Part shown: positions 1 through 64,000 of the stretch, piece by piece
How positions within the stretch are numbered: position 1 is the stretch's first letter
Layout: every line of letters starts with the position of its first letter
NCBI GenBank assembly: GCA_022447605.1
Contig: JAKVBG010000001.1
Coordinates: 62,001 to 126,000 of the forward strand
Source: Mariniblastus sp.
GTDB taxonomy: Bacteria > Planctomycetota > Planctomycetia > Pirellulales > Pirellulaceae
Reading direction: 5' to 3'
DNA: 64,000 nucleotides
Position numbers and translations under genes: made by a program
The notes under the pieces: model-generated
The model's input: the letters and a program-made list of their open reading frames with translations, nothing else
What the model was told of the DNA's origin: nothing
Databases searched by the model: none

Positions 1-373
1 CCAGCGGTGTCAGAACTCCCGTTCCGGTTGCCGCTTCGCCCACTTCCCGATCGAGTGAGAACGCAGTGACTCCGCCACCCTTCTCACGGCTGGTGGCATA
101 GAGCACATTCCCATCCGGATGGAGGGCCAGAAATCCGGCGCCCTTCGTTGGACTGACGAGCTCGGGCTGGCTGAGGGTTCCCTTCTCCGTATCGAGTGTC
201 AAATGATAAATACCCGCCCGACTACTCCCGACCCAGACATCAATGGTCTGCGCCCGGCTGACCCAGGGCGTGAAGAGAATGAGCAGGAGCGAGGCGTTCC
301 AACAAACGGATCGCACCGCGCAGCCCCCAGATAAACCTCGGCCAAAAGCGCGCCAGTCAGTATGTTTTTTCAT
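1..373 (-). CDS. Lactonase, seven-bladed beta-propeller family, 3'-truncated by window edge
   Basis: This gene is not in the ORF track because it runs off the left edge. Reading the minus strand from the ATG at 373 gives an open frame of 124 codons to base 1. The N-terminus (MKKHTDW...) carries a signal-peptide-like hydrophobic stretch (about residues 24-40, ending near SRAQ). The mature part contains propeller-type strands such as VWVGSSRAGIYHLTLD and FLALHPDGNVLYATSR. That pattern is typical of the lactonase / 6-phosphogluconolactonase-like beta-propeller family (PF10282), which planctomycetes often export. The substrate cannot be told from this fragment. It diverges from the LRR gene at 605. 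Confidence 0.72.
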   Translation of the reverse strand, partial: MKKHTDWRAFGRGLSGGCAVRSVCWNASLLLILFTPWVSRAQTIDVWVGSSRAGIYHLTLDTEKGTLSQPELVSPTKGAGFLALHPDGNVLYATSREKGGGVTAFSLDREVGEAATGTGVLTPL

Positions 374-604
374 CGTTCCACCCAAGGACCGTTCTGTTTT
401 CCAGCGTCCACCTTAGAATGAACGTGGGAGACTTACCAGCAGCCAACCCGGTTTCCGTTGGTCGATCTCCCGAGGCAAACTTTGGTCTCGACAAGGACGA
501 TCGGCCTAAGCCGTTGGTCGATCCGGGAAAAAAATCGTAAGATGCAAGTCGATCGCCGGTTTGGAAAACGGACACGATTTCAGGAACGTCGTTGGCTAGA
601 CAAG

Positions 605-2086
605 ATGAAGAGAACCCTGTTCACCCTTTTACTGTTAGGCGTATGGCTGCTGGCCAACGGATTCGTCGCCGGCCAGTCAACCGATCCTCTCCCTACACCG
701 GGACAACTCGTTCAATGGCTCGACTCGCCAGACTTCCACAAGCGCCAAACTGCTACGGCCGGCCTGATTGCCCAACAGTCGAAAGCAGTCGAACCGGTCC
801 TCGGTCAGTATCTTGACCATCCCGACAACCTGGAAATCCGAACTCGCTGCTATCGAATCCTGATGCGGTTGATCGAATCTGAGCCCTTTGCAAACGTGGA
901 ACCGCCGGATCGTTACGGTCTGAGCCGAAGATTACTGGCCCTCGATCCCAGGAGGTTTCCCGAACTGGAAAATCAGCTATTCAAACTACAAAGCTTGTCG
1001 GTCAACCCGACAGCCCTAACGCCCGATGCCGACGTTACCTCGGCGCTTCAAACCGCTGGGATCCGGGTCGAAGAATCCGGAAACCGAACCGTCGTCTATC
1101 TCGAAGACTCCTGGGATCGCCCACCCGATCAATTGCAGTCGGTTCGTTCCATTAGCGGGCCTGTCACATTTGTCTTCGGATTTTGCTACAAGTACGAATA
1201 CCTCAAACAGCTCCTGGGCGCCAACGTTCAGGAATTCAGGTTTCATTCCAACCAGCACTCCCCGGCAGGTCGAGCTGGAATTGGGACGTACCCGACATTC
1301 GATCAGCGCGACACGCAACTGTTGAGCCGGTTTGGACAACTCCGTTCACTGGATATCGCCTACGTCCGTGTCGATCCGGATGCGCTGCGTCACCTGGCCG
1401 CCCTGCGACAACTGGAACGACTCAGCCTGGGAGGCTCCTTCCAGGACGGGAACCTGAAGTTCCTCCCCCAGTTGAAGGATTTGGTCCACCTTGATATTCG
1501 GGCTGCCAAGCAAACCGAAGGTGTTTTTCTCGAGCATGTCGCACGGCTCAAAAAATTAACTTCGCTCAATATTGAAACGGCCAGAGTGGGTGACGAGCAT
1601 CTGCCAGCCCTCGCTCAATTGCCCAACCTCAAGACTCTCTACGCGCCCCGAACGCTCGGTGATGAAGGGGCGAAACATGTGGCAAAAATTGACTCGCTGG
1701 AGGTTCTCGTTCTGCCGGAATCGGACGTCACGAAAAAAGGACTTGCCTCGCTGAGCCAGCTCGAAAATCTTTATCACCTGACGATCAACATGAAACGACT
1801 GGATGAAGAGGCGTTGCCCGCGATCGCCGCAATGAAAGGTCTGACCAGCCTGCGAATGACCAACAGCCAGCTTTCCGGTGAAAACCTGGTCACCTTGGGC
1901 CGATTGCAAAAACTAAAGTTCCTATACGTCGAATCCAAGCAGATCACGGCATCCGGTCTGTTGAGTCTAAGCGAGCATTTCCCATCACTGGAAACCCTGG
2001 AAATCCGCAAACACAACCTGATGGATCAAGATTTCAAACGTTTTGGCGCTCTGCGCCCAGAAATCAATTTACTGCATCCGCCGTAA
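605..2086 (+). CDS. Secreted leucine-rich-repeat protein with HEAT-like N-terminal region
   Basis: The ORF track begins at 458, but the ATG at 605 is preferred because it begins directly with a signal peptide (MKRTLFTLLLLGVWLLANGF, cleaved near VAGQ). The product is about 493 aa. Residues about 30-100 form a helical HEAT-like unit (LVQWLDSPDFHKRQ). From about residue 240 to the end are LRR units of roughly 24 aa, with repeated patterns such as LRSLDIAYV, LERLSLGG, LTSLNIE and LKTLYAP. No catalytic motif is visible. It is probably a periplasmic or exported interaction protein. It resembles the gene at 60685 in its N-terminal region (LDSP.F...R.SAT-like). Function is unknown. Confidence 0.75.
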   Translation: MKRTLFTLLLLGVWLLANGFVAGQSTDPLPTPGQLVQWLDSPDFHKRQTATAGLIAQQSKAVEPVLGQYLDHPDNLEIRTRCYRILMRLIESEPFANVEPPDRYGLSRRLLALDPRRFPELENQLFKLQSLSVNPTALTPDADVTSALQTAGIRVEESGNRTVVYLEDSWDRPPDQLQSVRSISGPVTFVFGFCYKYEYLKQLLGANVQEFRFHSNQHSPAGRAGIGTYPTFDQRDTQLLSRFGQLRSLDIAYVRVDPDALRHLAALRQLERLSLGGSFQDGNLKFLPQLKDLVHLDIRAAKQTEGVFLEHVARLKKLTSLNIETARVGDEHLPALAQLPNLKTLYAPRTLGDEGAKHVAKIDSLEVLVLPESDVTKKGLASLSQLENLYHLTINMKRLDEEALPAIAAMKGLTSLRMTNSQLSGENLVTLGRLQKLKFLYVESKQITASGLLSLSEHFPSLETLEIRKHNLMDQDFKRFGALRPEINLLHPP

Positions 2087-2197
2087 CAGGATGCTGCGGG
2101 GGTGAGAAGTCACCAGGATCCCAACACCAGGCCTGCCGCTTGCACCGGTTCTGGGAAAACAGATGCTCGAGGCGCCTCGAGATCCGGACCCCGGCAG

Positions 2198-2286
2198 CGG
2201 ACGGAGAGGGATTCGAACCCCCGGTACCCGTAAAGGTACGCCGGTTTTCAAAACCGGTGCCTTAAACCAGACTCAGCCATCCGTCC
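2198..2286 (-). tRNA. tRNA-Ser (UGA anticodon)
   Basis: On the minus strand the sequence starts GGACGGATGGCTGAG and its 7-bp acceptor stem closes with TCCGTCC plus discriminator G. The anticodon stem-loop CCGGT-TTTGAAA-ACCGG gives anticodon TGA. A long variable arm follows (GTACC...GGTAC), and the T arm is GGTTCGAATCC. The length of 89 nt and the long variable arm fit class II serine tRNA. CCA is not encoded. This is not tRNA-Sec, which would need anticodon TCA. Confidence 0.93.
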
Positions 2287-2613
2287 TCAATCGATCGCGC
2301 CGATCTCCCGGCACGATGTTTTGTTGAATGATCCACCATTTAAATCCGTTCCCCTCGATTTGACAAGAACCCTGCCATGACTTCCGGCCTGTTAGCACGA
2401 CGAAACGGGTCGGTCCCGGCCCCGGATGAACCCGATTGAGGTGGCCGCTGCCACGGGGGGACGATCCTACCTAGGCACAACCGGGCAGGGCTGGAATAAT
2501 CGGGAGCAGGTATCCGTGATTTTCACCCTACCCGAGACCCTGTCTTCGACTCGATGCTCGACAGGGCCAACGTAACGGGTTCATCCGGCCCACTGACTTG
2601 GAATTGCCTCATC
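2287..2613. other. Intergenic region upstream of homoserine dehydrogenase, no gene seen
   Basis: About 327 bases lie between the tRNA-Ser gene and the chosen hom start. I see no convincing ORF. A short perfect hairpin (GTGGC-CGCT-GCCAC, 2441-2454) and other GC-rich complementary pieces occur within 170 bases of the hom start, so a leader RNA is possible. I recognise no known riboswitch consensus. There is no T-rich terminator tail. Confidence 0.4.
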
Positions 2614-3912
2614 ATGGAAAAAACCGAAGTTGCGATTGTCGGACTGGGAACGGTTGGCAGTGGTGTGGCACGGTTGCTGCTGGACCATGGGGACCGGACA
2701 GCGCGGCATGCGGGACGCACATTGTGGCTCTCCCACGTGGTCGTGCGGGATCTCTCCCGGGAACGGGATGCCCAGTTACCTGATGGGCTTCTGACAGACG
2801 ACCTCCAGCGAGTCATCGCGGATCCCAACGTCAAAGTGGTCGCCCAGTTGATCGGCGGCATTGAGCCGGCACGCTCGATCATGTTGCAACTGTTGGCAGG
2901 GGGAAAAGACATCGTCACCGCCAACAAGGCGCTGTTAGCCGAACATGGGCCCGAGTTGTTCGATCGAGCCCGCCAGCTGGGTCGCAGTATTGCCTTTGAA
3001 GCCTCGGTGGCAGGTGGAATCCCGATCATTACCAACATCAGTCAATGTCTCTCGGCCAACCAGGTAACTTCGCTGCGTGGCATCCTCAACGGGACCAGCA
3101 ATTTTGTGGTGACCCGGATGCAACAGAACAACCAGCCCTATGAAAAATCGCTTCACCGGGCCCAGCAACTCGGGTTTGCCGAAGCGGACCCGACCCAGGA
3201 TGTCGACGGTTCCGATTCCGCCCAGAAACTGGCGATCCTGGCGCACCTGGGTTTTGGTGCCCGGGTCCGCTGGAACGAGATTCCCCGCCGCGGCATCGAC
3301 ACCTTGGATAAAACCGACATGAACTATGCCGGCCAACTCGGATACCGGATCAAGTTGATCGCCTTCGCGCTCAATACGGATCAAGGTTTGCAACTGACGG
3401 TAACACCGATGCTGGTGGAAGTCGGAAAACCGCTCGCCGAGGTACGAGAAAATTTCAACGCGATCAGCGTCGTGGGAGATGCCGTTGGACCGGTCTTTTT
3501 TCACGGTCAGGGCGCCGGTCGAATGCCAACCGCTTCGGCGGTCGTGGCGGACATGATTGACACAGCCGTCGGCCGGACAGCCCTGACGTTCAAGACACTG
3601 GAATTATGGTCCGAGGGAGTGCCCCGGGTTGAAATGGCAGATCCCGGTGATCTGCGCGGCCAATTTTACCTGCGGTTTAACGTGCGGGATGAACCGGGCG
3701 TCCTGGGGCAATTGGCCGGGTTGCTGGGCGATGAGGAGATTTCGATCGCTTCCGTATTTCAGCATACCGCCGATAACGAGGACGATGGCGTCGTACCCGT
3801 AGTCATCATGACGCGCGCCTCGTTGGAAAGAAATGTCAACAAGGCTGTGGCGGAAATCGAAAAACTATCGTGCGTCTTTGCGGGCACCGAACGATTGAGG
3901 ATTCTCGACTGA
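2614..3912 (+). CDS. hom: Homoserine dehydrogenase with C-terminal ACT domain
   Basis: This enzyme reduces aspartate semialdehyde to homoserine with NAD(P)H, the branch point to threonine and methionine. The start at 2614 is chosen because the protein then begins MEKTEVAIVGLGTVGSGVA, a Rossmann nucleotide-binding motif right at the N-terminus; the 20 residues upstream in the ORF look non-coding. The product is 432 aa, the usual length. Family motifs include EASVAGGIPII, LNGTSNFV and a segment AEADPTQDVDGSDSAQKL that holds the catalytic Lys/Asp region. Residues about 350-430 form an ACT-type regulatory domain (FYLRFNVRDEPGVLGQLAGL), suggesting feedback control by threonine. The PGM-like gene 46 bases downstream is probably in the same operon. 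Confidence 0.95.
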   Translation: MEKTEVAIVGLGTVGSGVARLLLDHGDRTARHAGRTLWLSHVVVRDLSRERDAQLPDGLLTDDLQRVIADPNVKVVAQLIGGIEPARSIMLQLLAGGKDIVTANKALLAEHGPELFDRARQLGRSIAFEASVAGGIPIITNISQCLSANQVTSLRGILNGTSNFVVTRMQQNNQPYEKSLHRAQQLGFAEADPTQDVDGSDSAQKLAILAHLGFGARVRWNEIPRRGIDTLDKTDMNYAGQLGYRIKLIAFALNTDQGLQLTVTPMLVEVGKPLAEVRENFNAISVVGDAVGPVFFHGQGAGRMPTASAVVADMIDTAVGRTALTFKTLELWSEGVPRVEMADPGDLRGQFYLRFNVRDEPGVLGQLAGLLGDEEISIASVFQHTADNEDDGVVPVVIMTRASLERNVNKAVAEIEKLSCVFAGTERLRILD

Positions 3913-3958
3913 ACCAAATCGGATTTGATTCCTGCTTCACCCAACGGATGGGATATTT

Positions 3959-5164
3959 ATGAAATATGTGATTGTGATTCCGGACGGTTGCGCCGACCAA
4001 CCGCAATCGGAACTGGATGGTCTGACACCCTTGCAGGCAGCCCGTTTGCCCTCGATGGATTCCGTGGCGAGCCGTGGCCAGGTCGGTCGCGCCAACCACA
4101 CACCCGCCCACCTGACTGCCGGTTCGGCCGTCGCCAACATGAGCCTGCTGGGCTACGACCCCAACCAGTACTTTACCGGCAGGGCACCCCTGGAGGCCGC
4201 GGCCCAGGGAATTGAACTCGGACCGGAGGACTGGGCGATCCGCTGCAACCTGGTCACGATCATCGACCAGGTGATGCAGGATTTTACGGCCGAGCATATC
4301 TCGTCCAGCGAGGCCCGCGAGCTCCTGCAGACGGTGACCGAACAGGTCCAGGACTCGGCCCTCGAGTTTGTGCCGGGGGTGAGTTACCGCAACCTGTTAC
4401 TGTACCGCGGATCCGAAGCACCCTTTTCCAATGAAACACGCTCCACGCCACCGCACGATCTGACAGACAAGGCGGTGGCGGATCATTTCCCGCGGGGGCC
4501 TGGCAGCGACGTGCTATCGGAGCTGATGAGTCAAAGCGTCGGCTGGTTTGCCGATCACCCCGTCAATCAGAACCGGGTCGAGGCTGGGAAGCGACCCGCC
4601 ACCAACCTCTGGCTGTGGGGATTGGGACGGCGCCCGGAACTCGAGTCATTTGAATCCTTGTACCAGATACGGGGCGCGATGATTACGGCAGTCGACCTGT
4701 TGAGGGGCCTGGCCACACTGGTCGGTTGGCAGCGCATCGAAGTTCCCGGGGCGACTGGTTACACCGATACCGATTACCGGGCCAAGGGGGAGCACGCCAT
4801 CGATGCACTCGATCAATTCGACCTGGTCTGTGTCCATATCGAAGCACCCGACGAAGCCTCGCACGAGGGCAATGTTGCCAGTAAAGTGAAGGCCCTGGAG
4901 GAAATTGACCAGGCGATTGTCGGCCCGCTACTTGAAAAGCTGGAAACAATGGATGCCTGGAGAATGCTGGTCACGCCTGATCACCCGACCTTACTGGACA
5001 CCAAGACACACAGCCATGGCGACGTCCCATTTGCCGTCTGTGGCTCTGACGTCACACCCGATGCCGCCGTCGACTACTCGGAGTCGACCGCCACGGCATC
5101 GGAACTGGAGTTCCCAAAGGGCTTTGAATTGATGCCGAAGTTCATCAGCCCCGGTGGTTTTTGA
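3959..5164 (+). CDS. aPGAM-like protein, proposed homoserine kinase analogue
   Basis: The 401-aa product belongs to the alkaline-phosphatase superfamily, archaeal-type cofactor-independent phosphoglycerate mutase branch. It begins MKYVIVIPDGCADQP (metal-binding Asp) and contains an AGSAVANMSLLGYDP nucleophile segment, YFTGRAPLEAAAQG, and late metal ligands in VTPDHPTLL followed by a THSHGD segment. A subfamily of these proteins that sits beside threonine genes has been proposed to replace the missing homoserine kinase (from memory, the TIGR02535 type). Here it follows hom by 46 bases, which supports that role rather than glycolysis. The usual GSDVAN signature reads GSAVAN, an Asp-to-Ala change. 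The ATG at 3959 is the only sensible start. Confidence 0.85.
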   Translation: MKYVIVIPDGCADQPQSELDGLTPLQAARLPSMDSVASRGQVGRANHTPAHLTAGSAVANMSLLGYDPNQYFTGRAPLEAAAQGIELGPEDWAIRCNLVTIIDQVMQDFTAEHISSSEARELLQTVTEQVQDSALEFVPGVSYRNLLLYRGSEAPFSNETRSTPPHDLTDKAVADHFPRGPGSDVLSELMSQSVGWFADHPVNQNRVEAGKRPATNLWLWGLGRRPELESFESLYQIRGAMITAVDLLRGLATLVGWQRIEVPGATGYTDTDYRAKGEHAIDALDQFDLVCVHIEAPDEASHEGNVASKVKALEEIDQAIVGPLLEKLETMDAWRMLVTPDHPTLLDTKTHSHGDVPFAVCGSDVTPDAAVDYSESTATASELEFPKGFELMPKFISPGGF

Positions 5165-5260
5165 TCGATGCCAGCTACCTTTTCCAGATGCCCGTCCGGC
5201 GCGCTAACAACCACCGGACGGCCATCGCCCTGTTCCGCCCAACTCGATACTTGATGACCG

Positions 5261-7519
5261 ATGACGACCGATAACCGAAATCGACTGCACCAATTCGATT
5301 TGGCAGCTGCCGGTTTCCTGGTCCTGGTCATGCTGATCCTCGGATTCGGTTTGAGCCGTATCGAGACCAATACCGAGGACGTCATGAGCTGGCTTCCCGA
5401 CCAATCCTCGGCCCGGGATGCGTATGAATTGTTCCAGGCGAACTTTGCCTCGGATGATTTCATTGTTTTAACATGGCCCGGTTGTACCCTCGGCAATCCG
5501 GTACTGGAACAATTGGCCGACCAGATCCGGGATTCGGATTCCGCCCCTCTGATCGAACGGGTGATTACGGGAGACGAGGCGCTACAGCGGATGGAGTCCG
5601 AGCTCGGGTTCCAACGGAGAGAGGCCATCGCCGCGCTGCGGGGCGTCTTTTTCGGGCTGGAGGATCCCCGCAGGACCTGCCTGGTTGTCGAACTCAATTC
5701 GCAGGGCACCGATGATCGAGGGACCTTCATGGAGGGGCTGTGGCAAACCATCGACGAATTTCCCGGCCTCGATCGCTCCACGATGGCGATCGGTGGCTAC
5801 CCTTACCTGGCGAACTACTTTGATCGACAAATTAAACAGGCCTTTCTCAAGATGCTGGTTCCCGGGATCGTGGTGGCCACATTGATCGCCATGCTCTGTC
5901 TCCGGAACCTGGTGCTGACGCTTATCGTCTTTGCCACCGCCGCCCTGGCGGCCGGCTGCAGCGTGGCCTTCATTCCGATCTGGGGCGCCAAACTGGGAGG
6001 CCTTTCGTCCATTATCCCGATCCTGACATTTGTCCTGACCATCTCGGGCTGTCTGCATCTGATCCGCTACAACCTGGAGTCGATAGGAGATCCCTGGCAA
6101 TTACTGCGCACCGGGTGGAAGCCGTGTGCCATCTCCACCTCGACGACCGCAATCGGGATGCTCACATTGACCCGCAGCAATTTCCCGGCCATTCGTGATT
6201 TCGGTTTTTTCTGCGCCGCAGGTGTGTTATTTTCCCTGGCCTTTCAACTGATCGTAATCCCCTGGCTGTTGGCCCGTCTGGGTCAGCCCGGTTTGCAAAG
6301 ACTGTCCCGCAACCAACAGGGCAGCTTCCTTTGGATCGCCTGCTTGAACCGGATTGATCGGCACCGCTGGTGGGTAGTCACCGGCGGGATGTGTGCCATC
6401 GCACTGGGGCTGGCCGGACTGTGGCAACTGCGGGCCAGCGTCGAAGTGGATGGCTTCTTTGAGCCCGGCTCACCCGTGGTGCAAGGCCTGGCGGACCTGG
6501 AACGTCAACTCGGACCGCTCGACCAGACCGAGGCGATCGTCATTTTCCACGGTGCCGACCCGGACGATTTTGTCCAACGTTACCGGTACATCCGTCGCCT
6601 GCAAACCGCCTGGCTCCGCCTGGAAACCGTCGACGTTGCCCATTCCCTGCTGAACTACCTGCCCCGGGAACCTAAATCATTGACCGGCCCAGGCCTGGTC
6701 AAACGGACCATTTTTCGCAGGAAGCTCCAATCACAGAGAGACTCCCTGGCCGACGGTCTGTTCTTGAAAGTGTCGGGGGATCGCGAAATGTGGCGGATCA
6801 GCTTGAGGTTTCCCTTCACCCGCCAAAGCAATTTCGACGAGTTGGCCCAATCGGTAGGCCAGGTCGCCCAAGCTCAGGCGGTCGCTTATGCAGGTGAGCA
6901 CCCCCGTTTCCGACCCCCGGAATTCCTCTTCTCGGGAAAAACATTCCTGTTTCACCATGCCCAGGAAACGTTGTTGGTCGACCTGTTCAAGAATTTTCTG
7001 CTCGCCTTCCTGATCATTACCCCCTTGTTGATCATCGTACTCCGCTCGGTGAGCCTGGGGCTGGTCGCCATGATCCCGAACGTCATGCCTGCCTTGCTGG
7101 TATTTGGCATCCTGGGATGGACGGCCCGACCGGTCGACCTGGCCATCGCCATGACGGCCAGCGTAGCGCTCGGAATCGCCGTGGACGACACCTCCCATTT
7201 CCTGATCCGATTTCGGGATTTCGGGGGGCGGTGGTGGCGTGTTTCACCGGCGCTCGGCCAGGCGATCGGGCAATGCGGGCCAGCCATGTTACACACCACG
7301 TTGATCAGCTGTGCCGGAATGCTCTGCGCCTATTTCAGTGGCCTGTACGTACTGACCCGATTTGCCTCGACCATCGCCATGCTGTTGGTCGTCGCCCTAC
7401 TGGCCGACCTGTTCCTGTTACCCGCTATCCTGTTGACGATCGACCGCGCCCGACACCGCGGCAAGCAAGTCACACCGCTGGAAAACGAGCCTGTCAGTCC
7501 CCGATCTCCCGGATCTTGA
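5261..7519 (+). CDS. RND/MMPL-family exporter (HAE3-like)
   Basis: The 752-aa membrane protein has the two-fold RND layout. There is one TM helix near residues 10-29, a large exported loop to about 195, and a block of TM helices (about 200-345). A second single helix (about 370-390), a second exported loop and a second TM block (about 570-735) follow. The motif GIAVDDTSHFLIRF in the second block is typical of MMPL/HAE3 proteins (hopanoid or lipid exporters). No periplasmic adaptor or outer-membrane channel gene is adjacent, so it may act alone. The ATG at 5261 is used; the ATG at 5254 runs into a stop at once. Its 3' end overlaps the convergent DUF1080 gene by 26 bases. Confidence 0.88.
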   Translation: MTTDNRNRLHQFDLAAAGFLVLVMLILGFGLSRIETNTEDVMSWLPDQSSARDAYELFQANFASDDFIVLTWPGCTLGNPVLEQLADQIRDSDSAPLIERVITGDEALQRMESELGFQRREAIAALRGVFFGLEDPRRTCLVVELNSQGTDDRGTFMEGLWQTIDEFPGLDRSTMAIGGYPYLANYFDRQIKQAFLKMLVPGIVVATLIAMLCLRNLVLTLIVFATAALAAGCSVAFIPIWGAKLGGLSSIIPILTFVLTISGCLHLIRYNLESIGDPWQLLRTGWKPCAISTSTTAIGMLTLTRSNFPAIRDFGFFCAAGVLFSLAFQLIVIPWLLARLGQPGLQRLSRNQQGSFLWIACLNRIDRHRWWVVTGGMCAIALGLAGLWQLRASVEVDGFFEPGSPVVQGLADLERQLGPLDQTEAIVIFHGADPDDFVQRYRYIRRLQTAWLRLETVDVAHSLLNYLPREPKSLTGPGLVKRTIFRRKLQSQRDSLADGLFLKVSGDREMWRISLRFPFTRQSNFDELAQSVGQVAQAQAVAYAGEHPRFRPPEFLFSGKTFLFHHAQETLLVDLFKNFLLAFLIITPLLIIVLRSVSLGLVAMIPNVMPALLVFGILGWTARPVDLAIAMTASVALGIAVDDTSHFLIRFRDFGGRWWRVSPALGQAIGQCGPAMLHTTLISCAGMLCAYFSGLYVLTRFASTIAMLLVVALLADLFLLPAILLTIDRARHRGKQVTPLENEPVSPRSPGS

Positions 7520-8165
7520 TATTGCGCCATTGAACCGAGAACGGCCCCTGTTTCTTGCCAATCCCGTGTACTTGCAGACCGATGAACCCTTTGGGGTGGG
7601 ACTTGAACTTCTCTTCATCGACTAGATCTTCCACCGGTTCGCCATTGATCCAGGTCTGAATGCGCGGCCCCTTGGCAATCACTTTATACGAGTTCCACTG
7701 ACCATTCTTGAAGTGTTCATGCTTTGCCTTGTGCTTCTCCGGGGCCGACATCCAGCCACCCGAGGCTTCCCCGTAAATCAAGCCTGCCTGTCCAGGGCCT
7801 GCTTCAATTTCGACTTGCGGCCCGTTGACGCGACCGTTCGGTTTATCCTTCGTTTGCGAGCGAATTTGCACGCCCGAGTTAAGCTTGTTGTGAACTTTCA
7901 CTTCGAATTGCAGTTCGAAATCACCGTATTCCCGCTTCGTGCAAAGAAACGAGTTGGGACTCCCCTCCGAGGTCGTTCCCTTGACCGTGCCATCCACCAC
8001 TTCGTAGGTAGCGGTCCCGTTTTTCTGCGTCCAACCATCGAGGTCTTTCCCGTTGAACAGGGTGGTCCAACCATCGTCTTCCGGCGCAGAAGTATTTTCT
8101 GGCACCTCCGCCAGAACATTTCCGGAAACAAATAAACTGATCAAAATCGCAAGGCGAGGAAACAT
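7494..8165 (-). CDS. Secreted DUF1080 / 3-keto-disaccharide hydrolase domain protein
   Basis: The 223-aa product starts at the ATG at 8165, which gives a clean signal peptide (MFPRLAILISLFVSGNVLAE); the ORF-track start at 8213 adds 16 unlikely residues. The mature part is one DUF1080 (PF06439) lamin-G-like fold: WTTLFNGKDLDGWTQKN opens the domain and later GVQIRSQTKDKPNGRVNG, GGWMSAPEK and GFIGLQVHG follow the family pattern. Family members bind or cleave sugars, and some hydrolyse 3-keto-glycosides. It is convergent with, and overlaps by 26 bases, the RND gene. A second DUF1080 protein is at 63201. Confidence 0.88.
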   Translation of the reverse strand: MFPRLAILISLFVSGNVLAEVPENTSAPEDDGWTTLFNGKDLDGWTQKNGTATYEVVDGTVKGTTSEGSPNSFLCTKREYGDFELQFEVKVHNKLNSGVQIRSQTKDKPNGRVNGPQVEIEAGPGQAGLIYGEASGGWMSAPEKHKAKHEHFKNGQWNSYKVIAKGPRIQTWINGEPVEDLVDEEKFKSHPKGFIGLQVHGIGKKQGPFSVQWRNIKIREIGD

Positions 8166-8265
8166 TTCAACCACCTGAATCAGAAACGGGACAGAATCGC
8201 GGTCAGCGAACACTCGCCAAACCTGTTAACATGATCGTTGGATTATACAGTAAAAGCAGGACCGG

Positions 8266-8562
8266 GTGACCATTGCCCACCGCCTGAATTCCGAGAGGAA
8301 AAAATTGAGACCTTTAAAGCCCGATGCCAGCCAATGCCCCAACGACCTGGAGGGTTGTGACTTGAAATGCAAGTACAACTTCTTCGAATCCGAGGAACTG
8401 ACCATCCATGCCTACGAGTTGAAGTGCCTGAATTGCGGCTGGCGTGAAACGATCGGCTACCGCAGTGACGAAGCGGATGAGAACGAGGAGACCAATCCCC
8501 GGCAATGTCCATTCTGTGACGCCTGCGATTTAAACCCAGGGCGCAACCCTTGCGGAGGGTGA
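8266..8562 (+). CDS. Small zinc-ribbon-like protein, conserved-looking, unknown function
   Basis: The 98-aa soluble protein has paired cysteines: CPNDLEGCDLKC, LKCLNCGW and CPFCDAC. This arrangement suggests one or two bound zinc ions. No other domain is recognised. Two starts are possible: the GTG at 8266 with a weak AGGA upstream, or the TTG at 8305, which has a better Shine-Dalgarno (GAGAGGAA) seven bases away and would give 85 aa starting RPLKPDASQCP. It is divergent from the DUF1080 gene and convergent with the secreted protein downstream. Confidence 0.6.
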   Translation: MTIAHRLNSERKKLRPLKPDASQCPNDLEGCDLKCKYNFFESEELTIHAYELKCLNCGWRETIGYRSDEADENEETNPRQCPFCDACDLNPGRNPCGG

Positions 8563-8593
8563 AACGTTTTCCATCGACCCGCAGTCGATAACC

Positions 8594-9235
8594 CTAAAAG
8601 GCAATGAAGCGGAAAATATTCCGTATCGGTTCCCCATCGACATAAGCCTGCGACTTTCCAAACAGACTTTTCCCCAAGTAGGTGCCCGGCGGGAGATTCT
8701 GGTAACGTGTCGGCTCGAACAAGGTGCCTGACGTCGCCGGCTCGTTGGTGGACAGGGCGTAGCGGGCAGTGTCGACGCCCGCATTGGTCGAGGAAGCAGG
8801 CAATAACCCCGGAACGGCCTGGTAGGCGGTCGGCTCGGTGGCCTTGCATTGACAATCGTCAATCACCGGTCGAGGGCGGCTCGGCCCCATTCCCAGAGTC
8901 GGTGACTGGAAATTGACATTGCGCGGACCCGGGTTCACAGCCGGCAATCGGTTCAATACGTTCTCGTCTCTTCCCGAAGTGGGAACGATTGTTGGCACAG
9001 CTCCCTGCGATTGGGGAACCGGGAGACCCGAAACAGTCGTCAGGACCTGGCCCGGATTCCCGGGAACGGATTGACTGGTAACTTTTCCCCCACCTGGAAG
9101 CGGAGAGGAAGCGAAACGGTACTCCTGCGAAGCAGCAGTCGGTCGCTGTTGGGCCAGCCCGGAAACCGGCAAGGCCAACACGATCGCGGCAGACAAGATG
9201 AGGAACGATCGAACTTGAAAGGTGCAACTTGGCAT
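8594..9235 (-). CDS. Secreted Pro/Gly-rich hypothetical protein
   Basis: The ORF-track start at 9520 is too early; the ATG at 9235 starts a signal peptide (MPSCTFQVRSFLILSAAIVL, cleavage near GLAQQ) and has GGAA just upstream. The mature protein of about 185 aa is rich in Pro, Gly, Ser and Asn, with few hydrophobic blocks and one Cys pair (DDCQCK). The C-terminus is more ordered (TYLGKSLFGKSQAYVDGEPI, then NIFRFIAF). I recognise no family; it looks like an exported, partly disordered planctomycete protein. Confidence 0.6.
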   Translation of the reverse strand: MPSCTFQVRSFLILSAAIVLALPVSGLAQQRPTAASQEYRFASSPLPGGGKVTSQSVPGNPGQVLTTVSGLPVPQSQGAVPTIVPTSGRDENVLNRLPAVNPGPRNVNFQSPTLGMGPSRPRPVIDDCQCKATEPTAYQAVPGLLPASSTNAGVDTARYALSTNEPATSGTLFEPTRYQNLPPGTYLGKSLFGKSQAYVDGEPIRNIFRFIAF

Positions 9236-9528
9236 TTTTTCCGGTTCCTTGTTCAGGTGAGCACTCTTCAGGGCTACAACGCAATCCGAACCGCCAGGGT
9301 TCGTAAAAATGACGTTTTGCCGCCGGTTCCTGGAACGAGTCCGCTGGCATGAGTGATTCAACCCTGCCTGCCAAGGCAGGTTCAATCGTCGCATCCCGGC
9401 TGGTGGCAGGCATGAAATAGCAGATTCGGCCGAACGGGCCAACGGAAAAACGGATCCGGACTGAACGGGTTTGCTAGCTCGCTGGTCGACAGATTGCAGA
9501 GCCCATGGAATATCGAGCAAAAAGCGAT

Positions 9529-11094
9529 TTATTCGTCCGAATGATCCGTGCGGGTCAGGTCCACTTCCTCCGGTTCATCTCCCTGCAGCTTGGCAATGAA
9601 AAGCCCGAAACAGCCGAACAGCATCGTCATGACGGGGCTGATCAGATTGAAGAAGCAGTACGGGGCATAGACGATCGTCTGGACATTCAAAATGGCCGCT
9701 TGCGTGGCGCCACACGTATTCCAGGGGATCAGCACCGAGGTCACGGTACCGGAATCCTCCAGGGTTCGGCTCAACACCTGGGGCGCCAATTTGCGTTGGC
9801 GGTACGTCTTGCGAAACATCCGGCCCGGGACGACGATTGCCAGGTACTGGTCCGAGGCGGTCACATTGACAAACAGGCAACTGGCAACCGTGGTGGCAAT
9901 CAACGAACCAGTGGTGCGTGCCAGTCGAACCAGCGGCATCGTGATCCGCTGCAACAGGCCGCAGGCTTCCATCACCCCGCCAAAACACATCGCCGTCACG
10001 ATCAACCAGATCGTGTTCAACATCCCGTTCATCCCGCCCGCACTCAACAGGTCACGGGCAAACTCGTCCTCCGAGTCGATACTGGTCTCTACCGACATAG
10101 CGTTCACCACCGCCACGTAGCTGCTTTCCAGGTAACTCGCCGGTTCCGTTTCGGTCACCTCCTGACCATCGACCATCCGCGTCACAGAGACATCTGGCAG
10201 GTTGGCCACTTCCGTCACAATGGCAGGCTGGAACACAACCGCGCAAATCCCTCCCAGGATCGTCCCCACAAACAGCGCGACCACGGCATCGATTTTCAGG
10301 ATAACCATCAGCAGAACGGCAGCCGGTACAAAAAACAGGATTGGGGTCAAGTAGAACTTCTCGTTGATCGCCTCCGAGAGGGCCATGGTATTGGTCTGGT
10401 CAACAGGCTGTGTCTCGGCACCAAAACCGATCCAGAAAAAGATGATCAGGGTAATCACAATACTGGGGACAGTCGTCCACAACATGTACTTGATATGGGT
10501 AAACAACTCGGTTCCCGCCATGGCAGCGGCCAGGTTGGTCGTATCGGATAATGGAGAAATCTTGTCGCCAAAGTAGGCGCCCGAAATGATGGCACCTCCC
10601 ACCAGCCCTTCACTGATACCCAGCGCCCGACCGATTGCCAGCAGGGCGACCCCGACAGTGGCGATGGTAGACCAACTGCTACCGGTGGCGATCGAGACGA
10701 TCGCACAGATGATCACCGTGACACCCAGAAAAACCTGCGGATCCAGGATCTCGAGCCCGTAGTAAATCATGGCGGGAACCACCCCGCTGATCAGCCAGGT
10801 GCCGGCCAGCGAGCCGATCAACAAGAGGATCAACATCGCGCCCAGCGCCGAGCCAAGGCTGTTGACGATCCCGTTCATCATTGTCTGGAAGCTGATGCGG
10901 CAGATCCTGCCAACTACGGCCGCCGCTGCTGCCGCCATCAACAAGGCGATCTGGTTCGGCCCGGCCGTCGCCCCGTCGCCGTAAATCACGACGTTGATAA
11001 TCAACAGGGCGATCAGTACGGCCACCGGAAACAAGGCAGCCCACAGCGAGACACTGTACCGTGGCGGTTCCAACGTGGCGGGATTCGATGACAT
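9529..11094 (-). CDS. nhaC: Na+/H+ antiporter, NhaC family
   Basis: The 521-aa polytopic membrane protein would exchange Na+ for H+ across the cytoplasmic membrane. The NhaC signature region is clear: ATGSSWSTIATVGVALLA is followed by GGAIISGAYFGDKISPLSDT and TNLAAAMAGTELFTHIKYM. About 11-12 hydrophobic segments are visible, with a soluble insert near residue 300 (LPDVSVTRMVDGQEVTETEP). The ATG at 11094 is chosen (GGAG seven bases upstream); the track start at 11112 is a TTG. A Na+ antiporter fits a marine or saline habitat. It lies 57 bases downstream of the histidine kinase on the same strand, though a functional link is not evident. Confidence 0.92.
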   Translation of the reverse strand: MSSNPATLEPPRYSVSLWAALFPVAVLIALLIINVVIYGDGATAGPNQIALLMAAAAAAVVGRICRISFQTMMNGIVNSLGSALGAMLILLLIGSLAGTWLISGVVPAMIYYGLEILDPQVFLGVTVIICAIVSIATGSSWSTIATVGVALLAIGRALGISEGLVGGAIISGAYFGDKISPLSDTTNLAAAMAGTELFTHIKYMLWTTVPSIVITLIIFFWIGFGAETQPVDQTNTMALSEAINEKFYLTPILFFVPAAVLLMVILKIDAVVALFVGTILGGICAVVFQPAIVTEVANLPDVSVTRMVDGQEVTETEPASYLESSYVAVVNAMSVETSIDSEDEFARDLLSAGGMNGMLNTIWLIVTAMCFGGVMEACGLLQRITMPLVRLARTTGSLIATTVASCLFVNVTASDQYLAIVVPGRMFRKTYRQRKLAPQVLSRTLEDSGTVTSVLIPWNTCGATQAAILNVQTIVYAPYCFFNLISPVMTMLFGCFGLFIAKLQGDEPEEVDLTRTDHSDE

Positions 11095-11151
11095 CTTGGC
11101 TCCATGCGACAATCGTCCGGGTCAAAAGACCCTCATGAAGCAACTTATTCT

Positions 11152-12525
11152 TTACGCTGCACGGGCAATGTCAATTCGGCTCAGCGATTTATGAGTAACC
11201 GGCAGGCGGATTTCAAATTTTCCACCGTTTTGACAGGAATCATCGCAGAAAATTTCCCCGCCGTGCTCTCGAATAATCCGCCACGCCTTGGAGAGGCCAA
11301 ATCCCAGGCCCCGGCCGGCCTCGCGGCCGGAATAGAAAGGATCAAAAAGATGATCAGCTTGGTCCGGACTGACACCCGGACCGTTATCCACCACCGACAA
11401 ACCGAGCCAATCGGTCGATTCGCGGAACAGTCGAACCCGGATCTGGCCAGCCGAGCCGATCGCCTCGATCGAGTTTCGCAGTAGCGCCTTGATCGCCACG
11501 GCAAAATGGGTCGGGTCCACCGGGACCATTCTGACACCTGGATAGCTACGAATCAGCACCTCAATATCTGAGGTTCGGAGTTCGTCTGCCATTTCATCCA
11601 ACAGCTGGCGAGTCAGTTTTGCCAGGTCGCATGTTTCCATCTGCATGGGAGGAGGATGGGCAAACAGCATCATGTCGGCAATCATGTCGTGGGCCTTCAT
11701 CGATTGAGCATGCACCACCGAAAGAAGGCGCCGTCTTTCCGGGTTCGATTCGCTGCGAATAAGCGTCTCCGCCCGGGTGGCAATATTGGCCAGAGGATTG
11801 TTCACTTCGTGACTCGCTCCGTAGGCCAACTGCTTCATGGACTTGAGTTTTTCCAGCCTGAGTCGATCTTCAAAATCAAAAGCCAATTGTGCAAAACCTT
11901 GCAGGATGGTCCACGTCGGGGCGAACCCGAACGCGGAAGGCGAACGGTAATAGGAGGATTCAATCAGTTCATCCACGCGCAAAATACGGGCTGATCCGGT
12001 TTCCGGCATGCCCGGTAGACGGTCCATATCCAACTCCGATTTTGCCAGCCAGTCAGCACAGGCCCGTTTGCTGAGTGGAACTCCCTGGCCCCGGGAGACT
12101 TCCTGCAGGAATTTGACCAGTCGCTTGGGACCGGGTTGATACAGGAAACGCCGATGCCTCAGCGCGATCCGATGTTTCTGCTGATCCCAGTCAGGGAAAT
12201 CGCAAGTCTCCGTCACAGGTACGACCGACCGAAGGAGCGGTAGCAGATACTGGTTCGACCAATCGTTCAGATCTTCCCATCGGTTTGGCCCATCCGCTTT
12301 CTCGCGGCAATGCGACAGGGCAAACCACAACAGCGCCGGGCTGTCAAACAGCACCGGGTGATCCCCCGTCCCCGGTAGCGCTGCCGCAATGGCATGTCCC
12401 GTGACGGGGGAATGCTGATCCGCCATGGGTTCGCAAACCTGAGCGCCCATTCGCAAAAGATCCAGGGCAGAGCAGGGTAACCTGATCTCGGCTTCCTCGA
12501 TCTGAATGGCGGGTAACAGGTACAT
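11152..12525 (-). CDS. Cytoplasmic sensor histidine kinase
   Basis: The 457-aa protein has no transmembrane segment. Residues about 1-215 form an uncharacterised sensing region. The dimerisation/phosphoacceptor domain carries an H-box (YGASHEVNNPLANI, about residue 240). The ATPase domain shows an N-box (LLRNSIEAIG), a G1 box (VVDNGPGVSPD), an F box (LFDPFYSGRE) and a G2 box (GRGLGFGLSKAW). It would autophosphorylate on the H-box His and probably signals to the HTH-receiver regulator encoded just upstream on the same strand, although a terminator sits between them. The input signal is unknown. Confidence 0.9.
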   Translation of the reverse strand: MYLLPAIQIEEAEIRLPCSALDLLRMGAQVCEPMADQHSPVTGHAIAAALPGTGDHPVLFDSPALLWFALSHCREKADGPNRWEDLNDWSNQYLLPLLRSVVPVTETCDFPDWDQQKHRIALRHRRFLYQPGPKRLVKFLQEVSRGQGVPLSKRACADWLAKSELDMDRLPGMPETGSARILRVDELIESSYYRSPSAFGFAPTWTILQGFAQLAFDFEDRLRLEKLKSMKQLAYGASHEVNNPLANIATRAETLIRSESNPERRRLLSVVHAQSMKAHDMIADMMLFAHPPPMQMETCDLAKLTRQLLDEMADELRTSDIEVLIRSYPGVRMVPVDPTHFAVAIKALLRNSIEAIGSAGQIRVRLFRESTDWLGLSVVDNGPGVSPDQADHLFDPFYSGREAGRGLGFGLSKAWRIIREHGGEIFCDDSCQNGGKFEIRLPVTHKSLSRIDIARAA

Positions 12526-12596
12526 GAAGGGCCAGGTCTAACGGTCAGTGAGGGTTACATATTCCAATAATTGCGGGGCACCGGTCACCGCTGCAT

Positions 12597-12625
12597 AAAA
12601 AAAGCGTACCGTTGATAGGTACGCT
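12597..12625 (-). terminator. Rho-independent terminator downstream of the response regulator
   Basis: On the minus strand an 8-bp perfect stem (AGCGTACC / GGTACGCT) with a 7-base loop is followed by a run of seven T. It lies 79 bases past the regulator stop and before the histidine kinase start at 12525, so it should end or attenuate regulator transcription before the kinase. Confidence 0.85.
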
Positions 12626-12703
12626 CTATTTGTTCGGGTTTATCCCAAAGCGGGCGAATTGGCACAAGCTTGATTCCGCCCTGACAGGATACCGCCAGAC
12701 TAC

Positions 12704-13291
12704 CTAGGTACCCGTGACCGCCTCGATTTCCAACATTTCGCAAGCTCGTTCCAGCAGTTTTTCCACGGTAAACGGCTTGTGCATGAAATCATCCGCCCCG
12801 GCTGCCCGCAGGTCGGCGATCTTGTCCTGTTCGACCATCCCGGAAATGCAGATGATTTTCACCGAAGACATGGTGGGATCACTACGCACCCGTTGGCATA
12901 CCTCTTTCCCGTTGATATCCGGCAGCATGACATCCAGGATCACCAGGTCGGGCCGGAATTCCTTGACCATCATGCCCGCATCGAACCCGTTATTGGCTGA
13001 TTTATAGTCAAAACGACCATCCCGGGCGAAAACATCGACCATCAGTTCTACCAGCTCGACGTCGTCATCAACGATCAACAGTTTCCGTTTGCCACTTTCC
13101 AGGGCATCGGTCGGAATCCCGTTTTCCTTCATGAATATATAGAGCTGGTCCCGTGGAATGCGTCGAAATCGACTGCCGGGTACACGAAAACCTTTTAGCG
13201 ATCCATTATCGAAGCAGCGAATAATGGTTTGCTGGCTGACCTTGCAAATCTTGGCTGCTTCACCCGTCGTAAAGACATTCTTGGAAGTCAT
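12704..13291 (-). CDS. Response regulator with N-terminal excisionase/MerR-type HTH
   Basis: The 195-aa protein has a DNA-binding domain first (about residues 5-58: FTTGEAAKICKVSQQTIIRC, then RVPGSRFRRIPRDQLYIFM), like excisionase/MerR winged HTH domains. A receiver domain follows (about 68-185) with acidic residues in LLIVDDDVEL, the phosphoacceptor Asp in LVILDVMLPD and the conserved Lys in DDFMHKPF. This order is the reverse of the common receiver-then-output layout. An AGGAGAGG Shine-Dalgarno precedes the ATG at 13291. The neighbouring histidine kinase is the likely partner. Targets are unknown. Confidence 0.9.
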   Translation of the reverse strand: MTSKNVFTTGEAAKICKVSQQTIIRCFDNGSLKGFRVPGSRFRRIPRDQLYIFMKENGIPTDALESGKRKLLIVDDDVELVELMVDVFARDGRFDYKSANNGFDAGMMVKEFRPDLVILDVMLPDINGKEVCQRVRSDPTMSSVKIICISGMVEQDKIADLRAAGADDFMHKPFTVEKLLERACEMLEIEAVTGT

Positions 13292-13907
13292 GAAACCATC
13301 CTCTCCTTAGGTGGTCAGGCGTGCAGCTCGTTGTTGAGACCAATTCCTTGTGAGCCATCACGTCCAAACCTCATTGTCTGGATCGATCTATCAAACCTTG
13401 ATTTGAGAGACTTGTGATAAATACGCAGACGCTTCAAATTACTGCGTCCTTCCAATTGAAAATCTCGACCACCACTTCCAAGTTTGCCGAAATTGCCAAT
13501 GTGACCGGATTATATCTGTCCTACGAAGTCGGTCAAGATTGATTGAAACGTCGCAAACCCTTCAAATTCAACAGGTTACTCAATTCCAGCTAGCAGTTGT
13601 TACTTTTTTTTGTCAAGTGGCGGCTTGTGGTCAACAGGCAGGAGAGAGGTCGAGTTGAGACCATCCGTAAGATGGAACATCTGCAAAGTGATTCATCCGT
13701 AACACGCACCCTCCCATGCTTTTTCCGGAATCACTCGCTTTACCCAGTTCGCCAAAAGAGGGAGCTGCTCGCTATTTTGTTAAAGGCACTCGAAAAACTT
13801 TGATGAAGACCTTTCTGCCGGTCGGGAATTTCGCTACGATTCGCCGCCCCAAGAACGGCCGTCCAGCCTGCTTCCAAGCGGTCAGCTGATACGTCGGTCC
13901 ATTCCGG
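13292..13907. other. 616-base intergenic region, no gene recognised
   Basis: The region separates the divergent regulator and lipoprotein genes. It is more AT-rich than its surroundings, with a run of eight T near 13605. The ORF-track entry 13597-13803 has no signal peptide, family motif or neighbour support. It presumably holds promoters for both flanking genes; I could not pick a convincing -35/-10 pair. Confidence 0.4.
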
Positions 13908-14720
13908 ATGACACGAATGAACACGTTTCGACATCAAAACCACGCGCGGCGCCCACAGACCGGATGGCTCCGCGCCCTGTTGCTGCTTCCGGCAGTCTGC
14001 CTGTTTGGCTGTGGTACGACCACGCAACGGATAGCCACCGAGCAGCTGTTGATGTCGGACGCCGTCGACTCGGCCATCAATCGGATTGATTTCAGTCACC
14101 TTTCCAACCGCTCCGTCTTCCTCGATACAACCTATTTACGACCTGTGCGGGGAATCGGGTTCGTCAACTCAGACTACATCATCAGTTCGCTGAGACAACA
14201 ACTGACGGCTGCCCGTTGTAAAATTCAGGACCAACGGGAAAAGGCCGAGATCATCGTCGAACCCCGTGTTGGCGCCCTGGGGACCGACGGTCACGAAATT
14301 TCCTACGGCATGCCCCAGCAACAAACGGGGCAGATTGCCACGGCCGCAGCCGCATTGACCAGCGCCCCGCTGTTGCCCGCCTTGCCCGAATTATCGTTTG
14401 CCCGGCTCGATGCCCAACAGGGGATCGCCAAGGTGATGGTGTTTGCCTACGAGCGCGAGAGCATGCAGCCAATCTGGCAGTCGGGCGTTGCCAAGTCGGA
14501 GAGCACCAGCCGAAATTCCTGGTGGTTCGGCGCCGGCCCTTTCCAGAAAGGGACGATCTACGACGGCACCCGGTTTGCCGGCAGTCGCCTAAGTCCCGAG
14601 GAAAAGAAACTCCTGTCGGAATCAACCATTCCCCTGACCGACGAACATCTGTTTCGACAGAATCCATTCCGTCTCGGGACCCGCGTTGCCGATGTCCCAG
14701 CGGAGACGGAACAAAAATAG
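13908..14720 (+). CDS. Lipoprotein, DUF6655-like, unknown function
   Basis: The 270-aa protein begins with a charged n-region and hydrophobic core (WLRALLLLPAVCLFGC) ending in a lipobox with Cys at about residue 35, so it is probably lipid-anchored. The mature part includes LDTTYLRPVRGIGFVNSDYI and a segment EIIVEPRVGALGTDGHEISYG. It matches my memory of a planctomycete lipoprotein family (DUF6655), but I cannot verify this. The ATG at 13908 is used; an internal ATG four codons on is equally possible. It is convergent with the EKDQ-repeat protein. Confidence 0.7.
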   Translation: MTRMNTFRHQNHARRPQTGWLRALLLLPAVCLFGCGTTTQRIATEQLLMSDAVDSAINRIDFSHLSNRSVFLDTTYLRPVRGIGFVNSDYIISSLRQQLTAARCKIQDQREKAEIIVEPRVGALGTDGHEISYGMPQQQTGQIATAAAALTSAPLLPALPELSFARLDAQQGIAKVMVFAYERESMQPIWQSGVAKSESTSRNSWWFGAGPFQKGTIYDGTRFAGSRLSPEEKKLLSESTIPLTDEHLFRQNPFRLGTRVADVPAETEQK

Positions 14721-14732
14721 GGAGCGTTTCCC

Positions 14733-14753
14733 GTTTCCTGTTTCCTGTTTCCT
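14733..14753 (+). repeat. Three tandem copies of GTTTCCT
   Basis: Just after the lipoprotein stop, the 7-base unit GTTTCCT is repeated three times in tandem. There is no evident function; it may be slippage-derived. Confidence 0.7.
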
Positions 14754-14825
14754 GTCAACGGCTACTCAAGCCTGATCCGCCACAGGATTTCCAGCCGCCA
14801 GAATGGATCCCTGCCCGTTAGGGCG

Positions 14826-15659
14826 CTAGGGAAGGGGTGGCTCTCGCCAACGGATTCCAATCAAGCGAAACTCGAAACGGTCTTCTACCGGGACAATCTT
14901 GAAGCGGGTCTGCTGTACTTCCGACAACTTCCATCCGAAGGCTTCGAGATAGGCGCTTTCCATCTGCCGCAGCATGGCACGGTTTTTCGTCGAATAGAAC
15001 AGTGCCGTGAAGCGATCCTCCAGATCAACACCATTCTGCCTGGCCAAGGTTTCGTCCCAGCCTGTCAACTTCTCGTTGGCATGAGTGAACCAGAGTGTCG
15101 TCCTCTCCTTGGCTCGTTTCGACTCGATCACCTGTGGCTTACCCCCCACGTCCCGAAGCCGGATGATTTCAGGAGACGTCCTTTGGACAATCCCAATATC
15201 CAGTCCCAAGAAACTGAGTTGCTTGGCATACTGCGAGATATTCTCCGCCCCGTGGTCGATCTTCCAACGCTTTTCCATGGGAACGACATTGGAAGGAATT
15301 GAGTCCCTTCGCTCTCGCCCGGCCGTTACCCAGTCCCGTCCCAAGACCTGATCCTTCTCCTGATCCTTCTCCTGATCCTTCTCCTGATCCTTCTCCTGAT
15401 CCTTCTCCTGATCCTTCTCCGTGTCCTTCTCCTGCATATCAGGAAGGAACTGAAACGCAACAAGGTTTATTTCTTCCATTACCGGAACGGGATCCGCGAA
15501 ACGGCCAGCGTCAGCCGCATCCTGACCTTCGACCCATCTTCCAGCTGGCTCCGCCCAGAGTAAAAGCAGCCCCAACCCGATCAGACAAGGCCAACCCAAC
15601 ACGTTGACCAACGTATCGCGGGGGTCAGAAATCAACCATCGGCAAACAGTTTTCATCAA
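14826..15659 (-). CDS. Membrane-anchored protein with EKDQ tandem repeat, unknown function
   Basis: The 277-aa protein has one N-terminal hydrophobic helix (about residues 18-36, VNVLGWPCLIGLGLLLLW), then a spacer containing EKDT followed by six copies of EKDQ. The C-terminal part (about residues 120-277) is globular and is largely alpha/beta by appearance. The highly charged repeat is likely a flexible linker that holds the C-terminal domain away from the membrane. No family is recognised. The ATG at 15659 is kept. It lies downstream of mnmG on the same strand with a 125-base gap. Confidence 0.6.
   Translation of the reverse strand: MMKTVCRWLISDPRDTLVNVLGWPCLIGLGLLLLWAEPAGRWVEGQDAADAGRFADPVPVMEEINLVAFQFLPDMQEKDTEKDQEKDQEKDQEKDQEKDQEKDQVLGRDWVTAGRERRDSIPSNVVPMEKRWKIDHGAENISQYAKQLSFLGLDIGIVQRTSPEIIRLRDVGGKPQVIESKRAKERTTLWFTHANEKLTGWDETLARQNGVDLEDRFTALFYSTKNRAMLRQMESAYLEAFGWKLSEVQQTRFKIVPVEDRFEFRLIGIRWREPPLP
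15348..15431 (-). repeat. 12-bp in-frame minisatellite encoding EKDQ
   Basis: Six perfect copies of a 12-base unit (plus-strand CTGATCCTTCTC), then one degenerate copy (CGTGTCCTTCTC, encoding EKDT), lie in tandem inside the gene at 14826. Because the unit is a multiple of three, copy-number change alters linker length without breaking the frame. Confidence 0.95.
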
Positions 15660-15784
15660 ATCAATTCACGGAACGAGGAAGCGTAGGTACCACGAAACGA
15701 TCTTACTCATTCTAACCGAAACATTCACGACGACATGTGTCAAAATTCACCATCGACGGCAGTACCGCAGTAAGACGCGGCACA

Positions 15785-17623
15785 TTATGGGCGGGTCGTC
15801 TCCGCTTTCCCCTCCAGGTGCAACATGATCATGGCGATATCGGCCGGCGTGATCCCACTGATGCGGCCCGCCTGGTCGATGCTGGTCGGGCGGAAGCGGG
15901 TCAGTTTCTCTTTCGCTTCACTTCGCAAATGGGTCAGGGCCTGGTAGTCAAAGCTGTCCGGGATCTTCTTGTCGGCCAAGCGCTTGTGCCGATCGATCGT
16001 GGTCTGCTGCCGCGTAATGTACCCTTCGTACTTGACGTCGTAGACGACCTGTTGCCGAACGGCCGCCGAGGCCTGTTCCAGATCAGGCAAATGCGCGACC
16101 AGGTCAGCCCACTCCGTTTCAGGCCGCCGCAACAGCTTGGCCAACGTGATCTCACCGGCGCGATTCTCATCGAGTTGCCGTTTCGCCTGTTCGATCTGAG
16201 ATTCTTTCTCGACCAGCCCCTGGTGCCGTTCCGCATCGACCAGGCCGGCCTGGTAGGCGAGGGGGGTCAGGCGGCGATCGGCGTTGTCCTGCCGTAACAA
16301 CAAGCGGTACTCGGCCCGGCTGGTAAACATCCGATACGGTTCATCGACGCTGCAGGTGACCAGGTCATCGATCAGGACACCGATGTAGCCCACGTCCCGG
16401 TCGAGAATAAAGTCCGCCTCGCCCTTGAGGCGACCGGCGGCGTTGGCCCCGGCCATCAAGCCCTGAGCACCCGCCTCCTCGTAACCGGTCGTCCCGTTGA
16501 TCTGCCCGGCAAAGTAGAGGCCAGCCACTGATTTTGTCTCGAGTGTCGGCCGCAATTGATCGGGCGGGCAAAAATCGTACTCGACCGCGTAGCCATACCG
16601 CATGATCTGCGCCTTTTCCAAACCCGGGATCAGGCGAAACATCTGGTCCTGCACGTCGCGCGGCAAACTGGTCGAAACACCATTGACGTAGACCTCGAGC
16701 GTGTCGCGCCCCTCCGGCTCGAGGAACAGTTGATGGCGATCCTTGTCGGCAAACTTGACGATCTTATCCTCGATACTGGGACAATACCGCGGGCCACTCC
16801 CGTGAATTTGACCACTGTACATCGGCGCGCGGTCGAGGTTGTCGCGGATCAACTGGTGGACTGCCTCGTTGGTGTACGTGATCCAGCAGGGAATCTGCTC
16901 GACCGAAAAGTTGTCGGTCAAAAACGAGAACGGCTGAGGCTGTTCATCGCCCGGTTGAATTTCGGTCCGCTCGTAATCGATCGTCCGGCCATTGAGGCGG
17001 GGTGGGGTCCCCGTCTTGAACCGCTCCAGTCGAAAGCCGAGTCGCTGCAGTGCCCCGCTGATCCCATGGGTCGTCCCCTCTCCGGCGCGACCGCCTGCCG
17101 TCTTCGCCTCGCCCGTATGCATGATGGCCGAAAGGAAGGTCCCGGTCGTCAACACGACCGCCGGGGCGCGGTACTCGGCGCCGCCCTTGACGGTAACGCC
17201 GACGATCCGCTCTCGGCCACCCTCGGTTTCGGTCAACAGGTCTTCCACCATCTCCTGCCGCAGGTCGAGGTTCGCCTGGTGCTCGACCGTCGACTTGACC
17301 CAATTCTGGTACGCCTTCTTGTCCGCCTGAGCCCGCGGACTGTGCATCGCCGGGCCCTTGCGAAGGTTAAGCATACGGAACTGGATGCCCGTCGCATCGA
17401 TCGCCTGGCCCATGATCCCGCCCAGCGCGTCGATCTCGCGAACGAGGTGCCCCTTGGCCACCCCGCCAATCGCCGGGTTGCAGCTCATCTGGCCCACGGT
17501 GTCGAGATTCGTGGTCAGCAGGGCGACCTGGGCCCCTTTCCGCGCAGCGGCCATCGCCGCCTCGGTCCCGGCATGGCCGGCACCAATCACGAGCACATCG
17601 TATTGGTATTGAATCAATCCCAT
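15785..17623 (-). CDS. mnmG: tRNA uridine-5-carboxymethylaminomethyl modification enzyme MnmG
   Basis: The 612-aa FAD-dependent enzyme works with MnmE to install the carboxymethylaminomethyl group at U34 of several tRNAs. The N-terminus has the FAD dinucleotide-binding motif ([16 protein letters not shown]), and further family landmarks are [20 protein letters not shown] and [19 protein letters not shown]-terminal helical domain (about residues 460-605) would contact MnmE and tRNA. Length is normal. The ATG at 17623 gives the expected N-terminus. No mnmE is in the window. Confidence 0.97.
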
Positions 17624-17828
17624 GCTGTGGTTGTAGGTGAAAACCGGTGGGGTTCAAGTCGAAATCGGACTGCAATCCGTCACAGCCCACCAAATATCGT
17701 GGACCGCCGTTCTTCGGCTGATTCTGCCAGACAATTCAAGCGGCCCCATGACGGGATACAGGCCAGGCATCCAGCGCTGCCATCACCGTTTCACCCGGCC
17801 ACGGAAACACACCCCCGTGACCGAGTTG

Positions 17829-17837
17829 TGTTATAAT
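17829..17837 (+). promoter_or_regulatory. Extended -10 promoter candidate for the 17904 gene
   Basis: The sequence TGT-TATAAT is a perfect extended -10 (TGn plus TATAAT) 66 bases before the chosen ATG. There is no good TTGACA at the expected -35, which is usual for extended -10 promoters. Confidence 0.5.
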
Positions 17838-17903
17838 TCGGCCGCGGTATTTCACGCCGCAACAATCCCTGGCAATGAACACGCGTCACCGAAAGGCCTC
17901 GCT

Positions 17904-19898
17904 ATGCTGTCCCGAGTATCGAACAATTCGAACATGGCATTCATCCGTCCGCGCCTTCGGACGTTTCTGTTCGCCTGGCTCGCGTGCTTGTTTCTGGCAA
18001 CCAGCAGTTGGGCCGACCAACCCGAGTTCAGCTCGGGACAGCTGGGTCAGGGCAAGCCGTGGGAAACGGAGTGGTACCAGTACGACTCGGGCGTTGACGG
18101 ACCGGTGGTGATGATCTTTGGCGGCGTCCACGGCAACGAACCGGCCGGCTCCCGGGCAGCGATGCAGATCAAAAACTGGACGGTCGAGAAAGGGAAACTG
18201 ATCGTCGTCCCCCGCGCCAACAAGCTCGGTCTACAAGCCAACACCCGCTGGATCCCCGAGTTTCGAAATGACCGCAAACTGAAAGATCTGAATCGGAATT
18301 TTCCCCGCCAGTCCGATCCGACGACCAAGACCGAGCTGGCCACGGCGTTGTGGGAATTCATCAAGGAACGCCAACCGGATTGGTTTTTTGACCTGCACGA
18401 GGGGTATGACTTTCACCGGGTGAACCCGAAATCGGTTGGATCCAGCGTGATCGCCTTCCCGGAACAGGCCGAGTTGGCGAACCAACTGGCCTCGGTCGCC
18501 AACCGGCATATCGCCCCCGAACGCGCCTTCTCCATCCTGGCCAAATCAGGTCCGGTCGACGGTTCGGCGGCCCGCGCCTGCAGCGTACAGTTGGGCGCCA
18601 AGAGCTTTATCCTGGAGACGACCTTCAAAGACCAGCCGATCTCCCAGCGGACCCGGCAACACCGGGCGATGGTCGCCACCGCCTTGCAAGCGATCGGTGT
18701 GACCGATCGGGACCTCTCCCAACAGTTTGTCAGCGCCGATCAAAACAAGAAGGAACCGATTCGGGTTGGCGTCTTCGATGCGGACGGCGCCGGTCCGGAT
18801 AAGATCTTCCGCGTCCTCGATGCGGAACCGACGGTGGAAGGGTTTCATATCGGCCCGGAAGATATCTCCGTTGACGTACTGGACCAGTTTGACGTCCTCC
18901 TTTTCCCGGGCGGTTCGGGAAGCAAGCAGGGGAAAGCGATCGGCCCGCAGCGGCGCGAACTGGTTCGCCAGTTCACCCGCGACGGGGGTGGTGTGATCGG
19001 TATTTGCGCCGGGGCGTACCTCTGTTCATCCCATTACGACTGGTCGCTGAACCTGATGAACGCCAAGGTCTATAACGTGACGGTCGAAATCCCGGAGAAG
19101 GGGCGGAAATCGATGTGGTACCGGGGAGGACCGGCCGATGTCGAAGTAGAGATGAGCGAACGGGCGGGCAAGCTGCTGGGACTCGATGGTCAGCATACGA
19201 TCCGCTATCAGAACGGCCCGATCATCTCGCCCGGTTCAAGTGAGACGGCACCCGATTACGAAGTCCTGGCCAGCTTCCGCTCGGAGAACTACCTGTACGA
19301 GGTCCAGAAGGGGACGATGACTGATCAGCCGGCGATCCTCCGCTCCAAGTTTGGCCAGGGCGAGGTGATCGCCTTCAGTCCCCATTTCGAATCGACCCAG
19401 GGTAAAGAATCGGTTGTCGTCCGTGCAATCCGTCACGTCGCCGCGCCGCCAGCAGAGACCCAGCCCGAACCGGACCTGGGGACACCCGCCTGGGAAGTGA
19501 CCGACGCACCGTTTCGCTGGGACGTTACGACTCGCACCGACCCCAACCAGGTGGGACAGTTTGAGATCACGGTCCAATTGCAGATGGCCCCCGGCTGGCA
19601 TACGTACGCCAACCAGGTGCCGGGCAGTCCGTACCGACCCACCGTGGTACAGTTGCAACTCCCGGACCAGGTCGAGGCGGTCGGACCGTGGCAAAAACCG
19701 GTCGCCCTACCGGACTTGGCCAAACCAGAACAGCAAGTCTACCGGGGAACCGTTCGCTTCTCCCGCAAGGTTCGCCTCCTGCCGGGAGCGAAAAGGGCCT
19801 CGGTCACCGTCCAGGTCGACTACCAGGTCTGCGATCAAGCAAAATGCCTGCCGGCGGCCACCGTCAAGAAAACGGTCCGGATCGGTGACGGTTCCTGA
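17904..19898 (+). CDS. Secreted AstE/AspA-like peptidase - GATase1-like (BPL_N) - DsbD-N-like fusion
   Basis: The 664-aa exported protein joins three domains. The first (about residues 35-285) is an M14/AspA-type zinc hydrolase with ligand motif FGGVHGNEPAG, LKDLNRNFPR, FFDLHEGYD and a late Glu in SFILETTF. The second (about 290-500) resembles the biotin-ligase N-terminal / class I amidotransferase fold, with Cys in GVIGICAGAYLCSS. The third (about 530-660) resembles the DsbD alpha domain (WHTYANQVPGSPYRP, then a Cys pair in YQVCDQAKCLPA). The ATG at 17904 has GAAAGG upstream and precedes a signal peptide (FLFAWLACLFLATSSWADQ); the track start at 17637 is too far upstream. Substrate is unknown. 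Confidence 0.8.
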   Translation: MLSRVSNNSNMAFIRPRLRTFLFAWLACLFLATSSWADQPEFSSGQLGQGKPWETEWYQYDSGVDGPVVMIFGGVHGNEPAGSRAAMQIKNWTVEKGKLIVVPRANKLGLQANTRWIPEFRNDRKLKDLNRNFPRQSDPTTKTELATALWEFIKERQPDWFFDLHEGYDFHRVNPKSVGSSVIAFPEQAELANQLASVANRHIAPERAFSILAKSGPVDGSAARACSVQLGAKSFILETTFKDQPISQRTRQHRAMVATALQAIGVTDRDLSQQFVSADQNKKEPIRVGVFDADGAGPDKIFRVLDAEPTVEGFHIGPEDISVDVLDQFDVLLFPGGSGSKQGKAIGPQRRELVRQFTRDGGGVIGICAGAYLCSSHYDWSLNLMNAKVYNVTVEIPEKGRKSMWYRGGPADVEVEMSERAGKLLGLDGQHTIRYQNGPIISPGSSETAPDYEVLASFRSENYLYEVQKGTMTDQPAILRSKFGQGEVIAFSPHFESTQGKESVVVRAIRHVAAPPAETQPEPDLGTPAWEVTDAPFRWDVTTRTDPNQVGQFEITVQLQMAPGWHTYANQVPGSPYRPTVVQLQLPDQVEAVGPWQKPVALPDLAKPEQQVYRGTVRFSRKVRLLPGAKRASVTVQVDYQVCDQAKCLPAATVKKTVRIGDGS

Positions 19899-19947
19899 TC
19901 GGGAAAGCTGCCTGAAAGGGCACCGCTTCCGTCAGTAGGGCTACCGC

Positions 19948-20919
19948 TCACACGTTACTTTCCACTGAATCTATCGCAGCGGGCAACCAGGTAAGCAGGT
20001 CGCTGGCCAGTAGCGACGCCTTGCCCATCTTGCCCGCGGCCAGGTCACCGGCCAGGCCGTGCAGGTAACAACCGGTCCGACTCGCCTCCCACGGTTTCAA
20101 CCCCTGGCCCCACAACGAGGCGACGATTCCGGTCAACAGATCTCCGCAGCCGGCAGTGGCCATCCCCGAATTACCGGTCGGATTGTGCACCTGTTGCTGG
20201 CCGTCGGTCACCAAGCTGCGGTGTCCTTTCAGGATCAGTGTCAGCTCATGCCGGGCCGCCCAATCAACCGCTAACGCTTCGAGTTTCTGCCGGTCACTCT
20301 CCGTTTGACCGATCAGTCTCTGGAACTCGCCCGGGTGGGGCGTCAGGATACGTTCGCCTTGGTGCGCCGAAAAATCGACACCCGCGTCGGCCAGGTTGTT
20401 GAGGCCATCGGCGTCAACCACCAGCGGCTGAGGCAACGCTTCATAGAGTTGACAGGCGATCTGCTGGCCAGCCGCAGTCCGGCCCATACCGGGCCCCAGC
20501 GCGACCACGTCCGCCCACTCGCATTGCTGCAGGATCTGCTCAACGGATGCTTCGCCAAAAAATCCGCCATCGGTCGCCACAGGTAAAACCATCAGGCAAG
20601 CTGAGAACGCAGCCACTTGCGCCTGCGCGTCCGCCGGGGTCATGACCTGGACCAGTCCCGAACCGGTCCGCAGTGCGGCCTGGCCCGCCAGTGCGGCGGC
20701 CCCAGCCATACCGACCGATCCTCCCACGACCAGCACGCGCCCCAGATCTCCCTTGTGGGCATCCTCTTTTCGTCGGGGAAATCGATAACCGGTTTCCTCC
20801 GCCGGCGCTTGGCCGTCTGGAGCAACCGGTCCGAACACTCTCTCAGTGAACTCATTCAGGCTGAGCCGGCCACTCCGAAAGTGACGGGCCGCCTGCTGGA
20901 AGTCATGACGATTGATCAC
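19948..20919 (-). CDS. nnrD: ADP-dependent NAD(P)H-hydrate dehydratase
   Basis: The 323-aa enzyme repairs damaged NAD(P)H hydrates. Diagnostic segments are RVLVVGGSVGMAGAAALAG, VVDADGLNNLA, ILTPHPGEFQRL and NSGMATAGCGDLLTGIVASL, the last being the nucleotide-binding and catalytic Asp region. The N-terminal epimerase (NnrE) half found in fused NnrDE proteins is absent. The start is GTG at 20919 with no clear Shine-Dalgarno, so an internal start cannot be excluded. It is convergent with the fusion gene and divergent from argG. Confidence 0.93.
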   Translation of the reverse strand: MINRHDFQQAARHFRSGRLSLNEFTERVFGPVAPDGQAPAEETGYRFPRRKEDAHKGDLGRVLVVGGSVGMAGAAALAGQAALRTGSGLVQVMTPADAQAQVAAFSACLMVLPVATDGGFFGEASVEQILQQCEWADVVALGPGMGRTAAGQQIACQLYEALPQPLVVDADGLNNLADAGVDFSAHQGERILTPHPGEFQRLIGQTESDRQKLEALAVDWAARHELTLILKGHRSLVTDGQQQVHNPTGNSGMATAGCGDLLTGIVASLWGQGLKPWEASRTGCYLHGLAGDLAAGKMGKASLLASDLLTWLPAAIDSVESNV

Positions 20920-21069
20920 GGCAAACTCGAAACGGAAAACAGGGAGACACGCGGACTGACCGATGTTACTGGCAGAACGGATACTCTACAATCTGGGTTG
21001 TAAATCACAGGCATCCGTTCCGTTTGCCTGGAATCGAATTGCGTGGAACAGGATATTGGGAAGACTTGA

Positions 21070-22284
21070 ATGCCTAGTTGTGTATTGGCTTATTCCGGCG
21101 GACTGGATACATCAGTAATCCTCGGTTGGTTGATGGATCAAGGTTACGAAGTGCATGCCGTTTACGTCGATCTCGGCCAACCTTGTGAAGACCGCGAAGA
21201 GATCATGCGGAAAGCGGAGGACATCGGGGCCGCCTCCGCACAGATCGTCGATGTCCGTGAAGAGCTGTGCCGCGATTTCGCCTTCCCGATCCTGACGTGG
21301 CAGGCGAAGTACGAGGGGGTCTACCTGCTCGGTACGTCGATTGCGCGGCCGCTGATCTCCAAGGCCTGTCTGCAGGTGGCTCGGGAAGTCGGCGCCGATG
21401 CGTATGCCCACGGGGCGACGGGCAAAGGGAACGACCAATGCCGATTCCAACTGGCGGCCGAAGCGCTGGACGCCAACGTCCAGGTCATCGCTCCCTGGCG
21501 CGACGCGACCTTCCGAGATCTCTTCCCCGGCCGGACCGAGCTGATCGACTATTGCGATGCCAAGAACATCCCGGTCAAGGCGACCACGGCCAAACCTTAC
21601 AGCAGTGATGAAAACTGCCTGCACATCAGTTACGAGGCGGGCCAACTGGAAGAACTCGATGTCAACGGTTGTGAGCTGGTCGAATTCGGGATGGGCGTTT
21701 CACCGGCCGAGGCGCCGGATAAAAAAGAAACCGTCTCGATCGGTTTCGAGTCGGGCGTCCCGGTTTCGGTCAACGGTGAACGTCAATCGCCGCTGCAAGT
21801 CGTGGAGGGACTGAACCAGTTGGCCGGTCGCAATGGGATTGGCCGGATCGACATGGTGGAAAACCGCTTTGTCGGCATGAAGAGCAGGGGAGTCTACGAA
21901 GCACCCGGCATGACCCTGCTGTATGACGCCCATCGCTATGTGGAACAGCTCACCATGGACCGTGACCTGATGCACCTGCGAGATCGGCTGGCACCGGAAG
22001 TTGCCGAGATGGTTTACTACGGCTTCTGGTACTGTCCGAAAATGGATGCCCTGTTTGAATTCAACCGTTCAGCCCAACAGAACGTGACGGGTGAGGTCAC
22101 CCTCGACCTGTACAAGGGGAATATTTCTATCAGCCAACGTAGTAGTCCTCACAGCCTTTACGACGATGCGATTGCTACAATGGAAGGTGGCGGAGACTAC
22201 AACCAGACCGACGCCGAGGGGTTCCTGCGAATCCAGGGACTGCCCTCACGCGTGCAGGCCCGTCGTATGCCCAGGGAATATTAA
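21070..22284 (+). CDS. argG: Argininosuccinate synthase
   Basis: The 404-aa enzyme condenses citrulline and aspartate with ATP in arginine biosynthesis. The N-terminal ATP-binding P-loop-like motif is clear (VLAYSGGLDTSVILGWL), followed by AHGATGKGNDQCRFQ and YSSDENCLHISYEAGQLE, as in all ArgG proteins. Length is normal. The ATG at 21070 lies right before PSCVLAYSGG. The ABC permease follows after 15 bases, so the two may share a transcript, but their functions are unrelated as far as can be seen. No other arg gene is near. Confidence 0.97.
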   Translation: MPSCVLAYSGGLDTSVILGWLMDQGYEVHAVYVDLGQPCEDREEIMRKAEDIGAASAQIVDVREELCRDFAFPILTWQAKYEGVYLLGTSIARPLISKACLQVAREVGADAYAHGATGKGNDQCRFQLAAEALDANVQVIAPWRDATFRDLFPGRTELIDYCDAKNIPVKATTAKPYSSDENCLHISYEAGQLEELDVNGCELVEFGMGVSPAEAPDKKETVSIGFESGVPVSVNGERQSPLQVVEGLNQLAGRNGIGRIDMVENRFVGMKSRGVYEAPGMTLLYDAHRYVEQLTMDRDLMHLRDRLAPEVAEMVYYGFWYCPKMDALFEFNRSAQQNVTGEVTLDLYKGNISISQRSSPHSLYDDAIATMEGGGDYNQTDAEGFLRIQGLPSRVQARRMPREY

Positions 22285-22299
22285 AGGTCACCACGCTCG

Positions 22300-23988
22300 A
22301 TGTACCTGTTTGAAAATCCGGTTCTACAGCGCGAATTGCTGGTCAATCTGAGGATGCCGCGGGCCTTCCTGCTCCTGTTGACCTACCAGCTGCTGTTGGC
22401 GGCCGTGGTCTATTTTGCCTGGCCCAAGGATAACATCCGGCTCGATTTGACCGCCAACCCGGAATCGACCAGGCAGTTGGTCAACCTGTTTTTCCTCGGG
22501 CAGTATATCCTGGCCTCCCTGATGGCTCCCAGTTTTGCCGCCGGAGCGGTCACGGGTGAGAAAGAGCGAAAAACGTACGAGATGCTGTTGGCCAGCCCAT
22601 TGCAGCCGCAGGCAATCGTCATGGGAAAACTGGTGGCCGCGCTGACGCACCTGGCGATCCTGATTTTCGCCTCTTTGCCGATTGTCATGCTCTGTCTCCC
22701 GCTGGGTGGGGTCTCCTTTTACGAAGTCCTGGCAGCTTACCTGGCACTCATCTGCAGCGTCATTACCTTTGGCATGATCAGCGTCTGGTGTGGCAGCCTG
22801 TTCAAGCGGACTTCCGCTTCGCTGGTCGTCTCCTACCTGCTGATCCTGCCCCTGGCGATTATCGGGGTCCTGTTCTGGCAAGCGTTGGAAGCGCGAGGTG
22901 AAACCCGCTTCAACCTGACAGTCGTCGTCTTGCCGGGTATGGCCGCAGCCCTGTCGATCACCCTGTTCTACCTCACCTGCAGCCGCATGCTGTACCCGCC
23001 CGACATGGGGAGTGAAGGGAAGGAGGTCGTGGACCTCGACCAGGAAGCAGCCGAGGCGATCGGCCTGGTGATCCAGAGGGACCAATTCCCCGATCGCCTG
23101 TTCGCCCCTCCCAAGCGCGAAACGTTGATGGACGATCATACCAACCCGATTTACGACAAGGAGATGCGGAGCGAAATATTTGGACAGGGAACGTTGATGC
23201 TGCGGTTGGCCATCCAGATCAGCATGATCCTGGCCATCCCGTTGATGGCCGTTTTCCTATACATCTACGGATCCATGGCGCCGTGGTACATTTCGTATGT
23301 CTGCGTGTTCAATATCCTGGTCGGTCCCGTTTTTTCGGCTGGCAGCGTCACCAGTGAGCGAGAGCGACAAACACTCGACCTGTTGCTGACTACCATCATC
23401 ACACCGTGGCAATTCCTGTGGGGAAAACTGATTTCAGGGCTGCGGGTTTCCAGTGTATTGACCTCGTTCCTGCTCTGGCCTCTGGTACTGGCCTTAATCA
23501 TGGTCCCGGAATACTGGTCCAACATCCCGACCATCGTGGCCTACCTGATGATCGTGGGGCTGACCTGCCTGACCACAGCAATCCTGGCCCTGTTCTGCTC
23601 GACCGTTTTCCAGAAAACAGGAACCAGCCTGATCGTGACGTACACCGTGATCCTGTTACTCTACGCCGCACCCCTGGCGGGCAGTTTTTTTGCCCGCAAT
23701 TACTTCCCCGACTCGCCCGCAACGCCTTACGTCGAGTACACCACTATCACCAGTCCGTTTGCAGCCGCCTTCCAGTTCCCGATTTACATGGACGACCTTT
23801 CCGAGCAGCAGTCGAACTGGAAAAAGGCCGACTCAGGTGAAGAGGGCCAGGTGATGGGGTACCCACTATCCGACCTGCGCCACTTTACCGGCTACTTTTT
23901 CTTTACGGTCCTGCTGAACCTGCTCCTGTTCCAACTGATGATCTGGTTGTTTGGCTCCCGGTGGCGGGTTTCCATGTCCACCGGTTAG
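22300..23988 (+). CDS. ABC-2 type transporter permease, double-length
   Basis: The 562-aa membrane protein has about 12 predicted TM helices in two similar halves. Each half starts with an NP-and-RE/E-rich amphipathic entry (FENPVLQRELLVN; TNPIYDKEMRSE) and contains the ABC-2 signature (GAVTGEKERKTYEMLLASPL; GSVTSERERQTLDLLLTTII). This suggests an internal duplication, with both permease subunits of a dimer fused. No ATPase gene is adjacent, so the nucleotide-binding partner must be elsewhere. Substrate is unknown. The start ATG at 22300 is 15 bases after argG. Confidence 0.85.
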   Translation: MYLFENPVLQRELLVNLRMPRAFLLLLTYQLLLAAVVYFAWPKDNIRLDLTANPESTRQLVNLFFLGQYILASLMAPSFAAGAVTGEKERKTYEMLLASPLQPQAIVMGKLVAALTHLAILIFASLPIVMLCLPLGGVSFYEVLAAYLALICSVITFGMISVWCGSLFKRTSASLVVSYLLILPLAIIGVLFWQALEARGETRFNLTVVVLPGMAAALSITLFYLTCSRMLYPPDMGSEGKEVVDLDQEAAEAIGLVIQRDQFPDRLFAPPKRETLMDDHTNPIYDKEMRSEIFGQGTLMLRLAIQISMILAIPLMAVFLYIYGSMAPWYISYVCVFNILVGPVFSAGSVTSERERQTLDLLLTTIITPWQFLWGKLISGLRVSSVLTSFLLWPLVLALIMVPEYWSNIPTIVAYLMIVGLTCLTTAILALFCSTVFQKTGTSLIVTYTVILLLYAAPLAGSFFARNYFPDSPATPYVEYTTITSPFAAAFQFPIYMDDLSEQQSNWKKADSGEEGQVMGYPLSDLRHFTGYFFFTVLLNLLLFQLMIWLFGSRWRVSMSTG

Positions 23989-24130
23989 TTCCGCCGGACA
24001 AGTGCAACTGACAACCGAGCGTGTTATGAGAATTGCTGGTAATTTTTGTTTTCTCGTCCCATCGGATGGTAGGTAAACCGAACCGCGGGACGTTACAATA
24101 CTTCCATCGACCCGTCATCGAGGAAAGAGG

Positions 24131-24871
24131 ATGAAGATTCAATACCGACTCATGGTCAACCTGTTGGTCCTGGCGGTCACCTGCCTGGCACTCGCCCCTG
24201 TCAGCGCCCAGGAAGATCCGCCGAGTGAAAAAACCGGCTCAAAAACCCCTCCTGCCCGGACGCATTACATGGGCCGGCAGATCGCCCGGACGATGCACTA
24301 CACCGGTGCGGAGTGGTTAATCCGGGACGAACGGGAGCGTGAGGAACGTTGCTCGATGATGATTGCCAACCTGGGAATCAAGCCTGGGATGGCAATTTGC
24401 GACATGGGTTGTGGCAATGGCTTCCACACCTTGCGGATGGCCGAGCTGACCGGAAAACAGGGGATTGTTCTGGGCGTCGACGTGCAGGCAGAGATGCTGG
24501 AGTACCTGCGCGAGCGGAGCGAGGAGCAGGGAATCGAGAACGTGGTTCCGATCCTCGGCTCTTTCCATAATCCCCGCCTGCCGCCCAACTCGATCGACCT
24601 CGTTCTGTTAGTCGATGTCTACCATGAATTCTCACACCCCGAGCAGATGCTGGCGGCCATGAGGAAGAGCCTGACCAAGGATGGTTTGATCGTGCTGGTG
24701 GAATACCGTTCGGAAGATCCCGACGTACCGATCAAGCGACTGCACAAAATGAGTAAGAAACAGGTCAACAAGGAACTGACGGCCAACGGTTTCAAGCTGG
24801 TGCGCGAATTTGACCGCCTACCCTGGCAACACATGATGTTCTTTGGTCGCGATGACCAGCAAGAGGAATAG
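24131..24871 (+). CDS. Exported class I SAM-dependent methyltransferase-like protein
   Basis: The 246-aa protein starts with a clear signal peptide (MVNLLVLAVTCLALAPVSAQ at residues 8-27), yet the rest is a methyltransferase fold: motif I GMAICDMGCGNGFHTLRMAE, an acidic residue ending strand 2 (VLGVDVQAEML), and motif IV region VLLVDVYHEFSHPEQML. AGGAAAGAGG precedes the ATG at 24131. It is the first gene of an apparent operon with the PSCyt/PSD1 (33-base gap) and DUF1501 genes. A methyltransferase outside the cytoplasm would need SAM there, so either the N-terminus is an anchor or the activity is unusual. Target is unknown. Confidence 0.8.
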   Translation: MKIQYRLMVNLLVLAVTCLALAPVSAQEDPPSEKTGSKTPPARTHYMGRQIARTMHYTGAEWLIRDEREREERCSMMIANLGIKPGMAICDMGCGNGFHTLRMAELTGKQGIVLGVDVQAEMLEYLRERSEEQGIENVVPILGSFHNPRLPPNSIDLVLLVDVYHEFSHPEQMLAAMRKSLTKDGLIVLVEYRSEDPDVPIKRLHKMSKKQVNKELTANGFKLVREFDRLPWQHMMFFGRDDQQEE

Positions 24872-24904
24872 AGGGATCCGATTCCCGCAACACAGGCCAG
24901 CCAC

Positions 24905-27900
24905 ATGGCAAACCGCAAGATAAGCAACTGGAATTTACTGGTCACGTTGTTGATCGGCTCGTTCAGTGCCAGCCTGTCACTCGCACAGCAAACGCCCGGC
25001 CTGCAATTCAACCGCGACATCCGCCCGATCCTGTCCGCCCATTGTTACCAGTGCCATGGCCCGGATGAAGAACATGGCCAGGCAGGATTGCGCCTGGATA
25101 CCGAAACGGGGATCCATGAAGTATTTGGCGAAACCGACCTCGACCAGAACACGGCCTGGCAACGGCTTCAATCGAAAGACCCGGATGAGCAGATGCCACC
25201 GCCGACGGTCCATAGCAGGATCAGCCGGGAGGAGATCGATCGATTGCGACGGTGGATTGGCCAAGGCGCCCCGTTTGAGGAACACTGGTCGTTCCGCTTG
25301 CCAATCGCCAGTCCACCCCCGTCGGTCAACCAGACAGACTGGGTCCGCAACCCGATCGATCGGTTCGTGCTGGCGAAACTTGAATCGAAGGGCTGGCGAC
25401 CGGGCCAGACCGCTTCTCGGCAGCAGTTGATTCGCCGGCTGACGTTGGACCTGACCGGATTGCCACCCACGCCTTCCGAGATCGACTCGTTCCTGGCCGA
25501 CCAGCAGCCCGGAGCCTACCAGCGACTGGTCGATCGACTCCTGCAATCCCCCCACCTCGGTGAGCGTCTCGCTGTTCCCTGGCTGGATGCAGCCAGGTAC
25601 GCTGACACCAATGGGTTTTCCATCGACGACCACCGCGACATGTGGTTGTGGCGTGAATGGGTGATTGATGCCTTCAACCAGAACATGCCGTACGATCAGT
25701 TCCTTACCGAACAACTGGCGGGTGATCTGCTCGAGGGAGCCACTGACAGGCAACGGCTGGCCACTGGTTTCCTGCGTAACAGCATGAATACCCATGAAGG
25801 TGGAACCCTGCCCGAGGAATACCGGGTCATCTACCTTGCCGACAAGGTCGACACGGTGGCCACTGTATTCCTGGGACTGACCGTCCGCTGCGCCCAATGC
25901 CACGATCACAAGTACGACCCGATCAGCCAGCAGGATTATTACCGGTTCTACGCCTTTTTTGACACGGCCCATGAACCGGGCAGTGGCGCTGAAAACGGAA
26001 ACACCGAGCCGACCCTCCGTATGGACGGGCCATTGACCTCTCCCGACCTGTTCCGCCAGGACATCCAGCAGCGTATCGATACCTTGCGGCAATACCTGGT
26101 CCATCCACCCGAACTGGTCGAAGCGCGCTCTGCCTGGGAAAAAACGGCAACCGGCAATGAGGCATTACAGAAAGCGCTGTCGACCGAAGTGCCCGCCCGC
26201 GACGAGGATGACTGGAAAGCCATCAACCAGGCATTCGCAGCGACCAGCCGGCTGTGGAACCGCCACGTGGCCAATATCGAACGCGAAATCGGTTTCCTGC
26301 AACGGGATCTGAAGGCTGGGCAATCGTCGGTAATGGTCATGAAAGAGCAGGGGCCCCGGCAGACGTACGTCCTGACCCGCGGACAGTACGACCTGCCAGA
26401 CAAGTCACAACCGGTGCAAGCCAACGCACCGGCCATGTTACCCAAGCTTCAATTCCAGCCACCGGAGCCGGCCCAGAAACAGGCTGAACCGGTCGATCCC
26501 TGGCAGGGCGCCAAGTGGATCTGGAACGACGCCCGCGCCGCCTCGGTCCCCCAGGACAATCGTCCCAAATATTTTCGTCATCGTTTCCAATTGGCCGAGC
26601 GACCCGGTTCGGCCGTGCTCCGGGTGACCGCCGACAACCGGTGCACGACCTATCTCAATGGGCAGAAGCTGGGCAACCAACAACCCTGGATGACGCCGGC
26701 CCGTTACGAGATCACCCCGCACCTGGTCGATGGCGAGAACGTGATCGCCGTCGAGGCAGTCAACGCGGGTGGGCCCGCCGGCCTGTTGGCGTCGCTCGTT
26801 ATCGACAACCAGGTTCAACAGATGACCGATGGAGAATGGTTCGTTTCGGACCAGCCAACGGACGATTGGACCCAGGTCGATTTTGACAACGAACGATGGG
26901 AGCGCGCGGTTGAGCTGGGACCGGCCAACATGGCGCCCTGGAAGATGGCTCACCGGCCAAGTGTCCCAGCAGTCCAAAACCAACCATCGCGGCTCGACCT
27001 GGCCCGGTGGCTGGTCGATGAGCGGAACCCGCTGACGGCGCGGGTGGCGGTGAACCGGTACTGGCAGATGCTGTTTGGCCAGGGCCTGGTCCGGACGCCC
27101 AATGATTTTGGAGCGCAAGGCACCTTTCCAACCCATCCGAAACTGCTCGACTGGCTAGCGATCGAATTTCGTCAACAGGACTGGAACGTCAAGCAGTTAT
27201 TGAAAACGATCGTGATGTCGGCCACCTACCGCCAATCGGCTGCGGCATCCCCTGATCGGTTCCGTGAAGACCCGCAGAACGAATGGCTGGGGAGGGCCAG
27301 CCGGTTTCGGCTGCCCGCCGAGTTCATTCGGGATGGCGCGATGGCAATCGCAGGAACACTCGATCCCAGGGTGGGGGGCCCGAGTGTTTACCCCCGACAG
27401 CCCCACGGCCTGTGGCGGGAAATCAGCCACTTTGGTTACACCAAGCCGTTCAGCGCCCAGGCGTTCTACCCGAGTGATCCAACCGGGCAGAGCCGCCGCA
27501 GCCTGTATACGTTTTGGAAACGGACGAGTCCTCCTCCCTCCATGATCGCCTTCGACGCCCCCACCCGAGAGGTCTGCTCCGTGGAACGCTCCCGCACCAA
27601 CACACCCCTGCAGGCCCTCGTCCTGTTGAATGATCCGCAATACGTCCAGGCAGCCCGGGAGCTGGCTCGCCGGACAATCGACGAAGGGGGAGCTTCGATT
27701 GAGCAGCGGGCGGCGTACCTGTTTCGTTTGGCCACCTCGCGGCAGCCGGATCAAGCCGAACGGGAAATCCTGGTACAGCGGTACCGGTCGATTTACCAAC
27801 AATTCTGCCAGGACCCGGTCGCCGCGCGTGACCTGGCTCGGGATCAGGATGCCGAACTGGCGGCCTGGACAGCCATCGCCTCGATTGTCCTTAACCTGGA

Positions 27901-27922
27901 TGAAGTCATTACGCGGGAGTAG
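24905..27922 (+). CDS. PSCyt1-DUF1549-DUF1553 (PSD1) secreted cytochrome-like protein
   Basis: The 1005-aa exported protein has a signal peptide (about 1-27). A PSCyt1 domain follows with a c-type heme motif (CYQCHGPD, about residue 48), then DUF1549/PSCyt2 (about 130-350) with a second CxxCH (CAQCHDHKYDP), and DUF1553/PSD1 (about 695-960; LARWLVDERNPLTARVAVN). Between them at about residues 545-680 is an inserted beta-rich carbohydrate-binding-like domain (WIWNDARAASV, YFRHRF, VTADNRCTTYLNGQ). Such proteins are expanded in planctomycetes and thought to act in extracellular polymer breakdown with DUF1501 partners. The DUF1501 gene begins 7 bases after its stop. Confidence 0.93.
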   Translation: MANRKISNWNLLVTLLIGSFSASLSLAQQTPGLQFNRDIRPILSAHCYQCHGPDEEHGQAGLRLDTETGIHEVFGETDLDQNTAWQRLQSKDPDEQMPPPTVHSRISREEIDRLRRWIGQGAPFEEHWSFRLPIASPPPSVNQTDWVRNPIDRFVLAKLESKGWRPGQTASRQQLIRRLTLDLTGLPPTPSEIDSFLADQQPGAYQRLVDRLLQSPHLGERLAVPWLDAARYADTNGFSIDDHRDMWLWREWVIDAFNQNMPYDQFLTEQLAGDLLEGATDRQRLATGFLRNSMNTHEGGTLPEEYRVIYLADKVDTVATVFLGLTVRCAQCHDHKYDPISQQDYYRFYAFFDTAHEPGSGAENGNTEPTLRMDGPLTSPDLFRQDIQQRIDTLRQYLVHPPELVEARSAWEKTATGNEALQKALSTEVPARDEDDWKAINQAFAATSRLWNRHVANIEREIGFLQRDLKAGQSSVMVMKEQGPRQTYVLTRGQYDLPDKSQPVQANAPAMLPKLQFQPPEPAQKQAEPVDPWQGAKWIWNDARAASVPQDNRPKYFRHRFQLAERPGSAVLRVTADNRCTTYLNGQKLGNQQPWMTPARYEITPHLVDGENVIAVEAVNAGGPAGLLASLVIDNQVQQMTDGEWFVSDQPTDDWTQVDFDNERWERAVELGPANMAPWKMAHRPSVPAVQNQPSRLDLARWLVDERNPLTARVAVNRYWQMLFGQGLVRTPNDFGAQGTFPTHPKLLDWLAIEFRQQDWNVKQLLKTIVMSATYRQSAAASPDRFREDPQNEWLGRASRFRLPAEFIRDGAMAIAGTLDPRVGGPSVYPRQPHGLWREISHFGYTKPFSAQAFYPSDPTGQSRRSLYTFWKRTSPPPSMIAFDAPTREVCSVERSRTNTPLQALVLLNDPQYVQAARELARRTIDEGGASIEQRAAYLFRLATSRQPDQAEREILVQRYRSIYQQFCQDPVAARDLARDQDAELAAWTAIASIVLNLDEVITRE

Positions 27923-27928
27923 CCGATC

Positions 27929-29380
27929 ATGGAACCACAACTGGAATACGATCGAGCCATCACCCGGCGACAGTTGTTCAACCAGGCGCGCAACGGAGTC
28001 GGCGCAGCCGCCCTGGCGAGTTTACTCGGTTCGTCTGCATCCGCTTCATCCGCGCAAGGGGAAGCACCCGGCCTGCCCGATGTACCTCATTTCCCACCTC
28101 GGGCCAAACGGGCGATCTACCTGTTCCAATCGGGGGGACCGAGCCATCTCGACCTGTTCGATTACAAGCCGACCCTGGCCGACCAGCATGGCCAGCCTCT
28201 GCCCGAATCGGTGCGAGGAACCCAGCGGGTCACGGGGATGACGGCGGGCCAGAAAGCGTTCCTGACCAATGCCCCGATCCGGCCTTTCCAGCAACAGGGT
28301 CAGTCGGGTCGCTGGATCAGTGACTTGCTACCCCATACGGCAAAAATTGTGGACCAAATCGCGATCCTCAAAGCCGTCAACACCGAAGCGATCAACCACG
28401 ATCCGGGAATCACGTTCATCAACACGGGCAGTCAACAGATTGGTCAACCCTCGTTGGGCGCCTGGCTCAGCTACGGCCTCGGTTCGGAGAACGAAAACCT
28501 GCCTGGCTACATGGTGCTGATCAGCCAGGGGACCGGCAAGAACCCGGGGCAACCGATCTTTTCCCGCTTGTGGTCCAGCGGTTACCTGCCGAGCCGGCAC
28601 CAGGGAGTCCGCCTGCGGACCGGAGCCAACCCGGTTCTGCATCTGACCAACCCCCCCGGGATCGACCGGTCCACGCGGCGGCAACAGCTGGATGACCTGG
28701 CGGCCCTCAACGCCCGACACTTTTCCCGCACCAACGATCCGGAAATTGAAACCCGTATCGCCCAATACGAGATGGCTTACCGGATGCAGACGTCGGTACC
28801 CGACCTGACCGATCTTTCAGACGAACCGGCCCACATTCTCGAAATGTACGGACCCGACGTCAGAAAACCGGGGAGCTACGCGGCCAACTGCCTGTTGGCC
28901 CGGCGGATGATCGAGCGAGGCGTACGTTTCGTCCAACTGTTTCACCGGGGATGGGATCAACACGTTTCGTTGGTCGAACACCTGACCAACCAATGTCGTG
29001 ACACGGACCAAGCCAGCGCCGCGCTGGTCACCGACCTCCAGCAACGGGGGCTGTTGGACGACACACTGGTCGTCTGGGGAGGCGAGTTTGGTCGTACGAC
29101 CTACAGCCAGGGTGGACTCAACGCAGGGCGCGACCACCACGGCCGCTGTTTCTCGATGTGGATGGCTGGCGGTGGCATTCGACCTGGCATCGAACATGGC
29201 GTCACCGACGACTATGGCTACAACGTCCTGTCGGACGGGGTCCACATACGTGACTTGAACGCCACGATCCTGCACCAACTGGGAATCGACCACCGGCGAC
29301 TGACATTCCGTTTCCAGGGTCTCGACCAAAAACTGACCGGTGTTGAACCGGCCCGGGTCGTGAATGAAATCCTGACCTGA
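27929..29380 (+). CDS. DUF1501 protein, Tat-exported
   Basis: The 483-aa protein belongs to DUF1501, a sulfatase/alkaline-phosphatase-like fold. It has a twin-arginine signal near the N-terminus ([20 protein letters not shown]), suggesting export folded with its metal. Landmarks are [19 protein letters not shown] and [16 protein letters not shown] followed by [18 protein letters not shown], likely containing metal ligands. It starts 7 bases after the PSD1-type gene, so the two are translationally coupled partners. Substrate is unknown. Confidence 0.93.
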
Positions 29381-29418
29381 ATATTCGATTCAGGAATTGG
29401 CCAACAAGCGAGTTGCCC

Positions 29419-30588
29419 CTATTTGACGGTCTCGTTAAACAGGATCACCAAGTTTTTCGTTTGCCGCGCGGCCGCAACGATGTCGACCTGCCCATCACCG
29501 TCCAGGTCGGCCACCTTGATATCTTCGACGGCGATCTTGTCGGTTGAAATCTGCGTCTCCCGCCACTTCGAACCCGTTTCATCCAACGGGGTAAACAGCT
29601 TGATGCCCGGGATACCCGGATCATTCATGGCCCGCCAACCGACGATGACCTGGTCCGATCCGACACCCAGGTAATCGGCACACGCCACCGCGTGACCGTC
29701 CTTGATCTTATCGTCCAGCACCGGGCATGGCTGCCACAGTTCCCCCGATTGGTCGGGCTCGGTATAGGCAGCTGCCACGTTCCCATGTTTCGGTTCGACC
29801 GTGGCAATGAATCGCTTGCCGCCCGGCAGTTTCCCGTCCCGAATTTCCCCGGCAAAATTCTTCGTCAGCCGGGTCGGCTGCCAGCCATCCTGATCCCGGT
29901 CAAAATGCCAGACACCCTCTTTGCCGGCGACCAGAATCTCCTCCTCCTCATCCTCGTCCCAGTTGACGATGTGAAAATTATGCGAGAGGTGCATGAAATC
30001 ACAGACCACGTCAATCGGCCAGGCTTGCTGAACGTCTTGCGGAACCGTGTACTCGAGAACACGCAACCCGTTGCCGTTTCCGTCGACGCTGCCCCGACCA
30101 CGGAGCGGTTTCACATGCAGAAAATATTCGTCATCGGGACCGCGCACCCAGTGCATACGGTGAGTGCTCGGGTCATTGTGCAGCTTGATCGGTGTCCAGG
30201 GCTGCCGGCGATCGGCCGGCGGATCGAGATAAAAAACAGCCCCATCCTTGATTGAATCGCGGTAATTCCATTGTCCACCGACTGCGATTTCACATTTGCC
30301 GTCACCATTTATATCCCGCGCCGCGATGCAGACATTGTCCCGCTCGGTCAGGTCTTTGGCCAGCACATGCTTTTCCCAACCCGGGTTTTCGTACCATTGG
30401 AACGTCTTCTTGTCGGCCAGGATGATATCCGTTTTGCCATCTCCGTTGACATCAGCCAACTGCAATCCGTAACCGATTTCGATCTTGTCGATTTCGACGG
30501 ATCGCCACTGGAACTCAGGGGGGTCGTCGGCAGACACGATTCCCGAAAGGAGCAGGACGAAACAGAAACTGGAGATTCGATGCATCAT
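29419..30588 (-). CDS. Secreted FG-GAP/VCBS beta-propeller protein
   Basis: The 389-aa exported protein begins at the ATG at 30588 (MMHRISSFCFVLLLSGIVSA signal peptide; the ATG one codon later is equivalent), not at the track start 30702. Repeated calcium-binding DxDGDG-type loops mark the FG-GAP/VCBS propeller: ADVNGDGKTDIILAD, RDINGDGKCEIAVGG and ADLDGDGQVDIVAAARQ. About six to seven blades are likely. It is on the same strand and downstream of DUF1501 number two (137-base gap), so it probably belongs to that operon as a binding partner. Confidence 0.88.
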   Translation of the reverse strand: MMHRISSFCFVLLLSGIVSADDPPEFQWRSVEIDKIEIGYGLQLADVNGDGKTDIILADKKTFQWYENPGWEKHVLAKDLTERDNVCIAARDINGDGKCEIAVGGQWNYRDSIKDGAVFYLDPPADRRQPWTPIKLHNDPSTHRMHWVRGPDDEYFLHVKPLRGRGSVDGNGNGLRVLEYTVPQDVQQAWPIDVVCDFMHLSHNFHIVNWDEDEEEEILVAGKEGVWHFDRDQDGWQPTRLTKNFAGEIRDGKLPGGKRFIATVEPKHGNVAAAYTEPDQSGELWQPCPVLDDKIKDGHAVACADYLGVGSDQVIVGWRAMNDPGIPGIKLFTPLDETGSKWRETQISTDKIAVEDIKVADLDGDGQVDIVAAARQTKNLVILFNETVK

Positions 30589-30724
30589 CGTTCGATCGGG
30601 CCTCGAGAAAACGTCGATTGTAACACGACCCACAGCCGACGCGAATCCTCGCCGAGCGACCGTTGGGACAGCGTTGGGCCACCGTTGGGACAGGCAGATC
30701 AAGGAGGGCAGGGGATAAACCGGC

Positions 30725-32089
30725 TCAGGAGATGATCTTCTGCATCACGTTACCATGCACATCGGTCAAGCGGAAATCCCGACCGGCATAGCGGTACGTC
30801 AGTTTTTCATGGTCCAGCCCCAGGAGGTGGAGCATCGTCGCATGCAGATCATGGAAATTGGTCCGGTCTTCGACCGCCGCAATACCGTTCTCGTCGGTGG
30901 CCCCGTGGCGCATCCCGCCTCGGACACCACCGCCACACATCCACATTGAAAATCCGGTGGCATTGTGATCGCGACCGTCATTCTTCTTGACATGCGGGGT
31001 TCGGCCAAACTCACCACCCCAAACAACCAGGGTATCCTCCAGCAACCCCCGACTCTCCAGGTCACTGATCATGGCAGCGATCGGCTGGTCGATCTGTTGA
31101 CAGTTGCGAACGAGATTTTTCTTCAACCCGTTGTGCTGATCCCAGTTGGCATGTGACAACTGAATGAACCGGACACCCGCCTCGGCAAACCGCCGAGCCA
31201 TCAGGCATTGGCGGCCAAAATCATCGGTGACTCCGTCACCAATGCCGTACTGCTTCAGGGTTGCCTGCGATTCATCCGCCATATCCAACAAGGTCGGGAT
31301 CTGCGATTGCATGCGGAAGGCGAGTTCGTACGACTCGATCACACCCTCCACTTGCGGGTCCACTTTCTGCTGTTTCAGCAAGTCCCGGTTCATCGACTGG
31401 ATCAAGTCGAGTTGATCGCGTTGCAAGGCCAGGTCAAATTCCGCGTGGGACAGATTCCCGACCTGGGCCTGCGCCAGATTCTGTCCCCGCCGACCAATCC
31501 GGGTTCCCTGGTACATGGCCGGTAAAAAGGCACTGCCATAATTCTGTGCCCCACCCAACTGCGGCTCCGGCTTGATCGTGATAAAGCCTGGCAGATCCTG
31601 GTTCTCGGTTCCCAGGCCGTACAAAGTCCAGGCACCCATACTGGGGCGCACAAAACGGAATTCGCCCGTGTGCAGTTGCAAATAGGCTTGCGGGTGAGCG
31701 GGGGTCTTGCCATACATGCCGTTGATCAGGCAGAGTTTGTCGGCATGTTGACCGAGGTGTGGAAACAGGTCGGATATGGGGATCCCACTTTCACCCTGCT
31801 GGCTGAATTTCCAGGGTGATTTCATCAAGGTTCGGTTACCCTGGGCCTTCTTGCCGTTGTTCTTGGCCAGGGCCGGCTTGTAATCAAACGTATCGACATG
31901 GGAAGGCCCCCCGCGCATGCTCAGGAAAATCACCCGCTTGGCCTTCGGTTCGAAATGCGGCTTTTTCGGCAACAGGGGATTGCTCGCCTCGTTTTCCTCG
32001 GCGGCGATCTGAGATGCCAGCCCGGCAAACGCGGCATAGCCAAAGCCCGTCCCTACCGTTTGCAACATCGAACGTCTTGAGAACAACAT
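30725..32089 (-). CDS. DUF1501 protein (second copy), Tat-exported
   Basis: This 454-aa DUF1501 protein has an N-terminal twin-arginine motif (FSRRSMLQTVGTGFGYAAFA). Core segments are [35 protein letters not shown] and GRDHNATGFSMWMCGGGV. It follows the PSCyt/PSD1 gene at 32160-34715 by 70 bases on the same strand, mirroring the gene pair at 24905-29380. The two DUF1501 proteins clearly differ in sequence, so this is an old duplication or separate acquisition rather than a recent copy. Confidence 0.93.
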   Translation of the reverse strand: MLFSRRSMLQTVGTGFGYAAFAGLASQIAAEENEASNPLLPKKPHFEPKAKRVIFLSMRGGPSHVDTFDYKPALAKNNGKKAQGNRTLMKSPWKFSQQGESGIPISDLFPHLGQHADKLCLINGMYGKTPAHPQAYLQLHTGEFRFVRPSMGAWTLYGLGTENQDLPGFITIKPEPQLGGAQNYGSAFLPAMYQGTRIGRRGQNLAQAQVGNLSHAEFDLALQRDQLDLIQSMNRDLLKQQKVDPQVEGVIESYELAFRMQSQIPTLLDMADESQATLKQYGIGDGVTDDFGRQCLMARRFAEAGVRFIQLSHANWDQHNGLKKNLVRNCQQIDQPIAAMISDLESRGLLEDTLVVWGGEFGRTPHVKKNDGRDHNATGFSMWMCGGGVRGGMRHGATDENGIAAVEDRTNFHDLHATMLHLLGLDHEKLTYRYAGRDFRLTDVHGNVMQKIIS

Positions 32090-32159
32090 GTAACTCCCTT
32101 TTCACTTTCGTAAGACCGTCGCTCCCGGCCGCTCGCAGCAACCATCCGGGAGAGCACCG

Positions 32160-34715
32160 TCAGTTAAGGATCCTGAATTCTCCGCTGGCATACAGGGCCT
32201 GGCAAAATGCGGCCAGGGCCAACTGTTCCGCCTCAGCTTCCTTCGTATTCTTGTCGATCAGTTTCTGACGGGTCGATTCCACGAACCGGGCCCCTCGTTT
32301 CAGTTCGTCGGCCGAGGGTGACCGGGTGATCACCGACTGGTAGGCTGCCACGATCTGCTCCGACCTCGGTTCACCCGCCCGGCTCAAACGCTCAGCCAAT
32401 TTCTTGCTCTGTTCAATCACAAAACTGGAGTTCATCATGAACAGCGCCTGGGTCGGAACGGTGGTGACCATCCGGTCACCGATCAGGATACTCGGCTCGG
32501 CAAAATCGAAAACACGCAAGGCCTCGGGGACCGCATTTCTCACCACTGGCAGATAGACACTGCGCTGGGTCATCTCGATGTCAAAGGCGTCCTCGGTCAC
32601 GCCCCGCCCAATTCCCTGGGTACTCTTGTACTTGGCAACCACGGATGATTCGGGGCGCGTCAAATCGAGTTCACCCGCCGACAACAGAATCGAGTCCCGC
32701 AGCACTTCTGCATCGAGTCGACGCGAATTCATTCGCCACAGCAATCGGTTGTCAGGATCGGCAGTGTAATTGGATGGATCGTAGTCTCCTCCCAGCTGGT
32801 AGGTCTCGCTCAACATGATTTCGCGGATCATCTTCTTAAAGGACCAGCCGTTTTCCACCAGTCGAACTGCCAGGAAATCGAGCAACCGCGGGTGCGTCGG
32901 CCGCTCGCCCGATTCTCCAAAATTATCCACTGTGCGAACAATTCCCTCGCCAAACAGGTGTCGCCAGATTCGATTGACGGTCACCCGGGCGGTCAGCGGG
33001 TTGTCAGAAGAAACCAGCCAGTTGGCAAATTCCAGCCGACCACTCTTTTCCCGGTCGACAATCTCCTCGCGTTCCTGTTCCCCCAGTACTGTCAGGAACC
33101 CCCGCGGCACTTTCTTTCCCTTGGCCGTCACTTCACCGCGAATCAGCACGTTGCAATCCACGCACGGCCCATCGGAAACTCCCATGGCGCTTTCCACACC
33201 TTCGGGCCCCGATTGGCGAAGCTGGTTCAACTGTTGCTGCAACAGCCTCTGGCGCCGTCTCAGATCGGCCAGTTTTTTGGCATTCTCCTTCGCTTTTGTC
33301 CTGTCCGCTTTGGCTTGTCCCTTGTTCTCATTCGCTTTCGAATTACCCGCCTTCTTGTTCTTGGCCGCATTGTTGGCTGCCGCCACGGCCTTATTTCGAT
33401 TCGCGACCTGTTTTTTGATCTCGTTCAGACTTGCCGTCAGTTTCTTTATTTTCTGTGCATGTTCCTGCTTGACCTGCTTTTCACGTGTCGGATCATCGCT
33501 GATGCTCATCAGGGGGGTCGCCTGCCTGGAGCCGCCTCCGCCGCGGCCGAACAAGGTCTGGGTACTCCTGAGAATACCGGCCAGGGCATAGTAATCGTCC
33601 GTCGAAATCGGATCGAATTTATGATCATGACAACGGGCACAAGCCACGGTCATCGCCATGGTAGAGCGGCAAATCACATCGATCTGCTCATCCACCATGT
33701 CCATTGCAAACACCTCTTTGCTGCGCTCATTCAACAGCTTCGGACCAATCGCCAGGAACCCGGTTCCCACCTTTGCTTCCACAGCATCCTGATCCTTCAT
33801 TGGCGCCAGTTGATCACCGGCTATCTGTTCCTGCACAAAACGAGAGAATGGCTTATCGTTGTTGAACGAGTCGATGACATAGTTGCGGTAACGCCAGGCG
33901 TGGGGAAACAGGAAATTCCGTTCTCGGCCGTTGGACTCCGCGAAGCGCGCCACGTCCAGCCAGTGACGCCCCCACCGTTCCCCGAACTGCGGGGAAGCCA
34001 GTAAACGATCGATCAGCTTTTCCCGTTTTTTCGGGGACTGGTCCGCAAGATACGACTGAACCTGAGCCTCGGTCGGCGGAATACCGACCAGGTTGATGTA
34101 ATCGCGGCGCAGCAGTCGTTCTTCGTCAGCCTTGGCCACCGGCTTCAAGCCAGCCTCTTCCAGTTTTGTCTTGACGAAGCGATCGATGCCTGAGCGATTC
34201 CAACGCTGGTCTTTTACTTTGGGTGGATCGACTGTACGAGGTTTCTGGAATGCCCAGAAATCCCGACCTTGCTCGAAATCGATGGACGACTTTCGCTGGG
34301 CCTTCGCCTTGCCACCACGGGGATCCGGGGCGCCCATTTTGACCCACGCCTCAAAATTGCGTATCACGCTGGCGGGCAATTGCTTGCCGGGAGGCATTTC
34401 AAATGATTCGTGCTTCATCGCACTGATAATCAGGCTTCCCTCCAGATCACCCGGGACAACACCGTGACCGGAATCACCGCCCCGACGAATTCCCTCACGG
34501 GTGTCGAGTGAAAACCCCCCTTTGGTCTTACCCGAATCCGCAGAGTGGCACTGGTAACAATGCTTGACCAAGGCCGGTCGAATCTTCGTTTCAAAGAACT
34601 TGACCTGCCCCGGCTTCAAGTCCTCCCCGCGTGTACTGGGCAACAGAACCAGCATTCCCGCCAGGAAAAAACCGCACCACGAAAGCCGGGGTAAATTGGA
34701 AAGAAAAATGCTCAT
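32160..34715 (-). CDS. PSCyt1-DUF1549-DUF1553 protein (second copy) with Lys/Ala-rich coil
   Basis: The 851-aa exported protein starts at the ATG at 34715 (MSIFLSNLPRLSWCGFFLAG signal peptide); the track start at 34799 is too early. It has a PSCyt1 heme motif (HCYQCHSAD), a DUF1549 domain with a second CxxCH (CARCHDHKFDPI) and a C-terminal DUF1553 domain (RLEFANWLVSSDNPLTARVT). Unlike the first copy it lacks the inserted beta domain; instead residues about 435-520 form a Lys/Ala/Asn/Gln-rich segment likely to be a coiled coil (e.g. KKQVANRNKAVAAANNAAKN). It is first in a minus-strand operon with DUF1501 and FG-GAP genes. Confidence 0.93.
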   Translation of the reverse strand: MSIFLSNLPRLSWCGFFLAGMLVLLPSTRGEDLKPGQVKFFETKIRPALVKHCYQCHSADSGKTKGGFSLDTREGIRRGGDSGHGVVPGDLEGSLIISAMKHESFEMPPGKQLPASVIRNFEAWVKMGAPDPRGGKAKAQRKSSIDFEQGRDFWAFQKPRTVDPPKVKDQRWNRSGIDRFVKTKLEEAGLKPVAKADEERLLRRDYINLVGIPPTEAQVQSYLADQSPKKREKLIDRLLASPQFGERWGRHWLDVARFAESNGRERNFLFPHAWRYRNYVIDSFNNDKPFSRFVQEQIAGDQLAPMKDQDAVEAKVGTGFLAIGPKLLNERSKEVFAMDMVDEQIDVICRSTMAMTVACARCHDHKFDPISTDDYYALAGILRSTQTLFGRGGGGSRQATPLMSISDDPTREKQVKQEHAQKIKKLTASLNEIKKQVANRNKAVAAANNAAKNKKAGNSKANENKGQAKADRTKAKENAKKLADLRRRQRLLQQQLNQLRQSGPEGVESAMGVSDGPCVDCNVLIRGEVTAKGKKVPRGFLTVLGEQEREEIVDREKSGRLEFANWLVSSDNPLTARVTVNRIWRHLFGEGIVRTVDNFGESGERPTHPRLLDFLAVRLVENGWSFKKMIREIMLSETYQLGGDYDPSNYTADPDNRLLWRMNSRRLDAEVLRDSILLSAGELDLTRPESSVVAKYKSTQGIGRGVTEDAFDIEMTQRSVYLPVVRNAVPEALRVFDFAEPSILIGDRMVTTVPTQALFMMNSSFVIEQSKKLAERLSRAGEPRSEQIVAAYQSVITRSPSADELKRGARFVESTRQKLIDKNTKEAEAEQLALAAFCQALYASGEFRILN

Positions 34716-35030
34716 GTCATCCGTTTCGAAAGCAACGCAGCCTTTATCCCAAATCGAACCGGGACACGCATCCACGTTAATCATTTGGCCATCATTCAAT
34801 CAATTATGTCAGCTCGGCGGTCCCTGACAATCTGGTTTTCCCGCCTGCAGTGATAAAGCGTGGCAAATCGAACTGTTTATGCTCAAAAAACGGCTCCATC
34901 ACCAAGTTCAACAATTGGCAACCGGCTATTTTTCAACAGGCCGAAACCTAACAATTTGATCTGCAGGTACAGGTGCACCTATAATCAGCTCGCAACTTTT
35001 CCTGGTCGAACGAGTCAGGCAGGTACCACG

Positions 35031-36362
35031 ATGAAACATTTCTTCTGTTTGTCGCTTTTTACCGCACTATTGACCACCGTGAATGTAACGGCCCAGGATA
35101 TCCAGAAACAGCGCAACGAGGCCGTTGTCGAGGACAAGAAAAACCTCAAACAGAACGAGAACTGGATCTACGACGATTTCGAGACGGCTCATCAGCAGGC
35201 GGCCAGGTCCAAAAAGCCACTGATGGTCGTTTTCCGCTGAATCCCGTGACACGCCTGCAATGGCTTTGACGGGCAGGTTGTCCGTCGCGAAGGTGAGCTG
35301 GAAAATCTGATTGACGAGTTTGTCTGTGTGCGCCTGGTCAAGGCGAACGAGCTCAACCTGGCCCAGTTCCAGTTTGACTACGACCTGACCTTTGCCGTGT
35401 TGTTCATGAACACCGACCGAACCATCTACGGTCGGTACGGCACACGAAGCTCAGTGGAGGACGCCGAAAAACATATGTCCATGCAAGGACTGGCTGCCAC
35501 CATGCGGGGTGTGCTGGAAATCCACGAGGGTGACCTCGAGGTCGACCTCTCGGGAAAACAGTCTTTGGAAACCGATTACAGGACTCCCAATGATCTCCCC
35601 TCGCTGGCCGGAAAATTCAAATCGGATCTCGATTACCAGGGTGCCGTAGCCAAGAACTGTTTGCACTGTCACCAGATTCAGGATGCGCAACGTGAGATCT
35701 ACCGCGCCAGCGGTCAACCGATCCCCGATCGACTGCTTTTTCCTCACCCCCATCCGAGCGTGATCGGGCTGGTCATCAACCCCGATACCAAGGCAACCGT
35801 GCAAAAGGTTGTTCCCGCTTCGCCTGCTGACCGAGCAGGGTTACGGCCGGGCGACAAGATCCTGTCAATCGACAACCAACCGATCCTATCGATTGCCGAT
35901 ATTCAGTGGGCCTTACACACGGCACCCGACCGGGGTGCCTTGGAGGTGGAAATCTCACGTGGTGACAGGCAGATTTCCAAGAAGGTCCGCCTCGGAAAAG
36001 ACTGGCGATTCTACGGTGACCTGACCTGGAGAGTGACGAGCTGGCCGCTGCGCCGCATGGGAACCGGGGGGATCGTCTTCCGACCAGCCACGGACCAGCA
36101 GCGCAAGGCGAACGGCATACCGGAAGACGTGATGGCGTTGCGAGTCCACTCTCTCGGCAAGTACGGTCCCCATGGGGCAGCCACACGGGCCGGCGTCAAA
36201 AAGGATGACATCATGACCCGTTACGATGGGCATGCCGAAAACTGGACGCCCAGTCAACTACTCGGTTATATCGGCAAGTTCACGCGGACGGGACAAAAAA
36301 TCCAGGTCACGATGCTCCGCAAAGGACAGCCCAAACAGCTCACCCTGCCAATCCAGAAATAG
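35031..36362 (+). CDS. Predicted selenoprotein: secreted thioredoxin-like UxxU - CxxCH - double PDZ protein
   Basis: The ORF track splits this gene into 34860-35240 and 35328-36362 because of in-frame TGA codons at 35238-35240 and 35247-35249. Reading both as selenocysteine gives one 443-aa protein from the ATG at 35031. It has a signal peptide (MKHFFCLSLFTALLTTVNVT), then a thioredoxin-like domain: KPLMVVFR-U70-IP-U73-HACNGFDGQVV, where CxxC would be expected after the strand. Next come ENLIDEFVCVRLVK and FDYDLTFAVLFMN, a c-type heme motif CLHCH (Cys210-His214), a PDZ domain (about 248-320; PADRAGLRPGDKILSIDNQP) and a second PDZ-like domain (about 369-441). A hairpin follows the UGAs. Alternatives are two nonsense mutations or readthrough, but the frame is intact on both sides and the UGAs hit only the redox positions. 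Confidence 0.82.
35248..35282 (+). promoter_or_regulatory. SECIS-like hairpin after the UxxU codons
   Basis: The RNA can fold as GACA-(C bulge)-GCCTGC, a 14-base loop, then GCAGGT-TGTC, giving 10 base pairs with one bulge. The loop starts 18 bases after the first UGA (35238-35240). Bacterial SECIS elements lie in this position just 3' of the UGA inside the reading frame. It was found by eye; no folding energy was calculated. The loop does not have a G in its first two bases. Confidence 0.5.
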
Positions 36363-36382
36363 CGACCCCGGGGCCGCGCTTG

Positions 36383-37303
36383 TCAGACCGTGACCAGTTT
36401 GTCGCCAGCGATCGAGGCGGCGATCCCATCCCACAGAGAAATTCTCTGCAGCAAAGTCTTCCTGGCCGCTTCCCCGGCGCGGTTCCATTTCGCTTCATCC
36501 TGGCCGCACAAGCTGGTCAGCAGCAAAGCGGCCATCGGCCCGTGGGTTTCTCCGTCCAGCTCGATGTGGCGATTGAGGTAGTACTCAAAGCAGGACAGCT
36601 GACCCTTCAGTTCCCGGTTCAAATTGCCCACGATCTGATTGAACATGTCGGGGATCAGGTCTTCCCGTCCAAACAGGAAAACGGCTGCCATCTCTTCCGG
36701 CTGACCCTGTTCAATAACCGCAAACGTCTGTGTGACAAAGTCACGTACATGTTCTGGCAAATCGACCTCGTGCAGGCAAACCTCGATCGGCTTGCCCCGT
36801 CCGACAACCTGCAACAATTGATCGATCCACTGGGTCGAAGCGCCGACCTGCTTCATCGCCTGGCAATACATACCAAAATGACTGACGTACTCGCCATCGG
36901 GACCCTCATCCGACTCTTCCGCCAGGACGATTTCGTTCACGAGCCGGGCCGCCAATCGGTTTTCATGCGGAACCCAGGGGACTTGGCTACGGCAGTACTC
37001 CTGCTGCAATGCCTTTAACAGTGACATAAAGTCCCATACCGCAAAGACGTGTTGCTCCATAAAACATTTCAAGACATCGACATCATTCAGATGCGAATAG
37101 ACCGGGTGATTGCATAGTTGACGACGGAGCGGATCAAGTTCCCCGTTCAATGTTTTAAATTTTTCCTGGCTCACTTTCAGACTCAAAATCAAGGTGGGAT
37201 CGATGGGTAGGCAGACGGTTTTATCCGTCGTCTCTGGGGAGAAACCGCACAAAGGACGTCGTTGGCAACGGCCACTTTTGGCTCTGCGCGGAATTTCTGG
37301 CAT
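36383..37303 (-). CDS. DUF3050 family protein, heme-oxygenase-like fold
   Basis: The product shows DUF3050 signatures: LCNHPVYSHLNDVDVLKCFM, EQHVFAVWDFMSLLKALQ, PWVPHENRLAARLVNEIVLA and EYYLNRHIELDGETHGPMA. The His/Glu residues are arranged as in heme-oxygenase-like diiron or related helical proteins. Function is not established. The ATG at 37303 gives 306 aa, but family similarity begins near LRRQLCNH, so the GTG at 37174 (263 aa) is a real alternative. The gene is convergent with the selenoprotein gene, 20 bases from its stop. Confidence 0.82.
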   Translation of the reverse strand: MPEIPRRAKSGRCQRRPLCGFSPETTDKTVCLPIDPTLILSLKVSQEKFKTLNGELDPLRRQLCNHPVYSHLNDVDVLKCFMEQHVFAVWDFMSLLKALQQEYCRSQVPWVPHENRLAARLVNEIVLAEESDEGPDGEYVSHFGMYCQAMKQVGASTQWIDQLLQVVGRGKPIEVCLHEVDLPEHVRDFVTQTFAVIEQGQPEEMAAVFLFGREDLIPDMFNQIVGNLNRELKGQLSCFEYYLNRHIELDGETHGPMAALLLTSLCGQDEAKWNRAGEAARKTLLQRISLWDGIAASIAGDKLVTV

Positions 37304-37421
37304 TATGCACACCAGCACGTTTCTGGGTAGTTGAAATGCGTACCGCGAAGCGGCAAAACGGAAAACTTAACAATCTTTACGCTGGAGGATTGCCTGCGGT
37401 CAAAAGCAGGATTGGCCGGTC

Positions 37422-38675
37422 TCAGGAACCCTGATCCTCGGAACTCCGTTCCTCGGGCCGGGTGGGTGGCAACTGATCAGCGTACTGAAACAGCAGGCGA
37501 ATCAGGGAACTTTCGAAGCGATCATTTTTCGGCTCGGTGTTCATCAGCAGGATGACCCCCACCCCATCCTCCGGCCGATAACCCATGAAGGTCAGCACCC
37601 CCGGGTCTCCCCCGTCATGGCCGAGTACCGCTTGGCCAGCCGTCTTGGAAAAGTACCAGGCCAAGCCCTGTTTCGGCGCTATTTTTGGAAAAGCAATTTT
37701 ACGCATCTCCTGCACCGAATCCTGGCTCAACACACGAACGTCATCCAGTTGACCATCATTGATGAAACAGGCCAGGAAACGGGCCAGCTGCGGGGCAGAG
37801 ATCTTCAAGGTACCCGATGGCCAATCGAGGTAACCGTGGTGTCCCAACGGTTTCATCTCGCCACGCTTTTTCTTCCATTGGTACGGCATCGCGATCTTCG
37901 ACCGGTCCATCCCCGCCAGGCGAAAACGGCTCCCCTCAATACCGAGAGGTTGCAGCAGGCTCTCTTCACAGAGCTGCTCAAACGGAACACCGGCTACGAG
38001 TTCGGCCACACCGGCGACCAGCGCAAATCCGACGTTCGAGTATTTTTGACGTGTTCCGGGAGCCCAGTCGTAGTAATTCTTTTTCCGGTTGTAATACTTG
38101 CCGGTCGACTGAAAGTAGTCACCCAGGGATGGAAGCAGGGGCTCTGGGAAATCACCATTCTTGACCCAGAAACCCTCCAACACGTCCCAGTTATCCTTGA
38201 TGCCGGCCGTGTGGGTCAGCAGTTGTCTCAGTGTGATGGGTGACTCGGGATGGCGCGGATTGCGAACCGAGTAGGGCAGGATCGTATCGACGTCGACGTC
38301 GAGCGAAAGCTTGCCCTGTTCGACCAGCTGCATCACGACCGAGGCCGTAATCGTCTTGGAGATCGAGGCGACCTGGAAATACGTCTGGTCGGTAACCGGC
38401 TGTTGTTGCTCGATATTGGCCCAACCGTAACTGCCTGACCAAACGGGCCTCCCCTCCTTGACGATCGCTGCCGCCAGCCCGGGGATCCGGGACGATTTCA
38501 TCTGTTCCAGAATGCTGCGGTCAAGATCCGACGCCGGTTCGGGCCCGGGCAATGGGTCGAACGGAGATTCCAGTCGGCTCTCCTCCGGTCGATCGGATTG
38601 CGCTGCCAGCGGCAGTGTAGCGAAGCTGGCGGACCAGAGGATCGTGAACAGGGTGAATCGCTGTAAGTATTTCAC
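37422..38675 (-). CDS. Secreted serine hydrolase, beta-lactamase/PBP4* class C-like
   Basis: The 417-aa protein from the GTG at 38675 begins with a signal peptide (KYLQRFTLFTILWSASF, cleavage near PLAAQ) and has GGA eight bases upstream; the track start (TTG at 38687) is less likely. The PF00144 family motifs are present: SxxK in VASISKTITAS (nucleophile Ser), YxN in RQKYSNVGFALVAG, and a third box HDGGDPG near the C-terminus. Such proteins are peptidases or esterases rather than true antibiotic-resistance enzymes in most cases. It follows the second selenoprotein gene on the same strand after 205 bases. Confidence 0.9.
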   Translation of the reverse strand: MKYLQRFTLFTILWSASFATLPLAAQSDRPEESRLESPFDPLPGPEPASDLDRSILEQMKSSRIPGLAAAIVKEGRPVWSGSYGWANIEQQQPVTDQTYFQVASISKTITASVVMQLVEQGKLSLDVDVDTILPYSVRNPRHPESPITLRQLLTHTAGIKDNWDVLEGFWVKNGDFPEPLLPSLGDYFQSTGKYYNRKKNYYDWAPGTRQKYSNVGFALVAGVAELVAGVPFEQLCEESLLQPLGIEGSRFRLAGMDRSKIAMPYQWKKKRGEMKPLGHHGYLDWPSGTLKISAPQLARFLACFINDGQLDDVRVLSQDSVQEMRKIAFPKIAPKQGLAWYFSKTAGQAVLGHDGGDPGVLTFMGYRPEDGVGVILLMNTEPKNDRFESSLIRLLFQYADQLPPTRPEERSSEDQGS

Positions 38676-38880
38676 GTTGTTTTCCAAATGCTGGGGTTAG
38701 TCGATGATATCCGGTGGACGCAGGCATTGTGTGTCGCGCCTTCCCCTTGGCTCTCCCAGTGCCTGTTATCCTCGACCAGGATCATGTGGAGTGCAAACAC
38801 CCTGAAACGGTATGCGCAGTGTTACCGCAGAAAGCTGCCGTTGCAAGTCAAAATCAAAGGCTCTCCGGTCAGAACGATTC

Positions 38881-40053
38881 CTATTGGGCGCCCATCTGCA
38901 GATAGCCAGGGCCAACCGCCTTGAGCGCCTGCGGCCTGACCTGGCTGGCCACATCCCGGTCGGACGCTATGCGAAGCGCAACGGCCAAGGGGAAGGCACC
39001 GGGCGGTGCACCGGGCGTAAAACGTCCCTGGCCGACAAATTCGCCCTTCAAGACAAGATCGAAACGGGTGAGCGCTCCCTGGTCAAGCTCGACGTGGCCC
39101 CGAATGTCGGCGCGGTACGACCGTTTCCCATCGTCGGTCGCCAGGTTCACGCTACCCTGTACCGCACCGTCACTTCCCATCTGGATAGCCAGGGACTCGA
39201 TCTGCCGGTCGGACCACATCGGCGCTTCCCCCCGCGTGTTGTCGACCGCGTGAAAACGAACCAGTTTCCTGGCCAGCGAATCGGGAAACTGGCCTTCGGC
39301 CAACTGCTCAATTTCGGCCGCGTAGATCCACAGGTTGTCCCGACCGACAGCATTCTGCATGATCTGGCGGTAGGGAGCGTCACTTTCCGGGTAACCACCC
39401 AGCACCTTCGTGTTCACCTGGATAACGACCGCACCTGGCGGCTGGTTGGCAGGGATCCTGGGCCGTTGGTCACCCGCCTGGATCGGTTCGGCCGGTTCAC
39501 TCGAAACATTGGTAAGGGCCTGTTGCATCAAACTTTTGATCCGTTCGGGCCCCCGGCTGTTGCTGTAATGCAACAACTGGCCATTGGCCCTCAGAATATA
39601 GAACCCCTGGGTGGAAAGTTTCATGTCGTCGCGCGGCCCTTGCCTGGCGATCTGCTGGTAGAAACGGCCTTCACGATCCTCCTCTTTCCGCTGGTACCAT
39701 TGGTCAAAAGCGACCGGTACAAAATTCGTCTGCAACATGCGGATGATCTCTGGATCGGCAAACGTCGACGCCCGGTCGACCACGCCGTTGTTTCAGGTGC
39801 AACCCAAGGGATGCCCATCCATCGCCCAGATAAAAATCGGCTTCCCTTCAGTCACGGCCACATTCTGCGCCGTGATCAGGGAAGTCTGCCAGGGGATCGA
39901 CTTCCACAATTCATTGGTCGGGTGCAATTCGTCATGCAAACGATGAAATTCGGATTCACCCAATTGCCAAGCCGGGCAGGGCAGGGCCCAGGTGCAAGCC
40001 AGGCCAACGAGGGCCAGACGGAAAGTACCGAACAGGAATCGCACTGGTGACAT
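38881..40053 (-). CDS. Predicted selenoprotein: secreted thioredoxin-like protein with CxU motif
   Basis: The ORF track splits this gene at the TGA at 39793-39795 into 39793-40062 and 38881-39783, which are in the same frame. Read as selenocysteine, the protein is 390 aa from the ATG at 40053 (the track start 40062 is TTG). It has a signal peptide (about 1-32), a helical region, then a thioredoxin-like strand and redox site: KPIFIWAMDGHPLGC85-T-U87-NNGVVDR. FADPEIIRMLQTNFVPVAFD follows, the usual beta-alpha-beta continuation. The C-terminal 200 residues are unrecognised. No other stop interrupts the frame. A hairpin starts just 3' of the UGA. It is the second such gene within 5 kb, on the opposite strand. 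Confidence 0.8.
39757..39786 (-). promoter_or_regulatory. SECIS-like hairpin after the CxU codon
   Basis: On the minus strand a 6-bp stem GTCGAC / GTCGAC closes a 5-base loop CGGGC. A lower GGC / GCC pair is separated from it by a small internal loop. The loop begins 18 bases after the UGA, exactly the same distance as at the other gene, and has G at its second base, as in the described bacterial SECIS consensus. It was found by eye. Confidence 0.55.
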
Positions 40054-40284
40054 GGCAAACAACTCAACGGGTTACGGGAATCATCGGGGCGTTAACAAAA
40101 ATCTGAGCAGCTTAGCATAGGGAATCAGACCACTGACGTCGAATGATTTTACCCAGGCCACATCCGGCGGCCGTTTTCAGCAGGAAAACCATCAAGAAAA
40201 TCAAGGCACTCCCAGCCAAAAACCGGTTGCTAACCCATTCTTCAACATCTTGTTCTACTTGACCCGAATGAGGCCGTTCCACGA

Positions 40285-42639
40285 TCAGTCAAACGCCTCA
40301 TTCAAAATCGGGTAGGCCCGCCAATCCCGGTAGTCGAAATGCCACCACTCATACTCGTAGATCGCAAATCCTTCCGCTTCCATCGAACTGCGCAGCAGGT
40401 CACGATGCCAACGTGCGCTGGATGAATCGACCGGGTAATCGGGAAACGAGCGGGTTGAAAACTCATCGTAACCGGCCCCCATCCAGATCGGCTTCCCCGT
40501 TTTCAGATCAAACAGCGTCAAGTCGACCGCGCACCCCCGATTGTGCCGGGATCCGTTCTGGGGATTCGCCACAAATATTTTCATTTCCGACGGTGTGGCA
40601 TCCCAAAACATCTTGGTAACAAACCAGGGCCGATACGCGTCGTGGATCAACAGACCATAACCCTTTTTCTTCAACTTCCTCTGGACCCGTACCAGCGCCT
40701 CGGCAGCCGGCTTCTGCAAAAAAGCGGCAGGGCGAGAATAAAACGTCTCCCCCATAAAATTGTTGTCCGACGCATAGCGGATATCGAGCTTGATCGTCGG
40801 ATCGAGCTGCGCGATCTCGACCAGCTCGGGCTCCCGAAATTCACCCGGCTCATTGGGAGGCTTTGCCTGCATGGCCGATGTGCGGATATCGGAGATCGGA
40901 TTGACGGGTTTGATCTTGAATGTCTCCCCATTCTTGGTGCCCACTTCCCGCCGAACGAATTCGATCTTGGCCGCCTCGACCGAGCCCGCCGCTCCCTCGT
41001 TTGATGCAAACACCAACCGTTCGCCGTGGTAGAGCCCGTAGTCGGGAAAGGCAAAGGTCCGGTCGTCAATCTGCGTCAACGGATATTGGAAAAACCACTC
41101 GATCGTACACCACAGCTGCCCGTTCTTTTCGTAAACGTAAAGCGTGTTGTGATCCCAGCCGTACTCTCCCACAAAGTCCTGCCACTTGGCAGGGAGCTGC
41201 GGAGGACGCCGACTTGGCAGCCGCTCATATTCCTCCTCGCCAACTCGAATGCCGCCGTCCGACATCGCAACCCGGGGACCGAAACCGAACTCGTCATCAC
41301 AGACCAACCCCGCGTTATCGGATCTCAAGGTTCGACGATAAGTACCCAGGTCGAGGTACAGTCGATCGCCGCGGCGAAACAGGCGGATCCGCTTCTTCCC
41401 ATTGGCGTAGGAACCGACCAGTTGCTGCATTCGAATTTCCCCGACCGGTCCCGTTCGCTCGATTTCCGGTGGCTCACGATTCGACTGCCAGGCCAACAAC
41501 TCGCGCAGTGCATAATGACTGATCCGTTTGACCAGCCCATCACAAATATCCTTGGATGCCGCAGCGATGACCCCGACCTTTTTCTCGGGCAGGGCGATCC
41601 ACTGCGTCGAAAATCCGTAAACGGCGCCACCATGTCCAATCGCGGGGGTCCCGTCGAATTCCGACAAATGAAAACCGATCCCGAACCGGTTCTTGTCAAA
41701 CTGCGGTTGAATCATCTGCTGCAGCAAGTCGCCGGAAAGGATCTCTCCTTGCTGACCCCGGCCCCCATTGAACACGGCCATCATGAACTTGGCCAAGTCG
41801 TTGACCGTCGAATAGAGATTGCCGGCGGGGGCGATCCCCAACTTGAAATTGGGCGCGTTAAACGTTCGACCGTCATACGTCCACATCACCGCTTCGGCCA
41901 GGTGTGGTTCAACCGTCGTATCGAATTCGAAGCTGCTGCGATCCATCTCGAGCGGTTGGAGGATCGCCTGGCGGATCACGGTTTCAAACGGCTGCCCGGT
42001 CACCTGCTCGAGCACGCGTCCCACCACCGTGATCCCCGCATTGGAATACTTGGTTCGGCTCTCCGGTTCATAGACAAGTGCCGTCCCATTCAGGCTATCC
42101 ACCGTGGCCGTCACCGTCGGCACGGTCGCATCAAAGTAATGACCGACCGGCGGTTCGCGGACCAGTCCCGAACGATGGGACATCAACTGCCGGAGGGTGA
42201 TCGGTTTTCCCGACCCGTTTTTTGGCTGAAAACCTGGCAGGTAAGTTCTCACATCGGCATCCAGATCCAGCTTCCCCTGCTCAACCAGCTGCATGACGGC
42301 CAGGTCGGTGAACAGTTTGGAAACGGAACCGACCCGGTAGACCGTATCGGCACTGGCCGCACGGGCAGGCGAGTCGACACGCTCTTGCTGGGCGACTCCA
42401 AAACCGCCGGCAAACAGGACTTGCTGGTCGACGACCAGGGCGATGGAAATGGCCGGGACCTCCTTTTCCTCCAGCTCGCTCTGAACCAGATCCGAAATTC
42501 GCTGGACCAACTGCTGCTGACGGTCGTGTGAACTGTCGTCCGTCTCCTGAGCCTGTCGCGCATGCAGCGCCGAGGCGACGAGGCCGAACAACCAACCGAC
42601 GAGCATGAACGTTCTGAATTTTGATCGGTTGCCCAACAT
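40285..42639 (-). CDS. Serine hydrolase (beta-lactamase-like) fused to VanX-type D-Ala-D-Ala dipeptidase
   Basis: The 784-aa exported protein starts at the ATG at 42639 (signal peptide FRTFMLVGWLFGLVASALHA). Residues about 45-390 are a PF00144 serine hydrolase: SVSKLFTDLAVMQL (SxxK), TKYSNAGITVVG (YxN) and GHGGAVYGF. A middle region (about 400-560) is a lipocalin-like C-terminal part often attached to such enzymes. Residues about 590-784 are an M15D dipeptidase: LIHDAYRPW, SRHNRGCAVDLTL with zinc ligands, and EYEWWHFDY with catalytic Glu and His. The pair suggests trimming of D-Ala peptides from peptidoglycan in the periplasm. Confidence 0.9.
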   Translation of the reverse strand: MLGNRSKFRTFMLVGWLFGLVASALHARQAQETDDSSHDRQQQLVQRISDLVQSELEEKEVPAISIALVVDQQVLFAGGFGVAQQERVDSPARAASADTVYRVGSVSKLFTDLAVMQLVEQGKLDLDADVRTYLPGFQPKNGSGKPITLRQLMSHRSGLVREPPVGHYFDATVPTVTATVDSLNGTALVYEPESRTKYSNAGITVVGRVLEQVTGQPFETVIRQAILQPLEMDRSSFEFDTTVEPHLAEAVMWTYDGRTFNAPNFKLGIAPAGNLYSTVNDLAKFMMAVFNGGRGQQGEILSGDLLQQMIQPQFDKNRFGIGFHLSEFDGTPAIGHGGAVYGFSTQWIALPEKKVGVIAAASKDICDGLVKRISHYALRELLAWQSNREPPEIERTGPVGEIRMQQLVGSYANGKKRIRLFRRGDRLYLDLGTYRRTLRSDNAGLVCDDEFGFGPRVAMSDGGIRVGEEEYERLPSRRPPQLPAKWQDFVGEYGWDHNTLYVYEKNGQLWCTIEWFFQYPLTQIDDRTFAFPDYGLYHGERLVFASNEGAAGSVEAAKIEFVRREVGTKNGETFKIKPVNPISDIRTSAMQAKPPNEPGEFREPELVEIAQLDPTIKLDIRYASDNNFMGETFYSRPAAFLQKPAAEALVRVQRKLKKKGYGLLIHDAYRPWFVTKMFWDATPSEMKIFVANPQNGSRHNRGCAVDLTLFDLKTGKPIWMGAGYDEFSTRSFPDYPVDSSSARWHRDLLRSSMEAEGFAIYEYEWWHFDYRDWRAYPILNEAFD

Positions 42640-42731
42640 CGCGTTACTGTCCTCGCTCAAGAAACCTGGAAAAACTGAATGTTTAGTCCCTGATAGTTTA
42701 GCCTTTTTCCAGCTGGAACGGGCCGCGCCTT

Positions 42732-43355
42732 TTAGAACGCTTCTTGCCCGGACTTCTCCTTGCCCAGGTTCAACCATAAATCCCGACCTTTCCAGTCGAC
42801 GATCGTCAACAGCAGGATCTGAAACAGCATCACCAGGACCCCATACGGAAAGAAAGCTTCACCTGAGAACATGAACAGGAACAGCAACAGGGAAAACGAG
42901 GTGGAACCGTACTCCAGGAAGACCCAGGTGCGAGTCCCTTTTTTGGCCAGCAGGATATGAATGATGGCCACCGGGATCGTCAACCACTCAGTCGAGAAAG
43001 CCAGGATCAGCGTCGGTATGCCGTACCAGAACCCAAGGTGCAGGTAGACAAAACCGGTGAACATCAGGAAAGGGACCAGCGTGGCGGAACTCCAGCCGAT
43101 CGCGCTGGTCCGCTTTTTCATGCTGTAAATCGCAGAAACGAAGACAAAATAGAAAAAGACCGGGACAACACAATGCGTCAAGGTAAACAGTGGCACCAGC
43201 AACAGCCCCAGGGCACCGACTTGGTCGCCACTCGAAAATTCAAATCCCTCTGCTGAAAAATACTCGATCCCAATCAGCGCGGCCGAATAGGTCAAACCAA
43301 CCGGGATCAACGAGCGAAAAAAAGAATTTCGAATTTCCGTCCAATTCAGTTTCAC
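42732..43355 (-). CDS. Integral membrane protein of unknown function
   Basis: The 207-aa protein from the GTG at 43355 (GGAA nine bases upstream) has about six hydrophobic helices, for example SLIPVGLTYSAALIGIEYF, LLLVPLFTLTHCVVPVFFYF and LLFLFMFSGEAFFPYGVLVM. The longer ORF-track version starts at 43514 and adds an Arg-rich segment that looks non-coding. No signature motif or family is recognised. It is upstream of the hydrolase-dipeptidase fusion on the same strand. Confidence 0.65.
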   Translation of the reverse strand: MKLNWTEIRNSFFRSLIPVGLTYSAALIGIEYFSAEGFEFSSGDQVGALGLLLVPLFTLTHCVVPVFFYFVFVSAIYSMKKRTSAIGWSSATLVPFLMFTGFVYLHLGFWYGIPTLILAFSTEWLTIPVAIIHILLAKKGTRTWVFLEYGSTSFSLLLFLFMFSGEAFFPYGVLVMLFQILLLTIVDWKGRDLWLNLGKEKSGQEAF

Positions 43356-43852
43356 GGCAGAATTCCAGGCTGGGGAAGGAACTGGAAAGAAATATACACG
43401 AATCGCAACTGGTCGTCTCGACCGGGTTACCGCCAGGGGTAAGTTGTCCCCAGCCCTACCGCGTCGCCCTGAGACCGACTTCGCCAACTGCGCTGCCTGT
43501 TGATACGGTCGCAAAAAACCTTTCCCTTTTCTTTTTTTTTCCGGCCCGCTCAGAACCGTACGCTACTCTCTCTTCGTAACGGCCCGTCAAACGGTCAATT
43601 CCATCTTGGGTTCGGCGTTCCTGGCAAGTTCAAACGGAAATCCTGGGCCCGGCACTCGCTGATCCAACAGCGTGCCGGGACTTCGGCAGGTTCGCCGGTC
43701 AGGGCCAACTCGTTGGAAACCAAGAAGCTTGTCAACACTTGTCAACTTTCGCAGCCAAGTCGATTCCGGGCCATCGCGCCGCGTGCCGCGGCTCCCCGGA
43801 TTAACGCATCTTGCCTGCCCAAGTCATTCACCTATTCTCACGGAGATTCATC
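43356..43852. other. Intergenic region, no gene recognised
   Basis: About 497 bases lie between two divergent genes. It contains a T-rich tract (run of ten T near 43540) and short GC-rich segments. The track ORFs at 43190, 43500 and 43672 have no motif, signal peptide or family resemblance. It probably holds both promoters. Confidence 0.4.
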
Positions 43853-44701
43853 ATGCAGGAACCTGCAAACCACGCCGACCAAGTCGAACGACTCGAAAAG
43901 GAGTCCCGTCAACTGTTATCCGCACTGAAGTGGTCAACCCGCGTGCGCAACATGCTGCTGATCGCCATGGTCGCATTCGCTGCGGGAGCAGGGGCCCTGT
44001 TTTACGGCCTATTCCAGGAAATCAGGAACAGCCGACTGGCTGAAACCCAGCAGCTATTCATTGAGAGACAGGATGAATTCCTGGAACCCCTGACCCAGGC
44101 CGCTTTGGACGTGGCTCAAACAGCAGGCCCTGAAGTCTTTCACGCTTTTCGAGAACAGTTTACCAACGACGCATCACGCTACCTGCAGGTGATGGGGCAG
44201 CAGCGCGACGCCATTGCCCAATCCCTCAAACAGTATCTCGAGCAACGGGTTCGCGAGGCGCACGTAGAGTTCCTGCAAGAAAATGAAGCGCACCTCGTAC
44301 AACACTTTCCCGAACTGAAGGATCCGAAATGCCGGGAAAATTTTGAACGGAACCTGGCAGCCGCCTTCGAAGAAATTGGCCGACGCTATTACGTCAAGTA
44401 CTTCGATGCCGAATACCAGAGGCTGGTCGAGAATATCGATCGTTTCCCGGCCCTTCAGCCTGAAAACCGGAACACGCCAGTGGCCAAACAGCTGGCCGCC
44501 GAAACGGCCAAGCTCTTTCAGATGTTGGCTACCAACGTGAACGGATCGCCCCTCGAGGACGACACCTATGTCCTGGCAGGTCTACTCACTGAACATCGCA
44601 AACCGACGACGACAACCGACAGCACGCATGCGGCCCAGCAGCCGATGGCCGAGCAGACCCAGCCTGCGACCCATCTCGCCGACTCGACAGAAGACGATTA
44701 G
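43853..44701 (+). CDS. Single-pass membrane protein with long helical domain
   Basis: The 282-aa protein from the ATG at 43853 has GGAG ten bases upstream; the track start at 43811 lacks this. It has a short N-terminal helix, one TM segment (about residues 32-56, MLLIAMVAFAAGAGALFYGLF) and a long, mostly helical C-terminal part rich in Gln and Glu (for example DAIAQSLKQYLEQRVREAH), ending in a disordered Thr/Gln/Ala tail. The pattern suggests an inner-membrane-anchored coiled-coil protein. The next gene, 66 bases downstream, is a shorter protein of the same design. Function is unknown. Confidence 0.72.
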   Translation: MQEPANHADQVERLEKESRQLLSALKWSTRVRNMLLIAMVAFAAGAGALFYGLFQEIRNSRLAETQQLFIERQDEFLEPLTQAALDVAQTAGPEVFHAFREQFTNDASRYLQVMGQQRDAIAQSLKQYLEQRVREAHVEFLQENEAHLVQHFPELKDPKCRENFERNLAAAFEEIGRRYYVKYFDAEYQRLVENIDRFPALQPENRNTPVAKQLAAETAKLFQMLATNVNGSPLEDDTYVLAGLLTEHRKPTTTTDSTHAAQQPMAEQTQPATHLADSTEDD

Positions 44702-44767
44702 TCGGCCCCACGCGCGTCCATTTCATTCGAACCAACAACATCCAATCATCTACAGGAAAGAACAAAC

Positions 44768-45460
44768 ATGTCTCTATCAGATAACCAACAGGTCGAAACA
44801 CTGGCTGCCGAATTGTCCAAAAAGCGTCAATCCATCCAGCGAGGGATGAACCTTACCCTGGTGATGGGAGTCGTCGCCCTGCTCGCACTGACGACCTATT
44901 TCGCCTACGGTTACTACCAATTCAAAGAAGTCACCCGGTCCACAACGATCGTCAATTTTGCCAAGGCCGAGTTTGACCGCAACCTGGACGAACTGAAACA
45001 GGTCGCTGAAACCGAGATTGTCGAATCGGCACCCATCTGGGCAGCCCAGGCCAGCCAGGAATTGGTCGAGCAGCTCCCGGCAGGTCGCCAGAGACTGGAG
45101 CATTGGCTAAAAGACGCCATCGATCAGCAGCTCATCGATGCCCGGGCGATTACCAGTTCGAAGTTCGACGAAATCCTGCAGGCCAATCGACCCGACCTGG
45201 AAAGGGCGATTCGATCCATGACCAGCGAAGGAGGTTCCGACCAATTCGTCGACCAGTTCCTCCCGCTACTTGAGCGGGAAGCGGGCGTCGATATGCGTCA
45301 GGGCGCCATGCAGGCATTGGGGACGTTTGCCGATATCAACAACCAGCTCGACCGTCTGGCAACCAACCAGGACCTGAACGAGACCGAGCAGCAGATGCGT
45401 TATGTTCTCGGCTTGATCAAAACAGTGCAGCGGGAACAAAACTCACTCAACGGCGGATAG
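44768..45460 (+). CDS. Single-pass membrane protein with helical domain, partner or paralogue of the previous gene
   Basis: The 230-aa protein from the ATG at 44768 (AGGAAAG upstream) repeats the layout of its neighbour: a charged N-terminal helix, one TM helix (about residues 28-48, LTLVMGVVALLALTTYFAYG), then helical segments such as RNLDELKQVAETEIVESAPI and LEHWLKDAIDQQLIDARAI. Both proteins share a similar order of residues after the TM segment (FxK/RxE...D..L). They are likely co-transcribed and may form a complex. A strong hairpin follows the stop. No known family is recognised. Confidence 0.72.
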   Translation: MSLSDNQQVETLAAELSKKRQSIQRGMNLTLVMGVVALLALTTYFAYGYYQFKEVTRSTTIVNFAKAEFDRNLDELKQVAETEIVESAPIWAAQASQELVEQLPAGRQRLEHWLKDAIDQQLIDARAITSSKFDEILQANRPDLERAIRSMTSEGGSDQFVDQFLPLLEREAGVDMRQGAMQALGTFADINNQLDRLATNQDLNETEQQMRYVLGLIKTVQREQNSLNGG

Positions 45461-45486
45461 AATTCGCACAGCCGTGACCCAGCAGA

Positions 45487-45527
45487 AACCGCCGTCGACG
45501 ATTCCGCCGACGGCGGTTCTGTTGTTT
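45487..45527 (+). terminator. Terminator hairpin after the two membrane genes
   Basis: An 11-bp perfect stem (AACCGCCGTCG / CGACGGCGGTT) with a 10-base loop is followed by CTGTTGTTT. It lies 27 bases after the stop at 45460. The T tail is broken, so termination may be imperfect. Confidence 0.7.
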
Positions 45528-45907
45528 GCATGACGCACGCATCTGTCCGCTGCGCCTCTTCGGAACTGAGGCCAACCATCTGTTACGGCTAAGGAAAACA
45601 GACGGGTATTCATCATGGCTGACCGGATCCCCTGGCAACGTCCCATTAACAACCCTGATGGGGGGCTGGTTTTTGGTTTTCTATCGCACATTTCTGCAAA
45701 ACCGGCAGCGAGACGTTCCTTGCCACGACTGCCGGTTTAGGCCGCTGTCGGGGCATCTCATAATCAAAATGGATCGCCAATATCGAGCTGCAACGAAAAA
45801 TAGGAGAATCGTCCCTTAAGCTACCCCTAAGCTATTGACCGGGCCTAAAAACCGATAATACTAACGAGCGTCGGGTCGCCAGAAATCGAGTTAAATATCT
45901 TGGCTAA
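45528..45907. other. Structured-looking leader region before the metal-themed cluster
   Basis: No convincing gene is seen. The region contains several short hairpins: GCCTC...GAGGC (near 45554), TCTGTT...AACAGA (near 45580) and CCCAT...ATGGG (near 45645), the last followed by a T-rich stretch. It then has a direct repeat with a putative promoter. I recognise no riboswitch family. It could be a regulated leader or simply a terminator plus promoter. Confidence 0.35.
45817..45861 (+). promoter_or_regulatory. Direct repeat TAAGCTA x2 with overlapping promoter candidate
   Basis: TAAGCTA occurs at 45817-45823 and again at 45828-45834, an 11-base period. It is followed at once by TTGACC (45835-45840) and TAATAC (45856-45861), spaced 15 bases apart. 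An 11-base direct repeat next to a -35 is the pattern bound by OmpR/PhoB-type activators. The ATG at 45908 is 46 bases downstream of the -10. Confidence 0.35.
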
Positions 45908-46285
45908 ATGATGCGGGTTTCGCAAACTGCAATTCTTGTTTTTACCGGTTACCTGGTTCTATTACTGAACCTGGGTTCCTCGCTGCATCACTCGCATTTC
46001 TTTGGTTTTCACTCCCACGCTCAAAACCAAAAACTCGAGGCCAGACCTTCAGGCTGTTGTTCCTGCCACGCTTCTGGTTCCTCCTCGACAGAGCAGCCAC
46101 TCGCCATCGGCTCTGATCACGATTGCACCCTTTGCAAATTCTTTGATCAGTATCAGGTCACGGCAGACTGGCCCGCCCCCTTGGAGTGTGCGCCGCAGAT
46201 TCAACGCTGCCGAACCATTCAACCAGCTCTCATTTTCGGCAAAGCCTTCAAGCCGAGCGCCCGCGGACCGCCGTCCATCGTCTAG
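45908..46285 (+). CDS. Small exported Cys/His-rich protein, possible metal binder
   Basis: The 125-aa protein starts with a hydrophobic signal or anchor (about 7-25, TAILVFTGYLVLLLNLGSS). A His-rich stretch follows (LHHSHFFGFHSHAQ), then Cys-rich segments (SGCCSCHASG; HDCTLCKFFDQYQ). The spacing suggests metal binding, perhaps zinc. One CxxCH-like arrangement is seen (CCSCH). No family is recognised with certainty. It is the first gene after a putative promoter and upstream of DUF1559, PEP-CTERM and MerC-like genes. Confidence 0.6.
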   Translation: MMRVSQTAILVFTGYLVLLLNLGSSLHHSHFFGFHSHAQNQKLEARPSGCCSCHASGSSSTEQPLAIGSDHDCTLCKFFDQYQVTADWPAPLECAPQIQRCRTIQPALIFGKAFKPSARGPPSIV

Positions 46286-46680
46286 CGATCGACTGCGCTC
46301 TATCCCGATGTCGACAGGCCCCCGTTCATTCTGGGTCCTGCTCCCGCTGGTTGGTGCGTCTTCTTTGCTTTCGAGTCGCCACTCGCAATGTAGATTCCCA
46401 CAAATCTGAAGCGGACGCGCCCGTTTGCAGAACAAGCTGTAATAAGACTCATTCCATTTTCGGTTGGCCACCCAACTTTCAGAACAACGATGTTAGCTCA
46501 AATCCCAGTATTCATTCACCCGTCGTGGGCCCCCGCTAAAGTCTGGCGGCCCGACATTCCGCCCGGACAGCACGGGACGCCCTCGACGGCTTTTATTGAT
46601 GCTGAAAAGAAATTGACTCCCCTTCATCCAAAACGAAATGTTATCCAACTCATCCCACATCTCATTTCAAGGAGCAATTC
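46286..46680. other. Intergenic region before the DUF1559 gene, no gene recognised
   Basis: The 395 bases hold no convincing ORF; the track ORF at 46490 overlaps the next gene and has no motif. GAAATG (46635) and CATTTC (46663) form an inverted pair 22 bases apart just before the start, too far apart for a compact operator. Confidence 0.35.
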
Positions 46681-47778
46681 GTGTTATCAAAAAAACCTTT
46701 GAAACCTGCCACTCCAAGCGGATTTACGCTCGTGGAGTTATTGGTCGTCATCGCAATCATTGGAATCTTGATCGGCATGCTCCTGCCGGCTGTGCAGGCA
46801 GTGCGAGCAGCAGCGAGGCGAACCACCTGCGCTAACAATATCCGGCAAATCGCCTTGGCCGTGCATAACTATGAATCGGCCAATCAACAGTTCCCCGTCA
46901 ATCAGATCGGTCCCGGAGTTTTTGATTCCGACCTGGGTGGCAACGAGACAGGCTATTACAGCTGGCTCGTCCCACTGCTGCCGTACATTGAACAAAACAA
47001 CCTGCATGATTCCTTTGATCTTCGTTACAACAACGGTGATGGCGACAGCTACAAAGTAAGCAACACGCATCATAACGCCCCGGCGGTGGCGACCCTCGTA
47101 ACGACGTTCATGTGCCCCTCCGACTTCCCGAACCTGGAGAATGCGATCATCCTTGGCTCGGCCAACCCGGCACCCAGTAGTTATGCCGGCAACGCTGGCT
47201 GGCCGTCTTACGCCACCGGCTACGCCGAAGAGCGATCCACACCCGGCCGCCACAATGGTGCCATCGCATTAATCCACCCTTCGGCACCCGTTTCCTGGCA
47301 TACCAGAACCGTTGGCATGAACAGCTTTCGAGACGGCACCTCGAACACGGCCCTGTTGGCGGAACGTCTGATCCAGTCGGGCAATAGCGCCCAGGCCATC
47401 AACGAGGGGGACAAACGCCTCCGATCGCTACACATTCTAGAGCGTTACGAAGTTCTGGATGAAATTATTGATCAGATGTCGAGCTCCCACGCACACGTTT
47501 TTGAATCAGCCCACATTGGGCGATCATGGTCGAGCGGGACGCCATTGGTCGCGCCCACGTACATGCATGTGCAACCCCCCAACTCGGTGATCGGACATTA
47601 CAACACCAGCATGGACGAAGGTGATTTTGTTGTGACGGCCAGTAGCCGTCACGCCAGTGGCGTCAACATGGCGCTGGTTGATGGATCAATACGATTTGTA
47701 ACAGATACCGTTTCGAAAGAAGTTTGGTGGGCCGCCGGCAGTCGGGACGACGGTCGAACCGAAACGATTTCGGATTAG
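46681..47778 (+). CDS. DUF1559 protein with type IV prepilin-like N-terminus
   Basis: The 365-aa protein starts at GTG 46681 with AAGGAG eight bases upstream. It has a short leader, then the prepilin cleavage/methylation motif GFTLVELLVVIAIIGILIGM, where cleavage after the Gly before FTLVE is expected. The DUF1559 domain follows: SWLVPLLPYIEQNNL, TFMCPSDFPN and, near the end, SRHASGVNMALVDGSIRFV. Planctomycetes carry many such proteins, thought to be pseudopilins or surface proteins. The prepilin-peptidase-like gene lies 1.9 kb downstream in the same direction. Confidence 0.95.
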   Translation: MLSKKPLKPATPSGFTLVELLVVIAIIGILIGMLLPAVQAVRAAARRTTCANNIRQIALAVHNYESANQQFPVNQIGPGVFDSDLGGNETGYYSWLVPLLPYIEQNNLHDSFDLRYNNGDGDSYKVSNTHHNAPAVATLVTTFMCPSDFPNLENAIILGSANPAPSSYAGNAGWPSYATGYAEERSTPGRHNGAIALIHPSAPVSWHTRTVGMNSFRDGTSNTALLAERLIQSGNSAQAINEGDKRLRSLHILERYEVLDEIIDQMSSSHAHVFESAHIGRSWSSGTPLVAPTYMHVQPPNSVIGHYNTSMDEGDFVVTASSRHASGVNMALVDGSIRFVTDTVSKEVWWAAGSRDDGRTETISD

Positions 47779-47815
47779 TTTTTTTGTTTTATTTTTTACA
47801 CCAGGAGATTTCAAA

Positions 47816-48598
47816 ATGAAATTGCGATGTCTTATTACGACAATCGCTCTGGCCATGATGACGACCTCTGCGTATGCCCAGCATGGGCATGCCGGGGATG
47901 TTGAATTCGGCTACGACGATATTTCAAACCCGACGGGCTTTGAAATTGAACACGATGAATTTACGAGTGACGGGCTTCTCTTCTACGAAAGCGAATTCGA
48001 AGAACTCGATCCGTTTAACCCCGGAGACTGGAGTTCAGACGAACCTGGTTTCACGACCGCATCGGCGGAAGGACTGTTGGTCAATGAGAATGACCAAATC
48101 TGGCTGCAAGCGATGGACGCGTCGAGCAATTCAAGCTTCGGTGTGGGCTATGTCAATTTTTACAACCCGGTCACAGATTCGCTGGAGGCAGTCGGGCGAC
48201 TTGGTGTCCTCGACAATTCTGCTTCGACATCGGACCTCACCCTGAATGGGGCTGGCATCGAGTCGGGAGAAAACCCCCAATTCATCGGATTGGGTGATGA
48301 TGAGGGAGATGTCCACGATCACCTGATTGTCGATCTGCTGGATGACAGTACGGCTGCCGTAGGTGCCTATGGCGTCCTATTCACGCTCCAAAGCGATTTC
48401 GCGACGGCTGACGGAACTATGGACTTAACTTCCGATCCTTTCTGGGTAATCTGGAATTACGGTATGGATGAAGAAGATTTTGACGAGTTCGCCTTGCCAA
48501 AATATGGTGCCGTAGAGGCAGTTCCTGAGCCTGCAACCATCAGCATGTTTGCGATTGGAATGGCTGCTATTATGATGCGACGACGCCGTCGTGCATAA
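47816..48598 (+). CDS. PEP-CTERM sorted extracellular protein, His/acid-rich N-terminus
   Basis: The 260-aa protein has a signal peptide (MKLRCLITTIALAMMTTSAY, cleaved near AYAQ). The mature N-terminus is HGHAGDVEFGYDD, and the middle is very acidic and beta-rich. It ends in a classic PEP-CTERM tail: VPEPATISMFAIGMAAIMM followed by RRRRRA, meant for exosortase cleavage. From memory it resembles the all3515-type Zur-repressed PEP-CTERM family, which would tie it to zinc; this is not verified. CCAGGAG precedes the ATG. A strong terminator follows the stop. Confidence 0.88.
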   Translation: MKLRCLITTIALAMMTTSAYAQHGHAGDVEFGYDDISNPTGFEIEHDEFTSDGLLFYESEFEELDPFNPGDWSSDEPGFTTASAEGLLVNENDQIWLQAMDASSNSSFGVGYVNFYNPVTDSLEAVGRLGVLDNSASTSDLTLNGAGIESGENPQFIGLGDDEGDVHDHLIVDLLDDSTAAVGAYGVLFTLQSDFATADGTMDLTSDPFWVIWNYGMDEEDFDEFALPKYGAVEAVPEPATISMFAIGMAAIMMRRRRRA

Positions 48599-48610
48599 AT
48601 GACTCCCCAA

Positions 48611-48655
48611 GGTAATGCCGCGGTCCGGTTATCCGGGCCGCGCTTACCTTTTTTT
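48611..48655 (+). terminator. Strong rho-independent terminator after the PEP-CTERM gene
   Basis: A long stem, GGTAA + GCGG-type + CCGG, with a TTAT loop and matching CCGG...CCGCG...TTACC, ends in seven T. It begins 12 bases after the stop codon at 48598. Confidence 0.93.
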
Positions 48656-48777
48656 GGTTCGACGAATCTGGAAATTTGGTGTATTCTACCCATTGGAGGA
48701 AATCCTCTCCGGGTACTCCCCGGGCCCCTCCACGGACCGATTATCACACACCTGCCAAAGGCTATACGGAAATCAAG

Positions 48778-49614
48778 ATGGCTTACGTCTCCAGAATCCT
48801 CGCCGGGACCATGGTTCCTCGCTTATGGACCAATTCTGCCTGGAGGGATTGGGTCGGCATTGTCGCGTCGATCGGCTGTGCGATCCACTGCGCCGCGATG
48901 CCATTTGTGATTGCCTACCTGCCGGCACTGGGACTGAGCTTCCTCGCCGATGAAGGATTCCATCAGTGGATGGCGCTGGCCTGCTTTTTGATCGCCATCG
49001 TCGCCTTCGTTCCCGGGCTGAGAAAGCATGGCAACTGGATTCCTATCTCCATTGCCACGGTTGGACTTTTCATGATCACCTTTGCCGCGATGGGCTGGGC
49101 CGGAGACTGCTGTCCGTCGTGTGAAGAAAACAAATTGGCCGCATCAGGTACAACCGCTACTCTGGGAGCAGGATGCGAGGATTGCGAAGATTGTGCAACC
49201 AGCGAGGCCAACGAAAACAATTTGGCCACGTTAGCTACAGCCACTTCTCTGGGAGCAGGATGCGAACATTGCGAAGATTGTGCAACCAGCGAGGCCAACG
49301 AAAACAATTTGGCCACGTTAGCTACAGCCGCTTCTCTGGGAGCAGGATGCGAGCATTGCGAAGATTGCTCAACCAGCGAGGCCAACCAGACCGTTCAATC
49401 TACAGACAACGGTTCCCGGATTGGTATTGAGGCTGAAGAGGAGGCAGCCCTGCTGCTGCTCTTAGCACCCTGGATCACGCCAATCGGCGGGTTGCTGCTG
49501 GTGTCGGCTCACCTTTGCAATCGGCGTTTCGGCTGCCTTTGCGGATGTTGTGGCGACGTTGCAGAACCCACTGCCATGGAATTGGATCACGAACCATTCA
49601 AGATGAAGGAATGA
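48778..49614 (+). CDS. MerC-domain-like membrane protein with tandem Cys-rich repeats
   Basis: The 278-aa protein starts at the ATG at 48778; the track start at 48676 lies in the previous terminator's downstream leader. Residues about 20-115 look like a MerC-type domain with TM helices and the conserved SIGCAIHCAAMPFVIAYLPAL and LACFLIAIVAFVPGL segments. Between the helices are three copies of a 29-residue repeat (GAGCEHCEDCATSEAN, third copy partial), each with a CxxCxxC cluster. A last TM segment (LLLLLAPWITPIGGLLLVSA) and a Cys-rich tail (RRFGCLCGCCGD) follow. A heavy-metal or zinc role is likely. Confidence 0.82.
   Translation: MAYVSRILAGTMVPRLWTNSAWRDWVGIVASIGCAIHCAAMPFVIAYLPALGLSFLADEGFHQWMALACFLIAIVAFVPGLRKHGNWIPISIATVGLFMITFAAMGWAGDCCPSCEENKLAASGTTATLGAGCEDCEDCATSEANENNLATLATATSLGAGCEHCEDCATSEANENNLATLATAASLGAGCEHCEDCSTSEANQTVQSTDNGSRIGIEAEEEAALLLLLAPWITPIGGLLLVSAHLCNRRFGCLCGCCGDVAEPTAMELDHEPFKMKE
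49165..49385 (+). repeat. 87-bp tandem repeat, about 2.5 copies, encoding Cys clusters
   Basis: Units begin at 49165, 49252 and 49339. The first two are nearly identical over 87 bases; the third matches for about 45 bases and then diverges. The unit is a multiple of three, so each adds one CxxCxxC cluster in frame. Confidence 0.93.
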
Positions 49615-49653
49615 GTCACGGATTCAATCAAAGGAGCCTGAGCCTCGATTAAC

Positions 49654-51144
49654 ATGAACCGGAATCAATCCAATCCCGCATGTCAATCGAATCCAAAACC
49701 GTTTCGGAAGCGGTTTTTCTTTGCGAACTCTGCCAATGCCTACCAAAGGTCTCTCACCGGCGAGTACGCTAATTTACTACTCGTTATCACATCTCCTCTG
49801 TTGCTGCTCTGGTTCGCCTATTCTGCATCAACGGGCCAATCCGAGCTTATCGCCCTGGTCGCCACTTCGGTGTTACTGGCCTCGCTGATGACGTTTCGTG
49901 GCTACCCCGCCGTGAGAAGTATTGTGTTGATCGCGATGACGGCCAATTTGTTCGCTCTGGTCATCAACCCGAACGTTTCCTTTGGGGAACCGGAGAAAGC
50001 GACCACGATCGTACCGACCTATGTTCTCCTGGCCTGCCTGTTGACCGCCAGTTTTTTTGAATCGAAAGCCTGGCTCCAGTCCTGCCCCCGTTCCACGCTG
50101 ATTAAACTCCTGGCATGGGGAACTCTCACCATCCCGGCAGGCCTGTACATCGTCGTGATCCCCCTGTTCGAATCCGTCTGGACCATGCTCGAGGGAGACG
50201 AAACGAAACTCGCCTTGCAGGACCCCAACTGGAATCTTCTCAATGAGATCACCTACCGGGCTGCCAAGTTTGGTATCTTTTCCGTTTTCGTGTACCTCGG
50301 CGCATGCGTCGGGAGTTTCCTGAATGTCGTCGCCTACTGCGTACCCAAGGGGGAAGGGATTGGCCTGCGGGATTCGAGGTGCCCCAAGTGCAACACCAAG
50401 CTCAGTCGGATCGATAACCTGCCGATCTTCAGCTACATCAACCTCAAGGCAAAGTGCCGAAGCTGCCAGGAACCGATCTCTATCCGTTACCTGGTCGTCG
50501 AGTTGATTGCGGCTACCATCTTTGGCTCGCTCTTCCTGTACGAGCTGGTCACGGGAGGGACGAATGTGCCATTACTGGGAGGGTTCCACGAAGGAATCCT
50601 GTGGGTGATCCTCTATCCGAAGTGGCCCGTGATCAGCGCCTATTTTCTGCACGCGTTTTTCATGTGTGCCGTATTGGTTCTAGCGCTTTTTGAATGGGAT
50701 CATCAACCACTCAAATGGACGTTTTCCATTTTTGTCGGGCTGATCTTCTTTCTCGCCACAGCGGCCTACCTGCCCATCCAACCGGTCCCACTGACCGATC
50801 ATCTGCCTGGGGTATCCCTGACCCTTTCACCCTGGGTAGGACAGTTTTTGAAAGTGGTTGTGGGGTGCTTGGCCGGTGCCGCGATTGGCCGCCTGCTGGC
50901 CATTGCGGTTGCGGCGGCAAAACCCTCGCTACTGACTTACTCGTTTTTCCTGACCGGCATGGTGCTCGGCTGGCAGGCCCTGCTGCAAGTGACAATCCTG
51001 TTTGGCATCTTGCTACTCATGGTGCGCGGTTCGACAAAATTGACCCGCTTACTGGAAGGCCGGCCGGTATCGGTCCTGCTGGTTGCCATTGCACTGCACC
51101 ACCCGTTCTGGAAGATCATCGCCGATGCGTGGCGATTCGATTGA
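49654..51144 (+). CDS. Prepilin-peptidase-like membrane protein, catalytic motif incomplete
   Basis: The 496-aa protein has about 10 TM helices. In the centre (about residues 225-290) it carries the prepilin-peptidase N-terminal module: GSFLNVVAYCVPKGEGI, a zinc motif CPKCNTKLSRIDNLPIFSYI and CRSCQEPISIRYLVVELI. True A24 peptidases need two Asp residues in TM helices, the second in a GxGD motif. I see one possible Asp (ALFEWDHQPL) but no GxGD motif downstream. It may be an atypical peptidase, or a paralogue with methyltransferase-like function only. It has a 120-residue N-terminal TM extension. AAAGGAG lies 17 bases before the ATG, a long spacing. Confidence 0.8.
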   Translation: MNRNQSNPACQSNPKPFRKRFFFANSANAYQRSLTGEYANLLLVITSPLLLLWFAYSASTGQSELIALVATSVLLASLMTFRGYPAVRSIVLIAMTANLFALVINPNVSFGEPEKATTIVPTYVLLACLLTASFFESKAWLQSCPRSTLIKLLAWGTLTIPAGLYIVVIPLFESVWTMLEGDETKLALQDPNWNLLNEITYRAAKFGIFSVFVYLGACVGSFLNVVAYCVPKGEGIGLRDSRCPKCNTKLSRIDNLPIFSYINLKAKCRSCQEPISIRYLVVELIAATIFGSLFLYELVTGGTNVPLLGGFHEGILWVILYPKWPVISAYFLHAFFMCAVLVLALFEWDHQPLKWTFSIFVGLIFFLATAAYLPIQPVPLTDHLPGVSLTLSPWVGQFLKVVVGCLAGAAIGRLLAIAVAAAKPSLLTYSFFLTGMVLGWQALLQVTILFGILLLMVRGSTKLTRLLEGRPVSVLLVAIALHHPFWKIIADAWRFD

Positions 51145-51186
51145 GCGCCGGGCGGCAGGAAAACGACGACCGGGAAAAGGGTGGAG

Positions 51187-51261
51187 TGGGCGATACAGGA
51201 CTCGAACCTGTGACCCCCTGCTTGTAAGGCAGGTGCTCTAAACCAACTGAGCTAATCGCCC
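51187..51261 (-). tRNA. tRNA-Val (UAC anticodon)
   Basis: The minus strand begins GGGCGATTAGCTCAGTTGG. The acceptor stem GGGCGAT pairs with ATCGCCC, discriminator A. The anticodon loop in CCTGC-CTTACAA-GCAGG gives TAC, and the T arm is CAGGTTCGAGTCCTG. The length is 75 nt; CCA is not encoded. Confidence 0.95.
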
Positions 51262-51420
51262 CAAAAAGTGAAGCATTAATCTATTGAATCGGCCTCGGTT
51301 CTGTCAATTGGCAAACCGGCAAGAACGGCCTGGTCGTGGCAGAAATCTACCAGGGCGCCCGTAGCCCGGACTTGGGGAACCTGAAAACCAGATCGGGCCG
51401 ATCGGTCGTGGTGGCACCCG

Positions 51421-51454
51421 CAAACAAAAAGCCGACCCGATTCAGGGCCGGCTT
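51421..51454 (-). terminator. Terminator downstream of the cytochrome c gene
   Basis: On the minus strand a stem AAGCCG(G)CCC / GGG(T)CGGCTT with a 6-base loop is followed by TTTGTTTG. It lies 40 bases after the stop of the 51494-51910 gene. Confidence 0.8.
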
Positions 51455-51493
51455 CGGGTGTACTGGAAACGGTGATCACCGAATCTCAACCGA

Positions 51494-51910
51494 TCACTCT
51501 GCCTGACCGGTTATCTCCTCTTTCTTGGTGATCCCCGGCATCGTACCACTCTTAATCAGTACATCGTACGTTTGACCATCCTTGTTCTTCAACTTCTGGA
51601 TCTTTTTCAGCGCCACAGTAAAGGCGGGAATCATGACTTCCTTCTCATACTTCTTTTTCTCTTCACCCTTTTTCGATTTAAACGTCGCGGAGATATCCTT
51701 CCCTTTGAACTCCTTGTCAAACAACTTGCCAAAGTCATTGCGCTGAGATTTCGGCTTCTTGTCGACGTGGCAGGCACTACAGCTGATCTTCATCGTCGTG
51801 TATTTTTTTCCCAGCTCTTTCTTGAAGGTTGTATGCGCTAGCGCGGGCGAGGAACCCAGGATTACCGCCATACCTGTCATCATCATTGCACAAAGAAAAA
51901 TCCGCTGCAT
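51494..51910 (-). CDS. Small exported monoheme c-type cytochrome-like protein
   Basis: The 138-aa protein has a signal peptide (CAMMMTGMAVILGSSPALAH, cleaved near ALA) and one heme-binding motif CSACH (about residue 44). The rest is Lys-rich (KSKKGEEKKKYEKEV). A single Met or His could be the distal ligand, but this is not clear. It would sit in the periplasm as an electron carrier or a heme-binding protein. AGGAGAG precedes the ATG at 51910. It has its own terminator and no functional neighbours. Confidence 0.82.
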   Translation of the reverse strand: MQRIFLCAMMMTGMAVILGSSPALAHTTFKKELGKKYTTMKISCSACHVDKKPKSQRNDFGKLFDKEFKGKDISATFKSKKGEEKKKYEKEVMIPAFTVALKKIQKLKNKDGQTYDVLIKSGTMPGITKKEEITGQAE

Positions 51911-52057
51911 GCTTTACTCTCCTGTACTGATCCCATGAACTCTTCTGTTGATATGGAGCCGTCCGACCTGGCTCCAACCGGCACCAACTAACAGACATCC
52001 CACCAGGTCCGCCTATCTATTATTCGTCTATTCTAATATAGAAACCGAAGCCGTTTT

Positions 52058-52084
52058 GAAAAGGAATTCTCAAAATCGAGAACT
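52058..52084 (-). terminator. Likely terminator of the small zinc-ribbon gene
   Basis: On the minus strand a 7-bp stem AGTTCTC / GAGAATT with loop GATTTT is followed by CCTTTTC. It begins at the base next to the stop codon of the 52085 gene. Confidence 0.5.
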
Positions 52085-52327
52085 CTAACGGGGATTTTTC
52101 TGGGGCCCAGAGACCTTTTCGGAATCCTGTAAATATTCCGTTTCGGTAAAGTTGATCCAGTAATTGACCGGATCCAACTCGGCAGCGGACTCGTTCGCGG
52201 GGTCATTGGCGGCAAATTCACGCCCGCAATGCTTGCAGCAGACCTGCTTGCCAAGGTAATTCAGATGAATCCGGGCCGAGCGACCACAAGCTGGACAAGG
52301 CTTCACAAAATAAGTCGAACCCGACAT
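52085..52327 (-). CDS. Small zinc-ribbon protein
   Basis: The 80-aa protein begins at the ATG at 52327, which has a full AAGGAGGTG Shine-Dalgarno at good spacing; the ORF-track start (10 residues earlier) has none. It has a four-Cys zinc ribbon, VKPCPACGRSARIHLNYLG then QVCCKHCGREF. The acidic tail includes LDPVNYWINFTETEYLQ. It is probably a nucleic-acid or protein-binding factor, but the target is unknown. Small ribbon proteins of this kind are common in planctomycetes. Confidence 0.75.
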   Translation of the reverse strand: MSGSTYFVKPCPACGRSARIHLNYLGKQVCCKHCGREFAANDPANESAAELDPVNYWINFTETEYLQDSEKVSGPQKNPR

Positions 52328-52456
52328 CAGCACCTCCTTGCTCGGACAGAAATCCACGATTTGAAACCGGCCCGATTATAGCCGATTTGGCTGAAATCTC
52401 CAAAACAGGAAACGGATCAGGCGTTCGTCCTTGACAACTGATTAACTGGCAAGGAT

Positions 52457-54022
52457 TTACGGAGAAATCCCTGCTTCACCGACCACCGGGCGGTCGTTGA
52501 CCGCAGGATGGCCATCCGCTTCCTCGCTGGAAACCGGCTCCAGCGAGTTGTCGTTGGCCACATCGATCAACAGGTCTTCCAGTTCCACCGTCAATTTCAA
52601 CAGGTTCGTGATCACGTCCTGACACGAAAATCGGCTATCCTTCCAGGCGGTTACCTTGATCCGCCCAAAAATTCTGCCATCGGCGATGACCGGCACCTCG
52701 GCATGCCATTCCTGGCTTTCACCCCGGTTCTGCCCTGGCTGCTTCCGAGTCGCGTGCAACGATTCATGGATCCAGGGCAAATTCAGATCAAACGTCAAAT
52801 CGTTGATCTCGTGCACATCTGCAAATTCACAAAGATGATCCCAGGCCAATTGCCAATCCCGGTTGCCCTGCAACTGCACCAACGACTGCTGAACCTGTTT
52901 GGCATTTTTGGAACCGGTCGAAAGAAATGTCATGCCGGCGTCCGCCATCCGCTTACTGACCAGCTGCAATTCAGCAATGCCAAATATACGACCGACGAAC
53001 ATGACAACGACGACCATTACGATTGAGATCACCGCGTATTCACTTTCCTGATACACGACGGCCAGGACGGCGCCTGCCGCGGTCGTCGCACACATCATGG
53101 CCAGCCACAACAGACTGAGGCGGGGTCCAAACCCACGTTTGGCCATCGTGTGGTGCATGTGCCCCCGATCGACCGTGTAGATACTTCGGCCAGTCAACCT
53201 GCGCCGGACAATCGCCGCAGCCGTATCGATAAACGGGATGGCCAACAATGCCAGCGGTGCAAAAAATGCGTAGGCCGTCGCCTGCTTGAAGGAACAGCGA
53301 ATGGCCAAGGCGGCCAACACGAAACCGATCAACATGCTGCCAGAATCGCCCAGGAAGACCTTGGCCGGCGGAAAGTTATATCGCAGGAACCCGGTCAAGG
53401 CACCCACCATGGCAAAGGCGATCGCCGCATCAAAGTACTTGCCACTCTGCAGGGACATTGCGCCCAGGGCCAGGCTGATGACGATCCCGATCGTGGTTGC
53501 GAAACCATCGGCTCCATCCAGCAAATTAACCGAGTTGATAGCAGCCAGCATCCAGACAAAGACAATGATCGCTGAGAACACTCCGAAATCGATCTGGAAT
53601 CCCCACAGCTGGGTACCCTCAATATGAAATCCAAAACTGACAAGGATCGTGATCGCAATGATCTGCCCCAGGAGTTTCTGACGTCCGCGTATCCCGATGC
53701 AATCATCGATGATGCCGACCAGCAGCAGGAACGAAGCGCCCAGGATCAACCCGAGGATCTCGGTGCTGTCATTGATCAGTGGGACCGGGTTATACCAATC
53801 CAACGGCAGATAGGTTCGCAGCCAGAGCGACAACGGGACCGCTGCCAGGATGGCATAAAAAATAGCCATTCCACCTACCATCGGGATCACCGAACGATGT
53901 AATTTGCGATTTTCGTCCGGATGATCTACCAGACCGAGAGGTTCGGCAAAACGACCGAACAGCGGCACCAGCCACAAGGCCAGAGCGGCTGCGATCAATA
54001 ATGTGAACAATGATAAGATCAT
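52457..54022 (-). CDS. WecA/TagO-like polyprenyl-phosphate GlcNAc-1-phosphate transferase
   Basis: The 521-aa membrane enzyme would start polysaccharide synthesis by moving a sugar-1-phosphate to undecaprenyl phosphate. Family motifs are present: GLVDHPDENRKLHRSVIPMVGGMA, GIIDDCIGIRGRQKLLGQ, NSVNLLDGADGFATT, FLGDSGSMLIGF and GRSIYTVDRGHMHHTM. The first ~350 residues are membrane-spanning; the last ~170 are a soluble extension not usual in WecA. It follows the O-antigen ligase gene on the same strand after 54 bases. It could equally initiate O-antigen, teichoic-like or exopolysaccharide chains. Confidence 0.9.
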   Translation of the reverse strand: MILSLFTLLIAAALALWLVPLFGRFAEPLGLVDHPDENRKLHRSVIPMVGGMAIFYAILAAVPLSLWLRTYLPLDWYNPVPLINDSTEILGLILGASFLLLVGIIDDCIGIRGRQKLLGQIIAITILVSFGFHIEGTQLWGFQIDFGVFSAIIVFVWMLAAINSVNLLDGADGFATTIGIVISLALGAMSLQSGKYFDAAIAFAMVGALTGFLRYNFPPAKVFLGDSGSMLIGFVLAALAIRCSFKQATAYAFFAPLALLAIPFIDTAAAIVRRRLTGRSIYTVDRGHMHHTMAKRGFGPRLSLLWLAMMCATTAAGAVLAVVYQESEYAVISIVMVVVVMFVGRIFGIAELQLVSKRMADAGMTFLSTGSKNAKQVQQSLVQLQGNRDWQLAWDHLCEFADVHEINDLTFDLNLPWIHESLHATRKQPGQNRGESQEWHAEVPVIADGRIFGRIKVTAWKDSRFSCQDVITNLLKLTVELEDLLIDVANDNSLEPVSSEEADGHPAVNDRPVVGEAGISP

Positions 54023-54076
54023 GGTTGTTTCACCGTTTGCCCCGATTGGAACGGGCAGACTACTTTCGATAAGAAT

Positions 54077-56899
54077 TTACTGCTGTTCATTCAATATGGC
54101 CAAATTAACCTGCTTGAGCAATGCTTTGTATTTGGGATTTCGTGAGTCACCTCGCATAATACGCTCCGCATTTTCCTTAGCATCCGCAAAAGCCCCATAT
54201 CTCAATTGTGCCTGGGCCAGAATAAAGCGCGTTTCGTCGTCCGCCGGGATACTACGAACGGCCAACGTCAAGAGTTCGATCGCCTCTTCAAACAACCCCA
54301 TTTCCAGCCGAACACGCCCCTTGAGTATCAACCGGTCCCGCTGGCTGATCGTCGCATCTGCCAGCAGGGCATCAGCGCGGTCCAGCGTTTGCATGCGGAG
54401 GTCCGGCTCCTCTTCCAGGCGGTCAACCGTAAACTGGTAGAGCATCGCAGGATCATCCGGAAGAATCTCCTCGACAACCTTCTGGCTGCTGACAGGTTGG
54501 ACTCGACGGACGGGCCGCCCGACTTCATCAAGGACCAGCCGACCAGCCTCGTTGTCAAATTGTCGAACGGCATGGATCGTCCGGTTATCGAGTAGTCGAA
54601 CCACGAACTTGTACCGGTCCGGATCGAGTAGGAGGTATTGCTTCAAGTGGGAAGCAGCCAAATCGACATCGCCGAAACGGAGATAAAACAAGGCTGCCTG
54701 TAAACGGTTGCGGATGTTGGACGGTGCCAAACGAGTGGCCCTCTCAAAATCATCATTGGGAAGATTCACCTCGTCCAGGTTTCGCGGAAAGGGGGAGTCG
54801 ATCACCGCATTGATCTCTCCCAACCGCATATGGACTTCGGGCTGAATCGGTGAAAACTGCTTGCTGGTTTCATACCAGGCCCTGGCAATCTCGTAGTACT
54901 TGCCAATGAACTCATTACCGATAAACCGCTTGGCCGACAGGTCCGACCGATCGTACAGGCGCTGCAAGCGTTCATGGATATGGGCAGGTGACGAGGAAGC
55001 GTATTGCTGTTGGATCCACTCTCTCTTATTCTCATCCTGCATCTGGCTAACCTGTTCCAGGTTGGCCATGGCGTTGCAGAAATCGACCTTCGACTTCTCC
55101 ACCCACAGGTTCGCCAGGTGATTCGCTCCTTTCACGCTCGGAGAACGGCGCATGACCGCCGCCAACCGCGTGATTCTTTCATTCAAGTCACCCACTTCCG
55201 GCAAACCCCAGCGGTCTTCGACATACGGCTGCCGGATGATCGACTGGGTAACCCATCGGCGGTAGAGATCCAGTGAAACGGCGGTGGTAGCACCAAACAG
55301 AACGACCAGGACAAGCGAGACCGCAAAATTGGGAAGCCGCCACCCGATCCAGGACTTGAACTTGTGCCGTTTCGGCATGCTCTGGGCCTGGTAACCGACC
55401 ACCCCCATGACGGCCGCTGCCGCCAACATGTTGGCAGGAATGTACAGGCCAAAATCAAAAAACGACGCAAAGGCCTGGCTACCGATGACAAAAATACCGG
55501 TGACCCCGGCCGCGATCGTCGAAGGTGTTTTACCTCGAAACAGAAGCAATAGCGCACAGTAAATAGCCAACGCCCAGGCCGCCAGGTAAATCACCAATCC
55601 AGGCCAGCCCATCTCGACAAGCGTTTGAAAGTACTGGTTTTCGGCATGGGTAAAGATCCGGTCCTCCAGATCGTTACGGTACAAGCGATGAACCGCGTGA
55701 TAACTACCCATCCCCGATCCAAACCAACCCATTTCCCCGACACTCTGCCACGTATCCTGCCAGTTCCGGAAACGCAAATTGTTATTCGACATGTTTCCAA
55801 CGTTGATCTTCTCGAAACGGGAAACCAGTTCTTCACTGAAACCGATCCACGTTGATAAAGCGATAATGGCAGCCATCAGGGGGACCATAAGCACACTGAT
55901 ATTCTTGGGGCGACGCGCCATCCCGTAAAACAACAGTGTCACAACAACCCCCGCGAACAGGCCCAGGACAGCACCCCGCGACAAGGAAGAGATGATCCCG
56001 ACCGCAATAAAAACGATGCCCAGAAGCGCAGCGAGCTTACCTGCTGTCAACTGGGAAACAAAATAGAGGAACTGCTGTTTGAATTGGCGCCAGATCGGGA
56101 TCTCTTTACTGATAATCGGAACGGGACCGTCCGTTCTCCGCTGCAACATCAACAACGCGAACAGGCCCAGTGCACAGGCAAAACAGATCAACAGGTATCC
56201 ACCCGCATTATTTCGATTGACGAACGGTCCAAATGGGGCACCTCCCTGAGTCAATGGGATCTGCCAGAAGAGCATGCCGTTAAACGTCAACTTCTGCACG
56301 ATCCCGAAAAAGGAGATCGCCACCCCGTTGATCGTCATCACGGCCAGGAACAGGAGCAGATGACTTCGCTGTCGAAAATATCGGCACCCGAGCATCAAGG
56401 CACAGGTTGCCATGACCAGCAATCGCAGCATCTGCCATGTCTGTTCCGTGTCGAGGGAAATTCGTTTGCCACCTGCGACTCCCGAAGTGCCAGCTTTGGC
56501 TGTCCCGTCCAATGTGCCAAAATCTGCATAAAGTTCTGCCTGACGCCCCAACAGGAGGTGGGCGACAGAATCGGAGAGGGCGGTAACCTGCAGCAAGCCG
56601 ATCCCGATGCCAAGGGCGACCAACACCGCCAGATATGGAACGACTTGCGATTTCTTTTTTTGGAGCGCTGTGTCAAACCACCAGAGGCCCAAACCCAGCA
56701 ACAGTGCCAACGAAAGAAAGTACTGCGGACCGAACTGAACACTGGCAATCATCCAGGGCGAAACGACGATAGCCGCTAACAGAACGATTCGGGCAGCCCA
56801 AGAAAAACGATCGGACCAGCTCAGGTCTTTCCAGCCACTTCGTCGCCGCGAGGGCGGCTCTGCCATTCCCTGCAATGTCAATTGATTTGGCGAAGTCAT
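54077..56899 (-). CDS. O-antigen ligase-like membrane protein with C-terminal TPR region
   Basis: The 940-aa protein from the ATG at 56899 has about 12 TM helices (residues about 30-560) with Wzy/WaaL-type features: the loop FGPFVNRNNAGGYLLICFAC, YHAVHRLYRNDLEDR and THAENQYFQTLVEMGWPGLV. After about residue 590 there is a helical region with TPR-like repeats (for example FVVRLLDNRTIHAVRQFDNE and the C-terminal FILAQAQLRYGAFADAKENA). The track start at 56977 adds 26 poor residues. It probably polymerises or ligates surface polysaccharide with the neighbouring WecA-like enzyme. Confidence 0.85.
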   Translation of the reverse strand: MTSPNQLTLQGMAEPPSRRRSGWKDLSWSDRFSWAARIVLLAAIVVSPWMIASVQFGPQYFLSLALLLGLGLWWFDTALQKKKSQVVPYLAVLVALGIGIGLLQVTALSDSVAHLLLGRQAELYADFGTLDGTAKAGTSGVAGGKRISLDTEQTWQMLRLLVMATCALMLGCRYFRQRSHLLLFLAVMTINGVAISFFGIVQKLTFNGMLFWQIPLTQGGAPFGPFVNRNNAGGYLLICFACALGLFALLMLQRRTDGPVPIISKEIPIWRQFKQQFLYFVSQLTAGKLAALLGIVFIAVGIISSLSRGAVLGLFAGVVVTLLFYGMARRPKNISVLMVPLMAAIIALSTWIGFSEELVSRFEKINVGNMSNNNLRFRNWQDTWQSVGEMGWFGSGMGSYHAVHRLYRNDLEDRIFTHAENQYFQTLVEMGWPGLVIYLAAWALAIYCALLLLFRGKTPSTIAAGVTGIFVIGSQAFASFFDFGLYIPANMLAAAAVMGVVGYQAQSMPKRHKFKSWIGWRLPNFAVSLVLVVLFGATTAVSLDLYRRWVTQSIIRQPYVEDRWGLPEVGDLNERITRLAAVMRRSPSVKGANHLANLWVEKSKVDFCNAMANLEQVSQMQDENKREWIQQQYASSSPAHIHERLQRLYDRSDLSAKRFIGNEFIGKYYEIARAWYETSKQFSPIQPEVHMRLGEINAVIDSPFPRNLDEVNLPNDDFERATRLAPSNIRNRLQAALFYLRFGDVDLAASHLKQYLLLDPDRYKFVVRLLDNRTIHAVRQFDNEAGRLVLDEVGRPVRRVQPVSSQKVVEEILPDDPAMLYQFTVDRLEEEPDLRMQTLDRADALLADATISQRDRLILKGRVRLEMGLFEEAIELLTLAVRSIPADDETRFILAQAQLRYGAFADAKENAERIMRGDSRNPKYKALLKQVNLAILNEQQ

Positions 56900-57407
56900 G
56901 GGTGGTCCAGAATGAAAAGACGAGACAGAGCAGAGACGCCCTGGGCGGGACGAAATTCGCGCATCAGGATGGCCCATGCGTCGCGGTCAGGGAAGATCCC
57001 AGGAAAGCCATCGGTACCTGTTTCATGCTAGGTTCGGCCAAGATGACTGTAAAGCCGCGCCCCATCATTTTGAGTCGACCGTTTCTGCAATTCCGTACCG
57101 CAATCGGTACGATCGTTAAAGTCCTTTACTGGACACCCTTGAAGTCTCTGATCGGGCCCGCCAGGAAGGGTTGATTGGCCCCCTCACAATCGTCCTGAAA
57201 ACCGGTTGGCTTACCTTCGAGAGCGGCTCGAATCGATCGAACCATGACGCGCGGTGAATGGCTGGTAAGTCAAAAAAAGAGCCACATCAACCCGGCTTCT
57301 ATCCGTCGCGGCAAGTGGGCAGGAAACGTTTCGAAGTACTCAACGCCTCCGAGTTACGTCGCCTTCAAAGCGAGGCAATGCCATTAGAACGGAAGACTGT
57401 ACAGCAA
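56900..57407. other. Intergenic region, no gene recognised
   Basis: The 508 bases lie between the O-antigen ligase start and the small membrane protein stop. The plus-strand ORFs at 56875 and 57258 lack motifs, and the second runs antisense through a better gene. No terminator or repeat is evident. Confidence 0.35.
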
Positions 57408-57716
57408 CTAGTCAGAGGATCCGTGAGCGAGGGAATAGGTGTACAGGACCGTAATCGTTCCTGCAGCCAGAAGGCTCCAAGGCATCCATTCCCGTGTATG
57501 GTAAGCCCGCTTCACCTCCGCTTTCGGTTGAGGTGTTGCCTGGTAGTAGCTACCCGACTGGTAACCGGCATTCTGAAAAGGGGATGTCTCCTGCTTTTCC
57601 TGCTTAACCACGCCGGCTGAACCGGGACGCTTGACCACGACTTTATCTACCAGCAGAGACTCTACGCCCAGAATCAGGAGGAAGATTCCCAGTGCCATCA
57701 AAATGGATCGAATCAT
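57408..57716 (-). CDS. Small two-helix membrane protein
   Basis: The 102-aa protein has an N-terminal TM helix (SILMALGIFLLILGVESLLV) and a C-terminal TM helix (MPWSLLAAGTITVLYTYSLA) joined by a polar loop rich in Gln, Ser, Tyr and Lys. No family is recognised. The ATG at 57716 is sensible. It stands alone, divergent from the response regulator at 58128. Confidence 0.6.
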   Translation of the reverse strand: MIRSILMALGIFLLILGVESLLVDKVVVKRPGSAGVVKQEKQETSPFQNAGYQSGSYYQATPQPKAEVKRAYHTREWMPWSLLAAGTITVLYTYSLAHGSSD

Positions 57717-58127
57717 GTCAATTTCCTATAGGCCAACGGTCTTCCTGAGTATCGTCCATGGAATTGACAGGTTTTAGACTAATAGGACCGGGGCCACAGA
57801 TTGTCGCAATGCCGGGTTTGGTTCCATGCATATGGAAAGAAGTAACGATTGTGGCGTTAAAACGGCGAACGGATAGCCCGAATATGACTCCGGCAAGTCG
57901 TCCCCAAACGTCATTTCGTGTATAGCAATTGAGAGCGATAGTGGTCACAATAACAGGGAATTGGCTTGGGTTCCACAGTCTGGTTTCCTTCCCGACAAAC
58001 GGCGCGACCAATTACCTCGTTCTCGTCGGTCAGCGATCGCTCGGGAACCGAAACGGACAAGCCGGTTTGATCCAGTATTTTTATCGAACGCGGTTCTTCA
58101 ACCTACTAGTAAAGATTATTCCTAGCT
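57717..58127. other. Intergenic region, no gene recognised
   Basis: The 411 bases separate divergent genes. The track ORF 57718-58011 has no motif or signal. Near 58115 the sequence is AT-rich (AAAGATTATTCC), which could include the promoter of the 58128 gene. Confidence 0.35.
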
Positions 58128-58514
58128 GTGAACAATCCAGACGAATCTCAACAGAAACACGTCCTGATCGTAGACGACGACCCCGAAATCACTGAGTCGA
58201 TCCGCTTCGCATTGAAATCCGCCGGGTTCCGGGTATCCATTGCTCGTGACGGAAACCAGGGGGTTGCGATCGCGGAGACAAAAGAACCACACCTGGTGAT
58301 CCTGGACATGATGATGCCACGCCGAAGTGGATTCCTGGTTCTCGAGCGACTCAGGCAGAATGACCAGGAACCGATACCGGTGATCATGATTACCGGCAAT
58401 GAGGGGAACCGGCATCAGCAATACGCTGAAATGCTGGGCGTTAATGACTATATCCACAAACCGTTTACGATGGACCGTCTACTGGATAGCGTTAACCAAT
58501 TGTTGGAAGCCTGA
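58128..58514 (+). CDS. Single-domain response regulator
   Basis: The 128-aa protein is a stand-alone receiver: acidic pocket LIVDDDPEI, phosphoacceptor Asp in LVILDMMMPRRSG, Thr/Ser in VIMITGNEG, and Lys in DYIHKPFTMD. It has no output domain, so it acts through protein contacts or phosphorelay. The start is GTG at 58128. hemQ begins 56 bases after its stop on the same strand, so the two may be co-transcribed. Confidence 0.93.
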   Translation: MNNPDESQQKHVLIVDDDPEITESIRFALKSAGFRVSIARDGNQGVAIAETKEPHLVILDMMMPRRSGFLVLERLRQNDQEPIPVIMITGNEGNRHQQYAEMLGVNDYIHKPFTMDRLLDSVNQLLEA

Positions 58515-58570
58515 TCCCGAAACAGTCACGTTCCATCCGTCAGGCCCGCGTCTTAATCAGTTGGTAAACC

Positions 58571-59413
58571 ATGAACTTTAATATCAAAGACATGGGGCAT
58601 GAATTGTCCGATGTTTGCCCCTCCAACGGCTGGCATTGCTCTCATTTTTTCTACCGTTTCGATCGCGCCCGCCTGGCCTCACTGACTGCCAGCCAAATCG
58701 AAACGGGACGCGACCAGTGGACCCAGCTACTTGATTCAACGACCCCCAACGCACCGGCGCGACTGCAAGTCGGCCTGGTTTCCGGCCACAAGGCAGATTT
58801 TTCTCTGATGGTGATGGATCCCGACCCGATTCGTGTGGAATCGATGCACCAGGAATTGATGTCCGGGCCGTTAGGCGTTGCCTTGCAACCGACGTACTCG
58901 TACGTATCGTTCAGTGAAATCTCCGAGTACGTACAAAGCGTGGAACAGTATGCCAAACGGCTCGCCCGTTCCGGTGAAGACCCGGAAAGCTCGGCATTCC
59001 AGACCAAGTTGGCCGCCTACACCGAGCGCCAGAAAAAGATGAACTACCAGAGATTGACCCCCAACTTCCCGGACTGGCCCGTCTCCTGTTTCTACCCGAT
59101 GAACAAATGGCGGTACCCAGGGGCCAACTGGTTTTCTCTCCCTTTCTCGGAACGCAACCGGTTGATGGCTGAGCATGCTCGAAGTGGCATCAAGTTTGCC
59201 GGCAAGGTAACCCAGTTGATCACGGTTGGGATTGGGCTGGACGATTGGGAGTGGGGCGTTACGCTCTGGGCCACCAATCCGGAACATCTGAAACAGATCG
59301 TTTACGACATGCGTTTCGATGAAGCGAGCGCCAAGTATGCCGAGTTTGGCCCGTTCTACACCAGCTATCGTTGCCAAGCGAAACAGGTGCTGGAAGCTTG
59401 TCGAGTCGTCTGA
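58571..59413 (+). CDS. hemQ: HemQ-like coproheme decarboxylase, chlorite dismutase family
   Basis: The 280-aa protein converts coproheme to heme b with hydrogen peroxide in the coproporphyrin-dependent heme pathway. Family traits are FYPMNKWRYPGANWFSLPFS, ERNRLMAEHARSGIKFAGKV and TQLITVGIGLDDWEWGVTLW. The Tyr in NKWRYPG is in the position of the catalytic Tyr of HemQ. The Arg needed for true chlorite dismutase chemistry is not evident at the expected place. Start ATG at 58571 is used; a later Met is not better. Confidence 0.9.
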   Translation: MNFNIKDMGHELSDVCPSNGWHCSHFFYRFDRARLASLTASQIETGRDQWTQLLDSTTPNAPARLQVGLVSGHKADFSLMVMDPDPIRVESMHQELMSGPLGVALQPTYSYVSFSEISEYVQSVEQYAKRLARSGEDPESSAFQTKLAAYTERQKKMNYQRLTPNFPDWPVSCFYPMNKWRYPGANWFSLPFSERNRLMAEHARSGIKFAGKVTQLITVGIGLDDWEWGVTLWATNPEHLKQIVYDMRFDEASAKYAEFGPFYTSYRCQAKQVLEACRVV

Positions 59414-59468
59414 AAACGCAACTCGGTTGACGAATGTCGAGCAGTTGACCCATCTCGAAACGAGGCAA

Positions 59469-59684
59469 TTACTTGCCGATATCTTTCGTTTCCGAGGGTC
59501 CCAGGCGACTGGATTTCTGGTTCTCTCGTTTTATCGCCTCGTAGACTTCCTGCCGATGAACGGGAACTTCCTGAGGAGCGTCAATACCCAATCGGACCTT
59601 GTCTCCACGAACATCGACGACCGTGATGACAATGTTGTCACCGATCATGATGCTTTGGTCTCGATGTCGCGACAAAACCAGCAT
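59469..59684 (-). CDS. csrA: Carbon storage regulator CsrA, translational regulator
   Basis: The 71-aa RNA-binding protein starts at the ATG at 59684 (MLVLSRHRDQSIMIGDNIVI), with AAGGA upstream; the track start at 59804 adds 40 non-native residues. The beta strands and RNA-binding Arg in VRLGIDAPQEVPVHRQEVYE are intact. It would bind GGA-containing leaders to block or tune translation. fliW lies 259 bases upstream on the same strand, matching the known antagonist pair. Confidence 0.96.
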   Translation of the reverse strand: MLVLSRHRDQSIMIGDNIVITVVDVRGDKVRLGIDAPQEVPVHRQEVYEAIKRENQKSSRLGPSETKDIGK

Positions 59685-59943
59685 GGCTGGATTCCTTAGT
59701 AAAACCGTGATTGCTTGTTCGGATCGATTGACCATGCACCCGACGGGCCACGGCAATCTGACTACAATGGGCAATCCCTTGCCGCGAAACAGAGAAAGCC
59801 GCAAGACTTGCTAGCGGTTCCCGATAACTAACATCGACTCGGTCCGACCGGCAATCGAGAATTGGAGACAAGCTGCCGTTTATTCCACCTGTGACTGATG
59901 CGCCGGCCCCGGAATAGGGATCGAATGAAATCAGGCGCTGAAA

Positions 59944-60384
59944 TCAGGCGCTGCGGCGCATATCATTCGGCAAGGTGGCCAAATCGTGCTGCAAGGGTTG
60001 TTCGTCAACCGTTACTACCTGGCTGCCGATCCGCCGCTCGAGGTTGATGACCAGCGGGGCCCTTAAGTTAACCGTTAATTTGTTGTTATCGCGACTGACC
60101 ACACCCAGTACAAATGCCTGTTCAGCGGCGGTTAACTGCAGTAATTCAACGTCCTCCGGCTCCAGTCGAACCTGGTAATCTTCCACAAAACGTCGAGGAG
60201 AAACGACAGGCATCGCAATATCGGAATGCTGCATGCTCTGCAGCCAGGCAACCGCCGTATTGTCAGAATCGGCCAATAGCACCCAGTGACGACAATCTTC
60301 AAAACCTAATAGACCGTTCCGGAAAAACAGAATGTCATCGGGTTCGATGTCGATGGCACCAAATCGTGTCGTGTGAATCTTCAT
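59944..60384 (-). CDS. fliW: Flagellar assembly factor FliW, CsrA antagonist
   Basis: The 146-aa protein starts at the ATG at 60384 (MKIHTTRFGAIDIEPDDILF). FliW landmarks include FRNGLLGFEDCRHWVLL and the C-terminal LRAPLVINLERRIGSQVVT. FliW binds CsrA and flagellin, coupling flagellin levels to translation. The track start at 60585 is too long. No flagellin or other flagellar gene is in the window, so the pair is away from the main flagellar locus. Confidence 0.95.
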   Translation of the reverse strand: MKIHTTRFGAIDIEPDDILFFRNGLLGFEDCRHWVLLADSDNTAVAWLQSMQHSDIAMPVVSPRRFVEDYQVRLEPEDVELLQLTAAEQAFVLGVVSRDNNKLTVNLRAPLVINLERRIGSQVVTVDEQPLQHDLATLPNDMRRSA

Positions 60385-60684
60385 GTTCAAGTTCCGATAA
60401 ACCAGCTGCTCCGGCGCAACGACGGACCGGTGGACTGCCTTTCTGATGATCGGCCGGTTCGGGTCAGGAAATCCAGTAAAACCCTGCCGGTTTCGCGCAT
60501 CGTTCCGATTGAGAAACGACTGTCTGCACCCAAAAAACGATTTGTCCTGTGGGCGCTGACGGACTAACCCCCGGAAATCGGGCATTTTATGGCCGTTTAC
60601 GATTCATCTCGACATCCGGCCGGCTTGCCGGGTACCATTGACCAGACAACCGTTTCCCATGTTCTTGATGTAACTGATAGCAAC

Positions 60685-62295
60685 ATGCTGCCGGCATTGG
60701 CCAGAGACTGGATCACCTTTTCCTACCACCGCGCAGGGATCGCGCTACTGTTGGGCCTGTTAGGCACTCTGCCGTCAACCCGCGCGGATGACTCGGTCGA
60801 CCAATTGATCGGCTCACTCGACAGTCCCCAGTTTATCGTGCGAGAATCGGCCACCCGACAACTGGTCCAAGTCGGAGCCCCCGCCCTGAAAAAATTGGCC
60901 GATCACTATTTCTCCGCTTCGCCGGAACAGGCTTGGCGAATCAAACGAGTGCTGGAAGAGATCGGAACCACCCACGAAGACCCGGAAACCTGTTTCAAAT
61001 CGATCGGGATTCTCTTTGTGCTGGATTCCAATATCGGTGATCGAATCGTTGAATTACTGGACGATTGGAAGGAAAATCGGAGCGACAAGGCGATCGAATT
61101 CCTCAAGTCCAAGGGAGCGCAGTTCAGCAATGGTCCTACCGGGATCAACCTCCCATTGGGCAGGCTGGACATTGATATTCGCCAGGTACTGGAAAGGGAA
61201 CTGAAATCCCAGGAACAGGCCAACAGCCAACCAAAACCGGAAACGGGCCCGCTCTCCCAGGATGACCCCGAGCAGGTTCAGGAAAAGGTCAGTCAAATTT
61301 TAAATGCCAGCTTGGCCGAAAACGAAAATTTTGTCTGGGAACTTTACCGCCAACTTCAATCAAAGCAGGCGGCTGGCTATTCGGGAGCCAAACCGAATGC
61401 GTTGGCTGGCAACCCGATCTTGATGAACCAACGCAACCAGATCATTTTGCAGCCTTTCAGTTTTGATACTTCCCAGGGCTTGCTCGCCGTCTTCGACGAA
61501 ACTTGGCAAGGGAGCGCCGACGACCTGGAACGTCTAGATCATATCTATCAGCTGAACGGTTTAGCATTCAAGAACCGGAGTATCTCGCTCGAAGAAGCCG
61601 TCCTGGTTTCAGGACTGGATCAACTGCAATACTTTGCGATCAACGGGTGTCATACCGACGGATACAAGCTGAAAGATTTGGGGCTGCCCAAATCGCTTCA
61701 GGTCCTAGACCTGGGCCAGTTCCAGCTGGATACAGCGACGGTTCAAATGCTGACTGACCTGAACCTGCTTGTGCTGCGAATGGAAGAGTGTGAGTTAAGC
61801 CCAGGTGCCATCGAGGCCTTTTCTTCCTTGACGACGGTCCAGAACCTGAGCTGGACTCGCACACCTATCAGCGGTGAGCTGTTCGATGCCATGGCCCAAC
61901 TGCCAGCGCTGCGTACGGTCAGTCTTTCGGTCAGCAAATTTCAGCACGAAGACAAGAAACGGTTCGATCAGCAGCGACCCAACTGCCGTTTCATCAATGT
62001 TCCGGTCGCTTTTCTGGGGGTACAAGGGCCGCAGACTCTCAGCTCTTATCAACGGGAAGAAAATTGCCTGATTGAACAGGTTGTGGCCGATTCCTCGGCG
62101 GACAAAGCAGGGATCGAACCGGGGGACATTATCCGCAAGGTCAGTGGACAACCGATCGAAAAATTTGAAGATCTGCGGATGTTCATCACCCAGCACAATG
62201 CCGGCGAGAGTCTCGAATTGGATGTCGAGCGCAACGGGAAGATCATTAAAATTCCCGTCGAACTGGGGAGCATCGACGAGTCACTCGTCCGATAG
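60685..62295 (+). CDS. Exported HEAT/LRR-like protein with C-terminal PDZ domain
   Basis: The 536-aa protein from the ATG at 60685 has a signal peptide-like start (AGIALLLGLLGTLPSTRADD) and a HEAT-like N-terminal region (LIGSLDSPQFIVRESATRQL). A long middle follows, with irregular LRR-like strands (LQYFAINGC, LQVLDLGQF, LLVLRMEEC). The PDZ domain (about 450-530) has DSSADKAGIEPGDIIRKVSG. The track start at 60589 is possible but adds 32 residues with no signal. Its N-terminal region resembles that of the gene at 605. It is divergent from fliW. Confidence 0.72.
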   Translation: MLPALARDWITFSYHRAGIALLLGLLGTLPSTRADDSVDQLIGSLDSPQFIVRESATRQLVQVGAPALKKLADHYFSASPEQAWRIKRVLEEIGTTHEDPETCFKSIGILFVLDSNIGDRIVELLDDWKENRSDKAIEFLKSKGAQFSNGPTGINLPLGRLDIDIRQVLERELKSQEQANSQPKPETGPLSQDDPEQVQEKVSQILNASLAENENFVWELYRQLQSKQAAGYSGAKPNALAGNPILMNQRNQIILQPFSFDTSQGLLAVFDETWQGSADDLERLDHIYQLNGLAFKNRSISLEEAVLVSGLDQLQYFAINGCHTDGYKLKDLGLPKSLQVLDLGQFQLDTATVQMLTDLNLLVLRMEECELSPGAIEAFSSLTTVQNLSWTRTPISGELFDAMAQLPALRTVSLSVSKFQHEDKKRFDQQRPNCRFINVPVAFLGVQGPQTLSSYQREENCLIEQVVADSSADKAGIEPGDIIRKVSGQPIEKFEDLRMFITQHNAGESLELDVERNGKIIKIPVELGSIDESLVR

Positions 62296-62372
62296 GGTGT
62301 CTTCCAGCAGTGGACCAGGATTGCGGAACGAAGATGAGACCACCGGCGCGGCGCATACCGTTCTGGCTGAAC

Positions 62373-62894
62373 CTAGGCAACGAAGGCGAGGTAATAGAAG
62401 ACCCAGCCCGTCAGGGCAGTCATCAACATGGCCAACGAGGCAATCCAACCCCATGTCCGGTGAAACCGGCTGTACGAACCCGGTTCCGGAGGACGGAATC
62501 TGAGCACCGCACCGAACAGCACATAGGCCCAAATGAACGGCGTGGGGATCGCGAATGCAAGATGAACCCACAGCGAGACGTCCACCAGGCCACTGGCTGA
62601 AAACGGTGATTGTTCGGCGGCACTACGCCAATCGGTAAAAAACCGGATGTCAATCTCAAAAGCGATGACCGTCACTGCCAAAATCAGCGCCAGACTGATT
62701 TGAATCGCCCGGTGGGCACGATATTCTCGCCGGGACCGGACCAGGTAAATACTGATGCCCAGCACCAAAAGGACCAGAAACATCGCACAGACAACCGTAT
62801 CCAGCATCAGCGATCCCCGAGAGGGGAGAAAACCGGTGGAACCCAATAGCCATCCCTGGCAGTTTTTCATTGAAACGGTTATCAGTTCAGTCAT
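62373..62894 (-). CDS. DUF420 family membrane protein
   Basis: The 173-aa protein has four to five TM helices with DUF420 features: LVRSRREYRAHRAIQISLAL, HLAFAIPTPFIWAYVLFGAV and SRFHRTWGWIASLAMLMTAL. Conserved His residues in the helices may bind heme or a metal. DUF420 proteins often sit near cytochrome oxidase genes, which are not seen here. The ATG at 62894 is used. It is convergent with the PDZ gene. Confidence 0.85.
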   Translation of the reverse strand: MTELITVSMKNCQGWLLGSTGFLPSRGSLMLDTVVCAMFLVLLVLGISIYLVRSRREYRAHRAIQISLALILAVTVIAFEIDIRFFTDWRSAAEQSPFSASGLVDVSLWVHLAFAIPTPFIWAYVLFGAVLRFRPPEPGSYSRFHRTWGWIASLAMLMTALTGWVFYYLAFVA

Positions 62895-63055
62895 AAAAAC
62901 TCAGGTTCCATCTCGTTTCAAACAGATCAGGCCATCTCTTGACCACTTTTCTTGAGACGCCGAACCGATTAGTTTATTTGAAAAGTCAGCCGGAAGCGAT
63001 ACAACTTGCCAGATCGCTATGGAAGAGCCTGTTCGATGAACCGAAGGATGCTCCC

Positions 63056-63139
63056 GGCCGAGTGGCGGAATTGGCAGACGCTCAGGATTTAAAATCCTGT
63101 GTCCATTAGGACGTGCGGGTTCGAGTCCCGCCTCGGCTA
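63056..63139 (+). tRNA. tRNA-Leu (UAA anticodon)
   Basis: The sequence begins GGCCGAGTGGCGGAATTGGCAG (the first G pairs as a G-U). The anticodon stem-loop CAGGA-TTTAAAA-TCCTG gives TAA. A long variable arm and the T arm GCGGGTTCGAGTCCCGC follow, closing with CTCGGCT and discriminator A. The length is 84 nt, class II. Confidence 0.93.
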
Positions 63140-63168
63140 TTTCTCCCTGACTTAGCCTGGCCGTCAGA

Positions 63169-63200
63169 GCAGGTAAGACAGCGTTTTTGGCTGCACCTGC
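63169..63200. other. Hairpin between tRNA-Leu and the DUF1080 gene
   Basis: GCAGGT pairs with ACCTGC, and inside it CAGC pairs with GCTG around a T-rich loop. It overlaps the gap between the convergent tRNA and DUF1080 gene and may help end both transcripts, though no T tail follows. Confidence 0.4.
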
Positions 63201-63824
63201 CTATTTCAGTTCCTTGATACGAACATTCCGATACCAAATCCGCTTGGCCTCGTCCTGGAAACTGATGTAACCACTGGCAGGGCGATCGTTCAACTCGGTC
63301 TGGCTCAGGTCCAAGTCCTGAATCTTCTCGCCATTGAGAACGACCACCAAATGATCGCCCCGAAGGGTGATGGTGTAACGGTTCCATTCGCCGGCCGGCT
63401 TGACCATCATCTTGGACGGCGCCGACGTGCGGATCACACCGCCACAGTCGTGGTGTCCAAATTTCTTCTTGCCGTGGGTATCCAGGATCTGAACTTCAAA
63501 GCCGCTCTTGACGTGGTTTTTCAGGTCGCCGACCCGCATGAACACGCCAGAATTCCCTTTCTTGTTGAACTTGAACTCCAGGTCCAGTACAAAATCAGCG
63601 TACTTTCGATCCGTCGTCAGGTAATCCGGGTAACGCTGCCAGCCACTCTCACCTTCTCTCGGTTTGAGCGTCACGACATTTCCTTCTTCGATCACCCAAT
63701 TCCCGCTGGTCTGCCAGCCTGACAGATCCTTCCCGTTGAACATTGGCTTGAACTCAGGATCTTGGGGGACATAGCCTTCTGTTGCCAACAGGGTGGCAAT
63801 CACGATCCATACAATCTTGTTCAT
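63201..63824 (-). CDS. Secreted DUF1080 / 3-keto-disaccharide hydrolase domain protein (second copy)
   Basis: The 207-aa protein starts at ATG 63824 with a hydrophobic leader (MNKIVWIVIATLLATEGYVP). The DUF1080 fold is complete: FKPMFNGKDLSGWQTSGNWV, NKKGNSGVFMRVGD, HDCGGVIRTSAPSKMM and ASGYISFQDEAKRIWYRNVR. It is related to, but clearly distinct from, the copy at 7494. Substrates are probably glycosides or sulfated sugars in the medium. The right edge of the window is 176 bases upstream of its start, with nothing else recognised there. Confidence 0.9.
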   Translation of the reverse strand: MNKIVWIVIATLLATEGYVPQDPEFKPMFNGKDLSGWQTSGNWVIEEGNVVTLKPREGESGWQRYPDYLTTDRKYADFVLDLEFKFNKKGNSGVFMRVGDLKNHVKSGFEVQILDTHGKKKFGHHDCGGVIRTSAPSKMMVKPAGEWNRYTITLRGDHLVVVLNGEKIQDLDLSQTELNDRPASGYISFQDEAKRIWYRNVRIKELK

Positions 63825-64000
63825 GGCAACCTCGGACTGAATTCCTAAACCGTTCGACCAACCCGCGACTCCGTGTTGGACACCCCGTTACGGTACCCGT
63901 TTTCGACCCGCCGTCAACCGAATTCCAAGACTGGGCCAGCCTGAAAAATAAAAACCGGTTGATCGCCGACTGGCAACCGATTGGCAGCCGTTACATCGCC

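Follow-up and report, generated by a model that had tools for sequence, protein, structure and literature searches.

The window, a 64-kb stretch of DNA, encodes on its forward strand at 48778–49614 a 278-aa membrane protein with an expanded Cys loop that belongs to the MerC family (PF03203), its match to the Pfam profile reaching 78 bits against a curated cut-off of 27.6 and bearing out an earlier note that had called the protein MerC-like. It is the sole MerC relative detected in the source genome, a Mariniblastus-like Pirellulaceae MAG of 203 contigs. MerC proteins are commonly taken to be determinants of mercury resistance. On the same strand the gene is preceded by a small His/Cys-rich predicted secreted protein (45908–46285; no Pfam match), a DUF1559 pseudopilin-like protein (46681–47778; PF07596, PF07963) and a PEP-CTERM protein (47816–48598; PF07589) that starts QHGHAGDVEFGYD after its signal, and is followed by a prepilin-peptidase-type protein (49654–51144) in which the A24_N (Cys4) domain (PF06750) was matched and the catalytic domain was not. 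The order of all five genes is common to the window and a relative's locus, L048, where the PEP-CTERM protein is 73% identical to the window copy; the conserved His/Cys-rich gene also occurs in locus L056. A strong terminator-like hairpin on the forward strand (48619–48642; 10-bp stem; fold z −2.9) lies in the gap between the PEP-CTERM gene and merC and parts the two. No zinc gene adjoins merC in the window. The DUF1559 pseudopilins and the prepilin-peptidase-type protein travel with merC, the latter lying beside it in 8 of 61 contig loci including the window, and a role of the pseudopilins in metal acquisition is possible.

An AlphaFold2 model built on a 26-sequence alignment has four helices at pLDDT of about 80, namely residues 20–51 (48835–48930), 59–84 (48952–49029), 88–105 (49039–49092) and 219–254 (49432–49539), all on the forward strand, and the hydropathy profile is consistent with this, except that it runs helices 2 and 3 together. 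Helix 1 carries CAIHC, in which C34, H37 and C38 are invariant across the 26 sequences, as are C111 and C112 of the juxtamembrane CCPSC (C111, C112, C115; 49108–49122), where the loop joining helices 3 and 4 begins. The C-terminal CLCGCC (C253–C258; 49534–49551), predicted to be cytoplasmic, includes the Cys pair expected after helix 4, with C257 invariant and C255 nearly so. Most of the repeat array described below falls within residues 124–216, which are disordered (pLDDT about 40), and the array sits in the single loop between helices 3 and 4. Across 82 members, loop 2 has a mean of 3.1 K/R and 0 D/E and loop 3 a mean of 1.5 K/R and 11.7 D/E, and these positive-inside charge counts predict that the Cys loop is extracytoplasmic. 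Searches of solved structures turned up no relative. The protein belongs to a genuine, if unusual, branch of the MerC family. As in the MerC of Tn21 and Acidithiobacillus, there is a PF03203 match, four helices, a Cys pair in helix 1 and a C-terminal Cys cluster; unlike in those proteins, the loop between helices 3 and 4 is long, Cys-rich and tandemly repeated.

Tandem Repeats Finder reports an array of period 87 with 3.0 copies at 49126–49386, its score of 438 far exceeding that of every other tandem array in the window, and the best 87-base self-match is 85/87, whereas 20 codon shuffles gave no more than 43/87. The period preserves the reading frame and each unit encodes 29 aa with a Cys cluster: unit 1 (49126–49212; ENKLAASGTTATLGAGCEDCEDCATSEAN), unit 2 (49213–49299; ENNLATLATATSLGAGCEHCEDCATSEAN) and unit 3 (49300–49386; ENNLATLATAASLGAGCEHCEDCSTSEAN), all on the forward strand. 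The earlier note had recognised the in-frame expansion of a Cys-bearing unit, which holds, and had counted about 2.5 copies, where there are three complete ones; the motif CEHCEDC that it ascribed to the unit is confined to units 2 and 3, and unit 1 has CEDCEDC in its place. Further, the near-identical pair is not the first two units, as had been claimed, but units 2 and 3 (83/87, 95%), while unit 1 matches each of the others at 77/87 (89%), so that the proposed recent expansion fits the last duplication. On these identities the likely order is an old duplication that split unit 1 from the precursor of units 2 and 3, and a recent one that gave units 2 and 3. The array is a true, recent in-frame expansion. 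The units vary at 11 codons, nine of which change the amino acid and none of which touches a Cys; because the changes are so few, the intact Cys among the window units are by themselves no evidence of selection. Antisense and frame-shifted open reading frames over the array were dropped as candidate genes, an open frame on the opposite strand being expected for any period divisible by three.

Relatives were gathered from 241 genomes of the family and from GTDB contigs, and their loops were extracted. Five non-planctomycete MerC (from the Lysobacteraceae, Mucilaginibacter and the Thermochlorobacteriaceae) have loops of 4–14 aa without Cys; planctomycete loops span 32 to 150 aa and contain Cys in every surveyed row. 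Exactly two Cys clusters are present in 66 of the 86 rows of the tree and four to six in ten intact rows, most relatives possessing one unit plus the juxtamembrane CCxxC (typically CCxxC and one CEHCEEC in relatives of the same genus) and several lineages possessing three to five units. Among the expanded loops, that of L048 has four diverged CDQCEDC-type units of 19–20 aa, that of L067 likewise has four that have diverged, and those of a Phycisphaerae group have, in addition to the juxtamembrane cluster, three or four CxxxCC units. An unrelated Pirellulaceae MAG (L077, 130–1226) has its own array in the same loop, 102 bp × 3 with a 95% match and TCDKACCEE units. Across these relatives the number of units varies and the Cys are kept, even in units whose linkers have diverged, rather than copy number being fixed and the Cys unconserved, the outcome that the earlier note had set as its refutation. 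In a related Rhodopirellula contig (L095, approximately 8001–8801) a run of N lies precisely within the corresponding loop; it may be masked sequence, or a gap left by the assembly where the repeat was longer.

On a core tree built without the loop (117 columns, 86 rows, weakly resolved), a minimum of seven changes between single and expanded loops is needed, losses included. Placing the window and L048 together is not rejected (p-AU 0.089), and the expansions in these two lineages could be a single shared one; the two loci share gene order, yet their units are 29 and about 19–20 aa long, respectively. The loop expansion was probably gained four to five separate times, and the exact number is not claimed because the tree is short and weakly resolved and the grouping of the window with L048 is not rejected.

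The expansion could reflect the adaptive change in metal-binding capacity that the earlier note suggested, and could also have arisen neutrally, if the loop were a tolerant disordered linker in which a Cys motif was copied by chance through replication slippage. Tandem repeats without Cys are present in the same loop in L057, L058 and L069, indicating that the loop may simply tolerate duplication, and the differences among the window units are too few to reveal constraint. Against this, the strongly diverged units of L048 and of the Phycisphaerae clade each retain three Cys and expanded loops recur in several lineages, and we regard a neutral origin as possible, though somewhat doubtful.

Based on Pfam assignments, the neighbours of merC in the 61 contig loci include a Fur-family regulator (20 loci), a NicO-like protein (13), CobW (10), FolE2 (8) and ZIP (4), with no mer gene among the recurrent neighbours. 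At least one of the Fur-family, CobW, FolE2 or ZIP genes is present in 32 of the 61 loci; in the remaining 29 the stretch retrieved contains no zinc gene, though many stretches are short. The earlier note had named no metal, and the gene context of the relatives points to zinc limitation. FolE2 and the COG0523 GTPases are textbook Zur targets (PMC6103462, PMC2770081). De novo motif discovery by expectation-maximisation in upstream regions, used instead of a scan for perfect palindromes upstream of genes that was too strict, returned a 21-bp palindrome, AnTTGCAATnnnATTGCAAnT, also written TTGCAATnnnATTGCAA. At ≥15 bits it has 86 sites in 761 kb versus 2 in a shuffled control, a scan that is partly circular as the training regions were chosen by the analyst, and most of the 86 sites are near zinc-type genes, including gene clusters outside the training regions. 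An independent check comes from the genome to which the window belongs: a 23.5-bit palindrome (L140:8567, contig C112) lies there between a Fur-family/Zur gene and a CobW gene whose product passes the NCBIfam cut-off for the zinc metallochaperone ZigA. The palindrome occurs ≤2.5 kb upstream of merC in 36 of 59 relatives' loci, and a variant, tATTGrCAnnnnnTGyCAaTa, with 0–2 mismatches, is found ≤200 bp upstream of all nine Phycisphaerae merC (L080, L083, L086, L089, L093, L096, L099, L100 and L102). More generally, AnTTGCAATnnnATTGCAAnT marks Fur/Zur, ZigA-type CobW, FolE2, ZIP and merC genes, with many sites in L048–L108, and in some relatives a zinc-type palindrome stands at the DUF1559 or prepilin-peptidase neighbours (L052:5723, L053:1127, L082:6141, L104:1990).

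The analysis predicts that this palindrome is probably an operator used by Zur in the Pirellulaceae and related planctomycetes; a literature search found neither a description of such an operator nor a link of MerC to planctomycetes or to the Zur regulon. The relatives share with the known Zur regulon of FolE2 and COG0523/ZigA (PMC6103462, PMC2770081) both the neighbourhood and a Fur-type palindrome, but MerC is not among the members listed in the portions of those sources available, and the window copy has no palindrome. At no gene of the window merC operon did the palindrome match, and the L048 merC likewise lacks it; zinc control of the window copy is therefore unsupported. Zinc-limitation neighbours are a feature of many relatives and not of the window copy, which seems no longer to be under the zinc operator, so that its metal is inferred from the relatives only. 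Expanded loops at first seemed to go without the operator (Fisher p = 0.0002), but this rule was dropped because seven of them belong to a single Phycisphaerae clade with its own variant palindrome, which leaves only the window, L048 and L067 as cases.

We lean, with modest confidence, towards the window gene encoding a MerC-type inner-membrane importer of a soft divalent metal, Zn(II) being the likeliest, with a loop enlarged by tandem duplication. The four helices would form the carrier, and the acidic, flexible extracytoplasmic Cys loop between helices 3 and 4 would capture the metal before entry. The ion might then pass from the extracytoplasmic thiols to the Cys-His-Cys of helix 1 and from there to the Cys of the cytoplasmic C-terminus by ligand exchange, as has been proposed for MerC and MerT (PMC5715351), the source of the analogy. 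The planctomycete loop would in this way be a built-in MerP-like acceptor, doing the job of the separate MerP of mer operons, and additional units would add capture sites, two duplications of one 29-aa unit having presumably raised the loop from the 6 Cys usual in single-unit relatives of the genus to 12. A counterpoint to the importer is that extracytoplasmic CxxC motifs could oxidise to disulfides, and the substrate of the window protein could alternatively be Cu(I), Cd(II) or Hg(II). Only tentatively is the proposal extended to the planctomycete MerC subfamily as a whole, as zinc-limitation importers in which a thiolate loop takes the place of a periplasmic chaperone and unit number is an evolvable setting of capture capacity that has been raised on several independent occasions. 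The relatives constitute a natural series of one to five loop units in which metal affinity and capacity could be measured.

The 12 Cys of the disordered, acidic loop would also suit a metallothionein-like extracytoplasmic metal buffer or sensor that is anchored by the MerC helices and holds more metal with more units; the terminal Cys clusters are short and the length of the loop varies widely across relatives, as might be expected of such a device. Metallothioneins and other tandemly expanded Cys-rich metal proteins similarly have Cys-cluster units multiplied by internal duplication, the difference being that the window units form the loop of a membrane transporter and not a small soluble protein. 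The most conserved parts, however, are the CAIHC of helix 1, the helix-4 region and the C-terminal Cys, which suggests selection on a transmembrane path and makes a buffer or sensor unlikely.

Classical mer-type uptake of mercury (or cadmium), with the extra Cys reflecting mercury exposure, would be in keeping with membership of PF03203 and with MerC being a known Hg(II) transporter (PMC5715351), but appears improbable. The source genome has no MerA above the curated cut-off and no MerT match, the latter being a weak point as the MerT search matched no control genome either. The window neighbours are not mer genes, and, unlike for the MerC of Tn21 and Acidithiobacillus, no mer operon was found, the recurrent neighbours in the relatives being of zinc type. 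A MerC homologue outside a mer operon has a precedent in the chromosomal merC homologue of Stenotrophomonas maltophilia, which adjoins a CobW/P47K (COG0523) gene (PMC5253648), though loops in the related Lysobacteraceae are 13–14 aa and without Cys. That precedent counts in favour of the importer. A large planctomycete MerC branch is tied by the present evidence to zinc limitation instead of mercury resistance.

That the third unit is an assembly artefact is very unlikely, for although the MAG is in many contigs, the unit pair is 95% identical and copy number in a near-identical repeat of 261 bp is miscountable if the assembly is of short reads, the units bear distinguishing substitutions and an analogous array is present in the unrelated assembly of L077. 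Elsewhere in the window, a separate 12-bp repeat, CCTGATCCTTCT, is present at 15347–15434 in 7.3 copies with a 96% match.
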